A stretch of DNA of 64,000 nucleotides from Aquabacterium lacunae (lineage in GTDB: Bacteria; Pseudomonadota; Gammaproteobacteria; Burkholderiales; Burkholderiaceae_C): NCBI RefSeq assembly GCF_004310865.1, contig NZ_SIXI01000005.1:62001-126000 (forward strand), written 5' to 3'. Made by a program: the position numbers and the translations under genes. Every line of letters begins with the position of its first letter. Position 1 is the stretch's first letter. The notes under the pieces are model-generated. The model was not told where the DNA came from and did not search any database. It saw only the letters and a program-made list of their open reading frames with translations. Shown here piece after piece: positions 1 to 64,000 of the stretch.

Positions 1-1561
1 GCACGGCCTCTCGCTCGGCCGGGGCCATGCGGGACAGGTGTTTGACCATCAGGGCGGTGCGCGGGTTCCCTGCCAGTTCGCTTTCGTGGCGGTCGAGGAA
101 GGCCCAGTACAAGGTGGTGATGGGGCAGGCGCGTGGCCCCGTGCGCTCGGTGGGCTTGTAGCGGCAGCCCTGGCAGTGGTTGCTCATGCGGTGGATGTAA
201 GCCCCCGAGGCCGCGTAGGGCTTGCTGGTGAAGCGCCCGCCGTTGGCGTACAGCGCCATGCCGGCCACATTGGGCAGCTCGACCCACTCGATGGCGTCCA
301 CGTACACGGCCAGGTACCAGTCGGCCACCTGCTGCGGCGAGGTGCCGGCCAGCAGGGTGTACAGGCCGGTCACCATCAGGCGCTGGATGTGGTGCGCGTA
401 GCCATGTTGCAGGGTCTGGCCGATGGCGTCGCGCAGGCAGGCCATGTCGGTGTCGCCCGTCCAGAACCAGGCAGGCAAGGGGTTGTGGGCCTGCAGGTGG
501 TTGGCCTGGGCCAGGCCGGGCATGTCCAGCCAGTACATGCCCCGGATGAACTCGCGCCAACCCAGGATCTGGCGGATGAAGCCTTCGGCGCTGGCCAAGG
601 GCACCTCGCCGCGCCGCCAGGCCTGCTCGGCGGCGGCGATCACCTCGCGCGGGTCGAGCAGGTGCAGGTTCAGGGCCACCGACAGCAGCGAGTGCCAGCC
701 GAAGGGCTCGCCGGCCCACTGGGCGTCTTGATACGGGCCGAACTGCGCCAGTCGGGTGCTGACGAAGGTGTGCAGGGCGTGCAGGGCCTGCGCCCGTGTG
801 ACGGGCCAGGCGAAGCTGTCGAGGCCGCCCGGGTGGTCAGGAAAGCGCTCGCGCACCTCCTGCAGCACCTGCCGGGTCAGGGCGTCGGGCTCGAAGCGCG
901 CAGGCGGTGCAGCGGACAGTTCCAGCCCCGGGCCGCCTTTCGGGAAGGGCTGGCGGTTGTCGGCGTCGAAGTTCCAGGCGCCGCCGACCGGTTGGGGCTG
1001 GCCCTTGCCCTCGCCTGAGCCTTGTCCGGCGGGCTCCATCAGCACGCCGGTGCGCTGGCGCATCCAGCGGTAGAAAAACTCCATGCGCAGCTGATGCTTG
1101 CCGCGCGCCCATTGGGCGAATTCGGCACGGCTGCACAGGAAATGCAGGTCGTCGATCAGGCGCAGGGGCAGGTTCAGCTCGGTGCACAGGGCTTTCAGGC
1201 CTTGCGCCAGCCGCCATTCGCCGGGTTCCAGCACGGTCAGGCTGGCGGGGCCTTCGCCCTGCGCGCGCCAGCCCTCGATCAGTGCACGCAGGCGATCGAT
1301 CAGGCCGGGCAGGTGCGCGAGGTGCGCATCGCCCAGCCGCACATGGGTGTTGGCCTGGGCCCAGGGCGTGCCGGCCAGGGCCGCGCTGAACTGCCGCATG
1401 GCCGCGATGAACACGGCGATGCGGGCCGGGTGGCTCCACACGTGGGTGGCCTCGCCCGGGGCTTCGATCAGCAGGGCGTGGTCGAGTGCCGGGTCGTGCT
1501 CGCGCAGCAACGGGTGGTCTGTCGCGAGCTGGTCGCCCAGGATGAGCAGCAGGTGTCGCAT
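1..1561 (-). CDS. Photolyase-related protein (DPRP / FeS-BCP class), 3' end cut by window edge
   Basis: The N-terminus reads MRHLLLILGDQL, the typical opening of the deoxyribodipyrimidine-photolyase-related (PF04244) family. Near the C-terminus the segment HCQGCRYKPTERTG followed by PRACPITTLYW contains three of the four cysteines that hold the [4Fe-4S] cluster in this class, as in Agrobacterium PhrB. Family knowledge: these enzymes bind FAD and a lumazine-type chromophore and repair (6-4) photoproducts with light. About 520 codons lie in the window, close to the usual 510-520, so only a short tail is missing. It is the last gene of the leftward run litR-DUF2256-photolyase, so light-dependent expression through LitR is likely. 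The ATG at 1561 was chosen because the conserved LILGDQL motif begins four residues later. Confidence 0.9.
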   Translation of the reverse strand, partial: MRHLLLILGDQLATDHPLLREHDPALDHALLIEAPGEATHVWSHPARIAVFIAAMRQFSAALAGTPWAQANTHVRLGDAHLAHLPGLIDRLRALIEGWRAQGEGPASLTVLEPGEWRLAQGLKALCTELNLPLRLIDDLHFLCSRAEFAQWARGKHQLRMEFFYRWMRQRTGVLMEPAGQGSGEGKGQPQPVGGAWNFDADNRQPFPKGGPGLELSAAPPARFEPDALTRQVLQEVRERFPDHPGGLDSFAWPVTRAQALHALHTFVSTRLAQFGPYQDAQWAGEPFGWHSLLSVALNLHLLDPREVIAAAEQAWRRGEVPLASAEGFIRQILGWREFIRGMYWLDMPGLAQANHLQAHNPLPAWFWTGDTDMACLRDAIGQTLQHGYAHHIQRLMVTGLYTLLAGTSPQQVADWYLAVYVDAIEWVELPNVAGMALYANGGRFTSKPYAASGAYIHRMSNHCQGCRYKPTERTGPRACPITTLYWAFLDRHESELAGNPRTALMVKHLSRMAPAEREAV

Positions 1562-1603
1562 GGGGAAGTGGGCAGGTGGCGCCCGTGGGCGCGCACCGAG
1601 GGT

Positions 1604-1792
1604 TCAGGGGGCTCGGGGTGGGCTGGACGTGGCGCGCGCCTCGCGCTTGCAGCGTTCGCTGCAGTGGCGCACCTCGTCCCAGCACCGCGCCCAGGCCTTG
1701 CGCCAGGCCATGGGGCGCTGGCAGTGCTGACACAGCTTGTGCGGCAGGTGGGCTTTCAGGCCCCGCACGGCGGGGCGTCGGGCGTCAGGCAT
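1604..1792 (-). CDS. DUF2256 small zinc-finger-like protein
   Basis: This 62-residue basic protein has the DUF2256 signature: LPHKLCQHCQRP, then MAWRKAWARCWDEVRHCSERC, giving two CxxC-like cysteine pairs that probably bind a metal. Family knowledge: DUF2256 genes are frequently found beside photolyase-related genes, but no biochemical role is established. It starts 16 bases after litR stops and ends about 42 bases before the photolyase start, so the three genes look co-transcribed. A role in photolyase maturation or DNA binding would be inference only. Confidence 0.85.
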   Translation of the reverse strand: MPDARRPAVRGLKAHLPHKLCQHCQRPMAWRKAWARCWDEVRHCSERCKREARATSSPPRAP

Positions 1793-1808
1793 GGGCCGCC
1801 ATCATCGC

Positions 1809-2882
1809 TCAGGGCCGCGGTTGCCCATGACGGGCCCGCCACAGCGCGATGGCCGAGCTCAGGCCGCTCATGTCATGGATGACCTGCACGCCTTCGGGTG
1901 GTTTGCGCTGCAGCATGGGGTGCGAGCCGCCCACCCACAGCTCGACCTTGCTGGGCAGCTTGCTGCGCAGGTCGGACAGGCCGTCCTGGATCATCTGGGG
2001 CGGGGCATGCGGCGAAAAGCTCAGCGCCACCACGTCGGCCTGGCAGGTCTGCACGGCGTGCACCAGGTCCCACATGGGGGTTTGCGGGCCCAGGTTGATG
2101 GGCTGGGCTTCTTCCAGGCACAGCCAGCTCTCCACCATCAGCAGGCCCAGGCTGTGGTGTTCACCCGGCAGGGTGGACAACAGCACGCGCGGGGTGACCG
2201 CCGCCCGGGGCAGGGGGAAGGCTTGGATGGCCGCGTGCAGGGTTTGCTGCACGTAGTGGCTCACCCAGTGTTCCTGGTAGATCTGGAAGCGCCCGCGCAG
2301 CCAGCCGTTGCCGATGGCCACCAGCAGGGGCGAGGCCAGCTCGGCAATGAAGCGGGCCAGGCCCAGGTGGCTCAGGCCACGGGCCAAGTCGGTGCGCAGG
2401 GCCAGCGGGTCGTGCTTGTCGACATGCGCCAGGCACAGGTCCACCCAGGGGTGTGGCTGGTCGGCCTGGCTGCGTTCGTTCCAGGTGGGCGCCGAGTCAC
2501 ACGACAGCAAGTGCGCGCGCCCGTTGCGGGGCACGGCCTCGGTGTAGTCGGTGTCGGCCTCCGTGCGTCCTGGCCCCCGGCGACGCGTGGGGCCCGACAG
2601 CCCCTGGGCGTCGGCGCTGCGCTCGGACAGCGCCTGCAGATCGTCCATGGGCAGGCCCACCAGGCGGCTGGGACGGTGCCCCACGTCCAGCAGGCGCTTG
2701 ATCAGGCGCAGTTTTTCGATCTGGTCGAGCGGGTAGCAGCGTTCGCCCTGGGCGTCGCGCACCGGCTGCGGGAAGGCGTAACGCCTTTCCCACACACGCA
2801 GCGTGTCTTTGCTCAGGCCGGTGTCGCGTTCGACGGCGGCGATCGACATCATCAGGGGGCGTTGGTTGAGTGTGGTGTCCAT
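1809..2882 (-). CDS. litR: LitR/CarH-type B12-dependent light-sensing MerR regulator
   Basis: The 357-residue protein has an N-terminal MerR helix-turn-helix at about 13-80 (MSIAAVERDTGLSKDTLRVW, then ERRYAFPQP). A C-terminal cobalamin-binding region follows. The light-sensing motif W-x9-EH is complete (W194, E204, H205), as is ExHxxG at 241-246 with H243 as the likely lower cobalt ligand. Family knowledge: LitR/CarH proteins bind adenosylcobalamin, repress DNA in the dark as tetramers and release it in light. A longer in-frame reading up to 3038 exists, but the ATG at 2882 fits the MerR start and leaves the divergent promoter free. It probably represses both its own leftward run and the rightward run beginning at 3029. 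Confidence 0.92.
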   Translation of the reverse strand: MDTTLNQRPLMMSIAAVERDTGLSKDTLRVWERRYAFPQPVRDAQGERCYPLDQIEKLRLIKRLLDVGHRPSRLVGLPMDDLQALSERSADAQGLSGPTRRRGPGRTEADTDYTEAVPRNGRAHLLSCDSAPTWNERSQADQPHPWVDLCLAHVDKHDPLALRTDLARGLSHLGLARFIAELASPLLVAIGNGWLRGRFQIYQEHWVSHYVQQTLHAAIQAFPLPRAAVTPRVLLSTLPGEHHSLGLLMVESWLCLEEAQPINLGPQTPMWDLVHAVQTCQADVVALSFSPHAPPQMIQDGLSDLRSKLPSKVELWVGGSHPMLQRKPPEGVQVIHDMSGLSSAIALWRARHGQPRP

Positions 2883-2947
2883 GGTCAAGGGTTCGTCAAG
2901 ACTTGGAATAACATCGGTCTGGACCGGGAATACGCCGCATTCGCCCA

Positions 2948-2964
2948 GGACAAACGGTTTGTCC
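2948..2964. promoter_or_regulatory. Perfect 8-1-8 palindrome, probable LitR operator
   Basis: GGACAAAC-G-GTTTGTCC is a perfect inverted repeat between litR and the divergent peroxidase gene. Its right arm supplies the -35 hexamer TTGTCC of the rightward promoter. MerR-family operators are palindromes of this size. The assignment to LitR rests on location and symmetry, not on a matched consensus. Confidence 0.7.
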
Positions 2965-2987
2965 AAAACCGCTTTCATGGCTAATAT
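2959..2987 (+). promoter_or_regulatory. Sigma70-like promoter of the peroxidase/CFA run
   Basis: TTGTCC at 2959-2964 and TAATAT at 2982-2987 are separated by exactly 17 bases, with a predicted start near 2994. The -35 box overlaps the right arm of the palindrome at 2948-2964, so a bound repressor would block RNA polymerase. Confidence 0.65.
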
Positions 2988-3002
2988 ACGCAAAACCATC
3001 CT

Positions 3003-3019
3003 GTTTGACCAAGACAAAC
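3003..3019. promoter_or_regulatory. Second inverted repeat GTTTG-N7-CAAAC in the 5' leader
   Basis: GTTTG (3003-3007) and CAAAC (3015-3019) reuse the core of the upstream palindrome. GACAAACG occurs in the same orientation in both. It lies just after the predicted transcription start and before the Shine-Dalgarno GAGG at 3020-3023, so it may be an auxiliary LitR site. Confidence 0.45.
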
Positions 3020-3028
3020 GAGGTTCAC

Positions 3029-3619
3029 ATGAGCGCAACGAGGTTTTTTCGCACGGCCTTGCCGGCTTTCCTGATCGGTGCAGCGGTTCTGGGGGGCGGT
3101 GCAGCCCAGGCTGCCGAGCCCACGTCGGGTGCTTGTTCAGGCATCCTGAACAAAACGTTCCTGCGGCTGCAGGACGAAAAGCCGCAAGACCTTTGCCAGT
3201 ACAGCGGCAAGGTGGTGCTGGTGGTCAACACCGCCAGCTACTGCGGCTTCACCAAGCAGTACAAGGGCCTGGAAGCCCTGCACAGCAAGTACAAGGACAA
3301 GGGCCTGGTGGTGCTGGGCTTCCCGTCGAATGATTTCGGCAGCCAGGAGCCGGGCAGCGCCAAACAGATCGCCGAGTTCTGCGAGAACACCTACGGCGTG
3401 AAATTCCCCATGTTCGCCAAGAGCAGCGTGCGCGGCGACCAGGTCAACCCGCTCTACGCCGAGTTGATCAAGGCCAGCGGCACCACGCCCAAGTGGAACT
3501 TCTACAAGTACCTGATCGACCGCAGCGGTCAGTCGGTGAAGTCCTATTCCAGCTTGACAGAGCCGGATGACCGTGACCTGATCAAGGACATTGAGAAGGC
3601 CCTGGCATCCAAGGGGTGA
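3029..3619 (+). CDS. Secreted (periplasmic) glutathione-peroxidase-family protein
   Basis: This 196-residue protein begins with a signal peptide ending near GGAAQAAEP (residues 1-30), so it is probably periplasmic. The thioredoxin-fold peroxidase core follows. The active site NTASYCGFT has C72 where the family has Cys or Sec. The Gln-loop FPSNDFGSQEPG and the Trp motif KWNFYKYLI complete the catalytic set. It should reduce hydroperoxides, probably using thioredoxin-like donors. The ATG at 3029 is preceded by GAGG at five bases. It is the first gene after the LitR-overlapped promoter, and 180 bases separate it from the FAD oxidoreductase. A cytosolic paralogue lies at 28804-29289. Confidence 0.88.
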   Translation: MSATRFFRTALPAFLIGAAVLGGGAAQAAEPTSGACSGILNKTFLRLQDEKPQDLCQYSGKVVLVVNTASYCGFTKQYKGLEALHSKYKDKGLVVLGFPSNDFGSQEPGSAKQIAEFCENTYGVKFPMFAKSSVRGDQVNPLYAELIKASGTTPKWNFYKYLIDRSGQSVKSYSSLTEPDDRDLIKDIEKALASKG

Positions 3620-3799
3620 ACTCTTGCGTATGATTTGTGACTGCTCGTTCGTGGGTGGTCCTCAGTTTTGTGCCGAAGAGCTGTCCAGCGAACAACGTTG
3701 ACCTGGACAACTCGGGGTGGACAGATCCTCCTCCCCCCGTGTGACGCCCCGGGCGCTCTTCGGTGTTTTATTCGCAGGGATGACGCAAAGGGTGGTTCG

Positions 3800-5251
3800 A
3801 TGAAACGCATCGCAGTGGTCGGGTCCGGCATTGCCGGCATGGGCGCCGCCCTGGCGCTCACACAGGCCGGAGGCACGCGGGTCACCCTGTTCGAGGCGGG
3901 CACCTGGTTGGGCGGGCATGCCCACACGGTCGATGTCACCCTGCCCGGGCCCGAGGGGCGCCCCGTCACCCACGGGGTGGACACCGGTTTTCTGGTGTTC
4001 AACGAGCGCACCTACCCCAATTTGATCGAGATGTTCGCCGAGCTGGAAGTGCCCACGGCGAAATCTGACATGTCGTTTTCAGTGCAGGTGCCCGAGGCGC
4101 AGCAACGCCTGTCGGGCGTGGCCGGCTGGCTGTCGGGCCTGCAGTGGTGTGGCTCCAGCCTGGACACCGTGTTCGCCCAACGGCGCAATCTGGTGTCGCC
4201 CCGCTTCTGGCGCATGCTGTCCGACCTGCTGCGCTTCAACAAGGTCACCACGGCCATGGCGGTGCAGGGCAATGACCGCCGCATGGCCCAGCCGATTGCC
4301 GATTTTCTGGCCGAGCACCGTTTCGGCCCCGAGTTCCGCGATGCTTACCTGCTGCCCATGGTGGCCTGCATCTGGTCGTGCCCCACCGAGCAGATGCTGC
4401 AGTTCCCCATCGGCACCCTCATCCGGTTCTGCCACAACCATGGCCTCTTGCAGGTGAACAACCGGCCGCAATGGTTCACTGTGGCCGGTGGCTCGCGCGA
4501 GTACGTGCAGCGCCTGACCCGGCGCCTGACCGATGTGCGCCTGCGCACCCCCATCCGCCGCGTGGTGCGGCTGGGCGAGGGGGGCGACGGTGGCGTGCTG
4601 GTGCACACCGACGACGGTCCCGAGGTGTTCGACGAAGTCGTGATGGCCTGCCACAGCGACCAGGCCCTGGCCCTGCTGGGAGAAGGCGCCACCGCCGACG
4701 AGCGTGCGGTGCTGGGTGCCATCCGGTACCACGACAACGTGGCCGTGCTGCACACCGACGCCTCGCTGCTGCCCTCGCAGCGCAAGGCCTGGGCGGCCTG
4801 GAACTACGAGCGTGCGGCCCCCGACGCCGATGACCAGCACCATGTGTGCCTGCACTACCTGCTCAACGTGCTGCAGCCCTTGCCCTTCGAGCAGCCCGTG
4901 GTGGTGTCGCTGAACCCGCTGCGCGCGCCCGACCCTGCCACCGTGCTGGCCTCGTTTGACTACGCTCACCCGGTGTTCGACCTGGCCGCGGTGCAGGCCC
5001 AGAAACAGCTGCCGCGCATCCAGGGCCGACACCACGTGTGGTTCTGTGGTGCCTGGACGGGTTATGGCTTTCACGAAGACGGTCTGAAATCAGGGCGTGA
5101 AGCCGCAGGCGGCCTGCTGGCTCGCCTGGGCCGCACCACCCTGCAAGATGCGCAACGCCTGGCCGATCGCTACCTGGTGGAAGATTCTCCGGCCCGCGCC
5201 GTCGGGGCAGCCGACGCAGGTCGTGCCGCGCCCCGTCAGGAAACCGTGTGA
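3800..5251 (+). CDS. FAD/NAD(P)-binding amine-oxidase-like oxidoreductase (COG2907 type)
   Basis: The 483-residue protein opens with a dinucleotide-binding motif, VVGSGIAGMGAALAL (about 5-19), followed by FEAGTWLGGHA, the typical FAD-binding layout of the flavin amine oxidase superfamily. The C-terminal segment FCGAWTGYGFHEDGLKSG is the FAD-contacting end. Proteins of this type sit beside DUF1365 and cyclopropane-fatty-acyl-phospholipid synthases in many proteobacteria, including genes induced by singlet oxygen or light. A role in modifying unsaturated fatty acids is plausible but not shown here. The ATG at 3800 has GGTGG upstream and places the nucleotide-binding motif at the N-terminus. The stop overlaps a possible GTG start of the next gene. 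Confidence 0.85.
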   Translation: MKRIAVVGSGIAGMGAALALTQAGGTRVTLFEAGTWLGGHAHTVDVTLPGPEGRPVTHGVDTGFLVFNERTYPNLIEMFAELEVPTAKSDMSFSVQVPEAQQRLSGVAGWLSGLQWCGSSLDTVFAQRRNLVSPRFWRMLSDLLRFNKVTTAMAVQGNDRRMAQPIADFLAEHRFGPEFRDAYLLPMVACIWSCPTEQMLQFPIGTLIRFCHNHGLLQVNNRPQWFTVAGGSREYVQRLTRRLTDVRLRTPIRRVVRLGEGGDGGVLVHTDDGPEVFDEVVMACHSDQALALLGEGATADERAVLGAIRYHDNVAVLHTDASLLPSQRKAWAAWNYERAAPDADDQHHVCLHYLLNVLQPLPFEQPVVVSLNPLRAPDPATVLASFDYAHPVFDLAAVQAQKQLPRIQGRHHVWFCGAWTGYGFHEDGLKSGREAAGGLLARLGRTTLQDAQRLADRYLVEDSPARAVGAADAGRAAPRQETV

Positions 5252-5268
5252 AGGCGGCAGGAGCGGTG

Positions 5269-6138
5269 ATGCACCCGGCCCATCCCAGCACCCCGGCGCA
5301 CACCGGCGCGCAAAGCCCGTTGCCAACCCACGCATTGCCACAGCCCTTGATCGGCACGGGCCCGGTGCGCCATGCGCGCACACGCCCACGCGCGCACACC
5401 TTCCAGTACAGCCACTACTTCTGGATGCTGCCCATGCGCAGGCTGGCCGGTCACCCCGTGGCCGCTGTGCGGCGCAACCGCTGGGGCCTGCTGAGCTTCC
5501 ATGACACCGACCACGGCCACGGCGGGCGCGACGCGCTCGCCTGGCTCGACGCCCTGTTGCTCGAAGCGGGTCTGCCCGAGGCCGACCGCCTGGGGGGCGA
5601 GGTGTGGTTGCAGACCTTTCCCCGGGTGCTGGGCTTCACCTTCAAACCCGTGAGTTTCTGGTGGGTGCACCGCGCCGACCGTTCCCTGGCCGCCGTGGTG
5701 GTCGAGGTGAACAACACCTTCGGGGAGCGCCACGCCTACCTGCTGCACGGCCCGGCCCTCAAGCTGGGCGCCGAGGTGGGGGCGGCCAAGGTGTTCCATG
5801 TTTCGCCCTTTTGCGAAGCGCGCGGCCGCTACCGGTTTCGCTTCATGCGCACCGGCCCCTGGGGCACGGGCGGCAGCGCCGACCAGCCTGAGCGCCTGGT
5901 GGTGCGTGTGGACCACGACGATGCGCAAGGCCCGCTGGTGCAGACCAGCCAGGCGGGCACTCTGGCCCTTCTCACCGAACGCAGCGCCCGTCAGGCCTTC
6001 TGGCGCTGGCCCCTCATGACCCTGGCCGTGGTCTGGCGCATCCACTGGCAGGCGTTGCACGTATGGCTCAAAGGAACGCCTTTTCACCGAAAGCCCGAGC
6101 CGCCCGCCGCTTTTGTCACCCGAAGTGATGCATCCTGA
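5269..6138 (+). CDS. DUF1365 family protein
   Basis: This is a 289-residue protein of the DUF1365 (COG3496) family. It opens its conserved core with LIGTGPVRHARTRPRAHTF and continues with FKPVSFWWVHR and EVNNTFGERHAYLL, which are characteristic. Biochemical function is unknown, but the family is consistently placed between the COG2907 oxidoreductase and cyclopropane-fatty-acid synthase, as here. I chose the ATG at 5269 because AGGAG lies five bases upstream. An alternative GTG at 5248 would overlap the previous stop codon (GTGA). Both starts imply translational coupling with the upstream gene. Confidence 0.83.
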   Translation: MHPAHPSTPAHTGAQSPLPTHALPQPLIGTGPVRHARTRPRAHTFQYSHYFWMLPMRRLAGHPVAAVRRNRWGLLSFHDTDHGHGGRDALAWLDALLLEAGLPEADRLGGEVWLQTFPRVLGFTFKPVSFWWVHRADRSLAAVVVEVNNTFGERHAYLLHGPALKLGAEVGAAKVFHVSPFCEARGRYRFRFMRTGPWGTGGSADQPERLVVRVDHDDAQGPLVQTSQAGTLALLTERSARQAFWRWPLMTLAVVWRIHWQALHVWLKGTPFHRKPEPPAAFVTRSDAS

Positions 6139-6210
6139 GTTCGTCGGCCCCACCGCCTTGTGGCGGGCTGCACCCTGTCAACCCCTTTGGCCCGATCACC
6201 CCTACCGACC

Positions 6211-7470
6211 ATGAACCCCACCTCTCTCGATCAATCGGTTTCGAACGTCGCCTCCCGTGCCCTGCCGGCCCGGGCTCCGGCCGCCGCCCGTGTGGTCATC
6301 CAGGTGCTGCAACGCATGCAGATCGGTTCGCTCGATGTGCAGTGGCCTGACGGCAGCACGGCCCGATTTGGTCAGGCCGAACCGCCCTCCCACCTGCCCC
6401 GCGCGGGCCTGCGCCTGCACGACTGGCATGTGTGTGGCGCGGCGCTCAAGTCGGGCGACATCGGTTTTGCCGAAAGCTACATCGACGGTCACTGGAGCAC
6501 CCCCGACCTCACCGCCCTGATGAAGGTGCTGATCGCCAACCGCGAGGCCATCGAGCAGGTGGTGTACGGCAGCTGGCTGGGGCGCCTGGTGTACCGCCTC
6601 AAGCACCTGCTGAACCACAACTCCAAGGCCAACAGCCGCAAGAACATCCACGCCCACTACGACCTGGGCAACGAGTTCTATCGGCTGTGGCTCGACGGCA
6701 CCATGAACTATTCGAGTGCCTGGTTCGACGGAGACCTCAACAAGCCTCTGCCCGATGCCCAGCACGCCAAGGTGCGCCGCGCGCTGACCGAGGCCGGCGT
6801 GATCGGTGGCCCGGCGGGCCAGCGCGTGCTGGAGATCGGTTGCGGCTGGGGCGCCCTGGCCGAAAAGGCCGTGCTGGAAGGCGGCGCACAGGTCACGGGT
6901 GTGACCCTGTCGACCGAGCAGCTGGCCTGGGCCCGCGAACGCCTGGCTGGCCATGGCGTGGCCGACCGCGCCGACCTGCGCCTGCAGGATTACCGCGACA
7001 TCTCCGACGCACCGTTTGACGCCGTGCTGTCCATCGAAATGTTCGAGGCCGTGGGCCAGTCGTACTGGCCAGGCTACTTCGAGACCGTGTCGCGCCTGCT
7101 CAAGCCGGGCGGCAAGGCCTGCATCCAGACCATCACCATCCGCGATGACCTGTTCGAGCGCTACAGCCGCTCGACCGACTTCATCCAGCAGTACATCTTC
7201 CCGGGCGGCATGCTGCCCAGTGATGCCCAGTTCCGTGCGCACGCCGAGCGCGCCGGCCTGAAGGTGGTCAATGCCGCGGCCTTCGGCCCCGATTACGCCG
7301 AGACCCTGCGCCGTTGGCGTGTGGCCTACCACCAGCACCAGCCGCGCATCCAGAAACTGGGCTTCGACGAGCGATTTGGCCGCATCTGGGATTTCTACCT
7401 CTGCTATTGCGAGGCCGCCTTCGACATGGGCAACACCAGCGTCGTGCAGTACACGCTGGAACGCGCCTGA
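6211..7470 (+). CDS. cfa: Cyclopropane-fatty-acyl-phospholipid synthase family methyltransferase
   Basis: The 419-residue SAM-dependent methyltransferase of the CFA synthase family (COG2230) has the SAM-binding motif VLEIGCGWGALAEKAV near residues 206-221. It also has the family segments HYDLGNEFYRLWLDGTMNYSSAW and QSYWPGYF. The enzyme adds a methylene or methyl group across unsaturated acyl chains of membrane phospholipids, a modification linked to acid, oxidative or light stress. An upstream in-frame GTG at 6160 exists, but the ATG at 6211 leaves a normal N-terminus. It is followed after one base by the MFS gene, so the two are co-translated. Confidence 0.9.
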   Translation: MNPTSLDQSVSNVASRALPARAPAAARVVIQVLQRMQIGSLDVQWPDGSTARFGQAEPPSHLPRAGLRLHDWHVCGAALKSGDIGFAESYIDGHWSTPDLTALMKVLIANREAIEQVVYGSWLGRLVYRLKHLLNHNSKANSRKNIHAHYDLGNEFYRLWLDGTMNYSSAWFDGDLNKPLPDAQHAKVRRALTEAGVIGGPAGQRVLEIGCGWGALAEKAVLEGGAQVTGVTLSTEQLAWARERLAGHGVADRADLRLQDYRDISDAPFDAVLSIEMFEAVGQSYWPGYFETVSRLLKPGGKACIQTITIRDDLFERYSRSTDFIQQYIFPGGMLPSDAQFRAHAERAGLKVVNAAAFGPDYAETLRRWRVAYHQHQPRIQKLGFDERFGRIWDFYLCYCEAAFDMGNTSVVQYTLERA

Positions 7471-7471
7471 C

Positions 7472-8791
7472 ATGGAGGCGTCGTCGGGCCCACAGTCGGG
7501 GCAGCTGACCGGCTGGCGGGGCCATCTGCGCTACGGGGCCCTTGGCTATCCGCTGGCCTTCGTGGCCCTGCCGCTGTACGTGATCCTGCCGGCGCACTAT
7601 GGCGACACGCTGGGTGTGCCGCTGGCCGCCCTGGGCTTCGTGCTGCTGGCCAGTCGCTTGCTGGACGCCCTGGCCGACCCCTTGCTGGGCCTGTGGGCCG
7701 ACAGCCGCCTGGCCCGTGCCAGTGGCCCCTGGGCCGGCATGGCCGTGGCCGCGGTGGTGCTGGCCGCCGGGGTGTGGGCCGTGTTCTTCCCGCCGGTCGA
7801 AGGCACCGGGCCTCGCCTGGTGTGGTGCGCACTCACCCTCACGCTCACGTACTGGGCGTACAGCGCCTGTGCCATCGCCCACCAGGCCTGGGGCGCCCGC
7901 ATGGGCGGTGACGCGCCAGCCCGCGCCCGCTGGGTGGCCTGGCGCGAGGGGCTGGCCTTGGCCGGGGTGCTCACGGCCAACGGCATCGCCACCACCCTGG
8001 GGCCTGCCGTGATGGCGGCCACCCTGAGTGTGAGCCTGGTGGTGGCGCTGGCCCTGCTGCGGCGCGCCCCCCGCCCGCCCTGCCAGCCGGAAAGCGCCCC
8101 GACCCCCGGCTTCACCTGGGCCGACTGGCTCAGCCCCCTGCACAATCCCGAATTCCGCCGCCTGCTGGGCATTTTCCTGCTCAACGGGATTGCCAATGCG
8201 GTGCCCGCCACCCTGGTCATGTTCTATGTGCAGGACGTTCTGCACCAGGCCGAGGCCCTGCCGGTGTTCCTGGGGGCCTATTTCCTGACCGGTGCCATCA
8301 GCGTGCCGCTGTGGTTGCGTGCCGTGAAGCGGTTCGGGCCGTCGCGGGCCTGGGTGCTGGGCATGGCCGGTTATGTGCTGTGTTTCGGCCCGGTGATCAC
8401 CCTGGAGGCCGGTGACGCCACGGCTTACACCTTGATCTGCCTGGCCAGTGGCCTGATGCTCGGCGCTGACCTGACCTTGCCGTCCACCTTGCTGGCCGGG
8501 GTGGTGCAGCGTCAGTCGCTGGCGACTCGGGGGGCGCCCGGCGCATCGCAGCCATCGGTGCCCCAGGAGGGCATCTACACCGGCTGGTGGCAGCTGGCCA
8601 CCAAGCTCAACCTGGCGCTGGCCGCGGGCCTGGCCTTGCCCGCCTTGCAGGCGTGGGGGTACACGCCAGGCACCCAGTCACCCGAAGCCTTGTGGCACCT
8701 CACGCTGGTGTATGGCGCATTGCCCTGCGCCCTGAAACTGCTGGCCGGTCTGGCCTGGTGGCGCTGGTGGGCCCGGGCCGGGCTGGAGTGA
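7472..8791 (+). CDS. MFS transporter, GPH (COG2211)-like
   Basis: This 439-residue protein has about 12 hydrophobic segments. The N-terminal part (YGALGYPLAFVALPLYVILP, then SRLLDALADPLLGLWAD) matches the sodium:sugar-symporter-like MFS branch, with the conserved D-x3-DPLLG in the second helix. Transport substrate is unknown. It is the last gene of the LitR-side rightward run, starting one base after cfa. In similar light clusters an MFS gene often ends the operon, so a lipid or flavin-related substrate is possible but unproven. Confidence 0.82.
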   Translation: MEASSGPQSGQLTGWRGHLRYGALGYPLAFVALPLYVILPAHYGDTLGVPLAALGFVLLASRLLDALADPLLGLWADSRLARASGPWAGMAVAAVVLAAGVWAVFFPPVEGTGPRLVWCALTLTLTYWAYSACAIAHQAWGARMGGDAPARARWVAWREGLALAGVLTANGIATTLGPAVMAATLSVSLVVALALLRRAPRPPCQPESAPTPGFTWADWLSPLHNPEFRRLLGIFLLNGIANAVPATLVMFYVQDVLHQAEALPVFLGAYFLTGAISVPLWLRAVKRFGPSRAWVLGMAGYVLCFGPVITLEAGDATAYTLICLASGLMLGADLTLPSTLLAGVVQRQSLATRGAPGASQPSVPQEGIYTGWWQLATKLNLALAAGLALPALQAWGYTPGTQSPEALWHLTLVYGALPCALKLLAGLAWWRWWARAGLE

Positions 8792-8820
8792 ATGCCGCCA
8801 TGTGAAAGGGCGGAGCGGGC

Positions 8821-8844
8821 AAAAAAAACCCCGCCGAAGCGGGG
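8821..8844 (-). terminator. Rho-independent terminator reading leftwards
   Basis: The stem CCCCGC (8829-8834) pairs with GCGGGG (8839-8844) around a CGAA loop (TTCG when read on the minus strand). It is followed on the minus strand by eight T (8828-8821). On the plus strand no T-run follows, so the signal serves leftward transcripts, although the adjacent MFS gene runs rightwards. Confidence 0.75.
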
Positions 8845-8848
8845 GGCG

Positions 8849-8872
8849 CAAAGAACCTTGCCAAAGAACCTT
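8849..8872. repeat. Tandem 11-mer CAAAGAACCTT x2
   Basis: CAAAGAACCTT occurs at 8849-8859 and again at 8862-8872, separated by GC, giving a 13-base period directly beside the leftward terminator. Confidence 0.7.
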
Positions 8873-9265
8873 TGCATGGCGCTCGACCCTGAGGAGCGCG
8901 TGTTCACAGAGCTTGTTCGGTGTGTGGCCTGATTGTTCTTGGTGGTTCTGCGCCGCGCTCTGTGACGGCTGGCAGAGGCCTGAGGCACACCGCTTGTCTT
9001 CCTCCGATCCTCCCTGTTCCCGTGGTGACAGCAACGGTACTCAATGTAAAGCGACCACCCCCCCGCCCGCATCCCTCTCAAGGGGGGAAGCCCCCAGCAA
9101 GTGGGACGACAGCGGCGTGCATTCCGGCACGAACAGTGCCGAGGCGGTGGGGCCAGCACTCAAGTCGGGGGATGACGCCGCCGACACCCATGTCAATGAT
9201 GGATTGAAGCTTGGGGTGCCGCCCCCATGTCACCCACCAGATCACGGATTTGGAGTACCGTTTCC

Positions 9266-9544
9266 ATGCACATGCTCTACAACTCAGACAACTACGCGGT
9301 GGTCCAGATCGACGTGGTGGCCGAGCAGGCGGCACTCGGTCGTGACGAGTCGTCGCTCACTCGCGGTGGCTACGAGATCGTCGACAAGTTCGCGCGCAAG
9401 GAACTGTTCATCGAAGGCGCACTGGCCGAACAGTTCAAGGAAGGCGTCGATGCCCTCATCGAAAGTTCACCCAGCGTGGAGGAATTCGATGCCTACCTGG
9501 AAATGTATGCCGGTTTGGCGCACCATCCAGTTGTGATGCATTGA
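9266..9544 (+). CDS. DUF3567 family protein
   Basis: This 92-residue protein starts MHMLYNSDNYAVVQIDV and contains LTRGGYEIVDKFARKELFIEG, the hallmark of DUF3567, a small family conserved in Betaproteobacteria with no known function. The start at 9266 has GGAG ten bases upstream; a second ATG at 9272 is possible. It is transcribed alone, with 128 bases to the next gene. Confidence 0.85.
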   Translation: MHMLYNSDNYAVVQIDVVAEQAALGRDESSLTRGGYEIVDKFARKELFIEGALAEQFKEGVDALIESSPSVEEFDAYLEMYAGLAHHPVVMH

Positions 9545-9672
9545 GCATCGAGCGCCCCTGCGGAGGGGGTGAGACATCAAGAACTCCGCACCGACGTCGA
9601 TGTGCCATGAAAGACGTTTGTTCGCTGTGAGGCGAGCGTGGCCTGCAGGGGTCGCGCGCTGCGGGAGCTTGA

Positions 9673-11808
9673 ATGTCCGATTTTGATCTGGCCCCGATGA
9701 TGGCTCGGTCTGCTTTCTGGCTGACCTGGCTGATGGCGGCTGCCGCCCTGTTCCTGCACACGCGTTTGACGGCGCGCATTCGCACATCCGACCGCGACAC
9801 CGGCATGGGCTGGTGGCTGGCGGGTACGCTGGTGCTGGGCACTGCGGTGTGGGCCGAAGCCTTGCTGACGGTGCTGGCTGTGGCCCCTGAGGGCCGCACC
9901 CGGCACCTGCTGGCCCTGGTCGGTGCCGCGTGGGTGCCCGCCGTGGGCGCCGTGGGCGTGTCCCTGTGGATGGGCAGCCAACCCCGCCTCAACCTGCTGG
10001 GGCAGATCGGGTGCGTGGTGCTGGCTGTGGGCGGTTTGCTGATGGGGCCTTATCTGTTGGTCGCCTCCACGGTCTGGCGTCCGGGTGTGGCTTGGGTCTG
10101 GCCCAGCATGGCGGTTTGCGGGGTCTTGATGGCCCTGGCCTGTGCCGCGGTGTGGGTATGGCGACAGTCTCTGGTCGATGCCGATGTGCCCTGGTGGTGG
10201 TGGCTGGCCGGAGCGCTGGGCGCGTCCGCCTTGTTCCGTGCGGCGCAGTGGGCCTTGCTGATGTCGGTGCAGTGGCCCTCAGACGGCCAGTCCATGGGTG
10301 ATCACAGCCTGCCACCCGAAGCCGTGCAGCCCCTGGTCGCTGGCAGCGCGCTCATCATGATGGCCGTGCTGCAGTTGGCCGTGATCCTGGAACAGCGCTG
10401 GCGTTCGCGTGAACGCCAGCTCACGGATTCTCTGGCCCGGGCGCACAGCACCATTGCCCAGGGCAGCCTGACCGACTCACTGACAGGCCTGCCCAATCGC
10501 ACGGGATTTGACGTTGCCTTGCAGCAGGCCGTGCAGCAAGGCGGGCACCGCCTGGCGGTGATGCTGCTCAGCCTGGACGGCTTCCGCTCCCTGCTGGACC
10601 TGTACGGGCACGATGCGGCCGAATCCATGCTGCGGCAGGTGGGCGCGCGTCTGCGCGGCATGTTGCGCACCGAAGACTTGGTGGCCCGGGTGGAGGGGGA
10701 AGACTTCCTGCTGCTGGTCCACAACCTGGGCGACCGTCCAGCCGTGGCGCAGTTGGCTCAGCGTCTGGGTGACCTGGTGCGCCAGCCGCTGGTGCTCGAT
10801 GCAGGTGACCTGGTCCTCAGTGCATCCATCGGGGTGGCCCTGTTCCCCGACGAGCCCCAGCCCGAGCGGCTTGTGCAGCACGCTGGCGAGGCCCTCCAGG
10901 TGGCCCGATCGGGCGGCGGTGCGGCACAGTGCCTGTATGAGCCGGGCATCGATCGGGTGGTCGAGGGCCAGGTGGCCATGCAGCGTGATCTGCGCCACGC
11001 GGTCGAGCGCGGCGAGCTGCGCCTGCAGTACCAGCCCAAGCTGGTGGCCGATTCGGGGCAGCTGGGAGGCGTCGAAGCCTTGCTGCGTTGGCTGCACCCC
11101 ACCCGGGGCTTTGTGAGCCCGGCCGAATTCATCCCCGTGGCTGAACGCTTTGGGCTGATTGGCGAGCTGGGCCAATGGGTGCTGGATGAAGCCTGTCGTC
11201 AGATGCGCGCCTGGATGGACACAGGCCAGGAAATCCCAGTGGCCGTCAACGTCTCCGTGCATCAGCTCCGCCAAGCCGACCTGGCCGAGCGTGTGCAGCG
11301 TTCGCTCGCCCATCACCACGTGCCGGCGCGACTGCTCACCCTTGAGATCACTGAATCGGTGGCCATGGAAAACCTTGACACCTCATTGCGCATGTTCGAC
11401 ATGCTGGCCAGTCTGGGGGTGCACCTGTCGATCGATGACTTCGGCACGGGGTACTCCAGCCTGGCCTACCTGCGCCGCCTGCCCGCCACCCAGCTCAAGA
11501 TCGACCGATCCTTTGTGCGAGACCTGGACGACGGTACCGAAGGCTCCCGCGCCATCGTGCAGGCCGTGGTGCACATGGCCCATGCCCTGCAACTGCGCGT
11601 CGTGGCCGAAGGCGTCGAAACGGAAACGCAGGCCACGCACCTGCGCCAGCTGGGCTGTGACGAACTCCAGGGCTTTTTGTTTGCCCGACCCATGCCGCCC
11701 GAGGCTCTGGTGGCTTGGCAGACCGAGCGCCAGGCGCGCAGCGCCGATGCGGGGATCCGAGAAGCCGTGGGGCGTTCATCGCGTTTCGGTGACCTCACCC
11801 CAGTCTGA
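9673..11808 (+). CDS. Membrane GGDEF-EAL protein, degenerate cyclase, probable c-di-GMP phosphodiesterase
   Basis: The 711-residue protein has about seven N-terminal hydrophobic segments (residues 1-250), then a GGDEF domain and an EAL domain. The cyclase signature is EGEDF at 341-345 instead of GGDEF, so diguanylate cyclase activity is doubtful. The EAL domain looks complete: EAL at 468-470, [25 protein letters not shown] (loop 6), LKIDRSF, AEGVE with E646 and ELQGFLF. It should hydrolyse c-di-GMP, lowering this second messenger. The membrane part may sense a signal. It is followed 14 bases later by a second, degenerate EAL gene. Confidence 0.9.
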
Positions 11809-11822
11809 TCGTCAGGTGCAAC

Positions 11823-12875
11823 ATGACCTCTCCCGTCTGGTGGTACCCCGCACTGGCCCTGCTGGCCGCTGTGGCCGGCATGTGGGGCGTGATCGCTTTG
11901 CATGGCTGGATCCAGCGTCGCTGGCAACCGTCCACAGTCGATGCGTGCGACACCCTGATGCCGCCCACTGCCCTGGGCACCGACAGCCAGATGCTGGCGC
12001 AAGACCTGGCCCTGGCCGATGACCTGGCCCAGTGCCTGACCCGGGGCGGGGCGGGTCTGTCGCTGCTGTACCAGCCCAAGATGGCAGCACAGGGTCACTT
12101 CACCGGGGCTGAGGCCTTGCTGCGCTGGCAGCACCCCGTGATCGGCCGGGTCGACCCGGGCACCTTTTTGGCTGTGGCTGAGCGTCATCACCTCATGCCG
12201 CGCCTGGGGCAATGGGTGTTGCACGAGGCCTGTCGCCAGATGGCCGAATGGCACACCCAGGGCTGGCGTGTGGGGGTGGCAGTGAACCTGTCGCGTCAGC
12301 AGGTGGCCGATCCCGACCTGCCCCTTCGGGTGGCCCAGGCCCTGGCCCAGCACCACGTGCGCTCCGAGCTGCTCACACTCGAGCTCAATGATGCGGTCCA
12401 CCTGCACGCCCCGACCGTATGGCAGCAGGGCCTGGCCCAGCGACTCAAGGCCCTGGCCCAAGACGGGGTGCGCCTGAGTCTGGACGACGGGCAGTCGCCC
12501 GTGGGTTGGCTGCAGGGGCTGGGGAGCGGCGTGGCGCACGAAATCAAGATGGACGGCCGGTTGCTGGCCGGCGAACCGCCCGACCCTGCGCGTCTGGCCG
12601 ACATCAGCTTGGCCCATGCCGCAGGCTTGCGCGTCGTGGCCGTGGGCGTGGAAGACCCTGCCCTTGCCGAGCGCCTGCGCCAGATGGGTTGTGATGAACT
12701 GCAGGGTTATCTGTTTGCCAAGGCCATGCCGGGCCGTCACCTGGCCATGTGGTTGCGCGAGGGCCTGAGCGCCGACGCCCGGCGCCTGTCTCCCCAGAGC
12801 CTCACGGCCCTTGAGCCCCACCCCATCACCCGATCGGCCACGCAGTCTCGCAGTTTTCCTACAATCACGGGATGA
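11823..12875 (+). CDS. Membrane-anchored degenerate EAL-domain protein
   Basis: The 350-residue protein has one N-terminal membrane helix (about 5-27) and an EAL domain from about 70 onward. EAL (97-99), the Asn motif NLSRQQ, the D221-D222 pair, the Lys in EIKMDG and the Gln in ELQGYLF are retained. Loop 6 (DFGTGYSS) is replaced by DGQSPVGW, and the catalytic-base Glu of AEGVE is V274 (AVGVE). It is therefore probably catalytically dead but may still bind c-di-GMP. Similarity to the EAL domain of the preceding gene suggests duplication and divergence. Its stop overlaps the metH start (ATGA). Confidence 0.85.
12860..12865 (+). promoter_or_regulatory. Possible -10 box (TACAAT) immediately before the metH-like start
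   Basis: TACAAT ends six bases before the ATG at 12872. If it works as a -10 element, transcription would start at or beside the ATG, giving a leaderless mRNA. No good -35 hexamer is visible 17 bases upstream. Confidence 0.35.
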
Positions 12876-13942
12876 CTGCCCCTTTGCCCATCCAACGCCG
12901 CCCCTACACCCGCGCCGCCCAGCTGCCCGACATCCTGCGTGAGCGCATCGTGGTGCTCGACGGCGCCATGGGCACCATGATCCAGCGCTACAAGCTGGGC
13001 GAGGCCGACTACCGGGGCACCCGCTTTGCCGAGCATGGCAAAGACCTCAAGGGCAACAACGAGCTGCTGCAGCTGACCAAGCCCGAAGTGATCCGCGAGA
13101 TCCACGAGCAGTACCTGGCCGCCGGTGCCGACATCATCGAAACCAACACCTTCGGCGCCACCACCGTGGCGCAAGACGACTACGAGCTGCCCGAGCTGGC
13201 CATCGAGATGAACCAGGTGGCCGCGCGCATGGCCCGCGAAGCCTGCGACAAGTACAGCACTCCCGACAAGCCCCGCTTTGCCGCCGGCGCCATCGGCCCC
13301 ACGCCCAAGACTGCCAGCATCAGCCCTGACGTGAACGACCCCGGGGCCCGCAACGTCGATTTCGACACCCTGCGCCAGGCCTACTACGAGCAGGCCCAGG
13401 CCCTGATGGACGGCGGCTGCGACCTCTTCCTGGTCGAGACCATCTTCGACACCTTGAACGCCAAGGCCGCCATCTTCGCCATCGACCAGCTGTTCGAAGA
13501 CACCGGCGAGCGCCTCCCCATCATCATCTCAGGCACCGTGACCGACGCCTCCGGCCGCATCCTGTCGGGCCAGACCGTCAGTGCCTTCTGGCACTCGGTG
13601 CGCCACGCCCACCCGCTGGCCATCGGCCTGAACTGCGCGCTGGGCGCCACCCTGATGCGTCCCTACATCGAAGAGCTGTCCAAGATCGCGGGCGACACCT
13701 TCATCAGCTGCTACCCCAACGCCGGCCTGCCCAACCCCATGAGCGACACCGGTTTCGATGAAACCCCGCCGGTCACCGGGGGCCTGGTCGAAGAGTTCGC
13801 GCAGGCGGGTTTCCTGAACATCGCGGGTGGCTGCTGCGGCACCACGCCCGAGCACATTGCCGAAATCGCTCGGCGTGTGGGCGGCTACCGCCCTCGTTGC
13901 CTGCACGAAGGTGCCCGCGGCTTTTTCACGGAATTGGCCTGA
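12872..13942 (+). CDS. metH: Homocysteine S-methyltransferase (N-terminal half of split MetH)
   Basis: The 356-residue protein matches the homocysteine-binding module of cobalamin-dependent methionine synthase: [20 protein letters not shown] and [14 protein letters not shown]. Zinc/homocysteine ligand cysteines are present in GLNCALG (C255) and GGCCGTTP (C321, C322). Full-length MetH has about 1200 residues with folate, cobalamin and reactivation modules; these are absent here, and no second half follows. Family knowledge: many Burkholderiales carry MetH split into two genes, so the remainder is expected elsewhere. The start overlaps the previous stop by four bases. Confidence 0.9.
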
Positions 13943-13961
13943 TTTTTCGCCCTTTGACACG

Positions 13962-13990
13962 TTGACGCGCCGCGGGCGCTTTGCTGCAAT
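13962..13990 (+). promoter_or_regulatory. Putative promoter of the outer-membrane protein gene
   Basis: TTGACG at 13962-13967 and TGCAAT at 13985-13990 are spaced by 17 bases, about 50 bases before the ATG at 14040. Another TTGACA at 13954 has no matching -10. Confidence 0.45.
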
Positions 13991-14039
13991 CGCTGTTCAC
14001 CGGTGGCAAGGGCTGCCGGCGCTCAACTCAGGAGATTGC

Positions 14040-14705
14040 ATGAACAAGCAACTGAACGCGGCGGCCCTGGGCCTGCTGCTGGCCGTGGGAGTGACCGGTG
14101 CCCAGGCCGCCGGTGAGGGTTATGTGGGCGTGGGCTTCCCCGGCGTGTTCGCCGGGTATGCCCTGAGCGTGCACGACAACGTCACGGTGCGGGCCGACTA
14201 CGCCACCCTGGGCAGCCGCAGCAAGGACGGCACCGAAGAGGGCATCAACTACCAGGGCAAGGTCAAGATCGGCCGTGCTGGCCTGTTCGGTGACTACTTC
14301 CCCATGGGCAGCGGCTTTCGCCTGACCGGCGGTGTCACCTTCAACCAGGTCAAGGTGGACCTGAACTCCTCGCTGATCGCCGGGCAGACCTACACCGTGG
14401 GCAACGCCAGCCGCGTGGCCAACGGCAGCGAATTCTTCAACGTGCAGGTGAAATTCCCCGAAGTCACGCCCTTCGTGGGCGTGGGCTTTGGTCACAAGGC
14501 CAAAGAAAAGGGTCTGGGCTTCGCCTTTGACCTCGGCGCCTCCATTGGCAAGGCCAAGGTCAAGGTGGACACCAACGTGCAGAATCTCAGCAGCGGCGCC
14601 ATTTCCCAGGCCGACATCGACGCCGAAACCGCCGAGATCCGCGATGGCGTGGGCAAGATGAAGTTCCTGCCGCAGCTGAGCGTGGCGCTCACCTACACCT
14701 ATTGA
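14040..14705 (+). CDS. Outer-membrane beta-barrel protein of unknown function
   Basis: The 221-residue protein has a clear signal peptide ending VTGAQAAGEG (about residue 23). Alternating hydrophobic/polar strands follow, such as NVTVRADYATLGS, FRLTGGVTFNQVKVDL and VTPFVGVGFGHKA. It ends in LSVALTYTY, with the C-terminal aromatic residue needed for outer-membrane insertion. The layout resembles small OmpW/opacity-like barrels, but I cannot name the family. GGAG lies upstream of the ATG, a promoter sits at 13962-13990 and a strong terminator follows, so it is monocistronic. Confidence 0.75.
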   Translation: MNKQLNAAALGLLLAVGVTGAQAAGEGYVGVGFPGVFAGYALSVHDNVTVRADYATLGSRSKDGTEEGINYQGKVKIGRAGLFGDYFPMGSGFRLTGGVTFNQVKVDLNSSLIAGQTYTVGNASRVANGSEFFNVQVKFPEVTPFVGVGFGHKAKEKGLGFAFDLGASIGKAKVKVDTNVQNLSSGAISQADIDAETAEIRDGVGKMKFLPQLSVALTYTY

Positions 14706-14736
14706 TGCATGGCGCCCTTCGGGGCCCTGCATGCGC

Positions 14737-14767
14737 AAGGGGGGCCAGTGGCCCCCCTTGTCTTTTC
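14737..14767 (+). terminator. Rho-independent terminator after the outer-membrane protein gene
   Basis: A perfect 10-bp stem (AAGGGGGGCC / GGCCCCCCTT, 14737-14746 and 14750-14759) with an AGT loop is followed by the T-rich GTCTTTTCT. Confidence 0.85.
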
Positions 14768-14830
14768 TCTGCCCGTCTCCGTCTTCTCCACAGCAACCGT
14801 TCAACCCTCCTCCTTCAGGCGTGCCCGCGC

Positions 14831-15655
14831 TCAGCCGTGGGCCACCGGGGCCTGCAGGGGCTCGGTGTTCTTGCCACGGCGCAGCAGGCGGCGGGCCATG
14901 CCACCCAGCGGCTTCATGGCCGGCTTGAGCACCAGCTTGGCCACCTGGGGCAGGATCACGCGGAACATGCTGGCCAGGCCCACTTCGGCCAGGCAGGGCA
15001 GCTCGCAGCCGCGCTCCCACTCGGGGTTCATCTGTTCGAAAAAGGCGATGTCGGCCTGACGACGCAGCTCGGGCGTGATCGGCGTGGCGTCCGATTTCAG
15101 GCAGTTGTAGCCGTCACCGAAATCCAGCACCATTTTGTCGCGGTTCAGGAAACCCGGAAACAGCGTGTCGCAGTAGGTTTCCGTGATGCGCTTCATCTCG
15201 GGGTTTTCATGTTCCGGATGAGGGTAATAGTTCGGGAAATTGCGGGTCAGCAGCAGGAAGGTTTTGTAGCCCTTGGAAATCAGGAACCAGTATTGGCGAG
15301 TGAAGGGGTGTTTGAAAGCCTCGATCACCACGCGCTTGACGAATTCGAAATTGATGGCGCGGCTGCCCCAGTATTCAGATTCGATGATGGTGTCGCCACT
15401 GAAAAACCCTTTGACCTTCTTGCCGTCCACGTCCAGGTCATAGATGCCCAGGGTCGAAAAGCCCACGATGGCATGGTCGGTCTTGCGGCGCACGATGAAG
15501 GCGCCCGTCTTGCGGCTCAGATCGCTGACGAACTGCTCCATCGAGGTGTATTCGTAATACCGCGAAAACACGCGGAACATGTCGCGAACGTCCTTGACGG
15601 TGATGTCCTGCAGGGCGTGGTACTGCGTGTAGATCGGGTGCTTGCGTTGTGACAT
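14831..15655 (-). CDS. Conserved protein of unknown function, possibly acyltransferase-like
   Basis: This 274-residue soluble protein is rich in aromatics (FSRYYEYTSMEQFVSD, FFSGDTIIESEYWGS, YWFLISKGYKTF). I do not recognise a named family. The order of a short N-terminal helix, strands around FIVRRKTDHAIVGFSTLG and the central SKGYKTFLLLTRNF is reminiscent of GNAT-type N-acyltransferases, but no acetyl-CoA loop is obvious. The C-terminus (LVLKPAMKPLGGMARRLLRRGK) is basic. The ATG at 15655 was preferred over one 17 codons upstream because the upstream residues look like untranslated leader. It is separated from ybeY by 269 bases and is probably transcribed alone. Confidence 0.6.
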   Translation of the reverse strand: MSQRKHPIYTQYHALQDITVKDVRDMFRVFSRYYEYTSMEQFVSDLSRKTGAFIVRRKTDHAIVGFSTLGIYDLDVDGKKVKGFFSGDTIIESEYWGSRAINFEFVKRVVIEAFKHPFTRQYWFLISKGYKTFLLLTRNFPNYYPHPEHENPEMKRITETYCDTLFPGFLNRDKMVLDFGDGYNCLKSDATPITPELRRQADIAFFEQMNPEWERGCELPCLAEVGLASMFRVILPQVAKLVLKPAMKPLGGMARRLLRRGKNTEPLQAPVAHG

Positions 15656-15731
15656 CGGGGCGACCTCTGTGAAGAAAACTGTCTGGCTTGGGCTCAATTG
15701 TTTCAAGCCGGCTCAGAAACCTTCACAGGGT

Positions 15732-15770
15732 CGCTCCCCGGGGCCCCTTGTTTGCGGGGCTTTGGGAGCG
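15732..15770. repeat. Long imperfect hairpin in intergenic region
   Basis: CGCTCCC (15732-15738) pairs with GGGAGCG (15764-15770), and GCCCC (15743-15747) pairs with GGGGC (15756-15760) inside it. No T-run follows on either strand, so it is not a standard terminator. It lies between ybeY (upstream on the minus strand) and the unknown gene at 14831-15655. Confidence 0.5.
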
Positions 15771-15924
15771 TGAACTATTCACGATTTTCGAAGTGCCCCT
15801 TGATTTTCACGCGGGAAGGGGGATTTTCAAACGCTTGTTCGGCGTGTTACGCATGTTTTGATGCGCGCGCATTTTTGTCGCATGACGCCAGGGTGTGAAA
15901 CCGGTCACAGGCGCCCTGTGCCTG

Positions 15925-16371
15925 TCAGTCGGCGTAGGGGTCACCAAACCCCAGCGCCGCCAGCACCTCGCGCTCGCGCGCTTCCATGGCTTCGGCCTCT
16001 TCCGGGTCTTCGTGGTCCCAGCCCTGGGCATGCAGGGCGCCGTGCACCAGCATGTGGGCGTAGTGCGCCACGAGGTCCTTGCCTTGCTCTTGCGCTTCGC
16101 GTTCGATCACGGGGCTGCACAGGATCAGGTCGGCCATCACCACCGGTTCGCTGGCGTAGTCGAAGGTCAGCACATTGGTGGCGTAGTCCTTCTGGCGGTA
16201 GTCGCGGTTCAGGGCCTGGCCCTCCTCGGCATCGACCAGGCGCACGGCGATCTCGGCGTCGGTGTCCAGCGCCGCCCTCAGCCAGCGCGCCACCTTGTGG
16301 CGGGGCAGGGCCTCTTTGTGGCGCTTGTCGGCAAATTGCAGGCTCAGGGACAGGGTGGGGCGGGCGCTCAT
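15925..16371 (-). CDS. ybeY: Endoribonuclease YbeY
   Basis: The 148-residue metalloprotein has the YbeY motif [11 protein letters not shown], whose three histidines bind zinc. YbeY is a single-strand-specific endoribonuclease needed for 16S rRNA 3'-end maturation and ribosome quality control. It follows phoH by 66 bases on the same strand, the usual ybeZ-ybeY arrangement. Length is normal for the family. Confidence 0.93.
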
Positions 16372-16437
16372 GCGGTGGGATTCTTGAAATGCTCGTGAAG
16401 CGAAGGGGCGTGCGGTGCGGGCCGTGGCCCAGGCCGG

Positions 16438-17493
16438 TCAGGCCAGCGGCTCGGCAGGTGTGTCGGGCGGGCGCGGCGCGTCGTCGCGCACCGGGGCCTG
16501 GGCGCGGTCGTAGGCCTCCACGATGCGTGCCACCAGCGGGTGGCGGACCACGTCGGTGCTGGTGAAGTGGCTGAAGCCCACGCCCTTGACGCGCTTGAGC
16601 ACGTGGCGGGCCTCGATCAGGCCGCTGCGTGTGCCGCGTGGCAGGTCGATCTGGCTGACATCGCCCGTGACCACGCAGCGCGTGCCAAAGCCGATGCGTG
16701 TCAGGAACATCTTCATCTGCTCGGGCGTGGTGTTCTGCGCTTCGTCGAGGATGACGAAGGCGTGGTTGAGCGTGCGCCCGCGCATGAAGCCCAGCGGGGC
16801 GATCTCGATCAGGCCTTTTTCAAAGGCCTTGGCCACGCGGTCAAAGCCCATGAGGTCGTACAGCGCGTCGTACAGCGGGCGCAGGTAGGGATCGACCTTC
16901 TGCGACAGGTCGCCGGGCAGGAAGCCCAGGCGCTCGCCGGCTTCCACGGCCGGGCGGGTCAGGATGATGCGCTGCACGGCGCTGCGCTCCAGCGCATCGA
17001 CCGCACAGGCCACGGCCAGGAAGGTCTTGCCCGTGCCGGCCGGACCCACGCCGAAGGTCAGGTCGTGGCTCAGGATGTTCTGCAGGTACTTGATCTGGTT
17101 GGGCGTGCGGCCTTGCAGGTCGGTGCGCCGCGTGTTCAGGACGGGCCCTTCGGGCTCGTCTGGCGTGGGTGTGGGGTCTGTCAGACCATGTCCCAGGCCC
17201 TTGCGTGTGCCGCGCGCGGCTTTGGCGGTGGCGGCCATGCTGAGTTGTTGCGCCACCGCAAGCTGCACCATTTCGGCGGGTACGTCACGCTGTGCCCGGG
17301 CGTACAGCGACTCCAGGACCGCGAGGGCCTGTTCAGCGGCGGTCTGGGGCCCTTCGATGCGGAAGCGCTCACCCCGACGGGCCAGCGTCACGTGGAAAGC
17401 GGCCTCGATGGTGCGCAGGTGCTCGTCCATGGGGCCGCACAGGTGGGCCAGGCGTGTGTTGTCGGGCGGCGTGAAGGCGTGTCGCAGGGGCAT
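16438..17493 (-). CDS. phoH: PhoH-family ATPase (YbeZ)
   Basis: The 351-residue protein has Walker A GPAGTGKT and Walker B VILDEAQN, with the PhoH signatures [17 protein letters not shown] and [12 protein letters not shown]. An N-terminal KH-like region ([20 protein letters not shown]) is present, as in YbeZ. It is an NTPase that works with YbeY in rRNA processing and ribosome biogenesis. The start at 17493 ([12 protein letters not shown]) was chosen over one 11 codons upstream. It is divergent from the histidine kinase at 17671, with 177 bases between. Confidence 0.92.
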
Positions 17494-17670
17494 CGTGTCA
17501 GGGCGGGCGGCGCAGGTTGAGGGCAATTCCGAAGGGATCGTGCCGCTCAGGCGTCAGATGGGCGCCAAAAGAATGAAGATGGCCTGCGAATTGTCACCTG
17601 CCCGGTGCTTCGGTGTGCGAAATCTCGCGCGAAAATAGCTTTTCTACCTTGGCGCATTGCAGCATTCCCC

Positions 17671-19770
17671 ATGAACCAGCCGTCTTGGCAACGTTGGTTG
17701 GCCACCTTGCAGGCCCCCCTGAAGGTCTTGAGCGCGTCGCCATCGACCGAAGGAGGGCGCCGCACCGCGTCAGACGAGCCCACCTTGCGGCTCAATGCCC
17801 TGGGCCGCATCCTGTTGGGACTGCTGATTGCCTGGGTGCTGGGCTGGAGCGTGGTGGCGCTCAACCGCGCCAACAGCATTGGCGACCACAGCACCCGTGC
17901 GGAAGGCGTGCAAGTGGCACGCGCTGCCTGGGTGGCCACGGGAGGGGCCAGCACCTTTCCCATCCAGAACACGTCCAGCGTGGTGCCTCTGCCCGACGAA
18001 TGGGCCCGCACCCGACCAGGCTACAACGGCAGCGTCTGGTACCGCATCCACTTCGACGCCAGCCAGAAAGGCCGCAAGGCCCTCTTGGGCGCTTACCTCG
18101 AACGTGCCTGCTCCGCCGTCGAGGTGCAACTCAATGGTCAGGTGCTGTACCGCGCCGGTGGCGCCGACGAATTGCTGTCGCGCCAGTGCTATGAGCCTCA
18201 CCTGATCAGCCTGCCCAGCTTCCTGCTGCGCCCGGGCGACAACCAGCTCGACATCCGCCTGACGGGCCGTCCGCTGGAACAGGTCACGGCGCGCCAGCGC
18301 GCCGGCGGCATGGGCACGGTGCACATCGGTGACTGGGACGCTCTGCGCCGCCTGGCCGACGGCCAGTCGTTCTGGGCTGTCACCATCTCTCAGATCATCG
18401 GCGGGGTGCTGGTGGTGCTGGGTGGCTTTGCCGTGGGCCTGGCCTGGGTGCGTCGCTTGCCGTATCTGTGGCATTTCGGGCTGCTCACGCTCACCTGGGC
18501 CGCGCTCACCAGTCGCCTGTGGTTCTCTTACCTGCCCCTGTCGGGGTCGTGGGCCGAGGTCCTGATTGCCACCGTGTTTGCCCTCATGGCGGCCTTTGCC
18601 GTCAAGTTCCTCCTGGGCTACGCCGGTCATGGGCTGCACCACGAAAGTGAGCAGCGTGAAGTGGTGTGGGTGAACCGTGCGCTGGTGGGCCAGTTGCTTC
18701 TGCTGCCCTTGAGCCTGGGGCTCACCCGCGACAGCCACTGGCTGTTCGACGTGGCCCGGGGCTGGTATGTGGTGCTGGCCCTGGAGGTTCTGGCCTCGGT
18801 GGGGTACTTCATCTGGCACGCCGGTCGCACGCGCCGCGCCGAGTTTCTGGTCATGAGCGGCACCCTGGGCGTGGCTGCGGCCTTGCTGGGCACCGAGCTG
18901 TTCTTCCAGTTCCGCCTGATGCAGTCCTGGGGCTGGAACATCACCTACTTCGTCATGCCCATCTTGTTCGCGGTGGTCAGCTTCCGCCTGATCCAGGTGT
19001 ACGCCAAGGCCCTGCAGACGGCCGAAGGCGCCCGCGCGCAACTGGAGCGCCGTGTGCAGGAGATCAGCGCCGAGATCGAGCGCAACTTCACCCAGATCGC
19101 CGAACTGCGCGTCGAGCAGATCGCCGAGAAAGAGCGCAAGCGCATCGCCTCCGACCTGCACGACGACCTTGGCGCCAAGTTGCTGACCATCGTGCACACC
19201 AGCGACAACGATCGCATCTCGACCCTGGCGCGCGAGGCCCTCGACGAGATGCGCCTGTCGGTGCGGGGCCTGACCGGCCGCGCCATGCGCCTGCCCGATG
19301 CGCTGGCCGACTGGCGTTCGGAGGTGGTCTCGCGCCTGGGGCAGGCCGGCATCGAGGTGGAATGGCGCCACCCGATGGACGTGTTCGACGAGCCCCTGTC
19401 GGCCCGCACCTATGTGCAGACCACGCGCATCATCCGAGAGGCCGTCAGCAACATCATCAAGCACAGCCAGGCCTCCCACGTGGTCATTTCGGCCGAGGTG
19501 GGTGAGACTGATTTCCAGGTCGTCATCCAGGACAACGGCAAGGGCATCCCGCTCGAACTCGACGGTCGTCTCGACCGCGGCCACGGCATGACCAGCATGA
19601 AACACCGCGCCAAACAGCTCAACGGGCAGTGTCTGGTCGAGTCCGGCCCTGGTTTTGGCACGGTCATTCGTCTCACTTTGCCACTGGAGACCGAAACTGT
19701 CGCATCGGCGCTCACCCCCGGTGCTAGCATTTCACCCCAGCGGCGGAGCGATCCCGCTCTCCCCCATTGA
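17671..19770 (+). CDS. Membrane sensor histidine kinase, NarL/DesK (HisKA_3) type
   Basis: The 699-residue protein has a first membrane helix at about 53-73, an extracytoplasmic domain (about 80-235, containing WYRIHFDASQKGRKALLGAY) like a 7TMR-DISM sensing domain, and several further membrane helices (about 245-455). A coiled coil follows, then the dimerisation motif KRIASDLHDDLGAKLL with the phospho-accepting H497. The ATPase domain has REAVSNIIKHSQ (N box), QDNGKGIPL and GHGMTSMKHRA (G box). It should phosphorylate the LuxR-type regulator encoded 17 bases downstream. The stimulus is unknown. The ATG at 17671 was chosen over one 22 codons earlier. Confidence 0.88.
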   Translation: MNQPSWQRWLATLQAPLKVLSASPSTEGGRRTASDEPTLRLNALGRILLGLLIAWVLGWSVVALNRANSIGDHSTRAEGVQVARAAWVATGGASTFPIQNTSSVVPLPDEWARTRPGYNGSVWYRIHFDASQKGRKALLGAYLERACSAVEVQLNGQVLYRAGGADELLSRQCYEPHLISLPSFLLRPGDNQLDIRLTGRPLEQVTARQRAGGMGTVHIGDWDALRRLADGQSFWAVTISQIIGGVLVVLGGFAVGLAWVRRLPYLWHFGLLTLTWAALTSRLWFSYLPLSGSWAEVLIATVFALMAAFAVKFLLGYAGHGLHHESEQREVVWVNRALVGQLLLLPLSLGLTRDSHWLFDVARGWYVVLALEVLASVGYFIWHAGRTRRAEFLVMSGTLGVAAALLGTELFFQFRLMQSWGWNITYFVMPILFAVVSFRLIQVYAKALQTAEGARAQLERRVQEISAEIERNFTQIAELRVEQIAEKERKRIASDLHDDLGAKLLTIVHTSDNDRISTLAREALDEMRLSVRGLTGRAMRLPDALADWRSEVVSRLGQAGIEVEWRHPMDVFDEPLSARTYVQTTRIIREAVSNIIKHSQASHVVISAEVGETDFQVVIQDNGKGIPLELDGRLDRGHGMTSMKHRAKQLNGQCLVESGPGFGTVIRLTLPLETETVASALTPGASISPQRRSDPALPH

Positions 19771-19787
19771 TTCCCGAGGTTCCAGCC

Positions 19788-20459
19788 ATGAAGCAAATTC
19801 TCCTGCTCGAAGACTTGCCCGAGATTCGTGCCTGGCTCAAGACGCTGGCGCAGCAAGTCTTCCCTGGCTGCCAGATCAGCGAATGCGCCCGTGTGCATGA
19901 CGCCTTGCAGCTGGTGGGCGCCATGCGCTTTGACGTGGCCATGCTCGACCTGGGCCTGCCCGACGGCTCTGGTGTGGAAGTGGTCCAGGCCCTGCGCGAA
20001 AAGCAGCCCGACGTGCAGTCGGTGGTGGTCACCATCCACGACGACGACGACCACCTCTTCCCGGCCCTGCAGGCGGGCGCCTTCGGCTACCTGCTGAAAG
20101 AGCAGTCGCGCGAGCAACTGGCCGAACAGCTGCAGCGCATCGCCCAGGGCGAGCCGCCGCTGTCGCCCTCGATCGCCCGCCGTGTGATCCAGTACTTCAC
20201 GGCCCAGGCCCGCCTGCAGCCGCAGAACTTCGGCCAGGACATCGACACCGTCACGCCGCATGTGCAGCTCACCGACCGTGAAAACGAAGTGCTGCTGCGC
20301 GTGGCCAAGGGCTTCACCCTGCCCGAGATCGGCCAGCAGCTGAACCTGTCGCGCCACACCATCGCCGACTACGTCAAGCAGATCTACCGCAAGCTGAACG
20401 TGTCCTCGCGCGCCGAAGCGGCTCTGGAAGCGCAACGACTGGGGCTGTTCCGCCGATGA
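19788..20459 (+). CDS. NarL/LuxR-family response regulator
   Basis: The 223-residue protein has an N-terminal receiver domain with phospho-acceptor D54 ([10 protein letters not shown]) and the conserved Lys in [11 protein letters not shown]-terminal LuxR helix-turn-helix follows ([16 protein letters not shown], then [20 protein letters not shown]). It pairs with the kinase ending 17 bases upstream and should act as a transcription factor. The start at 19788 has GAGG upstream; a TTG seven codons earlier is less likely. Its stop overlaps the ruvA start (ATGA). Targets are not identifiable from sequence alone. Confidence 0.9.
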
Positions 20460-21028
20460 TCGCTCGCCTCTCGGGGGTGCTGGCCGAGAAGGCCCCACCC
20501 TCGGTCCTCGTGGACGTCGGTGGTGTCGGCTACGAGGTCCAGGTGCCCATGAGCACCTTCTACAACCTGCCCGGGCTGGGCGAGAAGGTCACGTTGCTGA
20601 CCCAGTTCATCGTCCGCGAAGACGCCCAGCTGCTGTATGGCTTCCTGACGGCCACCGAGCGCGAGAGCTTCCGCGAGCTGATCAAGATCAGCGGCGTGGG
20701 CCCGCGCATCGCGCTGGCCGTGCTCTCGGGCCTGAACGCCAACGAACTGGCGCAGGCCGTCGCGGGGCAGGAAACCGCCCGCCTGATCAAGGTGCCGGGC
20801 ATCGGCAAGAAAACCGCCGAGCGCCTGCTGCTCGAACTCAAGGGCAAGCTGGCGCCTGTGCTGGCCCAGCCCACCGCCCTGGCCGGCGACACCCACGGCG
20901 ACATCCAGCAGGCCCTGCTGGCCCTGGGCTATTCCGACAAGGAGGCACAGCTGGCGCTCAAGGCCCTGCCGGCTGACGTGTCGGTGTCGGACGGCATCAA
21001 ACTCGCGCTCAAGGCCCTGTCTCGCTGA
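20456..21028 (+). CDS. ruvA: Holliday junction DNA helicase subunit RuvA
   Basis: The 190-residue protein starts [20 protein letters not shown] and has the two helix-hairpin-helix motifs [15 protein letters not shown] and [19 protein letters not shown]-terminal RuvB-binding domain follows. RuvA binds four-way junctions and loads RuvB for branch migration. Its placement directly after a response-regulator gene with a four-base overlap, rather than in a ruvC-ruvA-ruvB cluster, is notable. The stop overlaps the next ATG by one base. Confidence 0.95.
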
Positions 21029-21885
21029 TGCTGCCGACCTTCCGATCTCTGGGCGTGCTGCTCGCCGTCTGCCTGCCGCTGCTGGCCAGTGCGGCCGGCA
21101 AGCCCGTGGTGCCCGCCAAGACCGCACCCACGCCTGTGCAGCAGTTTTGCGCCGACCTCGTGCGCAAGCTGCCCAATGTCACGCCTGCGCTGTGCGCCCG
21201 CTCCCAGCTGGTGCCCAATGGCGGCCGCTCGGTGCAGAACCGGGTGCTGTTTCAGCGCGACGTGATCTCGCCCAAGGCCCGCCTGAAGGTGCTGGTGGTG
21301 GGCGGCATCCATGGTGACGAGCTGTCGGCCACGGCCTTGAGCTTGCACTGGATCGGCCATGCCATCGACACCCCTTCGAACGTGCACTGGCGCTTCGTGC
21401 CGCTGCTCAACCCCGACGGCATGTTGCTCGACGTGCCCACCCGCACCAACTCCCGCGGGGTCGACCTGAACCGCAACTTCCCCACGCCCAACTGGGACAA
21501 GGAAGCGCCGCTGTACTGGAAAGACAAGACCCGCAACGACCCGCGGCGCTACCCCGGCCCCAAGCCCTTGTCCGAGCCTGAAAGCCGGTGGTTGTACGAG
21601 GAAATGGAGCGCTGGAAGCCCCACCTGATCGTGTCGGTGCACGCGCCGTATGGCGTGCTCGACTTCGACGGGCCGGCCGTGCCGCCCCAGCGCCTGGGCC
21701 GCCTCTACCTCGACCAGGTCGGCATCTTCCCAGGCAGCCTGGGCAACTATGGCGGCGTGCACAAGAAGGTGCCCGTGGTCACCATCGAGCTGCCCAGCGC
21801 CATCCGCACCCCGCAAGAAGCCGAGATGCGCCAGATGTGGCTCGACCTGCTGCGCTGGATGGGCGACCGCCTGGGCGCCGAGTGA
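21028..21885 (+). CDS. Secreted M14-family zinc carboxypeptidase (murein peptide amidase-like)
   Basis: The 285-residue protein has a signal peptide (VLLAVCLPLLASAAG) and M14 motifs: GGIHGDELS (zinc His and Glu), VDLNRNFPTPNW, SVHAPYG (third zinc His) and TIELP (catalytic Glu). This arrangement resembles MpaA/DUF2817-type peptidases acting on peptidoglycan peptides, but here with export to the periplasm. It is translationally coupled to ruvA. The cysteine pair in VQQFCADL and APALCARS-type positions (about 48 and 60) may form a disulfide. The substrate assignment is inference. Confidence 0.83.
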   Translation: MLPTFRSLGVLLAVCLPLLASAAGKPVVPAKTAPTPVQQFCADLVRKLPNVTPALCARSQLVPNGGRSVQNRVLFQRDVISPKARLKVLVVGGIHGDELSATALSLHWIGHAIDTPSNVHWRFVPLLNPDGMLLDVPTRTNSRGVDLNRNFPTPNWDKEAPLYWKDKTRNDPRRYPGPKPLSEPESRWLYEEMERWKPHLIVSVHAPYGVLDFDGPAVPPQRLGRLYLDQVGIFPGSLGNYGGVHKKVPVVTIELPSAIRTPQEAEMRQMWLDLLRWMGDRLGAE

Positions 21886-21888
21886 GGC

Positions 21889-23487
21889 TCAATGACCGTC
21901 CGGCCCGCGCGGCTTGACGGTCGACAGGATGGCCAGCAGCCGCTGGATCTGGATCGGCTTGACCAGGTAGTGGTTGAAGCCCGTCTGCAGCGCTTGCGCG
22001 ATGTGATCGGGCAGCGCGTCGGCACTCAGGGCGATCAGGGGCATGCGTTTGGTGCTGGCATGCGCCCTCAGCGTTCGGCACATCTCCAGACCGCTGCCAT
22101 CGGGCAGGTTGATGTCGATCAGGGCCACATCGGGCAGCTCGGTCTGGATGGCCTGCAGCCCTTGCCGCGAGGTCGGGAAGGAGCTCAGTTGCACTTCGGG
22201 GTGGGCGTGGAACAGCGACTCGACCAGGTTGCGGTTCAGGGCGTTGTCTTCCACGTGGATGATGCGCAGTGCTGGCAGGCGCGGGCGCTGCATGGGCAAG
22301 GAGGCCGAGGGCTCGTCCTTGGCCTGCAGTTTGTCGGCCAGCGGCAGGTTCAGGGTGAAGGTGCACTCCTTGCCCAGCGCGCTGGTCACGGTCAGACTGC
22401 CGCTCATGAGTTCTGCCAGGCGGTGCGCAATGGCCAGACCCATGCCCTGGTCGGCGTCGTCCACCAGCGTGCTCTGGCCCTGGTGGCGCTGCAGCGCGGG
22501 CACAGGGCTGAAGGGCTGGAACAGCCGTCCGTTGTCCACGGGTGGCAGGCCATCGCCAGGGTGGCTGACCTGCACCAGCACGCGGGGCTGCTCGGGGTGC
22601 TGTTTCAGCGAGATCCACACGGTGCCCTCGCGAGGGCAGTGTCCGATCGCGAACCGGACCAGTGCCTGCAGGATCGTCTTGACGTGGATGGGGTCGGCCC
22701 AGGCCGGGCCGCATTCGCCTTCGATGACCTGCGTGATGCGGGCCTGACGGGCCAGACCTTCGTGCTGGTGGCAGGCCTCCTTCACCACCGTGTGCAAGTT
22801 CACGCGTTGGGCGTGCATGGCCAGCACGCGGTCTTCCGCATTCGCCAGGGTGACGGCCTTGTCCAGCAGGTGCAGCAACTGGCGAGCGGCTTGCTGGATG
22901 TTGGCCAGGTGGCGCCGCGCGTCGACCGAGGCATCGACCTCCATCTCCAGCAGCTGCGAAAAGCCCACGATGGTGTTGAGCGGGCCCCGCATGCCGTGGC
23001 TGAGCTGCCCCAGGAAGGTCGAGCGCCGCGCCAGGGCCACTTCGGCCTCCAGGCGGCGGTTGTGCTCGGTTTCGGCCCAGCGCTGTGAGCGCAGGTCGGT
23101 CAGCACCTCGATGTAGCGGTCGATGCGTCCGCTCTCGGCCACCAGCGGGTGCGCAGTGCGGGCGACCCAAAGCGCCTCGCCGTTGCGGTGGTGGGCGCAC
23201 ATGGGTTGCTGCTCTACGCCTTCGCCTCGGGCCAGGGTCTGGCACAGCCGTGTGATGGCTTCCGCATCCGTCTGGGGGCCGCTGATCAGTTCATCGAGCT
23301 GTCGACCGTGAGCGTCTTCCAACGTGTAGCCGGTCAGTCGGGTGAAGGCCGGATTGGCCCACAGGATGTTGCGTTGGGCGTCGCAGACGATCACGGCGTC
23401 GGCGATGCGATCGGCCAGCACGGCCAGTTCGCGTGCCGACGCTTGTGCATCGGGCAATGCCATGGCTTGACGGGGGGTGTCCAGCAT
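21889..23487 (-). CDS. PAS-containing hybrid histidine kinase with C-terminal receiver
   Basis: The 532-residue cytosolic protein has an N-terminal PAS domain (IADAVIVCDAQRNILWANPA; about 20-140) and a HisKA domain with H164 in QLSHGMRGPLN. An ATPase domain follows, then a C-terminal receiver with the Asp in VALIDINLPDG and the Lys in NHYLVKPIQ. The ATPase N box is weak (ILQALVRFAIGHC, without a clear Asn), so kinase activity may be reduced. The ATG at 23487 has AGGAG seven bases upstream; an ATG 12 codons earlier is less likely. It is the last gene of the CheB-CheR/kinase block and is similar in layout to the gene before it. Confidence 0.85.
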   Translation of the reverse strand: MLDTPRQAMALPDAQASARELAVLADRIADAVIVCDAQRNILWANPAFTRLTGYTLEDAHGRQLDELISGPQTDAEAITRLCQTLARGEGVEQQPMCAHHRNGEALWVARTAHPLVAESGRIDRYIEVLTDLRSQRWAETEHNRRLEAEVALARRSTFLGQLSHGMRGPLNTIVGFSQLLEMEVDASVDARRHLANIQQAARQLLHLLDKAVTLANAEDRVLAMHAQRVNLHTVVKEACHQHEGLARQARITQVIEGECGPAWADPIHVKTILQALVRFAIGHCPREGTVWISLKQHPEQPRVLVQVSHPGDGLPPVDNGRLFQPFSPVPALQRHQGQSTLVDDADQGMGLAIAHRLAELMSGSLTVTSALGKECTFTLNLPLADKLQAKDEPSASLPMQRPRLPALRIIHVEDNALNRNLVESLFHAHPEVQLSSFPTSRQGLQAIQTELPDVALIDINLPDGSGLEMCRTLRAHASTKRMPLIALSADALPDHIAQALQTGFNHYLVKPIQIQRLLAILSTVKPRGPDGH

Positions 23488-23574
23488 GACGGGCTCCTGA
23501 GTTGGGTGAGGCGTGAGCCCCATTTTTTGTGTCAGCCGGGGCTGGCTGGCGCATCGTGGCGCATTGGAGGAAAT

Positions 23575-25668
23575 CTACACCCGAAAGTGGGCGTGCAGGA
23601 TGTTCAGCAGGCGGTTGATCTGTAACGGTTTCACCAGGTAGTGATCCACACCGGTGTCAGTGGCCACCGCGATGCTCTCTGGCAGCGCATCGGCACTCAG
23701 GGCGATCACCAGGGGGCGTCGCTCGGCGGGCCACTGGGCCACTTCGTGCGCCAGGGTCAGGCCGTGGCCATCGGGCAGGTTGATGTCCAGCAGCACCACA
23801 TCGGGTGGTGCACCGCGCACACACTGCAGGCCCTCGTTCAGCGTACAGGCCATGGCCACCTGCACTTGGGGCTGGGTGCTGAACACCGCTTCGATCAGCA
23901 CGCGGTTCATGGCGTTGTCTTCCACGCACAGCAGGCGCATGGCGGGCAGTTCCAGGGGGGGCTCGTCGGTATCGCCCGTTGTCACGGGTGTGGGGTGAGC
24001 CATCAGGTGATCGGCCGCAGGCAGGGTCAGTGTGAAGGTGCTGCCCTGGCCCACCGTGCTGTGGACGGTCAGGTCGCCCAGCATCAGCTCGGCCAGTCGT
24101 TTGCAGATGGCCAGACCAATGCCATGTCCTGGGGCCATGCCGGCGGTTTCGTCCAGTCGCGTGAAGGGCTGGAAGATGCGTGCCTGATCCTGCGGCGCGA
24201 TGCCCACACCGGGATCCCGCACCGTGAGTTGCACCAGGTGGGTGACCGGGTCGAGCTGACCGCGCACCTCGATCACGCCGGGGCGCATGGAGTACTTCAC
24301 CGCATTGCTCAGCAGGTTGTCCAGGATCTCGCGCACCCGCTGGGCGTCGCCCATGGCATAGATGATGGGCACGTCGCACACGATCTGCAGGCCCTGAGCG
24401 TGCGCCTGCGCAGCCATCAGGGTGGCGCAGTCGGAGGCCAGTGGCTGCAAGTTGATGGCTTCCGGTGCGTAGTCTTCCAGGGCGTGTTCCAGTTGGGCCA
24501 GTTGCAGCGCCTGGTTCACGAGGCCCAGCAGTTGCTGGCCGGCCTGGTGAATGATCTCCAGCTTCTTGCGCTGGCCGGGCAAGGGCACCGCCTCAGGGCC
24601 CTGCAGCAGCAGGTGGGCAAAGCCCATCACCGCGTTCAGTGGCGTGCGCATGTTGTGACTCATGCGCGAAAGGAATTCGGTCTTGACCGCGTGGTTGGCC
24701 TCGGCCTTCATGAGCGCCTCGCGCTCGGATTCGGCCTGCAGGCGGTCGGAGATGTCCCGCTCGATCACGATGTGGCGGCTGATCAGGCCGGCCTCGTTGT
24801 GCACCGGCAGCACCGACACTTCGGCCCAGTACTGGGTGCCCAGGCGCGTCTGGCGAGGCACGCGGATGCGGTCAACCGCTTCCCCACGCATCACGCGCTG
24901 CTGCATGAGGCGCACGGTGGCGTCATCCTGCCCCGGGCCCAGCAGGTCGTCGGGGCGCATGCCTCGTGCTTCTTGCAGGCTGTAGCCGGTGGCCTGGATG
25001 AAGCTGGGGTTGACCCAGCGGATGCGCTGGTCGGCGTCACAGATCATGACGGCATTGGGTGAGCGATCGGCCAGCAGGGCCAACTCCTGGTTGACTGCCA
25101 GGGCCTTGTGCAGCGCTTCGTTGGCTTCCTGCAGGGCCTCGTGCTCGCGGTGTCGCGCGGTCTGATCCACCAGCGCCACCAGCCAGCGGTGCTGTCCGCC
25201 CTGGGGGGTTGGCACTTCAGAGAAATGCAGGTCGACCAGCAGTGGCGCTTCGGCTCCCCTCAGCCACACGCCCCGCACCTCGTGGCTTTTCTGGTGGGTG
25301 GACTGCTGCACGGCCTGCAGGGCCCGCACCCGTTGCAGCTCGTCATGGCCCAGGCGGTACAGCAGCTGGTCTTGAAGGGTGTGGGCAGGCTGACCCAGCA
25401 ACTGGCACAGCGCGTCGTTGGGAGCGCGGATGGCACCACGTTCGTCGAGCTGGCACAGGGGCACGGGGGCGGCCCGCAGCAGGTGCCGGTAGCGTTCGGC
25501 CTGGGCCAGGGCCTCCTGCTGGCTGGCCTGCAGGGCGTCTGACTGCAGCTGCAGTTCGACCTGGTGAATGCGCAGCTCTTCCAGCAGGCGCTGAGCGTCT
25601 GACTCGGGTGGCAGGGCGGGTGCGTTGTGGCTCGGCGCGTCGTCAGGGCGTCGGCTGGACAATGGCAT
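23575..25668 (-). CDS. Double-PAS hybrid histidine kinase with receiver domain
   Basis: The 697-residue soluble protein begins with a coiled coil (LLEELRIHQVELQLQSDALQ). Two PAS domains follow (about 60-180 and 195-325), the second containing NAVMICDADQRIRWVNPSF. HisKA has H338 in RMSHNMRTPLN. The ATPase has the N box EILDNLLSNAVKY and the G box GHGIGLAICKRL. The C-terminal receiver has VVLLDINLPDG and DHYLVKPLQ. All kinase motifs are intact. The start overlaps the end of the CheB-CheR gene by 26 bases, implying coupling. The receiver domains of this and the next kinase are alike. Confidence 0.88.
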   Translation of the reverse strand: MPLSSRRPDDAPSHNAPALPPESDAQRLLEELRIHQVELQLQSDALQASQQEALAQAERYRHLLRAAPVPLCQLDERGAIRAPNDALCQLLGQPAHTLQDQLLYRLGHDELQRVRALQAVQQSTHQKSHEVRGVWLRGAEAPLLVDLHFSEVPTPQGGQHRWLVALVDQTARHREHEALQEANEALHKALAVNQELALLADRSPNAVMICDADQRIRWVNPSFIQATGYSLQEARGMRPDDLLGPGQDDATVRLMQQRVMRGEAVDRIRVPRQTRLGTQYWAEVSVLPVHNEAGLISRHIVIERDISDRLQAESEREALMKAEANHAVKTEFLSRMSHNMRTPLNAVMGFAHLLLQGPEAVPLPGQRKKLEIIHQAGQQLLGLVNQALQLAQLEHALEDYAPEAINLQPLASDCATLMAAQAHAQGLQIVCDVPIIYAMGDAQRVREILDNLLSNAVKYSMRPGVIEVRGQLDPVTHLVQLTVRDPGVGIAPQDQARIFQPFTRLDETAGMAPGHGIGLAICKRLAELMLGDLTVHSTVGQGSTFTLTLPAADHLMAHPTPVTTGDTDEPPLELPAMRLLCVEDNAMNRVLIEAVFSTQPQVQVAMACTLNEGLQCVRGAPPDVVLLDINLPDGHGLTLAHEVAQWPAERRPLVIALSADALPESIAVATDTGVDHYLVKPLQINRLLNILHAHFRV

Positions 25669-28600
25669 CGGAAGGCTCCTTTCGGGCGCACTTCCAACGG
25701 GTCACGTTGTAGTGCGCAATCACGGCCCCTCCGCCATCGGCCCGCAGGTGCATGGCATGCAGGGCGAACCAGCGTGGCTGGTGAGGGGCGTGGCAAGGGT
25801 AGACGTGTTCAAAGTGCTGGCGTTCACCGCGTAGCACGGCCGACAGGCCGAATTCGATCAGTCGCAGATCTTCGTCGTGGGCGGCGTTGCCAGTCTGCGC
25901 CTGGCGCACGGTGTGCAGGTAATTCTGCCCCGGGCCAGTGCTGCGCAACTCGGTGTCCCCGTTGTCTTGAGCGAACTGCATCCAGGGCTGGTTCACCGAC
26001 ACGATGCGCCCCGTGAAGTCGAGCACGGCCAGGTTCAGGGGCAGGGCGTCGATGATGGCCTGCAGGCGGTTGACATTGCGGACCGAGGACAGGTCCACCA
26101 ACAGCAGCACGGCCCGACGCATCACGGGCAGGGTCGTGTCGGTGGCACACGTTGGGCTCATCGTGCTGGTTGCACCCGTGGTGCCCGTGGTGTTCAAGGT
26201 GCCGAAGGGGACGATGCGAGCGAGGTACCAGCGGCCCAGCTCGCTGCGCACTTCGCGCTCGACGGTCTGGCCGGTGTGCATGGCGCGTTGCAGCTCTTGC
26301 GCCAGACCGGGGAACTCCAGTCGGTGCGAAAAATCGGTGATGCTGCGGCCCAGGTCGGTCTCGCGCAGGTTGAACAGCAGCGTGGCTTCGCGGCTGAAGC
26401 GCTGCAGGCGCAGGTGCTCGTCGACGAAGATGCTGGGCAGGGCGGAGGCTCGCTGCATGCCATCGAGGTCGGCGTGCAGATCACGCAGCTGCTCCAGTTG
26501 CTGCTGGTACTCGCCGTTGACGGTGTACAGCTCTTCGTTGACCGACTGCAGTTCTTCGTTGGTGCTCTGCAGCTCTTCGTTCGTGCTCATGAGCTCTTCG
26601 TTGTTGGCCTGCAGTTCTTCGTTGCTGCCCTGCAGGGCCTCGATGCTGCTTTGCAGATGTGCGCGGGTCATGTCGAGCTCACGTGCCAGGTGTTCGACCT
26701 GCTCACGGGTGGTGTCGCCCAGAGTCAGCTCGACCGCAGCCACCTCGGTGCGTCGGACCTCTTGTTCGGTTTCGAACGACACCAGCACCTGTGCGGCCGT
26801 GCCCGAGGTGTCCAGCCGCTGGGCCACCAGCGTGAGTTGCTCGTGGGGCCACAGGGTCTTCAGCCCTGGCAGGCTGAGTGCTGGGCTGCGGACAGGACCG
26901 GGCTGGCCGGCGACCACGACCATCAGTTGGCGCATCACGGGGGCCAGCTCTGCAGGCAGCAGGTCTTGCACTTGCAGGCTGGGGTGGCCTGCGCGCAATT
27001 GCAGCAAGGCGCCGAATTCGCCGATGAGCTGCACAACGTGGCCCTGGGCATCGAGCACCAGGGCGGGCGGCGCATGTCGGCGGCACAGCAGCTGCAGTGC
27101 CTCGACCATGGGGCCCGCGCTCGGGGTTGGAGCTGGCACCAGCGGGGTGCGCACGGCCGCCGCGGCGGGTGACAGGTGCATTTGCCGCAGGTTGTCGGCA
27201 CGGGCCCGGTGCGGGCTCTGGAACAGCCGGGCCTTGCTGTCCAGTGTGATGAGCTGGTCTTGCAGGCAGGCGGGGGTTTCGCTGCGTCCCAGGGCCATGT
27301 AGCCACCGGGCACCAGCGCGTAGTGAAGGCGTCGCAGGGCTTGCTGCTGGGCGCTGGGTTGCAGGTAGATCAGCATGTTGCGGCACATCACCAGGTGCAT
27401 CTGCGTGAACGGCGGGTCGTTCAGCAGGTCATGACGCGCAAACACCACCATGGCTCGCAATTCGGGCCGCACCACATAGTCGTCGCCCTGCTGGGTGAAA
27501 AACCGTTCCAGTCGCTGAGGGGTCAGTTCATGGACGATCGAGGCTGGGTAACGGCCCGCGGCCGCCCGTGCCAGATAGGTTGGCTCGATGTCGGTGGCAT
27601 ACACCTTGATGGACGGCCACTTGTGCGCCGTGTCGCAGCACTCCTGCAGCTGCATGGCCAGGGAGTAGGCTTCTTCGCCCGTGGCGGTGGCCGCCACCCA
27701 GGCCCGCAAGGGTTGTTCGGGGGGCAGGTGTTCCAGCAGTTCGGGCACGGCCTGGTGGGCCAGGGCTTCGAAGGCTTCGCTGTCACGGAAGAAGTGCGTC
27801 ACCGGGATCAGCACCTCCTTGCGCAGGCGGCTGGCTTCGGCCGGTTGCTGGGCCAGAAACTGCGCGTAGGCAGAGATGTGGTCCAGGCCGAGCACCTGCA
27901 TGCGGCGGCGGATGCGCCGCCACAGCATGTCGGGCTTGTACTGGTTCAGAGGAAGGCCTGCCTGCTGCTGCACGCGGTCGGCGATGTCGGCCAGCGCCCG
28001 GATCCATTCGGGGTGTTCCAGGTCTTCGGAGGCGGGGGCATGGGTGCCGGTGGGCAGCATCCCGATCTCAATGGTTCTGGCAGTGGTGTGCTCGGCCGTG
28101 TCTTCGGTCCGGTCTTCGTCCACTGGGTGCACACGTTGAACCACCTCGTGTCGGGCCAGCCAGGTGCCGATGTTTTCGGGGGCGAGGGTGGCGTCGACCA
28201 GGCCAGTGGCCAGTGCATTGCGGGGCATGCCGTCGAATGCGGCTGACTCGGGGCTCTGCACCACGATCTGGCCGCCCTCCTGGCTCACATGAGGCAAGCC
28301 GCGGCTGCCATCGGCCCCTGTGCCCGACAGAATCACGGCCTGCAGGCGTGGGCCCCACTGCGGGGCTGCTTCGGCCAAGAAGTCGTCGATGGGCAGGGCC
28401 AGGCCGCGCGCGGGTTTGGGGCGCAGCGTCAGCACCTCGCCCTGCAGACCCAGGTGCTTGCCCGGCGGGATCAGGAACAGCGTGTCGGGCGCCAGCGGCA
28501 TGGCGTCTTCGACCAGGCGCACGGCCATGGTCGTGTGGCGCGCGAGCAGCCGGTCCATCAGGGTGGGGTGATCGGGCGACAGGTGCTGGATCACCACGTA

Positions 28601-28720
28601 CGCGGCATGGCGGTCGGGCGGGCAGTGGTCGAGCACCAGGCACAAGGCCTCCAGCCCGCCAGCCGATGCCCCGAGCACCACCAGTTTGCGTATGGTCGAT
28701 ACAGCGCAGTCCTGCTCCAC
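25643..28720 (-). CDS. CheB-CheR-coiled-coil-PAS fusion protein
   Basis: The 1025-residue protein contains a CheB methylesterase domain (about 8-190) with GASAGGLEAL, HLSPDHPT and LSGTGADGSRGL. A CheR methyltransferase domain (about 240-500) follows, with THFFRD, AATATGEEAYSLAM, ATDIEP and MCRNMLIYL. A long coiled coil (about 673-750) is built from NEELQ(S/A)(T/N) heptads, and PAS-like domains end the protein. Related fusions often continue into a kinase; here the kinase is the next gene, overlapping by 26 bases. I chose the GTG at 28720, which has GGGGG upstream and a short lead into KLVVLGASAGG. A longer ATG frame would overlap the divergent peroxidase gene. Confidence 0.88.
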   Translation of the reverse strand: MEQDCAVSTIRKLVVLGASAGGLEALCLVLDHCPPDRHAAYVVIQHLSPDHPTLMDRLLARHTTMAVRLVEDAMPLAPDTLFLIPPGKHLGLQGEVLTLRPKPARGLALPIDDFLAEAAPQWGPRLQAVILSGTGADGSRGLPHVSQEGGQIVVQSPESAAFDGMPRNALATGLVDATLAPENIGTWLARHEVVQRVHPVDEDRTEDTAEHTTARTIEIGMLPTGTHAPASEDLEHPEWIRALADIADRVQQQAGLPLNQYKPDMLWRRIRRRMQVLGLDHISAYAQFLAQQPAEASRLRKEVLIPVTHFFRDSEAFEALAHQAVPELLEHLPPEQPLRAWVAATATGEEAYSLAMQLQECCDTAHKWPSIKVYATDIEPTYLARAAAGRYPASIVHELTPQRLERFFTQQGDDYVVRPELRAMVVFARHDLLNDPPFTQMHLVMCRNMLIYLQPSAQQQALRRLHYALVPGGYMALGRSETPACLQDQLITLDSKARLFQSPHRARADNLRQMHLSPAAAAVRTPLVPAPTPSAGPMVEALQLLCRRHAPPALVLDAQGHVVQLIGEFGALLQLRAGHPSLQVQDLLPAELAPVMRQLMVVVAGQPGPVRSPALSLPGLKTLWPHEQLTLVAQRLDTSGTAAQVLVSFETEQEVRRTEVAAVELTLGDTTREQVEHLARELDMTRAHLQSSIEALQGSNEELQANNEELMSTNEELQSTNEELQSVNEELYTVNGEYQQQLEQLRDLHADLDGMQRASALPSIFVDEHLRLQRFSREATLLFNLRETDLGRSITDFSHRLEFPGLAQELQRAMHTGQTVEREVRSELGRWYLARIVPFGTLNTTGTTGATSTMSPTCATDTTLPVMRRAVLLLVDLSSVRNVNRLQAIIDALPLNLAVLDFTGRIVSVNQPWMQFAQDNGDTELRSTGPGQNYLHTVRQAQTGNAAHDEDLRLIEFGLSAVLRGERQHFEHVYPCHAPHQPRWFALHAMHLRADGGGAVIAHYNVTRWKCARKEPSDAIVQPTP

Positions 28721-28803
28721 TGTTCCCCCTTCATTTAGGATGTGCGCGAAGTGTAGGCCTTCCCGAGGGAAGGCGCCATCGAGCCTGACCCTTGCCATCG
28801 ACC

Positions 28804-29289
28804 ATGCCATCTGTCTACGAATTCGAAGCCCAGACCATCACCGGGCAGCCTGTGAAGCTTGCCGAGCACCGCGGCAAGGTGATCCTGATTGTCAACACGG
28901 CCAGCAAGTGCGGTTTCACGCCGCAGTTCGAGGGCCTGGAAAAACTGTGGCAGGCCTACAAGGACCGTGGCCTGGTGGTGCTGGGTTTTCCCTGCAACCA
29001 GTTCGGTGGCCAGGACCCGGGGGCCAACAGCGAGATCGCCTCGTTCTGTCAGCTGAACTATGGTGTCAGCTTCCCCATGATGGCGAAGATCGACGTGAAC
29101 GGCCCGCAGGCCCACCCGCTGTACCAGCACCTGGTGCAGGAGGCGCCAGGCCTGCTGGGCACCAAGGCCATCAAGTGGAACTTCACCAAGTTCCTGATCG
29201 CGAAAGACGGGCGTGTGCTGGGCCGCTACGCCCCGGTCGACTCGCCCAAGGGGCTGGCGGCCGACATCGAAAAGGCCCTGGCGGCTTGA
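28804..29289 (+). CDS. Cytosolic glutathione peroxidase
   Basis: The 161-residue protein without signal peptide has the full catalytic set: NTASKCGFT with C36, [12 protein letters not shown] and [10 protein letters not shown]. It reduces hydroperoxides, probably with thioredoxin or glutathione. It is divergent from the CheB-CheR gene (83 bases between starts). The ATG at 28804 was preferred to a TTG four codons upstream. It is a shorter paralogue of the exported enzyme at 3029-3619. Confidence 0.93.
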
Positions 29290-29331
29290 GCCTGCCCGGG
29301 CGTGTGTCCACAGCCTCGGGTGTGGCAGGTG

Positions 29332-29772
29332 TCATGCCGCATCGTCATGGTTGAACGGATCGGCCACGCGCCGGTACAGCGCGCTGGCGGCCAGGTCGTT
29401 CGTGACCACCTGCGGACATCGCAGGCAGCCTGACACGCCCTCCTGCGCCCACCACTGGCACTGCGCCCGGATGGCGCAGCGCGGGGGCTTGTGAACCGCC
29501 ACCGGAGCCAGACGCACGGTGCGGATGGCCAGCCGGCAGGCCGAGCGGGCCTCGTCGAAATGCCAGCAGTCAGGGCCTTGTGCACAGGCTCCTGACAGCC
29601 GGAACACCTCGGTGGGCAAGGCCGGGGCCACCGAAGCCACCAGCTCGGCGCTCAGGGGCACGGCCTGGTCCAGGTACTGCACTTCGGGCATGGCGGGGCT
29701 GCCGCCAATGACGGCAAACACCTGCGCGTCGGCCGCATTGGCCGGTGCGCTGGGGCACAGGGTGGGCGTCAT
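29332..29772 (-). CDS. Cys-rich protein of unknown function beside a double-glycine peptide
   Basis: The 146-residue protein has seven cysteines in its second half (C63, C69, C79, C99, C105, C116, C119) and one near the start. They are arranged as two similar blocks: C-x5-CWHFD...C, and C-x5-CQWWAQEG...C-x2-CPQVVT. The spacing suggests metal or Fe-S binding. I recall similar unnamed proteins in other proteobacteria but know no function. It starts 14 bases after the small peptide gene on the same strand with GGGAG upstream, so the two are almost certainly co-transcribed. A role in modifying or handling the peptide is inference. Confidence 0.7.
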   Translation of the reverse strand: MTPTLCPSAPANAADAQVFAVIGGSPAMPEVQYLDQAVPLSAELVASVAPALPTEVFRLSGACAQGPDCWHFDEARSACRLAIRTVRLAPVAVHKPPRCAIRAQCQWWAQEGVSGCLRCPQVVTNDLAASALYRRVADPFNHDDAA

Positions 29773-29786
29773 GGCGGCGCTCCCGG

Positions 29787-30056
29787 TCAGCGGGCGATGC
29801 CCGTGTTGATCAGCACTGCGGGGTTGATCTGCTGCTGCAGGCCGCCCAGCACGTTCGGGTTGATCTTGCCCCAGGGGAAGTAGTTGGGGTCGATCTTGTA
29901 GCGCAGCGCCTCGTTGTAGGCGAGGGCGCCGCCGCTGACCTGCTGTGCAGCATCGGCCGGCAGTTCACGGGCTTGCAGGGCGCGGGTGGCACCAGCGGCG
30001 GCCAGTGCGGCGATGTCGGTGTGGCAGGCCTGAGCGGCGCGGAGGTTCTGGGTCAT
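29787..30056 (-). CDS. Small peptide with double-glycine-type leader, candidate RiPP precursor
   Basis: The 89-residue protein has a helical N-terminal part (1-43) ending in ELPADAAQQVSGG, the classic leader pattern of double-glycine peptides cleaved by C39-type peptidases (GG at 42-43). The 46-residue remainder is rich in Asn, Pro, Tyr and Ile (KIDPNYFPW, KINPNVLGG, QQINPAVLIN) and has no Cys. It is therefore not a typical lanthipeptide or disulfide bacteriocin. The ATG at 30056 has AAGGA six bases upstream; an ATG 13 codons earlier is less likely. No ABC/C39 transporter or known modification enzyme is adjacent. Precursor status is inference from the leader pattern. Confidence 0.6.
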   Translation of the reverse strand: MTQNLRAAQACHTDIAALAAAGATRALQARELPADAAQQVSGGALAYNEALRYKIDPNYFPWGKINPNVLGGLQQQINPAVLINTGIAR

Positions 30057-30153
30057 GGTGTGTCCTTTGAGAAATGGGTTGGAAGGTGTCGGCACCGACC
30101 TCCGGTGTCGACCCGATGAACTCTAGGAACACGCCCGCTGCGCCACATCCTGC

Positions 30154-30175
30154 GAACTAGGGCCCCCCCTAGTTC
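30154..30175. promoter_or_regulatory. Perfect palindrome GAACTAGGG-N4-CCCTAGTTC, candidate operator
   Basis: Nine-base perfect arms around CCCC lie between the divergent peptide gene and tyrB. The right arm falls about where the -35 of a tyrB promoter with -10 TATCAT (30191-30196) would be. A dimeric regulator site is the simplest reading; which regulator binds is unknown. Confidence 0.55.
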
Positions 30176-30221
30176 AAGCTGGGGGCCCCTTATCATCTCG
30201 GCTCGCACGAAGGAGAGCCCC

Positions 30222-31415
30222 ATGTTCCAGCACGTTGACGCCTACCCTGGCGACCCCATCCTCACCCTCAATGAGGATTTCCAGAAAGACCCGCGCACGG
30301 GCAAGATCAACCTGAGCATCGGCATCTACTTCGACAACGAAGGCCGCCTGCCCGTGATGCAGGCCGTGCGCGAGGCCGAAGGCAGCCTGCTGCAGCGCAT
30401 CGGCCCCAAGCCCTACCTGCCCATGACGGGCAACCCGGCCTACCGCCAGGCCGTGCAGGAGCTGCTGTTCGGTGCCGACCACGAAGCCGTGACCAGCGGC
30501 CGCATCGCCACCATCCAGACGCTGGGTGGCTCGGGCGGCCTGAAGGTCGGGGCCGATTTCCTCAAGCGCTACTTCCCCGCCTCGCAGGTGTGGGTGAGCG
30601 ACCCCACCTGGGACAACCACCGCGCCATGTTCGAAGGCGCGGGCTTCCAGGTGAACACCTACCCCTATTACGACCCGGCCACCAAGGGCCTGCGCTTTGA
30701 CGCCATGCTGGCGGCCATCGACGCCTTGCCGGCGCAGAGCATCGTGCTGCTGCACGCCTGCTGCCACAACCCCACCGGCGTGGACCTGAACGAAGCGCAG
30801 TGGACGCAACTGATCGAGGTGCTCAAGGCACGCCAGCTGCTGCCTTACCTCGACATTGCCTACCAGGGCTTTGGCGACGGCATCGACGAAGACGCCTTCG
30901 CGCTGCGCGCACTGGCTTCGGCCGGCGTGAGCTTCTTCGTGGCCAATTCGTTTTCCAAGAGCTTCTCCTTGTATGGCGAACGCGTGGGCGGCCTCAGCGT
31001 CGTCTGCCCGGACAAGGCACAAGCTCAGCTGGTGATCGGTCAGCTGATGTCGGCGGTGCGCCGCAACTACTCCAGCCCGCCCACCCACGGCAGCCAGATC
31101 GTGGCCCAGGTGCTGCAGACCCCAGCCCTGCGCCAGCTGTGGGCCGATGAACTGGCCGCCATGCGCGAGCGCATCAAGCAGATGCGCCAGCGCCTGTACG
31201 ACGGCGTGGTGGCCCAGTTGCCGGGCCGCGATGTGCGCTACTTCATCGACCAGCGCGGCATGTTCAGCTACACGGGCGTGAGCCCCGAGCAGGCCGAGGC
31301 CCTGCGCGAGCAGCACGGGGTGTACGTGCTGCTCTCGGGCCGCATGTGCGCCGCGGGCCTGAACGCCAACAACGTCGACCGCGTGGCCGAGGCCTTCGCG
31401 GCCGTGCTGCGCTGA
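30222..31415 (+). CDS. tyrB: Aromatic amino acid aminotransferase (class I)
   Basis: The 397-residue PLP enzyme of the AspC/TyrB family has the cofactor Lys K246 in [15 protein letters not shown] and the PLP-contact motif [11 protein letters not shown]. The substrate Arg lies near the C-terminus in [11 protein letters not shown]. It starts [20 protein letters not shown], the usual AAT opening. It transfers amino groups between aromatic (or aspartate) and 2-oxo acids in Tyr/Phe metabolism. AGGAG lies 6 bases before the ATG. It is divergent from the small peptide gene and shares the palindrome at 30154-30175. Confidence 0.92.
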
Positions 31416-31441
31416 ACCTGCGTCACTGAGGCCGTGGCGGC

Positions 31442-33016
31442 TCAGCCCGCCACGCGGAATCGCCGCAGCACCTCGGCCAGCGACTGCGCCTGATCGCGCA
31501 GGCTGGCCGCGGCTGCAGCGCTTTGCTCCACCAGCGCTGCGTTCTGCTGGGTCATCTGGTCGAGCGAGCCCACGGCATCGTGCACGGTGCCCATGCCCTG
31601 GTTCTGCTCGCGCGAGGCGCGGGCAATGTCTTCCACCAGCTGCGTCACCCGGGCCACCGAGGCCTCGATGCGCTGCATGGTCTCTCCGGCTTCATGCACC
31701 AGCGCGTTGCCGCCTTCGACCTGTTCGGTCGAGGCCGCGATCAGGCTCTTGATCTCCTTGGCCGCATTGGCGCTGCGTTGGGCCAGCGAACGCACCTCCG
31801 AGGCCACCACGGCAAAGCCGCGCCCTTGCTCACCGGCCCGTGCGGCCTCCACCGCGGCGTTCAGCGCCAGGATGTTGGTCTGGAAGGCGATGCCATCGAT
31901 CACGGTGATGATGTCGCTGATGCGGCGTGCGCTTTCGTGGATGGCATCCATCTTCTGCACCACCCCCGACACCATGGCCGCGCCCTGGCGGGTCTGCTCG
32001 AAGGCCTCGTGGGCCATGTGGTGCGCATCTTCCGACGACCGCGAGTTGCGCGCCACGGTGTGGCCCAGCTCTTCCATGGAAGAGGCCGTGTTCTGCAGCG
32101 AGGTGGCCGCCTGTTCGGTGCGTTGCGAGAGGTCCTGGTTACCTGCCGCGATCTGCTGGCTGGCGAGGGCCACGCTGTCCACCGTCTGCTGCACGCTGCT
32201 GACGGTGTCCCGCAGGCCGTGGGTCATGCGGTTCATGGCTTGCAACAGGCGGGCCAGCTCGTCGCGGCCATCGTGCCAGTCGTGCCAGGCGTTGGTTCGC
32301 GGGGGCGGCCGGATGTCGCCCTGGGCGATCGACTCGGCCACCTGCACCGCCGCGGCCACGCCACGGCTCAGTCGGCTGGCCGTTCGCAGGGTGAGCCAGC
32401 CGATCACGAAGGCGCACACCAGGGTGCCCGCAGCGATCAGGCTGGCTTCTCGGGCAAAGGCCTTGAGGATGTCGTCGGTGTACACGCCCGAACCCACCAC
32501 CCAGCCCCAGGGCGCGTAGGCCTTCACGAAGGAGACTTTGTCCACTGGCGCCTCTTCGCCAGGCTTGGGCCACTGGTAGTGAACGAAGCCCTCGCCCTTG
32601 TCCTGGGCCGTGCGCACAAACTCCTGGAACAGGAAGACTCCGTTGGGATCCTTCATGTCCCGCACGTCCTTGCCGTCCAGTTGTGGCTTGATCGGGTGGT
32701 GCACCATGCGGGCGTTCAGGTCGTTCACCCAGAAATACTCGGTCTTGCTGTAGCGCAGCCCGCTCAGGGCGGCCAGGGCCTGTTTCTGTGCGTCGGCTCT
32801 GGACAGCTGTCCCTGATCGGCCAGGCGGCCGAAGTGTGTCAGCAGCCCGTGGGCCACTTCAACCGTTTGCCGCACAGCGTGGTGGCGGTCGTCCATCTGC
32901 TGGTTCAGCATGGTGATCAGCAAGGAGCTGGCCACACCGACCACCGCGGCCACGGACAAAGCCACCAGCGCCTTCAAGCGGGTGGCCACACTCAGGTGTC
33001 TGAAAACATTCCACAT
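31442..33016 (-). CDS. Methyl-accepting chemotaxis protein with single-Cache sensor
   Basis: The 524-residue protein has an N-terminal membrane helix (about 13-35) and a periplasmic sCache_2-type ligand-binding domain. This contains [19 protein letters not shown], then [17 protein letters not shown], with the typical end [15 protein letters not shown] second helix (about 190-210), HAMP and the signalling hairpin [20 protein letters not shown] follow. It ends without a WETF pentapeptide, unlike the receptor at 37497-38945. Ligands of sCache_2 domains are often small carboxylates. The ATG at 33016 was chosen because upstream codons look non-coding. It converges on tyrB. Confidence 0.9.
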
Positions 33017-33122
33017 GGGGAGGGTCCTGCAACTGCATGGGTTCAGGCCCCGGGCTGTCCGCCTGGCGGTGTGACGGGCTGGAAAGCACGTCCCCGGGGC
33101 GGTGGCTGGCCTGTTCAGCCAG

Positions 33123-33156
33123 TGCACCGATGGTGGCTTTTCTGATGTTCGGTGCA
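33123..33156. repeat. Inverted repeat TGCACCGA-N18-TCGGTGCA
   Basis: Perfect 8-base arms (33123-33130 and 33149-33156) lie in the 287-base divergent interval between the chemoreceptor and fadD. It may be a regulator site or an RNA hairpin; nothing decides between these. Confidence 0.4.
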
Positions 33157-33303
33157 TCCAGAAAACAGCAGCCACTTTCCTGGGCAGTTCCCGTGAAAGC
33201 CGTCACGCGTCCATGCAGGGAACCCCTTAGACAAGGGGGGCAAGGCTCGCGCCAAGATGCGGGTGTACCCGAGTTGCCCACCACCTCTTGCGCGAGGCCG
33301 ACC

Positions 33304-35001
33304 ATGCAAGACTCCCAGCCCTGGCTGAAGCACTACCCCCCTGGTGTTCCCCACGAGATCGACCCCAAGGCCTATGGCTCCCTGGTGGAGCTGATCGACG
33401 AAGGACTGCGCACGCACGCCGACAAAACAGCCTATGTGTTCATGGGCAAGCGGTTCAGCTTTGCCGAGATCGACCACGACTCACGCGCTTTCGGGGCCTG
33501 GCTTCAAGGCCTGGGGCTCCAGCCCGGCGACCGGGTGGCCATCATGCTGCCCAATGTGCCCCAGTACCCGGCTGCGGTCATGGGCATCCTGCGGGCGGGC
33601 TATGTGGTGGTGAACGTCAACCCGCTGTACACCCCGCGCGAACTCGAACACCAGCTCAAGGACTCGGGTGCCAAGGCCATCCTGATCCTGGAGAATTTCG
33701 CCACCACGCTGGAGCAGGTGCTGGCCCGCACGCCCGTCAAGCACATCATGCTGGCGGCCATGGGCGATTGTCTGGGTCTGCTCAAGGGTGCCATCGTCAA
33801 CCATGTGGTGCGCAAGGTGCGCAAGATGGTGCCGCCCTTCCACCTGCCGCAGGCCGTGCGCTACCGTCAGGTGCTGGCCCAAGGGCGTCAACGCCAGCTG
33901 CAGCCGGCGAGGCCAGGCCATGAAGACGTGGCCGTGCTGCAGTACACCGGGGGCACCACGGGCGTGAGCAAAGGGGCCACCCTCGTGCACCGCAACATCA
34001 TCGCCAACCTGTTGCAGTCCGAAGCCTGGAACAAGCCCATGTGGGCGCAGGTGCCCTCAGGCGAGCAGCCTTGCATGGTGGCGGCCCTGCCGCTGTATCA
34101 CATCTTCGGTTTCACCGTGAACATGATGCTGGGCCTGCGCCTGGGGGCCTGCAACATCCTGATCCCCAACCCGCGTGACTTGCCGGCCATGTTCAAGGCG
34201 CTGCGCAAGACCCGCTTCCACAGCTTCCCGGCCGTCAACACGCTGTTCAATGCCATGGCACACCACCCTGAGTTCGGCACGGTCGACTGGAGCCACCTGC
34301 GCTTGTCGGTGGGCGGTGGCATGGCGGTGCAGCAGGCCACGGCCAAGCTGTGGCGCGACAAGACCGGCTGCGCCGTGGCCGAAGGCTATGGCCTGTCTGA
34401 AACCTCGCCGTCGGTCACGTGCACGCCCGTGAACACCACGGCCTACTCCGGCTCGATCGGCATGCCCCTGCCTTCGACCGATGTGCGCATCCTCGACGAC
34501 GATGGGCGCGAAGTGCCTGTGGGCACGCCTGGCGAGCTGGCGGTCAAGGGCCCGCAGGTGATGGTCGGCTACTGGCAGCGCCCCGAAGAGACGGCCAAGG
34601 TCATGACGGCCGAGGGCTACTTCCGCACGGGCGACATCGCCACGGTCGATGACAAGGGCTTCTTTCGCATCGTCGACCGCAAGAAGGACATGATCCTGGT
34701 CTCGGGGTTCAACGTGTACCCCAACGAGGTCGAAGACGTGGTGACCCAGATGAATGGCGTGCTCGAGTGCGCCGCCGTGGGCGTGAAGGACGAGCACAGT
34801 GGCGAGGCGGTCAAGCTGGTGGTCGTGAAAGACAACCCCGCACTGACCGAGCAGCAGGTGCGCGACTACTGCGCCCAGCACCTGACGGGCTACAAGCGCC
34901 CCAAGGTGGTCGAGTTCCGCACCGAGCTGCCCAAGACGCCTGTGGGCAAGATCTTGCGGCGCGAACTGCGTGACACGACGCGCGACAAGACCCCGGCCTG
35001 A
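33304..35001 (+). CDS. fadD: Long-chain fatty acid--CoA ligase
   Basis: The 565-residue AMP-forming acyl-CoA synthetase has the P-loop motif YTGGTTGVSKGA, the A5-type motif EGYGLSETSP and the hinge YFRTGDIATVDDKGFFRIVDRKKDMI. The catalytic Lys lies near the C-terminus in PKTPVGKILRREL. It activates fatty acids for beta-oxidation or phospholipid synthesis at the inner membrane. The start MQDSQPWLKHYPPGVP is typical of FadD. It converges with yaeQ, 12 bases apart, with no clear terminator between. Confidence 0.92.
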   Translation: MQDSQPWLKHYPPGVPHEIDPKAYGSLVELIDEGLRTHADKTAYVFMGKRFSFAEIDHDSRAFGAWLQGLGLQPGDRVAIMLPNVPQYPAAVMGILRAGYVVVNVNPLYTPRELEHQLKDSGAKAILILENFATTLEQVLARTPVKHIMLAAMGDCLGLLKGAIVNHVVRKVRKMVPPFHLPQAVRYRQVLAQGRQRQLQPARPGHEDVAVLQYTGGTTGVSKGATLVHRNIIANLLQSEAWNKPMWAQVPSGEQPCMVAALPLYHIFGFTVNMMLGLRLGACNILIPNPRDLPAMFKALRKTRFHSFPAVNTLFNAMAHHPEFGTVDWSHLRLSVGGGMAVQQATAKLWRDKTGCAVAEGYGLSETSPSVTCTPVNTTAYSGSIGMPLPSTDVRILDDDGREVPVGTPGELAVKGPQVMVGYWQRPEETAKVMTAEGYFRTGDIATVDDKGFFRIVDRKKDMILVSGFNVYPNEVEDVVTQMNGVLECAAVGVKDEHSGEAVKLVVVKDNPALTEQQVRDYCAQHLTGYKRPKVVEFRTELPKTPVGKILRRELRDTTRDKTPA

Positions 35002-35013
35002 GACGGCGCCTGA

Positions 35014-35571
35014 TCAGTCGGGGCCCATCAGCTTGATGGGCGTGATCTCGACCGACTGATCGCCCTCGCTGACCCACACGGTGCCGTCCTGCACCGTGAC
35101 GGTCAGCTGCATGCTGCGCTGGGCCAGGGCGGCCAGGGCCTGGCTCTGCTCGGAGGGCACCTGCCACACCGTGAGCTTGTCGGTGCGGCTGACCTTGTTG
35201 ACGATGCCGTCGAACCAGATGGGCGTGCTGCTCTGGAAGGCCCACACCGTGACGCGCTGGGCGCGGCCACAGGCCTTGAGCAGGCGTTTGTCGTCGGGTT
35301 GACCCACCTCCACCCAATGCACGATCTCGTTGGAGAAGTTCTGGTGCCACAGGGCGGGTTCGTCGGGCTCCCACATGTCCTTGGCCAGCTCCAGCGTGCC
35401 TTCGCTGGTGTCGGCCGGCCAGCCCATGGCCAGGGCCAGCACACGGATCATCATCCGCTCGTCGGCCTCCGACGGGTGGCGCGCGATGGTCACGCTGGGG
35501 GCGTCGTACACATGGCGGTCCATGTCCGACAGTTGCAGGGCGGCTTTGTAGATGGTGGCTTTCAGGGCCAT
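35014..35571 (-). CDS. yaeQ: YaeQ family protein
   Basis: The 185-residue protein has the YaeQ opening MALKATIYKAALQLSDMDRH and the core DERMMIRVLALAM, GQPDDKRLLKACGRA and VWAFQSSTPIWFDG. The family adopts a PD-(D/E)XK nuclease-like fold, but its role is unclear; an early link to RfaH suppression was reported for E. coli. The candidate acidic/Gln-Pro-Asp-Asp-Lys site (GQPDDK) is present. The gene is monocistronic here. Confidence 0.9.
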   Translation of the reverse strand: MALKATIYKAALQLSDMDRHVYDAPSVTIARHPSEADERMMIRVLALAMGWPADTSEGTLELAKDMWEPDEPALWHQNFSNEIVHWVEVGQPDDKRLLKACGRAQRVTVWAFQSSTPIWFDGIVNKVSRTDKLTVWQVPSEQSQALAALAQRSMQLTVTVQDGTVWVSEGDQSVEITPIKLMGPD

Positions 35572-35696
35572 GGGGTATTCCGGGGCGTGGGTGCAGGCGC
35601 AGCGCGACCGGTGTCGCGCGCAAAGACGCGATCATCCCGCAAATTGAGCCCCCCCGTGACCCCCAGGCCGCAGGTGCGGGGCGCTTCATGAGCGGA

Positions 35697-36590
35697 TCAG
35701 GGGCGTGGGCCTTGCTGGATCAGCCAGCTTTGCAGTTCGCCCAGCACACGGGCCTTGTCAGGCTCGTTGAAGATTTCATGGGCCATGTCGGGGAACGGCA
35801 CGGTGTGGACACGGCCTGTGGACGCTGCACTGGCGGCGAACCGGGCAGCACCTGCGGGGCGCACGCAGCGGTCTGAACCGGCATACAGCAGCAGGGTCGG
35901 CACACGCCAGTGGGCCGCGCGGGCCTGGACCACTTCGACGGCCTCGACCATGAAGCGGGTCAGGCGGCCGGTGATGCGGTCGTGCACCAGGGCGTCATCG
36001 ACATAGTCTTTGACCACCGAGGCGTCGGAGCACACCCACTCGGGCTTGAGGCCGTTGCCCACGGCGACATCGGGTGTCAGGCGCCCCACGCTGGCCAGCA
36101 GGGCCTTCTGCACGCCGCTCATGCCCAGGTCGAGGGCGGGCGAGGACAGCACGCACAGGTCGATCGGGCGGCGCCACAGTGCGGTGGTTTCTTCGGGCTC
36201 GGCCAGGGCCGCCACGAAGCGCGCCGTGACCAGCCCGCCCATGCTGTGGCCCAGCACCGCCAGCGGCAGGCCGGGGTAGGCGGCGCGTGCGGTGTCGACG
36301 ACCGTGGCGAGGTCGTGCAGCAGGTCGTCGTCGGCGCGCAGGCCGCCGCGCGGGCCTGGGGTGCGGCCATGGCCCCGGTGGTCGTAGCCCACCACGGCCC
36401 AGCCTTGCTGGTTCAGATGGCGGGCCACATGGGCGTAGCGGCCGGCGTGCTCGCCCAGGCCGTGCACCAGCGTGACCACACCCCTGGCGGGCACAGGTGT
36501 GGACCAGTGGGTCAAGGCCAGCGCCAGGCCGTCACGGGCTTTCACGGAGGCAGGGACCTGCGGTGTGCAGGCCAGCATGTCAAAGGGCAT
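35697..36590 (-). CDS. Alpha/beta hydrolase, monoacylglycerol-lipase-like
   Basis: The 297-residue protein has the oxyanion motif LVHGLGEHAGRYAHVA, the nucleophile elbow GHSMGG, the acid in LYAGSDRCVRP and the His in MAHEIFNEPDK. This is the serine-aspartate-histidine set and layout of the Hydrolase_4/monoacylglycerol lipase group. It probably cleaves short acylglycerols or related esters in the cytosol. Its start overlaps the end of the isomerase gene by 11 bases, so the two are coupled. Confidence 0.87.
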   Translation of the reverse strand: MPFDMLACTPQVPASVKARDGLALALTHWSTPVPARGVVTLVHGLGEHAGRYAHVARHLNQQGWAVVGYDHRGHGRTPGPRGGLRADDDLLHDLATVVDTARAAYPGLPLAVLGHSMGGLVTARFVAALAEPEETTALWRRPIDLCVLSSPALDLGMSGVQKALLASVGRLTPDVAVGNGLKPEWVCSDASVVKDYVDDALVHDRITGRLTRFMVEAVEVVQARAAHWRVPTLLLYAGSDRCVRPAGAARFAASAASTGRVHTVPFPDMAHEIFNEPDKARVLGELQSWLIQQGPRP

Positions 36591-37458
36591 CGATGGATCC
36601 TGAGTCGGACATCCCCGGTGGCTTTTGTAGTGACCCTGGCAATGTGTCCAACCAGGTCAGTCCCGAGGATGTGCCGCCAGGTTGGATCTTGCGGGGCCGG
36701 TATTCCAGCCCGATCCAACCACCATAGCCCAGCCTTTGCACTTCTTCAAGCACATGAACATAGGAGAGCTCGCCTTGGCCGGGCTCGCCCCGATCCGGCA
36801 CCGCTGCGATCTGCAGATGCCCCACGCGCCCTGTGGGCAGGTACTGCCGCAGCTTCATGGTCACATCGCCTTCGACGATCTGGCAGTGGTACAGGTCCAT
36901 CTGCACCTGAAGGGCGGGTGAGCCGATGGTCTGCACAACGGCATGGGCCTCGGCCTGCAGCTGCAGCAGGTAACCGGGCATGTCGCGCGGGTTGATCGGC
37001 TCGATCATCAGGGTCACGCCGGCCTGCTCGGCCTGCTCGGCCGCCCAGCCCAGTTGCTGAAGGTACAGGGCGCGCGCGTGCTGGCGCTCTTCCAGGGTGG
37101 GGGCCACGCACAGGCCGGCCATCACATGCACCCGAGGGCACATGAGGCGCTGTGCGCGTGCCAGGGCCTCGTCGATGCTGCGCCGGAAGTCGGCTTCGCG
37201 TCCGGGCAGGCACGCCAGGCCCCGGTCGCCCTGGGCCCAGTCACCCGGACGGGCATTGAACAGCACCAGCTGCAGGCCGGTGTCGCGCAAGCGCGCTGCC
37301 ACTTCGGCCTCGTCGTGTTCGTGCGGGAACAGGCATTCCACGCCGGCAAAGCCGTCTCGGGCCGCGGCCTCGAAGCGGTCAAGGAAGGGCAGGTCGGTGT
37401 ACAGCCACGACAGGTTCGCGGCCAGGTTCAGCACCAATGCATTCGGGGGCACTTTCAT
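36580..37458 (-). CDS. Hydroxypyruvate isomerase / 2-oxo-tetronate isomerase family (TIM barrel)
   Basis: The 292-residue AP-endonuclease-2-like TIM-barrel isomerase has metal-binding Glu residues in MIEPINPRDMPGY and GLEYRP, an Asp-His pair in QMDLYHCQIVEGD and the family start LAANLSWLYTDLPFLDRF. Hyi converts hydroxypyruvate to tartronate semialdehyde; the related OtnI acts on 2-oxo-tetronate. No gcl or glxR partner is adjacent, so the pathway cannot be fixed. It is coupled to the downstream hydrolase gene by overlap. Confidence 0.85.
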   Translation of the reverse strand: MKVPPNALVLNLAANLSWLYTDLPFLDRFEAAARDGFAGVECLFPHEHDEAEVAARLRDTGLQLVLFNARPGDWAQGDRGLACLPGREADFRRSIDEALARAQRLMCPRVHVMAGLCVAPTLEERQHARALYLQQLGWAAEQAEQAGVTLMIEPINPRDMPGYLLQLQAEAHAVVQTIGSPALQVQMDLYHCQIVEGDVTMKLRQYLPTGRVGHLQIAAVPDRGEPGQGELSYVHVLEEVQRLGYGGWIGLEYRPRKIQPGGTSSGLTWLDTLPGSLQKPPGMSDSGSIDAL

Positions 37459-37496
37459 GCCCCCGAAGCCTACCCGAAACCGCTGGGCGGTTCAGT

Positions 37497-38945
37497 TCAG
37501 AAGGTTTCCCAGTCGTCGTCGGCCGGTGCACTGGTGGCGGCCGGCGGGGCGGACCGTGCGGCGGGGGCTGTCGTGGCAGTTGGCGTGCCACCCGGCTTGG
37601 GCAGGGCTTTGACCGTGGGCTTGTCTGCCGCCTTCAGCGCGGGGGCGCTGGCGGGCGGCGCCGTGACCACTGGAGTGACCTGACGTGCACTGGTCTGGGC
37701 CTGCTGGATCACCGAGGCCGTGTGCAGGCGAGCGCTGTGGCCCAGGCCGTTGCTGCCACCCACTCGGAAGGAGGACACCGCCTGCGCCAGGCGACCGGCC
37801 TGGTCTTTCAGGCTTTCGGCGGCGGCGGCCGATTCTTCCACCAGGGCGGCGTTTTGCTGCGTCATCTGGTCGAGTTCGTTCACCGAGCGGTTCACCGAGG
37901 CAATGCCATCGCTCTGTTCCGAAGCGGCGGCGCTGATCTCGCCAATGATGTCGGACACGCGCTGCACGCTGGTCAGGATCTCCTGCATCGAGCTGCCGGC
38001 GTCCTTCACCAGGCGCGAGCCCGATTCCACCTTTTCAGACGAGGCGCTGATCAGGGTCTTGATCTCCTTGGCGGCGTTGGCGCTGCGCTGGGCCAGCGAT
38101 CGCACCTCGCCGGCCACCACGGCGAAGCCGCGGCCCTGTTCACCGGCGCGCGCGGCTTCCACCGCGGCGTTCAGCGCCAGGATGTTGGTCTGGAAGGCGA
38201 TGCCGTCGATCACGGTGATGATTTCGTTGATCTTGCGGCTGGCACCGTCGATCTCGGCCATGTTGGCCACCACCTGCGAGACGATGCTTTCGCCGCGCTG
38301 GGCCGCCGTGGCCGCGCTGGAGGCCATCTGGTTGGCCTGCGTGGCCGAGTCGGCGCTCTGGCGCACGGTGCCGGTCAGTTGCTCCATGGCGCTGGCGGCC
38401 TGCTGCAGGTTCGAGGCGGTGTTCTCGGTGCGGTGCGACAGGTCCTGGTTGCCGCTGGCGATCTCGCTGGAGGCCGTGGTGATCGAGTCGGTCGCGCTGC
38501 GGATGGTGCCGATGGTGTCGCGCAGGCGGTCGGCGGTCAGCAGCAGGGCGCCTTTGAGCGAGGTGTCGCCGGGCTCGGCGCGGCCAGCCTGCAGTTCGAG
38601 GTCGCCTTCGGCCACACGCTGCAGCCAGTCGCGCAGGGTGCCGGGCTCTTCGCCCAGGTCGCGCCACAGGGCACGGCCCAGGCGCATCGACAGGAAGCCG
38701 ATGCTGGCCAGGATGACGCCGCCGATCAGCACGCTGGCCCACACGAGCTGGCTGATCTGGCCGTGCACGGCCTCGTGGGCGGCCTGGTAGGCGGCTTTCT
38801 GTTCGGTGCTTCCCTGTGACAGGGCTCCGAGCTTGTCGAAGGCCTCGGTGGTCTGGCCGGCCAGCACCAGCACCACGGCCAGGCCGATCACCAGCAACAC
38901 GGCCGTGCTGATGGGCAGCATCCAGATGCGTGATTTCAGGTTCAT
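37497..38945 (-). CDS. Methyl-accepting chemotaxis protein with C-terminal WETF tether
   Basis: The 482-residue receptor has two membrane helices (about 9-29 and 68-88) enclosing only about 40 periplasmic residues, so there is no full ligand domain. A HAMP-like region and the signalling hairpin [20 protein letters not shown] follow. A Pro/Ala-rich linker (about 415-475) ends in DDDWETF. The terminal W-E-T-F matches the CheR/CheB docking pentapeptide (NWETF) of E. coli Tsr/Tar. It may report energy state or work with another receptor. It is divergent from the transporter at 39076. Confidence 0.9.
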
Positions 38946-39062
38946 GGGGAGGGCTCCACTTTCGCAATGGGCGCCAACGGCGCTACGTCGCTCTTATCGG
39001 CATGCTGCACCGGGGCTTGAATGGCCGATCGTTCAAACAGCCGGGTGCGAGCACCCTGTCTC

Positions 39063-39068
39063 TAGAAT
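39063..39068 (+). promoter_or_regulatory. Possible -10 box (TAGAAT) just before the AmpG-like gene
   Basis: TAGAAT ends seven bases before the ATG at 39076. This suggests a leaderless or nearly leaderless transcript if functional. No strong -35 is visible. Confidence 0.35.
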
Positions 39069-39075
39069 GCCCGGC

Positions 39076-40638
39076 ATGACCGCCACCACCGCTGCGCCCG
39101 CCGAGGCGCGCCCTCTGCATCGCCAGTTCCTGTTCTGGGTGGGCCTGCTGTATTTCTCCGAGGGCCTGCCCCTGGGGATCTTTTTTGATCTGTTCCCGGT
39201 GCATTTGCGCCAGGCGGGCGCCAGCCCCTCCGAGATCGGTCTGCTCAGCCTGCTGGGCCTGGCCTGGACGGTGAAGTTCCTGTGGGCCCCGCTGGTGGAC
39301 GCCTGGCGGGCCCACCGCCGCTGGATGGCCGCAGCCAACTTCGGCATGGCGGCCGTGCTGGCCACCCTGGCCATGGACCCGGCCGCTCTGGGCAGTGGCG
39401 CCACCTGGCCCTGGGTGCTGCTGGCCGGCTTCACGCTGCTGTCGGCCACCAACGACATCGCCACCGACGGCTACACCATCGAGCAGCTCAACTCGGGGCA
39501 GTTCGGCGTGGCCAACGGCCTGCGCATCGGCATGTACCGCGTGGGCATGCTGGCAGCGGGCGGTTTGCTGGTGGTGGCGGGCTGGGCCGGCACCTCCGGC
39601 AGCCCCAACTGGGCGGCCGCCTATGGCCTGGGCGCGGCTTTGCTGATCACCAATGGCCTGCTGGCCCTGCTGGCGCCACCGCAGCCGCCCCAGGCGCCAC
39701 GGCCCCTGGCCGCCGACGGTTCGCCCCCCGGCGGGCTGGCCGAAGAATGGCGCCTGCTGCGCCAGCAGCCGCTCTGGCTGGCCGCGCTGGGCCTGGTGCT
39801 GGCCGGCCTGCTGTGGCCGGTGCTGAACCCGGTGGGCAAGGCCCTGGGCTGGGGCTGGGTGGCCACCTTCGGCGGCACCTGGTGGTTCAAGGGCGCACTG
39901 CCCGTGGGCCTGATGCTGCTGGGCAGCGTGCTGATGGTGCAGGCCGCACGGCGCCCCGGTGCCCAGGTGATGGCCGATGGCCCCATGTTCGGCGCCTGGG
40001 TCAGCCTGCTGGGGCGCGCCGGCATGGCGCCGGTGCTGCTGTTCATCCTGCTGTTCAAGCTGGGCGATGCGGCCATGGGCTTCATGGTCAAACCCTTCTG
40101 GGTCGATGCCGGCTTCACGCCGGCCCAGATCGGCCTGGTGTCGGTGAATGTGGGCCTGGGCCTGTCGATCGCCGGGGGGCTGGTCGGTGGCTGGTACGTG
40201 GACCGTGTGGGCGTGTTCAAGGGCTTGTGGGTGCTGGGGCTGGCCCAGGCCCTGTCCAACCTGGGTTACGCCGCGGCCGCCCATGTGGTGCCGCATGCGC
40301 TGGCGGGAACGGCGAACGTGGGAGGCGCTGTGCCAATCGAGTTCCAGGCCTTCGTGTACGGTGCCAGTGCGCTGGAAAGCTTCACCGGGGGGCTGGGCAC
40401 AGGGGCTTTCATGGCCTTCCTGATGGGCATCACCGACAAGCGACGCGCCACCACCGAGTACGCCATCTTGTCGTCCATCTTCGCGTTTTCGCGTGCGGTG
40501 GCCGGCTGGGCGGGCGGTCTGGGCGTCGAGCACATGGGCTACGCCACCTTCTTTGCCCTGACCTTCCTGCTGTCTTTCCCGGCCTATGGCCTCCTGCCTC
40601 AAGTGCGGCGTATGCTTTCTTCGCAGGGCGTGCGTTAA
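39076..40638 (+). CDS. AmpG-like MFS transporter
   Basis: The 520-residue protein has about 12-14 membrane helices. The opening (FLFWVGLLYFSEGLPLGIFFD, then FPVHLRQAGASPSEIGLL) and the motif LLSATNDIATDGYTIEQL match the AmpG/PAT branch of the MFS. Relatives import anhydro-muropeptides or export acetyl-CoA; the substrate here is unknown. An ATG three codons upstream (39067) is possible, but the TAGAAT box overlapping it favours 39076. An M48 protease follows 35 bases later. Confidence 0.82.
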   Translation: MTATTAAPAEARPLHRQFLFWVGLLYFSEGLPLGIFFDLFPVHLRQAGASPSEIGLLSLLGLAWTVKFLWAPLVDAWRAHRRWMAAANFGMAAVLATLAMDPAALGSGATWPWVLLAGFTLLSATNDIATDGYTIEQLNSGQFGVANGLRIGMYRVGMLAAGGLLVVAGWAGTSGSPNWAAAYGLGAALLITNGLLALLAPPQPPQAPRPLAADGSPPGGLAEEWRLLRQQPLWLAALGLVLAGLLWPVLNPVGKALGWGWVATFGGTWWFKGALPVGLMLLGSVLMVQAARRPGAQVMADGPMFGAWVSLLGRAGMAPVLLFILLFKLGDAAMGFMVKPFWVDAGFTPAQIGLVSVNVGLGLSIAGGLVGGWYVDRVGVFKGLWVLGLAQALSNLGYAAAAHVVPHALAGTANVGGAVPIEFQAFVYGASALESFTGGLGTGAFMAFLMGITDKRRATTEYAILSSIFAFSRAVAGWAGGLGVEHMGYATFFALTFLLSFPAYGLLPQVRRMLSSQGVR

Positions 40639-40673
40639 GCCTTCAGTGGCCCACTTTTTTGCGTTTTCACACC

Positions 40674-41642
40674 ATGAACCCGAACCGATTCGCTTTGTGT
40701 TTCAAGCCCGCCGTGGCCACGCTGGCCGTGGCAGCCGCCCTGGCCGGCGCCACGCCAGGGGCCTGGGCCCGCGAGGGGGTGGAAGTGGGCAAGCAGTCTG
40801 GCTTCACGCGCCTGGTGTCGGCCGATCAGGTCGAGCAGGCCGCCGCGGCCCAGTACACCCAGATGACCACACAGGCCTCGCAGCAGGGCGTGCTGCTGCC
40901 GGCCAACCACCCGCAGTCGGTGCGCTTGCGTGCCATTGCCCAGCGCATGATCCCTTTCGCGCTGGAGTGGAACAAGCGCGCGCCCCAATGGCGTTGGGAA
41001 GTGAGCGTGGTGCAGTCCAAGGAGCTGAACGCCTTCTGCATGCCCGGCGGCAAGATCGTGTTCTACACAGGCATCCTGGAGCAGCTCAAGCTGACCGACG
41101 ACGAGGTGGCCATGATCATGGGCCACGAGATGGCCCACGCCCTGCGTGAACACGCCCGCGAGCGCATGGGCAAGACCGCGGCCACCCGCATCGGGGCCAA
41201 CCTGCTGTCGGGCCTGCTGGGCCTGGGCAGTGTGGGCGACACCGTGCTGAACATGGGGGGGCAGCTGCTGACCCTGAAGTTCAGCCGCGAAGACGAATCC
41301 GAGGCCGATCTGGTGGGCATGGAGCTGGCCGCCCGCACCGGCTATGACCCGCGTGCCGGGGTGTCGCTGTGGAACAAGATGGCCGCAGCCTCCAAGGGCG
41401 CGCCCCCGCAGTTCCTGTCCACCCACCCTTCAAGCAGCACCCGCATCCAGGAGATCCAGGCCAACCTGGGCAAGGTGCAGCCGCTGTTCGAGCGTGCGCC
41501 CAAGCCTGCTCAGCGCTGGGATGCGCCCAGCCGCACGGGGGGCCTGCAGGGGGGCGAAGTGCTGGCCTATTGGGGGCGTGCGGTGCAGTCCCCTCTGGCC
41601 GAGCGACAAGAGATGGGGGCTTTTCATGGGCACGCTCATTGA
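40674..41642 (+). CDS. Secreted M48-family metalloprotease
   Basis: The 322-residue protein has a signal peptide ending near TPGAWAREG (about 32). The zinc motif HEMAH is at 151-155 in MGHEMAHALREHARERM, with the third ligand Glu in SREDESEADLVGMELA. This is the YcaL/LoiP/BepA-like M48B group acting in periplasmic protein quality control. The last 25 or so residues (after QGGEVLAYW) run into an intergenic palindrome and look unlike the family. The native end may therefore have been extended by insertion of that element or a frame change. A bacterial TPS locus starts 182 bases later. Confidence 0.88.
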   Translation: MNPNRFALCFKPAVATLAVAAALAGATPGAWAREGVEVGKQSGFTRLVSADQVEQAAAAQYTQMTTQASQQGVLLPANHPQSVRLRAIAQRMIPFALEWNKRAPQWRWEVSVVQSKELNAFCMPGGKIVFYTGILEQLKLTDDEVAMIMGHEMAHALREHARERMGKTAATRIGANLLSGLLGLGSVGDTVLNMGGQLLTLKFSREDESEADLVGMELAARTGYDPRAGVSLWNKMAAASKGAPPQFLSTHPSSSTRIQEIQANLGKVQPLFERAPKPAQRWDAPSRTGGLQGGEVLAYWGRAVQSPLAERQEMGAFHGHAH

Positions 41643-41824
41643 GGGGGCGCAACCCCCTTGAGTGGGTTGCGAGCCTCGTTTCCCCCCTCCATCTAAGGGG
41701 TAATGGGTCCGAAAGCCCTTTGAAGTTCGTTCGATGCCTGTCGGGGAATGACTGCAGTTCATAAACTCCGCGACTGACAGAGGGGGCGCATGTGCGCCGC
41801 CACAGTTGGTTTTCGGGAGTACCC
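41643..41824. repeat. Intergenic palindromes between M48 protease and tpsB
   Basis: CGCAACCC pairs with GGGTTGCG (41648-41655 and 41664-41671), and GGCGCA-TG-TGCGCC (41785-41798) is a perfect inverted repeat. CCCCCTTGAG and CCCCCCTC-type tracts resemble a C-rich/G-rich tract at 9080-9095. They look like dispersed REP-like elements common in Burkholderiales intergenic DNA. No gene is visible here. Confidence 0.5.
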
Positions 41825-43510
41825 ATGAATTTCAGTGTGCGCCAGGGCCTGGCGAAGGGGGCTTCGCCAAGCATGCATCGGACCCGCCAGCTTGCCTGGG
41901 TCTGCAGTGCTTTGATGGGCTGTTCGTCCCTGTCGATGGCGCAGGTGCCAACGCAGCCCTCGGTGTCTCCGTCGTCTGATCCCTCCTTGATCCTGCGGCA
42001 AGGCAACCAGCCTCCTCGTGAGCCTGTCGCCCCATCGACCTCCGAGCCGGCTCGGCCCACGCTCACGCCACCGCCCAAGGCGCCAACCGGTGAAGCCGCG
42101 CCCAAGGTCGTGCGGTTTGTGTTGAACCGGATCGAACTGACCCCGTCCAGGCTGCTGCCTGAGGCCACTTTGGCTCAGGCCTGGGCTGGTCAGGTGGGAC
42201 AAGAGGTAACGATCCAGGACATCCGCGCCATCGTTGCCCGCATCAATCAGATCTACTGGGATGCCGGGCATTACGCCGCGCTGGCCAGCCTGCCCGCCCA
42301 GAAAATCGCCGACGGTGTGCTCAAGATCAACCTGGTCGAGGGCACGGTCGAAAAGGTGAAGGTTGAATCAGAAGACCCCCGCGTGGTCAGTCTGGCCGAC
42401 GATGTGCTGGGGCTGGCAGCCGGCGAGCTTTTCGTGGGTCCCGCCGTGCAGTCGCGACTGGCACGATTCAACCGTGGTTCGGACACACGCTTTTTTGCAG
42501 CGCTGTTGCCCGGCAGCCAGCCAGGCACCACCGAGGTGGTGGCACAGGTGGAGCTGGCCCCCAAGTACGACCTGGCCGTCGCACTCCACAACGAAGCGAC
42601 CGACAGCCTGGGCCGCAATCAGCTGGACGTGTCAGGCTATGTGAGGCGCCTGTTGTCCCCCGCCGACCGGCTGGGTGCCATCGTGCAGAACACCGAAGGC
42701 TCGCTCAACGCCCTGGTGCTGTACTCGGTGCCGGTGCACTGGTCGGGCTTGCGCTTCGGCGCGTCGGCGTCGTCCGGCTCGACCAGCACCACCGATTCCG
42801 GGCTGGGGCAGTTGAAGGTGGAGGGCCGTTCCAACGTCTTGGGCCTGAGCCTGACCCAGCCCCTGCCCGCCTGGCGCAACTGGGAGGTGGACCTGTCGCT
42901 GAACGCGCAGCGCATCCAGTCGAACACCAAGGTTGACGGGGTGTCGCTTGGCGATGCCCGCACCAGCCTGTACTCGCTCGGGGTGCAGAGCGTGTACCGC
43001 AGCCCAGGGCACCTGGTCAGTGTGTACACCGCGATCAACAGTGGGACCTACGAACCGCCTTTCCGTGAAAGCCGCCGCCTGAGCACCTTCAACAGCAACG
43101 GCTCGTGGGCTTGGGTGCTCAATGACCAATGGTGGCTGAACACCCGTGCCGGCTTGCAGCTCACGTCTGACACCGACGTGCCCGCCACCGTGAAGTTCTC
43201 ATTGGGCAACCCCACCGATGTGCGTGGCTACCCGGCCTCGGTGGTGTTCGGCGACCGTGGTTTGTTTGTGTCGCTGGAAGCGCATCGCCGATTCGCGAAC
43301 AACCTCGACGTGTTCGGCTTCCTGGACAACGGCACCACCACCACCGCGGGGGTGCCGAGGCAAAACCTGAGCAGCCTGGGCCTGGGACTGACCAAGGCCT
43401 GGGGGCGCCAGTGGAGCCTGTCGGGCAGCCTGGCCCACCCCCTCAAGGACACCGTACCGGGGCAGTCATCGCTGCGCGCGCTGGTTCGCTTGACCTGGCA
43501 ATTTGAGTGA
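41825..43510 (+). CDS. Two-partner secretion outer-membrane transporter (TpsB, ShlB/FhaC family)
   Basis: The 561-residue protein has an N-terminal export signal (cleavage likely after SLSMA, about residue 39), a Pro-rich linker and one clear POTRA domain (about 97-182: FVLNRIELTPSRLLPEAT...DGVLKINLVEGTVEKV). A C-terminal beta-barrel (about 250-561) follows, with the Omp85-superfamily motif VRGY at 466-469. The last residues (VRLTWQFE) end a strand. It should secrete the TpsA encoded downstream. The start at 41825 gives a normal signal peptide. The stop overlaps a possible GTG start of the SapC-family gene. Confidence 0.9.
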   Translation: MNFSVRQGLAKGASPSMHRTRQLAWVCSALMGCSSLSMAQVPTQPSVSPSSDPSLILRQGNQPPREPVAPSTSEPARPTLTPPPKAPTGEAAPKVVRFVLNRIELTPSRLLPEATLAQAWAGQVGQEVTIQDIRAIVARINQIYWDAGHYAALASLPAQKIADGVLKINLVEGTVEKVKVESEDPRVVSLADDVLGLAAGELFVGPAVQSRLARFNRGSDTRFFAALLPGSQPGTTEVVAQVELAPKYDLAVALHNEATDSLGRNQLDVSGYVRRLLSPADRLGAIVQNTEGSLNALVLYSVPVHWSGLRFGASASSGSTSTTDSGLGQLKVEGRSNVLGLSLTQPLPAWRNWEVDLSLNAQRIQSNTKVDGVSLGDARTSLYSLGVQSVYRSPGHLVSVYTAINSGTYEPPFRESRRLSTFNSNGSWAWVLNDQWWLNTRAGLQLTSDTDVPATVKFSLGNPTDVRGYPASVVFGDRGLFVSLEAHRRFANNLDVFGFLDNGTTTTAGVPRQNLSSLGLGLTKAWGRQWSLSGSLAHPLKDTVPGQSSLRALVRLTWQFE

Positions 43511-43515
43511 ACGCC

Positions 43516-44325
43516 ATGAAAACCATGATGATTTTCGAGCGCCTGGTGAACTTGCACCGTGAGCGCCACCGCCGCCTCCGTCTGGACCCTGCCCGCGTAG
43601 ACCACAGCTTCGCCCAGCACACGAATTCAGTGCCACTGGCCATGGAGGAGGTGCCCGATGCCGCGCTGTTTTACCCCTGTGTGTTCATCGAGCGCGAAGG
43701 CACTCACGCCATGACCGCCTTGCTGGGTTTGCGCGCCCAGCAGAACCTGTTCGTGGGCGCTGACAAGCAGTGGCTGGCTGACACCTATGTGCCAGCGCAC
43801 GTGCGCCGTTACCCGTTTGCCCTGGCTGAAACGCCGACCCCTGACAACTTCCTGATCTGTCTGGACGAAGCCTGTGCGGGCCTGGGTGATACCGAGGGCC
43901 AGCCCCTGTTCCTGGACGATGCCGCCGAAGGCCCCTTGCTGGCCGAAGTGCGTACCTTCTTGCTGAACCTGCATCAGGCATTCGTTCGCAGCAACGCCTG
44001 GTGCAAGGAAGTGGCCGAACTGGGTCTGCTGACCCCGCGCGCGCTCACCTGGACCGACCACCGAGGCGAGTCGCAGGAGCTGTCGGGCTTTCTGGCCATC
44101 GACGAAGAACGCTTGCGCGCCTTGCCGACCGAGGTGACGCAGCGCTGGATGAGCACAGGGCAGATGGCCGTGGCCTGGGCCCACCTGCTGTCCCTTGGTC
44201 ATGCGCGCACCCTGGCTGCTCGCCAGAAGCTGGTCGATCTCGCCCAGCCTGCCTCTGCGACCCAGTTGCCGGCTGAGCCGGCTGCGGAGGCCTCCCAGGC
44301 CACCGACCCCTCGCCTGCTGTTTGA
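43516..44325 (+). CDS. SapC-family protein
   Basis: The 269-residue soluble protein without signal peptide resembles the SapC family (PF07277). The features are VDHSFAQHTNSVPLAMEEVPDAALFYPCVFI near the start, then LLGLRAQQNLFV and YVPAHVRRYPFALAE. The central part carries FLICLDEACAGL and ends with a helical region and an Ala/Pro-rich tail. SapC was named beside Campylobacter S-layer genes, and its biochemistry is unknown. It is tightly placed between tpsB and tpsA (ATG six bases after the tpsB stop, tpsA 19 bases after its stop). A role in production or secretion of the giant adhesin is therefore likely but unproven. An overlapping GTG start at 43507 is possible. Confidence 0.82.
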   Translation: MKTMMIFERLVNLHRERHRRLRLDPARVDHSFAQHTNSVPLAMEEVPDAALFYPCVFIEREGTHAMTALLGLRAQQNLFVGADKQWLADTYVPAHVRRYPFALAETPTPDNFLICLDEACAGLGDTEGQPLFLDDAAEGPLLAEVRTFLLNLHQAFVRSNAWCKEVAELGLLTPRALTWTDHRGESQELSGFLAIDEERLRALPTEVTQRWMSTGQMAVAWAHLLSLGHARTLAARQKLVDLAQPASATQLPAEPAAEASQATDPSPAV

Positions 44326-44344
44326 TTGCCTGAAGGTTGCTGCC

Positions 44345-47300
44345 ATGACCAAGCCCCGCCAACGCCGTACCCTGACTGTTCGCGCCGCAACACGCAAGGC
44401 CGCCATGCCGCAGCCGATCCGTCGTCCTGCATGGGGCAAGGTTGATGCGGCTGGCGCCGTGCCGAAGCCACTGCCCATGGCGCTGGCCGTGGCGTCCGCG
44501 ATGGGCTTGGCTCAGTCGGCTCTGGCGGCTGACAACACCATCACGGTGATGCAAAAGGGTGGGGCCAACGTCACGGGCACGCAGGTGCAGGTCAATGGCA
44601 ACCGCACGAACATCACCACGACCACCATCAGTGGCAATGCGGCCTTCAACGCGTTCTCGCGTTTTGATGTGGCGGCAGGCAACACGGTCAATCTGGTCGT
44701 GCCCACTGCGGTCAACACGCTGGTGAATCTGGTCAGCAACCCGATCTCCATCAATGGCACGCTGAACTCGGTGCGCAACGGCACCCTCGGGGGGCACCTC
44801 GTGTTCGCCAGCCCCGACGGCATGGTGGTGGGGGCGTCGGGCGTCGTCAACACCGCGCGCCTGAGCGTGTTCACACCCAACCGTACCGACTTCGATGCCC
44901 TGACGGGCGCCATCGGCTCAGCCACTGGCGACAGCCTGACGGCGCAGCTCATGCGGGGTGAGATCGGTCGCAACGCCACCGGCTTCATCCGTGTGCTGGG
45001 CCAGATCAATGCCCTGGACGGCGTGACGCTGGACGCTGGCGGCAATGTGACCGTCGAGGCCGGGGCCGTGATCCGTGCGGGGTCCGACGCCCGCCAGGCC
45101 GCCACACTCACTGCCGCGGTCAATGCGTCGGGCAGTGGCCTGACCCTGCCTGCCCTGGTGAAGGTGGGGGGGGATATCGAAATTGTGTCCGAAGCCGATG
45201 TGGTGGTGGCCAACACGGCCCAGGTGTCGGCCGCTCAAAGGCTGGACCCTGTCACCGCCGACGAAGCCGCGCAAGGTGCAGGGCGTGGTGGCAACGTCAA
45301 ACTGGTGGGTCGCACCGTCACGGTGGCCGGCTCGGTCGACGCGAGCGGGCAGCGCCGTGGCGGGACGGTGCAGATCGGTCAGCGCGACACCAGCCGCTTG
45401 GCGGGCCAGGGTGAGTTCGAGTTGGCCAAGCTGGCCGACGCGAGTTTCGATGAGAGCCTGGAAGCCACCGAAACCTCCACCTTGAACGTGGACGGCAGCT
45501 ACAGCGGCCCGGCCAGCGCCTACCAGGCCACGCGGGCCAAGGCGGTGGTGACACGCAGCACCACGCTGGCGTCGACAGGCCAGGTGCTGGCCGATGCCTT
45601 GACGCAAGGTGACGGCGGACGCGTCGACTACGTCAGTGAGACGTCCAATCCGCCGCAACCGGGCGAGGGCACCTCCATTGCGGGCCGCACATCGGCACGC
45701 GGGACGGGTGCGGGTGGCCAAGGTGGCTCAGTGGGCTATGAGGGCCTCGGTGCCACCGGCTGGCGGGCCTCAGCCGTGACCGACCTCTCGGCGGGCTCTG
45801 GCGCAGCCTTGGGCACCCTGACCCTGGGCGCTTACAACATCCGCATCGTCGACGGCGCGGCCAGCGCGGGCGTGGGGTGCCTGACCACCTGCGACATCAC
45901 GATCGGCACCATCCAGTCCTTGATGGGCACGGCCAACCTCACCCTGGTGGCCTCCAACCCCCTGGGCACCTCCACGCTGGCGTTGGCCGAGGGTGTCAAC
46001 CTCGACTTGCGGTCGCAGATGGGGCTCGGCAGCGAAAAGGTGCTGCGTCTGCAGTCGCAGGACATCACCTTGCAGGCCGATTCGACCATCCAGACGCGCG
46101 GCGGGCGGGTCATTCTCAGCGGCCTGGGCTCGCTCACGTCCACCATTCCCTTGTTTGAGGGCACCCCGATCGCCACGCAGCAGCAGATCGTCAACCCGGT
46201 CTCGTTCAACTACCTGGGCGGCAGCTTCGGTGGCAACGTGACGATGAAGAGCGGCTCGCGCATCATCACGCGCCCGGTGGCCACCGGTCAGGACGCCACC
46301 ACCGCTGCCACCTTGCAAGGCAAGGCCGGCGACGTGATCCTGCGCGGCGAGAACATCGACTTGCAGGCCGGCAGCGGCATCTACGCGCAAGGTGATGGCG
46401 TGCGCCAGGGCGGCACCGTGGAGCTGTCCACCTATTCGGCCGCCAACCATTACCTGGTGGTTTCCAACGCGAACAGCAGCCTCACCTTGGGCGGCACCGT
46501 GCGTGCCGGCACCATCAACGCGACCAGCATGGCCTACGCCGCTGCAGCGGGCACCGAAGAGAAGTTCGCCATGCAGGCCCTGGCCTTCCTGGGCGGTGTG
46601 TCGGCGGGCGTCGAGATCGCCAAGGCCAATGCCACCACCACGGTCAAATCCACCGCTGTGCTGCAGGCCGATGGCGACCTCAACCTCAACGCGCAGACCA
46701 CCACCAGCGCGCTGAACAAGATCAAGGCCATCAACGCGGGCACCTTGCAAAGCGCGGTCACGCTCAGTGCCGCGTACGCCGAAACCGGCGGCGAGGCCAA
46801 GACGGTCATCGAGGGTGGCAGCATCACCGCCGGTGGTGCGCTCAATGTGCTGGCCCTGAACAACGCCACGGCACGTTCGAAGGTGTCGTCGATCAGCCTG
46901 GCCGGCGCGCCCATGAACGCGGCGTTCTCGATGGTCAAGACCGACAACAAGGCCACGGCCGATGTGCAGGGCGGCACCATCAAGGCCGCCAAGGTCGACA
47001 TCCAGGCCTTGCAGGTGGGCGACACCTACAACGCCGTGGCCATCAAGAAGATTTCGGCCGATGGTGACTCGGACGGCGTGTCCGTCGCCGCGGCCGTGTC
47101 GCAGACCAAGTTCAGTTCGGAAGCCAAGCTGGGTGCCAACCTGATCGGGGTGGGCGATGTGAACGTGCTGGCCAACACCGTCACCTGGCAGAACTACAAC
47201 AAGGTGGCCGCCAAGGACGGCAAGCTGCCCGCCATCGTCCAGAAGGTGCTGGCCAAGAAGGGCAAGACCGGTCTGGTGGCCGGCAACCCGGTCATGCAGT

Positions 47301-50300
47301 ACGTGGCCGGCCAGGTCGATGCCGCGCTCAAGCGCCAGAACACCCGCGGCCAGTTCGACCTGCCTTTCCAGGCCAGCGGCACCGTGGCCTTCGTGGACAG
47401 CGAGCTGAACGCGAACGCGGTCATTGCGCCCAACGTCACCATCGACTCCACCGGCAATGTGGCCGTGGTGGGCCGCACCGAGAACCACTCCACCCACAAC
47501 ATCTCCCAGGCCGGTGCCAAGGCCAAGGACGACGTGGGCTTTGCGCTGTCGGCCGCCGTGGCCGTGGGCCTGTACGAGCAGAACGCCGACACCACCATCG
47601 GCCAGAACGTCACCATCAAGGCGCAGAACATCGGCGTGCTCGCCGAGACCGAGCAGCCGCTGGACGTGACCTGGGAAGACCAGTTCGACATCCGCAACAA
47701 GCCCGCCAAGATCCTCAAGGCGATCACCCCGCCGAACTTTGGCCTGGCCGACTACGTGCTGACCAGCTACGCCAGCGCCAAGGCCTCGCAGACGGTGGAA
47801 GGGGGCGCCGCCATCACCGGCTCGGTCAACTACACCAGCTTCAGCAACTCGGCGCGTGCATGGATCGCGCCCAAGGCCACACTGGAAGCCAAGGCCGCCA
47901 GCGACACGCCCTGGACCATGAGCTGGAAGATCCCCGAGCCGCCGCCGGCCTTCGTGGACCCGCTGGACAACGACAACCTGGTGGTGCCACCCGCCGGCCA
48001 GATCGAGGCCACCAAATCGCTGCTGTGCGCCTTCGAGGCCAATCCCCAGCAGTGCCGTCAGGATGCGACCCTGCCGCCCGACAAGGTGGTGATGTACGGC
48101 GTGTTCCCGGCCGACGTGCCGCCGCCGGTGCTGGGCATCACGCCAGCCACCTCGGTGGCTTTCGATCGCAGCCTGAGCGTGGACGCCACCAGCGAGACCA
48201 TGGCCATCACCCTGGCCGGCTCGGCCGCGGGCCTGATCCCTCAGCCTGGCGCCAAGGGCGAGAACTCGGCAGGTGCCTCGGTGAACGTGCTGAGCACCGA
48301 CCACCGCGTGTCGGCGCTGGTCGATGCCTCGGCCACCCTGAAAGCCAATGCCACGGTGTCGGTGCAGGCCAGTGCCGACGACACCCTGGTGGCCCTGACC
48401 CCTTCCGGTGGCAAGGCCGAAGACACCGGCGTGTCCCTGCTGGGTGCGGTCATCCTGACCGACAACAAGGTGCGAGCCCTGGTCGATTCGACCGCCCAGC
48501 TGGCCGCTCGCAACGTGATCCTGGACGCCCGCCAGGGCCTCACCGCGGTCAACGTGGCCGCCGCCCTGACCAGCGGCGGTGCAGTCTCTGTGGGCGTGGG
48601 CCTCAGCCTGGCCGATGTCTACACCGACACCCAGGCCCGCGTGGGGCTGGGCGTGGGCACCAGCGAGAGCTGGTTGCGCCCTGCCGGCGTGGCGGTGACG
48701 CCGTTTGCCGCGTTGGCGGTGGCCGATCAGGGCATCCGCATCAGCGACACCCTGACGGTCGATGCGCAGACCCAGGCCATGATCGTGTCGTTGGGCGTGA
48801 TGGCCTCGGACACCAGCAACGACGACCCCAACACCTACGAAGGCCCGGCCAAGAAACCGAGCGCCGCGGCGGCCCTCAAGCAAAAGGCCACCGACAAGAT
48901 CAGCAGCACCCGCACGGCCCTGGCCGAGAAGCTCAAGACCGTGCCCAAGGTGGGCAACACGCTGGACAAGACCGTCCGGCCCAAGCAGAAGGAGCCGCCC
49001 AAGGGCTCCCCCAGCGCGTTCAACCTGGCCCTGACCGCCAACGCCGCGGTCAACAACGTCGAGATGGTCACCAAGGCCGGCCTCGACGACGTCACGGTCA
49101 AGGCCCGCAACCCGGCGGCAGACAACGTCAAGGTCACGGTCAATGCGCTCGAGCAGGCCAACATCGCGGCCGCGTCGGGCGCAGGTGCCTTGTCGCGCGG
49201 CAAGGACCCGGCCGTCACCACCAAGGCCGGTGGTTCGGGCGCTCTGGCCCTGAACATCGTGCGCAACACCACCGAGGCTTCGGTGCGTGGTAGCACCATC
49301 CAGGACTTCTCCAGCATGAACGTGCTGGCCGACCGCCGCGGTGAAAACGTGACGGTGGGCCTCGGCCTGGCGGCCAGCTCAGGCTCTGCCCAGCAAGATG
49401 CACAGTCGCTGCAGGCCGCGGTGTCGGCCTCGGTGACCGATGTGGACAGTCAGCTCACCTCGGTCGTCGAGCGCTCGACCCTGACGGGCCGTCAGGGCGC
49501 CAAGCCGACCGACCCGGCCACGGCCGACCTGCAGGTGCTGGCCCGTGACAGCACCACCACTGGCGTGGGTGGCGGTGCCTTGAGCATTGGCGGCAGCAAG
49601 GGCGTGGGTGCCACGGTGGCCGTGGGCCTCATCAAGAGCGACACCACGGCCGCCATCCGCGGCAGCCAGGTCACCCAGGTCAACAACGTGCGCGTGGGTG
49701 CGTTCGATCCCACCACCATGGCCTCGGCCGCGGTGGCCGTGACCGTGTCGTCCGGCCAGTCGTCGTCGGCTGGTGTGTCGATCGCAGGTTCCGCCGCGGT
49801 CAACTTCGTCAACACCACCACGGTGGCCGAGATCACCGATGCACCGGCCTCGGGCCTGAAGCCCAAGGTGCGCAGCAGCATCACCGCCGATGGTGACGTG
49901 TCGGTGGTCGCGAGCGACCAGGTCACCACCCAGGCCAAGACCGCTTTCGACGCGGCCTATGCGGCCCATGCCGCCGGTGCGCCGCGTGGCGAGGCCGATG
50001 CCGACGTGGGAGAAGACCGTTCCGATTTTGGCGCCGGCTTCCTGGCCAACAAGACCAGCGATGGCAAGTCCAGCATCTCGGCCCAGCGTGAGGTGCCCGA
50101 GGGCGAGACCGACTCCAACAACCCGGCCGTGACCTGGGACACCGCGCGCGCTGGTTCGCTGATGATCGCCGTGACAGGCACGGGCGTCGGCCAGGGCAAT
50201 GGTGCTGGCGTGGGCGTGTCTGTGTCGGTGTCTGAGAAATCGCACATCGCCCGTGCGTACGACGCCGACCTGACCGCCAACAAGCTCGACATCGCGGCCA

Positions 50301-53300
50301 AGGCGTCCACCCTGGCCGTGGACGTGGCCGTGGGCGCGGCCGTGTCCACCGACACCAGCAACTTCAGCGGCGTGGGCTCGGCGGCGGCCACCTCGAATGG
50401 CAATGTCACCGAGGCCCGACTGGGCAAGAGCGGCACCACCACCAACGTCACGCTGCGCAGCAAGGCCGATGACGCCCTGCAGGTGCGCGCCGAAGACGAC
50501 ACCCAGAACTGGACGGTGGCCGGCAACGTGGCCGTGAACATGCAAAGCGGCGCAGCCATTGGCCTGGCCCTGGGCGTGAGCGAAAGCACCGCGCGCACCG
50601 AAGCCATCGTGGAACGCGCCAAGGTGGTCAACACCGGTGGCAACCGCGTCACGGCCTCGAGCGATTCCGACTTCTTCACCCTGGCCATCAGCGGGGGTTA
50701 TGCCGCCGGCGTGGCCCTCAATGGCTCGGTCACTTACGACGACATCGCCTCGGTGACCAAGGCCGAAGTGCGTGATGGCAGCGACATCTCGGGCTCCAGC
50801 CTGAGCATCCTGGCCGGTGACACCTCGGCCAGTGGCAACGAATCGTCGCGCATCTTCTCGCTGGCGGGCACGGGCGCCAAGGGCGGTACCGCCATCGGTG
50901 CGGGCATCAACATCAACATCATCCGCATGAGCAACCAGGCGCTCATGTCGGATTCGACCTTCAGCATCGGTTCGGGCGGCATCCTGCAGCGTGCGCGCAG
51001 CAACGCCGAAATCTGGGCCGCCGCCGTGTCGGTCGGTGTGGGCGACAACTTCGCTTTCAACGGCGCGAGCGCCAACTCGGCCATCGAGAACGTGACCCTG
51101 GCCGAAAGCACCGGTGTCAACCTCGACACCGATGGCAACTACACCCTGGCGGCCGAAGACGATTCGGCCTCGCGCACGCTGAGCCTGGGGCTGGCCGCCA
51201 GCACCGGCGGTGGCGCCGGCGGTGCGGCGATCACGGTCAACCACATGGGCACCCAGACCCGCGCTTCGCTGCACGGTGACACCACCGACGCGAACGCCAA
51301 GGTGCAGGCCCGCAATGTGAAGGTGACGGCCGACAGCGACGGCACCGTGGGCGTGCTGGCCGTGGGCATTGGTGGGGCATCCACCGGTGCGGTGGGCGGT
51401 TCGATCGGCGTCAACGTGATGACCAACCGCATCGTGGCCGAGATCGACCAGGGTGCCAAGGTCGATGCCGACAACAACGTGCTGGTGCGGGCCACCGACA
51501 AGGGCGACATCTCGGCACTGGCCGGTGGTGTGGCCGTGTCGGCCAGTTCCTTCTCGGCGGCCTTGGGGGCCTCCGCCTCGGCCAACGTCATCCAGAACAG
51601 CACCCGTGCGTCCATCGGCAACGACGGCGAGGCCACCACGGTGGTCAATGCCCGTGCGCAAGACCGCACGGACACGCTGGAAGTGGCCAATGGCGACCTG
51701 ACCGAACAGGTCACCTACGACGGCTTCACCAAGGCCGAAAACTACGCAGCGCCCACGCTGACCCAGGCCACCAAGAATGTCACCGGCGTGGCAGTCAACG
51801 CCTCCTCGGTGCGCCATGTCAAGGCCATGGGCCTGACCGTGGGCCTGGCCGCCAGCCTGGGCGGCGGCTTCGCGGGCAACATCGGGGCGCAGGTGGCCGG
51901 TGGTGACACCACCGCACGCATCACCAATTCGCGCCTGAACTTCAACCGCCAGGCCATCCCGGGGGTGGACGAAGCCGACCAGGTGCTGCACCTGGGTGAA
52001 ACGGGCACGGCCCAGAACGTGGACATCCTGGCGGCCAGCCACCAGTACAGCGCCAACTTCGCTTTCGCGGGCTCGGGCTCTGGCATCGTGGCGGCTTCGG
52101 GTGCCGTGTCGGTCGATGTGAACGTGGCCACCACCGTGGCCGAGCTGCGCAACAGCGAAGTCGATGCTGGCGGTGTGGTGGGCGTGCAGGCCTCGAGCAC
52201 GGGTGGCATGGCCGGCTCCGTCGCCTCGGTGGCCGGTGCAGGCGGCCTGGCGGGCGCAGGCACCGTGGAAGTGGGGGTGAGCAAGGGCACCACCCGCGCA
52301 GGCGTGTACGACAGCGAAGTGCACGCGGCCGGTGTGGCCGTGAACGCGCGCAACCTCAGTGGCAACAAGTTCGTGGTCGGTTCGGGCGCCATCGCGGGCG
52401 GCTACGCCGGCGCCGGCTCGGTGCTGGTCGCGGTCAGCGAGCAGACCACCACCGCCGAGATCGACCAGTCGCGCACGGGCAGTCGTGCGGGGCAGGCCCG
52501 TCGCACGGTTCGCGCCGAATCGAAGGGCATCGACCATCCGGCCGATGGCCAGATCACGGTCGATGCCGTCAACGACGTGCGCAACGGCAATGTGGTCGTG
52601 GCACTGGCTGGGGGCTCCGATGTGGGCGTGGCCGGTGTGATCGACGTGACGGTGCACAACAGCACCACGCAAGCCCGCGTGCGCGACGCCAACCTGGAGG
52701 CGTCGGGCCGCTCGGGAGACACCACCCGTGGCGTGCGCGTGAAGGCCGAAGACAAGGGCAACATCCTGCGCGCTGCAGGCGCAGCGGGCATCTCGTTCGG
52801 CTCGGCCGGCGCCAGCGGCGCGGTGTCGCTGATGATCGGTCGCAGCTCGGCGCAGGCCACGGTCACCGATTCGGTGGTGGATGCACCCGTGGTCACGGTC
52901 GAGGCCTTGAACCGCAAGCAACTCGACAACTACGCCATCGGCCTCGGGGTCGGTGGTGGTGCGGGCGTGGGCGGCACGCTGTCGCTGGTCATGCTGGGCA
53001 CGGCGCCTGCTTCGCAGCAGCAGCCGGCAGCCTTCGGCGCCTTCACCGGCAACAGCAAGGGCGGCTCGTCCATCGATGCGGCCTCCGGTGCCACGTCGGG
53101 CCTGAACGGTGTGTTCAGTGTGGACCAAAGCTCGCCTGGCAAGAGCGGCCGCAGCGAAAGCGCGCTCACCTCGAGCGAACTGGCGCAACTGCAGGGCGCA
53201 TCCAGCACCAGCACCGACATGGGCAGTCTGCTCAGCAGCGGCCGTGCCAACGAGGCCAAGGCCCTGGTCAGCAACTCGGTGCTGCGCACCGACCGCGCCA

Positions 53301-56300
53301 ACGTGGTGGCCCAGACCGAAACGTCCATCATCAATGCACCGGGCGCCCTGGGCGCCGCCGGTGCCGTGGGCGTGGGCGGCAGCATTGGCCTGACCTTCGT
53401 GAACAACGCCGTCGAGGCCGGCCTGAGCCGCAGCCTTGTGATGGCCCGCGATGGTGGCGCACGCCCCACCGTGACGGTCAGTGCGGTGGCCGACAACCTC
53501 AGCCGCGGCAGCAGCCATTCGGTCAAGGACGGGAGCACCCAGATCGATTGCGGCAAGGACACCACCGTGTGTGCCGTCTCCGTGGCCGGTGGTGCCGGTG
53601 GCCTGGTGGGCTTCGGTGCCGCGGTGGCCCATGTGGGCCTGAACAACCAGGTCTCGACCCATGTCGACGGTGACCTCACCGTGGGCTCGCTCGCCTTGAC
53701 ATCGGAGGACAACAGCAAGGTCGATGTGTTCACGCTGGGCGCCTCGGTGGGCGCCGTGGCCGTGGGTGCATCGTCGGCCACCGCCGTGCGTGACGGCGCG
53801 GTGACCGCACAGATCAACCCCGATCGCAACGGTGCTGGCGAGTCCTTCTCGGCCGCTGGCACAGCTGCCGGTCTGAGGGGCGCTCGTGTGCAGGCCAGCG
53901 AACTGGTCTCGGTCACGGCCCATTCGGGCGGTGTGATGCGCGCACGCGCCATCGGCCTGGCCGCAGGGGCAGCAGGCGCCACTGGCGCTGGCACCGGCCT
54001 GACCGACAACATTTCCACCACCGCCCGCATTGGCAACAACGCCCTGGTCAGCAGTGCCAGCGGCAACATCGCCCTGAGTGCACGCCACGATGCCGCCCTG
54101 ACCGCCGATTCGCTCGGTGTGGCGGTGGCATCCTGGGGCGCACTGGGTGTGTCGGCATCGACCGCCGTCATCAATTCGCAGACCACGGCCGAAATCGACG
54201 ATGGGGCCCAGGTGCTGGCGCGGACCACGTCCAACCCCAACACCGGGACCACCGACGAGAACCAGTTGTCGGTCGAAGCGGTGGACACTTCGTCGGCCAG
54301 CAGCAAGGCGGTGGCAGGCACGGGCGCGTTGCTGGTCGGCGCCAACGCCGCAGTAGCCGACACCACCCAGAAGGCGCGCACGCACACCCGCCTGGGCGAC
54401 CAGGTGACCCTGGGCTCCGGACTGCTGTCGCTGAGTGCCAACTCCAACGTCTCGGGCAGTTCAGTGGCCACCGGCATCAGCGTGGGTGGCTTGCTGTCGG
54501 TGGGGGCTGCCATCTCGCGCACCCATGCCCAGACCGACACCACCCTGGCCTACGGCCTGGGCACCCGGTTTGAACAGGTCAATGGCAACGAGGTGGTGGG
54601 CGCACGCGCCAGCCTGAGCGCCAAGGGGCAATCGAACCTGATCTCTCGCACCCTGGCGGGTTCGGGCGGCATCGTCTCGGGCGCAGCGGCTTCGTCGGCC
54701 ATCGACGACACCGGCCGCGCCAGCGTCACGCTGGCCGATGGCTCGGGCTCGGCCACCAATGCACACGCCACCCTGGCCGGCCACACCGTCGAGGTGGTGG
54801 CCGACTACATGTCCAGCTACGGCATGCACGCCAACGCGGTCAATGCCAGCGTGGTGGGCGCCAGCGGTACCGAAGCCATCTACACGAACAATGCCAACGG
54901 CCGCAAGTCGGGCGCCACCATCGATGTGGGCCGCTACGGCGAGGTCGAGGCCCTTGATGGCATCAGCCTGACCGCTGCCAGCCACGTGCAGCGTGTGCCG
55001 GGCACCGAATCGCCCACCGATGGCGACGCCATGTACGTGGCCACGGGTGCAGGCGGTGGCCTCATCAGCGGCGCGGCCGTGATCGCCAAGCAGACGCTCA
55101 ACCATGAGGCGGCCACGCGTATTGGCGACAACGCCAGCCTGGTCACCAGTGGCGACCCCTACCTGCGCAAGGGCAACATCGCCGTGCACGCCCGCACCAC
55201 CACGGATGCGGCCATGCACGTCAAGCTCAACACGGGCGGGGCCATCCAGGCACCCTTCACCAAGTCCGAGACTTTCCTGAACACGCAGGTCACCGCGACC
55301 CTGGGCCAGAACGTGCTGGTGCGCAGTTCGGGCAGTGTGGGCCTGACCACCAGCGTGGACCACAAGGTGCTCAGCGAGGCGGTCACCAAGACCTACGGCG
55401 CCATCGGCATTGCCGGTGGCCGTTCGGTCACTGAGCTGATCGCCAACGAGACCGTCGGCATCGGCTCGGGCTCGGACGTCTTTGCATGGGACAACGTCAG
55501 CATCGGCTCGGGCATGGACGCGCAAGGCGCAGCCATCAACCTGCTGGGTGCCCGCTCGATCACCGACGTCTACAACTACGCGATCATCCCGATCACGCCC
55601 GAGCTGGACGCCGAAGCCTCGGCCGTGGACCGCGCCAACGTGACCGTGTCCAACGGCGCCCGTGTGCGCTCGGTGCGCGATGTGCGCATCGGCTCTCGCC
55701 GCGGCTTGTCCGACGCCAAGACCGTGGCCGCAGGCCACAACCCCTACAGCGAAAGCACGCACGAGGTCATCAACGAGCCTGGCAAGGAGCTGGTGAAGTA
55801 CGAGCACGGCCTGACCGTGGACGGCCAGGTGCTGGCCGGCGTGCGCAGCACGGTGAAGGTCAATGTCAGCAACACCAACAACCTGACCTACCGGGTTGAA
55901 GATGGCAGCGGCGATTCGCAGGTGTCCATCGACCCGCTGCTGGCCGAAGGCGGCATGGTCACGGTGGGTTCGATCAACGCACTGGGCGGCAATGCGCCCA
56001 ACCGTGTGTTCGTCAAGACCACGCTCAACGCCAAGGACTACCTGCTCAGCCTGATGAACGCCACCTCGGACAACGAGGAGGCCGAGCGCCTGGGCAACCT
56101 GGCGGCGCTGGTCAACCCCAACACGCTGGACACTTTCGTGTTGCCGGACCTGCGCGCCTATGGCGGCAGCATCAAGGTGGACGCCGACACCATCAACGGG
56201 CGCGGTGTGTTGCGCGCCTCCGGCGGTGCCACCATCGACATCCAGAATGCGGGCAACAACCACCTGTTCATCAACAACCTGCTGATCCCCGATGCCGAGT

Positions 56301-59300
56301 CGGGTGGCCATGTGGACTTCGTGCGGGGTCAGCTGCGCGACAAGCTGGCGCTGTCCGTGCAGGAGTACGCCACCGATCGCCAACCCCTGATCAACATCCG
56401 CTCCAACTACGTCAACCCGCAGGGTGGCAAGAGCGGCACGATCTTCTTCGTGCCCGGGCGCATGCTCAACGGGCAGACCAGCCAGGTGTCGAACCTGCAA
56501 GGCCGCCTGGCGGTGCAGACCGACTATGGCGACATCGCCATCACCTCGGCCGTGAGCGCGGCCGAGATCCTGCAGGACGCGCCTCAGGGCGCCGTATCGC
56601 AAGGCACACCGAATACGCCGTTCTTCACGGGTGGTGACCCGGCCTATGCCTGGCAAGCGGCCGTGAGCCGGCTGTCGAACCCGGCTTCTTCGTGGTTCTT
56701 CAATTTTGGCGAAATCTTCCCGTCGCAGATCGCCTTGATGGCCGCCCGGGAAAAGTTCATCGAGCTGGTGGGCCGTGAGCCCAACTCCACCGAAGAACTG
56801 TCGCGCGTGCTGGCGTCGAACGGCGACCCGAACCAGTACGACCCCAAGCTGGGCTACAGCATCAACAACGACCAGCAGGTCTGGTCGTATGTCAACAACG
56901 GCGTGAACTTCGGTCAGATCGCTGGCAAGTTCGGGGACGATTCGCCCGCCGCCTACCTGCGTTGGTACAAGAACCGCTACCTGTTCACCGAGCACGCCCT
57001 GTTGTCGCCCACGGCCTCCAGCACCACGCTGTTTGCCGGTGACAACGCCAACAACCCGACGGTGCCCACAGGCATCAACGGGGGGCAGCTGCTGCAGATC
57101 AACGCTTCGATCCTAGACCTGAACGGCAAGATCAGCTCCGGCGTCTCGGGCAGCAACTCGGTCACGGTGCGCAACACCCCGGTCATTCCGGTGGGCGAGG
57201 TCAAGATCTCGGTGCTGGACTGCTTGCTGGACCCCACCTGCGTGGCCCGCAATGGCTTGTCCGACTACCGCGACCCGGTCACGGGCATGTACCGCCTGGA
57301 CACCATGACCAATGGCGTGACCTCGGTCAAGTCTGGCGACCGCGCCGTGCCCATCTGGTTCGACACGGCCAGCCGCCAGCTGGTCACCCGTTCCATGACG
57401 GGTGGCAACGGTGGCCGCATCCTGCTGTCCGGCCAGATCATCAACTCCAGCCGACTCGACGGTACGGGCCGCACCAACGCGCTGATTCAGCTCAACAGCG
57501 GCGCGCCGCAATTCGACATCCAGAACCTGACGGGCTTCAACCTGTCCCTGGGCAGCATCAACACGGGTGACCTGGGCAAGAGCGAGCTGCGCATCACCGA
57601 CAAGCTGCGCCGTGACGGCCAGGGCCGTGCGCTGACCACCTGGTACGTGTACGACCCCGCCGCGGGCGGCCGCCAGGGCTTCACCCAGTACCAGGCCTAC
57701 GGCGCGAACCTGCGCGAGGGGTATGCCAACCTGTCGGGCAACTACCTGGGGCAGTCCAACACGCTGGCCTACAACCCGGTCGATGGCGCTCGCCTGAACT
57801 GGACGCGATCGGCCACCATTGGCCGCACCGTGTACAACCCGGTGGCCAACAGCAACGCCTGGTGGGATTGGCGCGCCACGGAATGGCAGTACACCAGCGG
57901 CTGGTCGAACAACGGCAACTATTCCGTGTCGGTGAACCCGGGTGACCGTGACACCACGATCCGCCTGAGCATGGACACCACCGAGTGGAACCGTTTCAGC
58001 ACGGGCGTGGGCTACAGCTACAACGGCCCAGCCGAGCGTTACTTCAACCTGCCGACCTCCATCCATGCGGTGCAATCCGTGTCGGTCAAGGCCGACACGC
58101 CGATCCCGATCCGCGCGGCCGGCGCCTCGGAGGGCCTGATCAACGTGCTGTCGTTGGGCGGCATCACCCTGGAAGGCTCGCTGACCAACCGCACCGGCAG
58201 GACCGATCTGACCGATCGGGGCACCGGCATCCGCCAAGGCACCGAAGTCGATCCGATCATTGCCGCACGTCAGCTCAACATTTCCAGCACGCGCGATGTG
58301 GGCGCTGCGCCCGATCAGAGCGGTCTGCGCAAGCCCGTGCGGATCGACATGACCACCGATGCCCAAGGCAACCCCCTGGGCACGCTGCGGGCCGAGGTGA
58401 CCAACGGCTCGCTGTTCCTCGATGCCGTGGGCCCGGTGCGCGTCGAGCGCCTGTCTTCGCAAGGCACGACCTGGCTGCATGCGGCGGGCAGCATCTCGAC
58501 CGCCAACGGCGGGCCGGTGTTCGGCCAGATGGTCGATCTGGTGTCGACCAACGGCTCCATCACGGGTGACAACGTCAACCAGGGTGTGAACTACCGTGGC
58601 GGCATCCTGTCGGCCAAGGCACGTGGCGACATCCGCATCGACAACCAGGGCGATGTGCTGCGCATCAACGAAGTTGCGTCGGCCGAAGGCGAAGTGGCCC
58701 TGACGTCGGCCAGCGGCATGCGCGATGCCCGCGAGGAGGTTTCCACCGAATTCCGTTCGGAAGACGAGATCCAGGCCTTGTGGAACGATCGCCTGCAGAT
58801 GACCGATCAGGCCGGCGCCCTGGCCGATGCCCAAAAGCACACCATCACGCCGTATCAGCAGCGTGTGCGCACCGACTACGACACCTGGTGGGCTCTGATG
58901 GATGCGGGCTCGGTGGACGCTTCCGGGCAGTTCACGGTGGGCAAGGTCACCAACGAGTGGCGCACCCGCACCCAGCAGGCCCTGAACCTGGCCGCAGCAC
59001 CCACTGACCAGCAGGTGCGTGACTTCATCGTCGACACCTGGCGCACCCGCGCCCGCAGCGCACAGGGCCTGGACAGCAATGCCTCGCTCAGCGCGGCCGA
59101 GGTGCAGGGCTATGTCAGCGGGCTGTACGCCAGCCTGAGCAGCCGCTTCGATGAAGCCTATGGTGGTCAGGGCTGGAAGCAACAAGGAGCCTTCCAGTCC
59201 TACAACCGTGATTTCGCCTACGACATGGCGGTCTCTAACCAGGCCCTGCGCGACCAGCTGGTGCGCGGTGCCTACTGGGGCACCGACCTGTTGACCAACC

Positions 59301-62300
59301 AGATCCGTTCGGCGGCGCTGGCACGCACAGCCACGGAGACCCCGCTGCCGTCGTACACCAACGTGAGCGGCCGCAAGGTCACGCTGAGCACGGGCACTGG
59401 CACTTCGGTGGGGCGTTACGTGCAGGACCTGGCGATCCCGCTGTACAACGCCGACGGCAGCAGCCGCAAGCTCAGTGCAGTGGAACTGCAGGCCTTGTTG
59501 CAGGCCACCTCGCCCAACGACCTCACGGTGGTCAAGGACGCCAATGGCAAGCCGATCTCGTTCGTGGCGCGTCAGAACCGTCCGGTGATCGTCTCGGCCA
59601 CCGAGGCACTGAAGGTCACGGCCGGCATCGACGCCATCGTCAGTGCACGCGGCCAGGCCAAGGTCGATTCGGTCACGGCCAACACCGGGCAGGTGCGCTT
59701 CACGGCGGAAGACGGCATCTTGCGTGTGGGTTCAGGCGCCACGTTCTCGTCGGGTTCGGGCGGCATGATCCTGAACGCGGGCCGAGGCAGCATCGGCACC
59801 TTCGACCCTGCGCAGGGCAACCGGGCTGTGCTGATCAGCAGCACACGCCCCAATGCAGACATCGTGCTGGAGCAGGTGCGTGCGGCCAACGGCGAGATCC
59901 GCATCGAGCGTGCTGACGCCGGCGATGTGCAGTTCGACGAAATCACGGCGGCACAGCGTGCCCACATTTCGGTGGCCGGTGGTGACCTGCTGGCGCGCGA
60001 CAGCGCCGTGGGCATCGTTGCCAGCGAGCTGATGGTCAAGCTGCCAGCCGGTCGATTCGGTGCTGTGGCGGACACGGGCAAGGCCGTGCTGCAGCTCAAC
60101 GCATCGGATGCCGATGGCACCCTGCCGGGGCTGTTCGGCTTCCAGGTGCGTGACGATGTGCGCGTGTCCCTGGCGCCCAACAAGGGCGTCTCCCTGGTGG
60201 GCTTCAATCAGGGCGGCGCCTCGGTGGCCAGTCAGGCCGCAGCGTTCTTGCTGGACGCGGGCACCACGCCGCTGACCACGGGCCCGCAAGTGCGTCTGGC
60301 CGGCGAGGTCATCACCACCCAGGATGCGGTGGTGCAGGGCGACAGCCGCTGGGTGGTGGCCAGTGGCCGACTGCAGAGCACCACGGGCCAGGTGCGCCTG
60401 GACGTGGGGCAGTACAGCAGCGCAGGAACCGCCGCGGCCGAGTTGCAGGCGGCCCAGGCCGTTCGCGTGCGGGCGTCGGAAGGCGACATCCAGATCGGTA
60501 ATGTGTCCGCGCAAGACATTGCACTCGATGCGCCCGTGGGCCGCATCGTGGCTGCACAAGCTGACACCAACCGCCTGACGGCCACCCGCCTGGTGGACCT
60601 CAACGGTGGCGGCGCTGGTCAGGGCATCGGCGAGTCGGTGGCCAAGCCGCTTACCGTGGCTGCGCCCACGGTGGCCGCCAGCTCCGCGGCTGGCAATGTG
60701 TACCTGCGCCTGCTGGGTGACCAGGTCACGGCGCAACGCCTGAGCGCGCCGGGTGGTGTGCTGGACGTGACCGCATCGAAGGACCTGCTGGTGCGCACCG
60801 ATGTGCTGGCCCGCAGCATCCAGCTGCAAGCCGCCGGGTTGCTGGACAGCACGGGCTACAGCGTCCGCTCGACCCTGGCCGAGGGCGACCTGTTCCTCAA
60901 GGCCGGGCGTGTGGTGGCGGACCGCGTGCTGCACGACAACGGCACGGTGCGTGTGGAGGGCACACAAGGCGTGAATGTCAGCGGCCTGCTGCAAGCAGGC
61001 ACCGAGGCCACCATCACGTCGACCAACGGCGATGTGTCCGTGACCGCGCTCCAGGCCGGTGGCAACGCCTCGCTGGTGGCCGGTGGCGCCTTGAGCGTGG
61101 GCAACGCCCAGACCGGCCAGAGCCTGTCGCTCAAGGGCGTGGGCCTGGTCAAGGGTGACACCCTGGCCGCAGGCACGACGCTGGACGTGCAATCGACCGA
61201 AGGCAACGTGGCCCTGGGCCAGAGCACCAGCGTGGGCAACACCACGGTGACTGCTTCCAAGAACGTCACGTTCAACGCGGTCGAGTCCACCGCAGGCTCG
61301 GCTTCGCTGCAAGCCGGTGTGGACCTGACGGGCACCACACTGAAGACGTCGCAAGACGCATCGGTCACGGCCGGTCGCGACCTCAGTCTGACCACGCTGC
61401 AAGCGGGCCGCAAGGCTGCGCTGGTGGCCGGTGGTGCCTTGACGGTGGGCAACGGCCAGTCTGGCCAGAGCCTGTCGCTCCAGGGCGTGGGCTTGGTCAA
61501 GGGTGACACCCTGTCCGCAGGCACGACCCTGGACGTGCAATCGACCGAAGGCAACGTGGCCCTGGGCCAGAGCACCAGCGTGGGCAACACCACGGTGACT
61601 GCGTCCAAGAACGTCACGTTCAACGCGGTGGAGTCCACCGCTGGCTCGGCCTCGCTGCAAGCCGGCGTGGACCTGACGGGCACCACGCTGAAGACGGCGC
61701 AAGACGCATCGGTCACGGCCGGTCGCGATCTCAGCCTGACCACGCTGCAAGCGGGCCGCAAGGCTGCACTGGTGGCCGGTGGCGCCTTGAGCGTGGGTAA
61801 CGGCCAGACGGGCCAGAGCCTGTCGCTCCAGGGCGTGGGTCTGGTCAAGGGTGACACCCTGGCCGCGGGCACGACGCTGGACATGCAATCGACCGAAGGC
61901 AACGTGGCCCTGGGCCAGAGCACCAGCGTGGGCAACACCACGGTGACTGCGTCCAAGAACGTCACGTTCAACGCGGTGGAGTCCACCGCTGGCTCGGCCT
62001 CGCTGCAAGCCGGCGTGGACCTGACGGGCACCACGCTGAAGACGGCGCAAGACGCATCGGTCACGGCCGGTCGCGACCTCAGCCTGACCACGCTGCAAGC
62101 GGGCGGCAAGGCTGCGCTGGTGGCCGGTGGCGCCTTGAGCGTGGGCAACGGCCAGACGGGCCAGAGCCTGTCGCTCCAGGGCGTGGGCCTGGTCAAGGGT
62201 GACACCTTGTCCGCAGGCACGACGCTGGATGTGCAATCGACCGAAGGCAATGTGGCCCTGGGCCAGAGCACCAGCGTGGGCAACACCACGGTGGTGGCGT

Positions 62301-63598
62301 CCAAGAACGTCACGTTCAACGCGGTCGAGTCCACCGCAGGCTCGGCTTCGCTGCAAGCCGGCGTGGACCTGACGGGCACCACGCTGAAGACGGCGCAAGA
62401 CGTGTCGGTCACAGCAGGTCGCAACCTGAGCCTGACCACGCTGCAAGCAGGTGGCAATGCCTCGCTGGCGGCTGGGGCCGATCTGTCGATCGAGGGTCTG
62501 CAGGTGGCGGGCCGGGTGGACGCCCAGGCCGGTGGTGACATGAACGGCAACACCTGGCAGGTGGGGCAGGGGCTGACCGCCAGCATGACCGATGGTCGAT
62601 TCGGTACCTTGACCGCCGACGACGGTGACATCGTGCTCGAGGCCCGGCGTGACCTCACCCTGGGTGTGGTCCGTGTCAACGGTGCCGACAACGGTCTGCG
62701 TGCCCGTGCGGGCCGCAACATCGCCGGCCAGGACATCCGTTCGGCTGGTTATGTGGACATGTTTGCTGGAGGTACCTTGTCGGTGGTCGAGCTGGAAGCC
62801 CCGCGTGTGCGTCTGGAAAGCATCGGCGCCATGACCCTCGACGTGCTGCGTGCCGACCGAGCCGAGCTGCTCAGCGCCACGGAGCTGCTGCTCAAGCAGG
62901 GTCGCATCGGCTCGGGCCTGTCGATGAGCTCGCCGCGCATGACAGCCACGGTTCAGCACACCCGTGATGATGCCCCGCTGGATTTCCGCATCGGCGGTTA
63001 CGGCAACAACCCGGTGATCGACCTGGCCACCATCACGCTGGACAGCGCCCAGCCCCTGCGGGTGCCCGAGTTCGACATCACCAACGGCACCTTCCGCTTC
63101 AACGTGCCCTCGTTCCGATTCGAGGGCATGAAGGTGGGTGAGGTGGTCAACGTGTACAGCCAGGGCCTGCGCACCCTCATCGACAACCTCACCCCGAGGT
63201 TGCCCATCGAAGGCATCGACCTGACCTTGTACGAGCCGACACGCCGCTTCATGCTGATGCAGCAACCCACGGGCATGTACACCACGGCTTACGCGGTGGC
63301 CGGTCGCGTGCTGCTGCCGGTGTTCATCGGCAACTACACCTTCGAGCGCGATCCGGTGAAGCTGAACGCCAGCGGTACCACGGTCATCACCGTCAACACC
63401 CTGTTGCCGACCTACCCGGCCGATCTGGGCTTCTCGAGGCAGGTTCAGCTGGCCGACAACCTGCGCGTGGACGATCGGTTTGATGTGGCCCTGGAGAAGG
63501 CCCTGAGCCAGCCCACGGCGGCCGGTCCAGCGGTGCAGACCGAAGAATCCGAAGAGGACGAGCCCCTGATCGAGGTGGTGAGCATGGCCAAGCCCTGA
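44345..63598 (+). CDS. Giant LktA-like filamentous adhesin / TpsA exoprotein (6417 aa)
   Basis: This single uninterrupted frame of 6417 codons has an extended signal peptide ending QSALAAD (about 1-62). The TPS domain (about 63-330) contains ISGNAAFNAFSRFDVAAGN and NGTLGGHLVFASPDGMVVGASG, closest to the leukotoxin LktA/filamentous haemagglutinin type. A very long beta-helix region (to about 3900) is made of imperfect modules with VxVxA(x)D, GxxSVxVN and TxAxIxxS patterns. Less repetitive segments follow at about 4097-4226 and 4433-4573, and a helix-rich insertion at about 4796-4996. Four 116-residue repeats occupy nt 61070-62461. The C-terminus is acidic (EESEEDEPLIEV). It should be secreted by TpsB and act at the surface in adhesion or biofilm formation. 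The start MTKPRQ has TGCC upstream and no clear Shine-Dalgarno. Confidence 0.9.
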   Translation: MTKPRQRRTLTVRAATRKAAMPQPIRRPAWGKVDAAGAVPKPLPMALAVASAMGLAQSALAADNTITVMQKGGANVTGTQVQVNGNRTNITTTTISGNAAFNAFSRFDVAAGNTVNLVVPTAVNTLVNLVSNPISINGTLNSVRNGTLGGHLVFASPDGMVVGASGVVNTARLSVFTPNRTDFDALTGAIGSATGDSLTAQLMRGEIGRNATGFIRVLGQINALDGVTLDAGGNVTVEAGAVIRAGSDARQAATLTAAVNASGSGLTLPALVKVGGDIEIVSEADVVVANTAQVSAAQRLDPVTADEAAQGAGRGGNVKLVGRTVTVAGSVDASGQRRGGTVQIGQRDTSRLAGQGEFELAKLADASFDESLEATETSTLNVDGSYSGPASAYQATRAKAVVTRSTTLASTGQVLADALTQGDGGRVDYVSETSNPPQPGEGTSIAGRTSARGTGAGGQGGSVGYEGLGATGWRASAVTDLSAGSGAALGTLTLGAYNIRIVDGAASAGVGCLTTCDITIGTIQSLMGTANLTLVASNPLGTSTLALAEGVNLDLRSQMGLGSEKVLRLQSQDITLQADSTIQTRGGRVILSGLGSLTSTIPLFEGTPIATQQQIVNPVSFNYLGGSFGGNVTMKSGSRIITRPVATGQDATTAATLQGKAGDVILRGENIDLQAGSGIYAQGDGVRQGGTVELSTYSAANHYLVVSNANSSLTLGGTVRAGTINATSMAYAAAAGTEEKFAMQALAFLGGVSAGVEIAKANATTTVKSTAVLQADGDLNLNAQTTTSALNKIKAINAGTLQSAVTLSAAYAETGGEAKTVIEGGSITAGGALNVLALNNATARSKVSSISLAGAPMNAAFSMVKTDNKATADVQGGTIKAAKVDIQALQVGDTYNAVAIKKISADGDSDGVSVAAAVSQTKFSSEAKLGANLIGVGDVNVLANTVTWQNYNKVAAKDGKLPAIVQKVLAKKGKTGLVAGNPVMQYVAGQVDAALKRQNTRGQFDLPFQASGTVAFVDSELNANAVIAPNVTIDSTGNVAVVGRTENHSTHNISQAGAKAKDDVGFALSAAVAVGLYEQNADTTIGQNVTIKAQNIGVLAETEQPLDVTWEDQFDIRNKPAKILKAITPPNFGLADYVLTSYASAKASQTVEGGAAITGSVNYTSFSNSARAWIAPKATLEAKAASDTPWTMSWKIPEPPPAFVDPLDNDNLVVPPAGQIEATKSLLCAFEANPQQCRQDATLPPDKVVMYGVFPADVPPPVLGITPATSVAFDRSLSVDATSETMAITLAGSAAGLIPQPGAKGENSAGASVNVLSTDHRVSALVDASATLKANATVSVQASADDTLVALTPSGGKAEDTGVSLLGAVILTDNKVRALVDSTAQLAARNVILDARQGLTAVNVAAALTSGGAVSVGVGLSLADVYTDTQARVGLGVGTSESWLRPAGVAVTPFAALAVADQGIRISDTLTVDAQTQAMIVSLGVMASDTSNDDPNTYEGPAKKPSAAAALKQKATDKISSTRTALAEKLKTVPKVGNTLDKTVRPKQKEPPKGSPSAFNLALTANAAVNNVEMVTKAGLDDVTVKARNPAADNVKVTVNALEQANIAAASGAGALSRGKDPAVTTKAGGSGALALNIVRNTTEASVRGSTIQDFSSMNVLADRRGENVTVGLGLAASSGSAQQDAQSLQAAVSASVTDVDSQLTSVVERSTLTGRQGAKPTDPATADLQVLARDSTTTGVGGGALSIGGSKGVGATVAVGLIKSDTTAAIRGSQVTQVNNVRVGAFDPTTMASAAVAVTVSSGQSSSAGVSIAGSAAVNFVNTTTVAEITDAPASGLKPKVRSSITADGDVSVVASDQVTTQAKTAFDAAYAAHAAGAPRGEADADVGEDRSDFGAGFLANKTSDGKSSISAQREVPEGETDSNNPAVTWDTARAGSLMIAVTGTGVGQGNGAGVGVSVSVSEKSHIARAYDADLTANKLDIAAKASTLAVDVAVGAAVSTDTSNFSGVGSAAATSNGNVTEARLGKSGTTTNVTLRSKADDALQVRAEDDTQNWTVAGNVAVNMQSGAAIGLALGVSESTARTEAIVERAKVVNTGGNRVTASSDSDFFTLAISGGYAAGVALNGSVTYDDIASVTKAEVRDGSDISGSSLSILAGDTSASGNESSRIFSLAGTGAKGGTAIGAGININIIRMSNQALMSDSTFSIGSGGILQRARSNAEIWAAAVSVGVGDNFAFNGASANSAIENVTLAESTGVNLDTDGNYTLAAEDDSASRTLSLGLAASTGGGAGGAAITVNHMGTQTRASLHGDTTDANAKVQARNVKVTADSDGTVGVLAVGIGGASTGAVGGSIGVNVMTNRIVAEIDQGAKVDADNNVLVRATDKGDISALAGGVAVSASSFSAALGASASANVIQNSTRASIGNDGEATTVVNARAQDRTDTLEVANGDLTEQVTYDGFTKAENYAAPTLTQATKNVTGVAVNASSVRHVKAMGLTVGLAASLGGGFAGNIGAQVAGGDTTARITNSRLNFNRQAIPGVDEADQVLHLGETGTAQNVDILAASHQYSANFAFAGSGSGIVAASGAVSVDVNVATTVAELRNSEVDAGGVVGVQASSTGGMAGSVASVAGAGGLAGAGTVEVGVSKGTTRAGVYDSEVHAAGVAVNARNLSGNKFVVGSGAIAGGYAGAGSVLVAVSEQTTTAEIDQSRTGSRAGQARRTVRAESKGIDHPADGQITVDAVNDVRNGNVVVALAGGSDVGVAGVIDVTVHNSTTQARVRDANLEASGRSGDTTRGVRVKAEDKGNILRAAGAAGISFGSAGASGAVSLMIGRSSAQATVTDSVVDAPVVTVEALNRKQLDNYAIGLGVGGGAGVGGTLSLVMLGTAPASQQQPAAFGAFTGNSKGGSSIDAASGATSGLNGVFSVDQSSPGKSGRSESALTSSELAQLQGASSTSTDMGSLLSSGRANEAKALVSNSVLRTDRANVVAQTETSIINAPGALGAAGAVGVGGSIGLTFVNNAVEAGLSRSLVMARDGGARPTVTVSAVADNLSRGSSHSVKDGSTQIDCGKDTTVCAVSVAGGAGGLVGFGAAVAHVGLNNQVSTHVDGDLTVGSLALTSEDNSKVDVFTLGASVGAVAVGASSATAVRDGAVTAQINPDRNGAGESFSAAGTAAGLRGARVQASELVSVTAHSGGVMRARAIGLAAGAAGATGAGTGLTDNISTTARIGNNALVSSASGNIALSARHDAALTADSLGVAVASWGALGVSASTAVINSQTTAEIDDGAQVLARTTSNPNTGTTDENQLSVEAVDTSSASSKAVAGTGALLVGANAAVADTTQKARTHTRLGDQVTLGSGLLSLSANSNVSGSSVATGISVGGLLSVGAAISRTHAQTDTTLAYGLGTRFEQVNGNEVVGARASLSAKGQSNLISRTLAGSGGIVSGAAASSAIDDTGRASVTLADGSGSATNAHATLAGHTVEVVADYMSSYGMHANAVNASVVGASGTEAIYTNNANGRKSGATIDVGRYGEVEALDGISLTAASHVQRVPGTESPTDGDAMYVATGAGGGLISGAAVIAKQTLNHEAATRIGDNASLVTSGDPYLRKGNIAVHARTTTDAAMHVKLNTGGAIQAPFTKSETFLNTQVTATLGQNVLVRSSGSVGLTTSVDHKVLSEAVTKTYGAIGIAGGRSVTELIANETVGIGSGSDVFAWDNVSIGSGMDAQGAAINLLGARSITDVYNYAIIPITPELDAEASAVDRANVTVSNGARVRSVRDVRIGSRRGLSDAKTVAAGHNPYSESTHEVINEPGKELVKYEHGLTVDGQVLAGVRSTVKVNVSNTNNLTYRVEDGSGDSQVSIDPLLAEGGMVTVGSINALGGNAPNRVFVKTTLNAKDYLLSLMNATSDNEEAERLGNLAALVNPNTLDTFVLPDLRAYGGSIKVDADTINGRGVLRASGGATIDIQNAGNNHLFINNLLIPDAESGGHVDFVRGQLRDKLALSVQEYATDRQPLINIRSNYVNPQGGKSGTIFFVPGRMLNGQTSQVSNLQGRLAVQTDYGDIAITSAVSAAEILQDAPQGAVSQGTPNTPFFTGGDPAYAWQAAVSRLSNPASSWFFNFGEIFPSQIALMAAREKFIELVGREPNSTEELSRVLASNGDPNQYDPKLGYSINNDQQVWSYVNNGVNFGQIAGKFGDDSPAAYLRWYKNRYLFTEHALLSPTASSTTLFAGDNANNPTVPTGINGGQLLQINASILDLNGKISSGVSGSNSVTVRNTPVIPVGEVKISVLDCLLDPTCVARNGLSDYRDPVTGMYRLDTMTNGVTSVKSGDRAVPIWFDTASRQLVTRSMTGGNGGRILLSGQIINSSRLDGTGRTNALIQLNSGAPQFDIQNLTGFNLSLGSINTGDLGKSELRITDKLRRDGQGRALTTWYVYDPAAGGRQGFTQYQAYGANLREGYANLSGNYLGQSNTLAYNPVDGARLNWTRSATIGRTVYNPVANSNAWWDWRATEWQYTSGWSNNGNYSVSVNPGDRDTTIRLSMDTTEWNRFSTGVGYSYNGPAERYFNLPTSIHAVQSVSVKADTPIPIRAAGASEGLINVLSLGGITLEGSLTNRTGRTDLTDRGTGIRQGTEVDPIIAARQLNISSTRDVGAAPDQSGLRKPVRIDMTTDAQGNPLGTLRAEVTNGSLFLDAVGPVRVERLSSQGTTWLHAAGSISTANGGPVFGQMVDLVSTNGSITGDNVNQGVNYRGGILSAKARGDIRIDNQGDVLRINEVASAEGEVALTSASGMRDAREEVSTEFRSEDEIQALWNDRLQMTDQAGALADAQKHTITPYQQRVRTDYDTWWALMDAGSVDASGQFTVGKVTNEWRTRTQQALNLAAAPTDQQVRDFIVDTWRTRARSAQGLDSNASLSAAEVQGYVSGLYASLSSRFDEAYGGQGWKQQGAFQSYNRDFAYDMAVSNQALRDQLVRGAYWGTDLLTNQIRSAALARTATETPLPSYTNVSGRKVTLSTGTGTSVGRYVQDLAIPLYNADGSSRKLSAVELQALLQATSPNDLTVVKDANGKPISFVARQNRPVIVSATEALKVTAGIDAIVSARGQAKVDSVTANTGQVRFTAEDGILRVGSGATFSSGSGGMILNAGRGSIGTFDPAQGNRAVLISSTRPNADIVLEQVRAANGEIRIERADAGDVQFDEITAAQRAHISVAGGDLLARDSAVGIVASELMVKLPAGRFGAVADTGKAVLQLNASDADGTLPGLFGFQVRDDVRVSLAPNKGVSLVGFNQGGASVASQAAAFLLDAGTTPLTTGPQVRLAGEVITTQDAVVQGDSRWVVASGRLQSTTGQVRLDVGQYSSAGTAAAELQAAQAVRVRASEGDIQIGNVSAQDIALDAPVGRIVAAQADTNRLTATRLVDLNGGGAGQGIGESVAKPLTVAAPTVAASSAAGNVYLRLLGDQVTAQRLSAPGGVLDVTASKDLLVRTDVLARSIQLQAAGLLDSTGYSVRSTLAEGDLFLKAGRVVADRVLHDNGTVRVEGTQGVNVSGLLQAGTEATITSTNGDVSVTALQAGGNASLVAGGALSVGNAQTGQSLSLKGVGLVKGDTLAAGTTLDVQSTEGNVALGQSTSVGNTTVTASKNVTFNAVESTAGSASLQAGVDLTGTTLKTSQDASVTAGRDLSLTTLQAGRKAALVAGGALTVGNGQSGQSLSLQGVGLVKGDTLSAGTTLDVQSTEGNVALGQSTSVGNTTVTASKNVTFNAVESTAGSASLQAGVDLTGTTLKTAQDASVTAGRDLSLTTLQAGRKAALVAGGALSVGNGQTGQSLSLQGVGLVKGDTLAAGTTLDMQSTEGNVALGQSTSVGNTTVTASKNVTFNAVESTAGSASLQAGVDLTGTTLKTAQDASVTAGRDLSLTTLQAGGKAALVAGGALSVGNGQTGQSLSLQGVGLVKGDTLSAGTTLDVQSTEGNVALGQSTSVGNTTVVASKNVTFNAVESTAGSASLQAGVDLTGTTLKTAQDVSVTAGRNLSLTTLQAGGNASLAAGADLSIEGLQVAGRVDAQAGGDMNGNTWQVGQGLTASMTDGRFGTLTADDGDIVLEARRDLTLGVVRVNGADNGLRARAGRNIAGQDIRSAGYVDMFAGGTLSVVELEAPRVRLESIGAMTLDVLRADRAELLSATELLLKQGRIGSGLSMSSPRMTATVQHTRDDAPLDFRIGGYGNNPVIDLATITLDSAQPLRVPEFDITNGTFRFNVPSFRFEGMKVGEVVNVYSQGLRTLIDNLTPRLPIEGIDLTLYEPTRRFMLMQQPTGMYTTAYAVAGRVLLPVFIGNYTFERDPVKLNASGTTVITVNTLLPTYPADLGFSRQVQLADNLRVDDRFDVALEKALSQPTAAGPAVQTEESEEDEPLIEVVSMAKP
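61070..62461 (+). repeat. Four tandem 348-bp repeats within tpsA
   Basis: Four in-frame copies of 348 bases (116 residues) begin at 61070, 61418, 61766 and 62114. Copies 2 to 4 start ALVAGGAL; copy 1 starts SLVAGGAL. They differ at only a few codons (for example TVGNGQSG against SVGNGQTG, LDVQST against LDMQST, TVTASK against TVVASK). Near-identity at DNA level indicates recent duplication or gene conversion and makes copy number liable to change. Confidence 0.95.
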
Positions 63599-63661
63599 TC
63601 CTCCTGTGGACTCAAGGCCGGCTGGCAGAAAATGAATCTGCCTTGGCCTGCAGCCACCATC

Positions 63662-63701
63662 CAATGCGCCCGCTTGTCACCACAATCGGGCGCATTGTTT
63701 T
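63662..63701 (+). terminator. Rho-independent terminator after tpsA
   Basis: A perfect 11-bp stem (CAATGCGCCCG / CGGGCGCATTG, 63662-63672 and 63687-63697) with a 14-base loop is followed by TTTTG. It lies 64 bases after the tpsA stop and ends the TPS operon. Confidence 0.85.
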
Positions 63702-63732
63702 GTGCACGCCAGGGTGGCGAGGAGGATCGGTC

Positions 63733-64000
63733 ATGCATCGAACGGCGTCGGAGCGTCTGGGCTGGCTGTTTGGGCTGGTGATGGCGGCTGGTTCTGCCCA
63801 AGCCCAGTCCAGCTACACCATGACCACCTTGAATGTGCCAAGCGGCCAATTGGGGGTCATGGCCACGGCCATGCAGGCCTCGGGCATGGTGGTGGGCTTT
63901 CAGCAGGTTCGCCAGGGCACGGTCTACGCGGCCCCCGGTGATTTCGGCACGCTTGTGGATTGCCCTTTCGGCTGCGCCGCCTACACCACGCAGGTGTTGT
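63733..64000 (+). CDS. Secreted protein, unknown function, cut by window edge
   Basis: The first 89 codons are present. The start is well supported by AGGAGG (63720-63725) seven bases before the ATG. A signal peptide (LGWLFGLVMAAGSAQAQ) is followed by SSYTMTTLNVPSGQLGVMAT and QASGMVVGFQQ. This repeat-like pattern is reminiscent of HAF-repeat extracellular proteins, but too little is visible for a firm call. One possible disulfide pair (DCPFGC) is near the cut. It lies after the tpsA terminator and so is a separate transcription unit. Confidence 0.65.
   Translation, partial: MHRTASERLGWLFGLVMAAGSAQAQSSYTMTTLNVPSGQLGVMATAMQASGMVVGFQQVRQGTVYAAPGDFGTLVDCPFGCAAYTTQVL

Follow-up and report, generated by a model that had tools for sequence, protein, structure and literature searches.

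A double-glycine peptide gene and its cysteine-rich partner in Aquabacterium lacunae: a candidate accessory cassette for a C39-exported peptide

Double-glycine (GG) peptides exported by C39 transporters include bacteriocins and class II microcins, and groups of them have been described in cyanobacteria (PMC3140520). In the main text of that paper the word "cysteine" occurs 0 times, and its relevant passages mention no Cys-rich protein of the kind considered here; such a protein may be among its unnamed adjacent ORFs. In spliceotide systems, PlpX and PlpY act on Tyr-Gly sites, as described in portions of PMC11002830 and PMC10533398. In the cyanobacterial loci examined here, GG peptides and Nif11 precursors are alike in having short cores rich in Pro, Ile and Gly. 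We take PlpX to be linked to the model TIGR04103. The Cys-rich protein reported below is undescribed in the titles or abstract openings of the open-access papers listed for splicease/spliceotide/nif11, double-glycine, RiPP, radical-SAM, HopA1/lanthipeptide and microcin topics.

We analyzed a stretch of 64,000 nucleotides from the A. lacunae genome (G000:C55:62001-126000), referred to here as the window; the genome assembly has 3.9 Mb in 64 contigs. The window contains a gene for a GG-leader peptide followed by a gene for a Cys-rich protein, hereafter the partner, with these features:

29332..29772, minus strand: Cys-rich partner gene, 146 aa plus stop, eight Cys (ORF and aligned homologues)
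29780..29784, minus strand: Shine-Dalgarno-like GGGAG 5' of the partner gene (read from the sequence)
29787..30056, minus strand: GG-leader precursor peptide gene, 89 aa plus stop (ORF; related leader in the orthologues of three congeners; homologues in other phyla)
29790..29927, minus strand: peptide core, residues 44-89, Asn/Pro-rich, no Cys (alignment with congeners)
29928..30056, minus strand: peptide leader, residues 1-43, ending VSGG, the predicted C39 cleavage site (sequence)
30063..30068, minus strand: Shine-Dalgarno-like AAAGGA 5' of the peptide gene (read from the sequence)
30140..30189, no strand assigned: cassette-specific block upstream of the pair, in the interval that ends at the aminotransferase gene; conserved in all four carriers of the close pair
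30154-30175: perfect palindrome GAACTAGGG...CCCTAGTTC in the window's upstream block

Relatives of this two-gene cassette range from cyanobacteria to proteobacteria. On balance we lean towards reading the pair as an accessory cassette in which a metal-bearing partner would prepare a GG precursor, and a C39 transporter encoded elsewhere in the genome would export the core.

The peptide and its partner

A preliminary description, made from the letters of the window, had reported a peptide of 89 residues whose leader ends in QQVSGG and whose tail is Cys-free, followed 14 bases later by a 146-residue protein with seven Cys. Both genes are confirmed, the peptide on the minus strand at 30056-29787 with residues 44-89 as its core, and the partner on the same strand at 29772-29332, the gap of 14 bases being 29773-29786. 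The partner has eight Cys rather than seven, at positions 6, 63, 69, 79, 99, 105, 116 and 119, the eighth lying in an N-terminal L-C-P-S motif. The array of C-x5-C(W/Q) type that had been noticed is present as C63-x5-C69-W and C99-x5-C105-Q.

The QQVSGG ending of the window leader, with similar leaders in congeners and relatives, corresponds to the leaders of C39-processed peptides, in which GG or GA comes after a short helical segment; in one congener (L113) the leader ends in VSGA, not VSGG. The sole Cys of the window peptide, C11, is in the leader. Within the core, the stretch PWGKINPNVL aligns with INGKINPEII of the congeners, and Tyr-Gly (the Xaa-Tyr-Gly site) is absent. Both Shine-Dalgarno-like sites are suitably placed for their genes, and the AAAGGA before the peptide gene is found in all four aligned carriers, window included. 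Against NCBIfam and Pfam the window peptide matched no family at E <= 10, and so no curated GG-bacteriocin model; nor did it match the NHLP model TIGR03793 or the Nif11 models. The anti-phage defence models of PADLOC matched neither the peptide, nor the partner, nor one cyanobacterial partner.

All eight Cys of the partner, together with R58, R102, W107 and G112, are invariant in 56 of 56 aligned partners from five phyla and one phage-labelled record, and the eight Cys are again invariant in 50 of 50 in a second alignment; the 56 and later 50 sequences come from about 90, with near-duplicates left out. The L-C-P-S motif that includes C6 is likewise invariant among aligned relatives. The Cys appear to form two sets, C63, C69 and C79 with probably C6, and C99, C105, C116 and C119, and the partner is most likely a soluble cytosolic protein that would hold metal, as Fe-S or Zn. 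Searches of Pfam, NCBIfam and PADLOC gave no significant match for it. We dismissed weak matches to PF12190 (window partner, E 0.11), PF00423 (E 0.0099, one of 50 members) and phrog_16378 (E 0.007, one cyanobacterial partner). The AlphaFold model of the partner is confident, yet no PDB fold matches it, so the partner has no catalytic precedent.

The pair within the genus

The pair is flanked by a gene at about 28804-29289, which we take to be glutathione-peroxidase-like, and one at 30222-31415, presumably aromatic-aminotransferase-like. The partner is present in 6 of 42 genomes of the genus: the window genome, G638, G643 and G672 carry close orthologues, and G666 and G671 a distant form. In G638, G643 and G672 the position of the pair is identical to that in the window. 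Nine sites in the genus could be compared; at four, the pair occupies a peroxidase-aminotransferase gap of 936-1062 bases, and at five empty sites (L146, L147, L152, L155 and L156) the two flanking genes are 24-89 bases apart. The comparison covers 30 of 37 peroxidase matches, the 30 that were fetched, and 21 of these have no aminotransferase gene within the 3-kb span and are uninformative. Because each of the nine sites has both genes of the pair or neither, the two genes come or go together.

Among the three congeners, identity is 90-94% for the partner, 92-100% for the leader and 51-74% for the core; between the congeners and the window copy, the corresponding values are 61-62%, 47-53% and 30-41%. 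One pair of cores differs by 3 synonymous and 8 non-synonymous codon changes, and the leaders by 2/0, 4/3 and 6/3. A stable leader and partner beside a changing core would be expected of a precursor with a shared maturation route, not of a core-specific immunity protein. The distant partner of G666 and G671 (L115 and L116) follows a different small protein, of 93-98 residues and without a GG leader, and adjoins a gene that by eye is acetyl-CoA acetyltransferase-like.

The upstream block is probably a promoter or operator; inspection by eye of the five empty sites, whose intergenic stretches are short, did not show it. The perfect palindrome is unique to the window copy among the carriers. No palindrome regulon was found, since the window genome has the exact palindrome once and a relaxed pattern yields one further weak site, not exceeding the control. 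Near the pair there was no sigma-70 promoter-like site, no terminator-like site and no Rfam match.

Relatives and their gene neighbors

A survey of the neighborhoods of Cys-rich homologues for GG peptides, as the preliminary description had proposed, found that the two co-occur: 73 of 94 loci have a GG-leader ORF a short way upstream of the partner, compared with 66 of 689 control genes from the same loci, which were unmatched for type and lie in some cases within peptide clusters. Under the survey rule, an ORF had to start with ATG, encode 45-200 residues on the same strand, end at most 600 bases upstream and carry a GG, GA or GS leader motif. Among these 94 are the window and two copies from genome G521; L008 and L041, which nearly duplicate L015 and L038, were excluded. 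The relatives had been found with a five-sequence alignment, of whose 128 matches the best 80 were kept, and the search motif favored cyanobacteria. A scan of genome contigs with exact patterns of the window partner alone found no relative because the exact stretches are too specific.

By eye, the rule gave false positives in at least L010, L013 and L085, and missed an upstream GG peptide in L028, L036, L053, L075 and L020; in L018 the GG peptide is about 1 kb upstream, and in L059, L071 and L073 it is downstream. The partner stands beside a small non-GG protein in L043, L011, L014, L079, L115, L116, L009 and L030. Homologues with no peptide neighbor, the case that had been named as speaking against the pairing, form a minority of about six loci in which no convincing peptide was seen by eye (L046, L082, L085, L091, L092 and L013), to which the few with a non-GG small neighbor may be added. 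Given the same placement in three congeners and homologous pairs in several phyla, the pair is not a chance arrangement. Its partner family is sporadic, being clear in 1 of 249 other genomes of the taxonomic family, 1 of 398 others in a sample of the order and 0 of 368 others in a sample of the class, where not every candidate was scored. Two candidate carriers from the family search, G050 and G139, were dismissed as weak (E about 3e-4 to 5e-4); the G139 match contains two stops.

The cores are very different, yet often contain a short hydrophobic-x-Gly-x-hydrophobic stretch, such as KPIIPPIIIGLIAVDP and PIIVGLIA in cyanobacteria, GIIAGGIRPDIL in gammaproteobacteria, and the INGKINPEII and PWGKINPNVL of the congeners and the window. 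The motif fits 57 of 73 cores compared with 24.9% of shuffled cores, a count that is only descriptive because the motif was picked after the peptides had been inspected.

Several loci have features of their own. In L021-L025, L039, L040, L047 and L076 another GG peptide, with a leader of the same family, lies just downstream of the partner, and several of these second peptides have cores ending with a GGYLLG-type stretch. On two Streptomyces plasmids (L009:8690-8923 and L010:8712-8960) the gene before the partner encodes a small protein that seems to have a signal peptide, carries a C-terminal Cys and lacks a GG leader. An 11.3-kb record labelled "unverified bacteriophage" (L014, MT836289.1) has a partner homologue and looks bacterial, with an ABC transporter, a response regulator and a histidine kinase recognized by eye.

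That neither a modifying enzyme nor a C39 transporter adjoins the pair, as the preliminary description had stated, is true by eye, but the genome does encode a C39 exporter at another place. Of the three C39-like matches in the window genome, the one on contig C64, and thus on another contig than the pair, is a full transporter with an ECGLAC motif (E 1.2e-34 to PF03412). It is 43-46% identical to the transporters of the gammaproteobacterial loci L086, L087 and L089, where two GG peptides, the partner, HlyD and a C39 peptidase ABC transporter are consecutive and no further enzyme was seen among them (exporter genes named by cluster and motif). In Spirosoma (L012) the pair adjoins annotated NHLP exporters, and G133 and G521 each have a C39 transporter too. 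Seven of the eight partner-bearing genomes searched, two of which have the distant partner, contain this C39 transporter at E <= 1e-100; the remaining genome has a completeness of 53%. The presence of the transporter is unspecific, because 26 of the 42 genus genomes have it (28 of all 44 searched), among them 21 of the 36 that lack the partner; being common in partner-less genomes, it must have other substrates too. Judged from the genes present, export of the window peptide in trans by the C39 transporter of contig C64 is plausible.

Contig C64 also has a short Cys/Pro-rich peptide ORF with a LTPFEATRVTGA leader (L106:6562-6825, plus strand) about 3 kb before the C39 transporter, which may be that transporter's own substrate. 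Of the 49 loci whose flanks reach 9 kb each way, 13, including L013, have no gene of the HlyD, ABC/C39 or radical-SAM clusters. These neighbor families are BLAST clusters; exporters were named by the L012 annotation and motif, and the radical-SAM, HopA1, kinase and PpiC clusters by a library search of one or two members each.

In L008 and L015-L020 the same partner family is paired with an NHLP-type leader, as a match to TIGR03793 indicates for L008, which is nearly identical to L015, and sequence likeness by eye for L015-L020. The partners of these seven loci have an N-terminal extension of 99-160 residues, compared with no more than 54 in the 84 further loci for which it was measured. Since the long extension is confined to the NHLP-leader loci, the partner changes with leader type, which would favor recognition of the leader by the partner. 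By eye, the extensions have a leader-like helix (RAIEAR ... GGW) and a GGW motif. The idea of a leader fused to the partner was rejected: the best of six extensions, set against 1000 shuffles, gave a non-significant E of 0.33, three others fell among the shuffles, the hhalign probability was 2%, and the AlphaFold model of the extension was poor (pLDDT 37.9).

Of the 61 cyanobacterial loci that extend 5 kb or more downstream, 30 contain a radical-SAM gene that clusters with TIGR04103 (splicease-type) members; two of the encoded proteins, those of L083 and L008, were compared with TIGR04103 itself, and both pass its cut-off. No such gene was found in the other 31 cyanobacterial loci or in 15 of 16 non-cyanobacterial loci, some of these stretches being short, and the pair therefore looks like a module of its own. 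Many of the 30 loci contain Nif11-type precursors with LYG/MYG core sites, and many cyanobacterial radical-SAM loci have a protein with a HopA1 domain (PF17914, from a scan of one member) and a kinase that resembles LxmK distantly, scoring under the model cut-off. In L083, L021, L062 and other cyanobacterial loci, all four adjoin, so that splicing and dehydration machinery stand together. Beside the window pair there is no TIGR04103 radical-SAM enzyme, and by eye no RiPP modifying enzyme is among the ORFs between 22 and 38 kb of the window. The window genome has 13 radical-SAM matches; the best of the eight compared is 27% identical to splicease over about 190 residues.

Other loci deserve mention. 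The sole non-cyanobacterial locus of the 16 with a TIGR04103-cluster gene is acidobacterial (L079:10460-11334), and has four tandem peptides of 63-71 residues and a radical-SAM gene downstream of the pair; three of the four are of YGPPIQEAIAKGD type, which we take to be GDL-motif peptides. On a Polymorphobacter plasmid (L013:9733-10947, minus strand), an annotated radical-SAM gene of a cluster other than the TIGR04103 type lies about 400 bases beyond a distant partner without a convincing peptide. Tyr-Gly-like cores occur in G133 (L002:1981-2235, KYGVWPDP) and at L094:3652-3900 (IIYGG), with no splicease seen adjoining by eye.

Readings of the partner and comparison with known systems

Most likely, we believe, the partner is a cytosolic metal-cluster factor that would prepare a C39-exported peptide. 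The first gene would give a precursor with a C39-type leader, which the partner may bind in the cytosol through the conserved leader; the metal-bearing Cys sets may then help to modify the core or join in its maturation, and a C39 transporter encoded elsewhere would cut after Gly43 and export the core. Counting against this reading are the absence of a fold match, the unspecific presence of the transporter, the 13 of 49 loci with neither exporter nor radical-SAM cluster genes, the relatives whose partner has a non-GG neighbor or no peptide neighbor, and the sporadic distribution of the family. A stronger version, which we consider possible but doubtful, is that the partner is a new peptide-modifying enzyme of 130-150 residues with two four-Cys metal clusters, alone modifying the core near a hydrophobic-x-Gly-x-Ile stretch, in an unrecognized RiPP class that would span at least five phyla and often be merged with cyanobacterial splicease-type clusters. 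The earlier suggestion of a RiPP-like locus holds in part: a GG precursor with a dedicated Cys-rich partner stands, and no class-defining modifying enzyme was seen by eye in the cluster.

The gene order of L086, L087 and L089 (peptide, peptide, small protein, HlyD, C39 ABC), which we take to resemble that of class II microcin or two-peptide bacteriocin operons, invites another reading, in which the peptide is an unmodified, class II microcin-like bacteriocin and the partner its immunity protein; that the two genes are either both there or both missing at each of the nine sites would fit this as well. The partner, however, does not track the core, staying 90-94% identical where the cores of the congeners are 51-74% identical, its eight Cys stay invariant from phylum to phylum, inspection by eye shows no obvious transmembrane stretch in it, and it varies with leader type, as the extension in the seven NHLP-leader loci indicates. 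We regard this reading as unlikely, and an immunity role as less likely than that of an enzyme or escort. An escort in the strict sense, a Zn-bound chaperone that keeps a hydrophobic precursor soluble and delivers it unchanged to the transporter, would suit a small protein with no catalytic fold match and the hydrophobic, Ile/Pro-rich cores of the cyanobacterial peptides. The invariant Arg and Trp amid the Cys sets exceed what a scaffold needs, a weak objection, and the frequent radical-SAM RiPP neighbors in cyanobacteria fit maturation at least as well; we think it improbable that the partner does nothing else.

The pair might also be an accessory of splicease (spliceotide) systems, with the window copy a remnant from which the rest has been lost, as the TIGR04103-cluster genes of about half the cyanobacterial loci (30 of 61) could suggest. 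Set against this are the 31 cyanobacterial loci without such a gene, the single case (L079) among 16 non-cyanobacterial loci, several with short flanks, the window core without a Tyr-Gly site, and a genome in which none of the eight radical-SAM matches compared, of 13, is splicease-like beyond the 27% given above. We consider a remnant of this kind highly improbable.

A metal-cluster factor that prepares an exported peptide is the reading that we retain as most likely. The family, with eight invariant Cys, is present in many cyanobacteria and scattered other phyla beside GG peptides, and is unrecognized by Pfam, NCBIfam, PADLOC and PDB folds. A modifying role would make the partner a very small new RiPP enzyme, and an escorting or protecting role would make it a dedicated accessory of a new kind. 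In both cases it offers a specific handle on peptide products that have been overlooked, and the five-gene cassettes of gammaproteobacteria are compact enough for transfer to a laboratory strain and testing.

Among RiPP precursors with NHLP or Nif11 leaders, the subgroup formed by L008 and L015-L020 uses an NHLP-type leader, whereas the window peptide fits neither model. The cyanobacterial pair is often in the same locus as a spliceotide (PlpX/PlpY) system, whereas the window pair has no such adjoining enzyme and its core lacks Tyr-Gly; the partner corresponds neither to PlpX, a radical-SAM protein, nor to PlpY, which recognizes the leader, in the form that the relevant portions of PMC11002830 describe. 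With the C39-exported double-glycine peptides, including the cyanobacterial groups as presented in the main text of PMC3140520, the pair shares the GG leader and the short, variable core. It also shares their HlyD and C39 exporter, which adjoins the pair in some relatives and lies elsewhere, not adjacent, in the window genome, and it differs from them in having a conserved Cys-rich partner.
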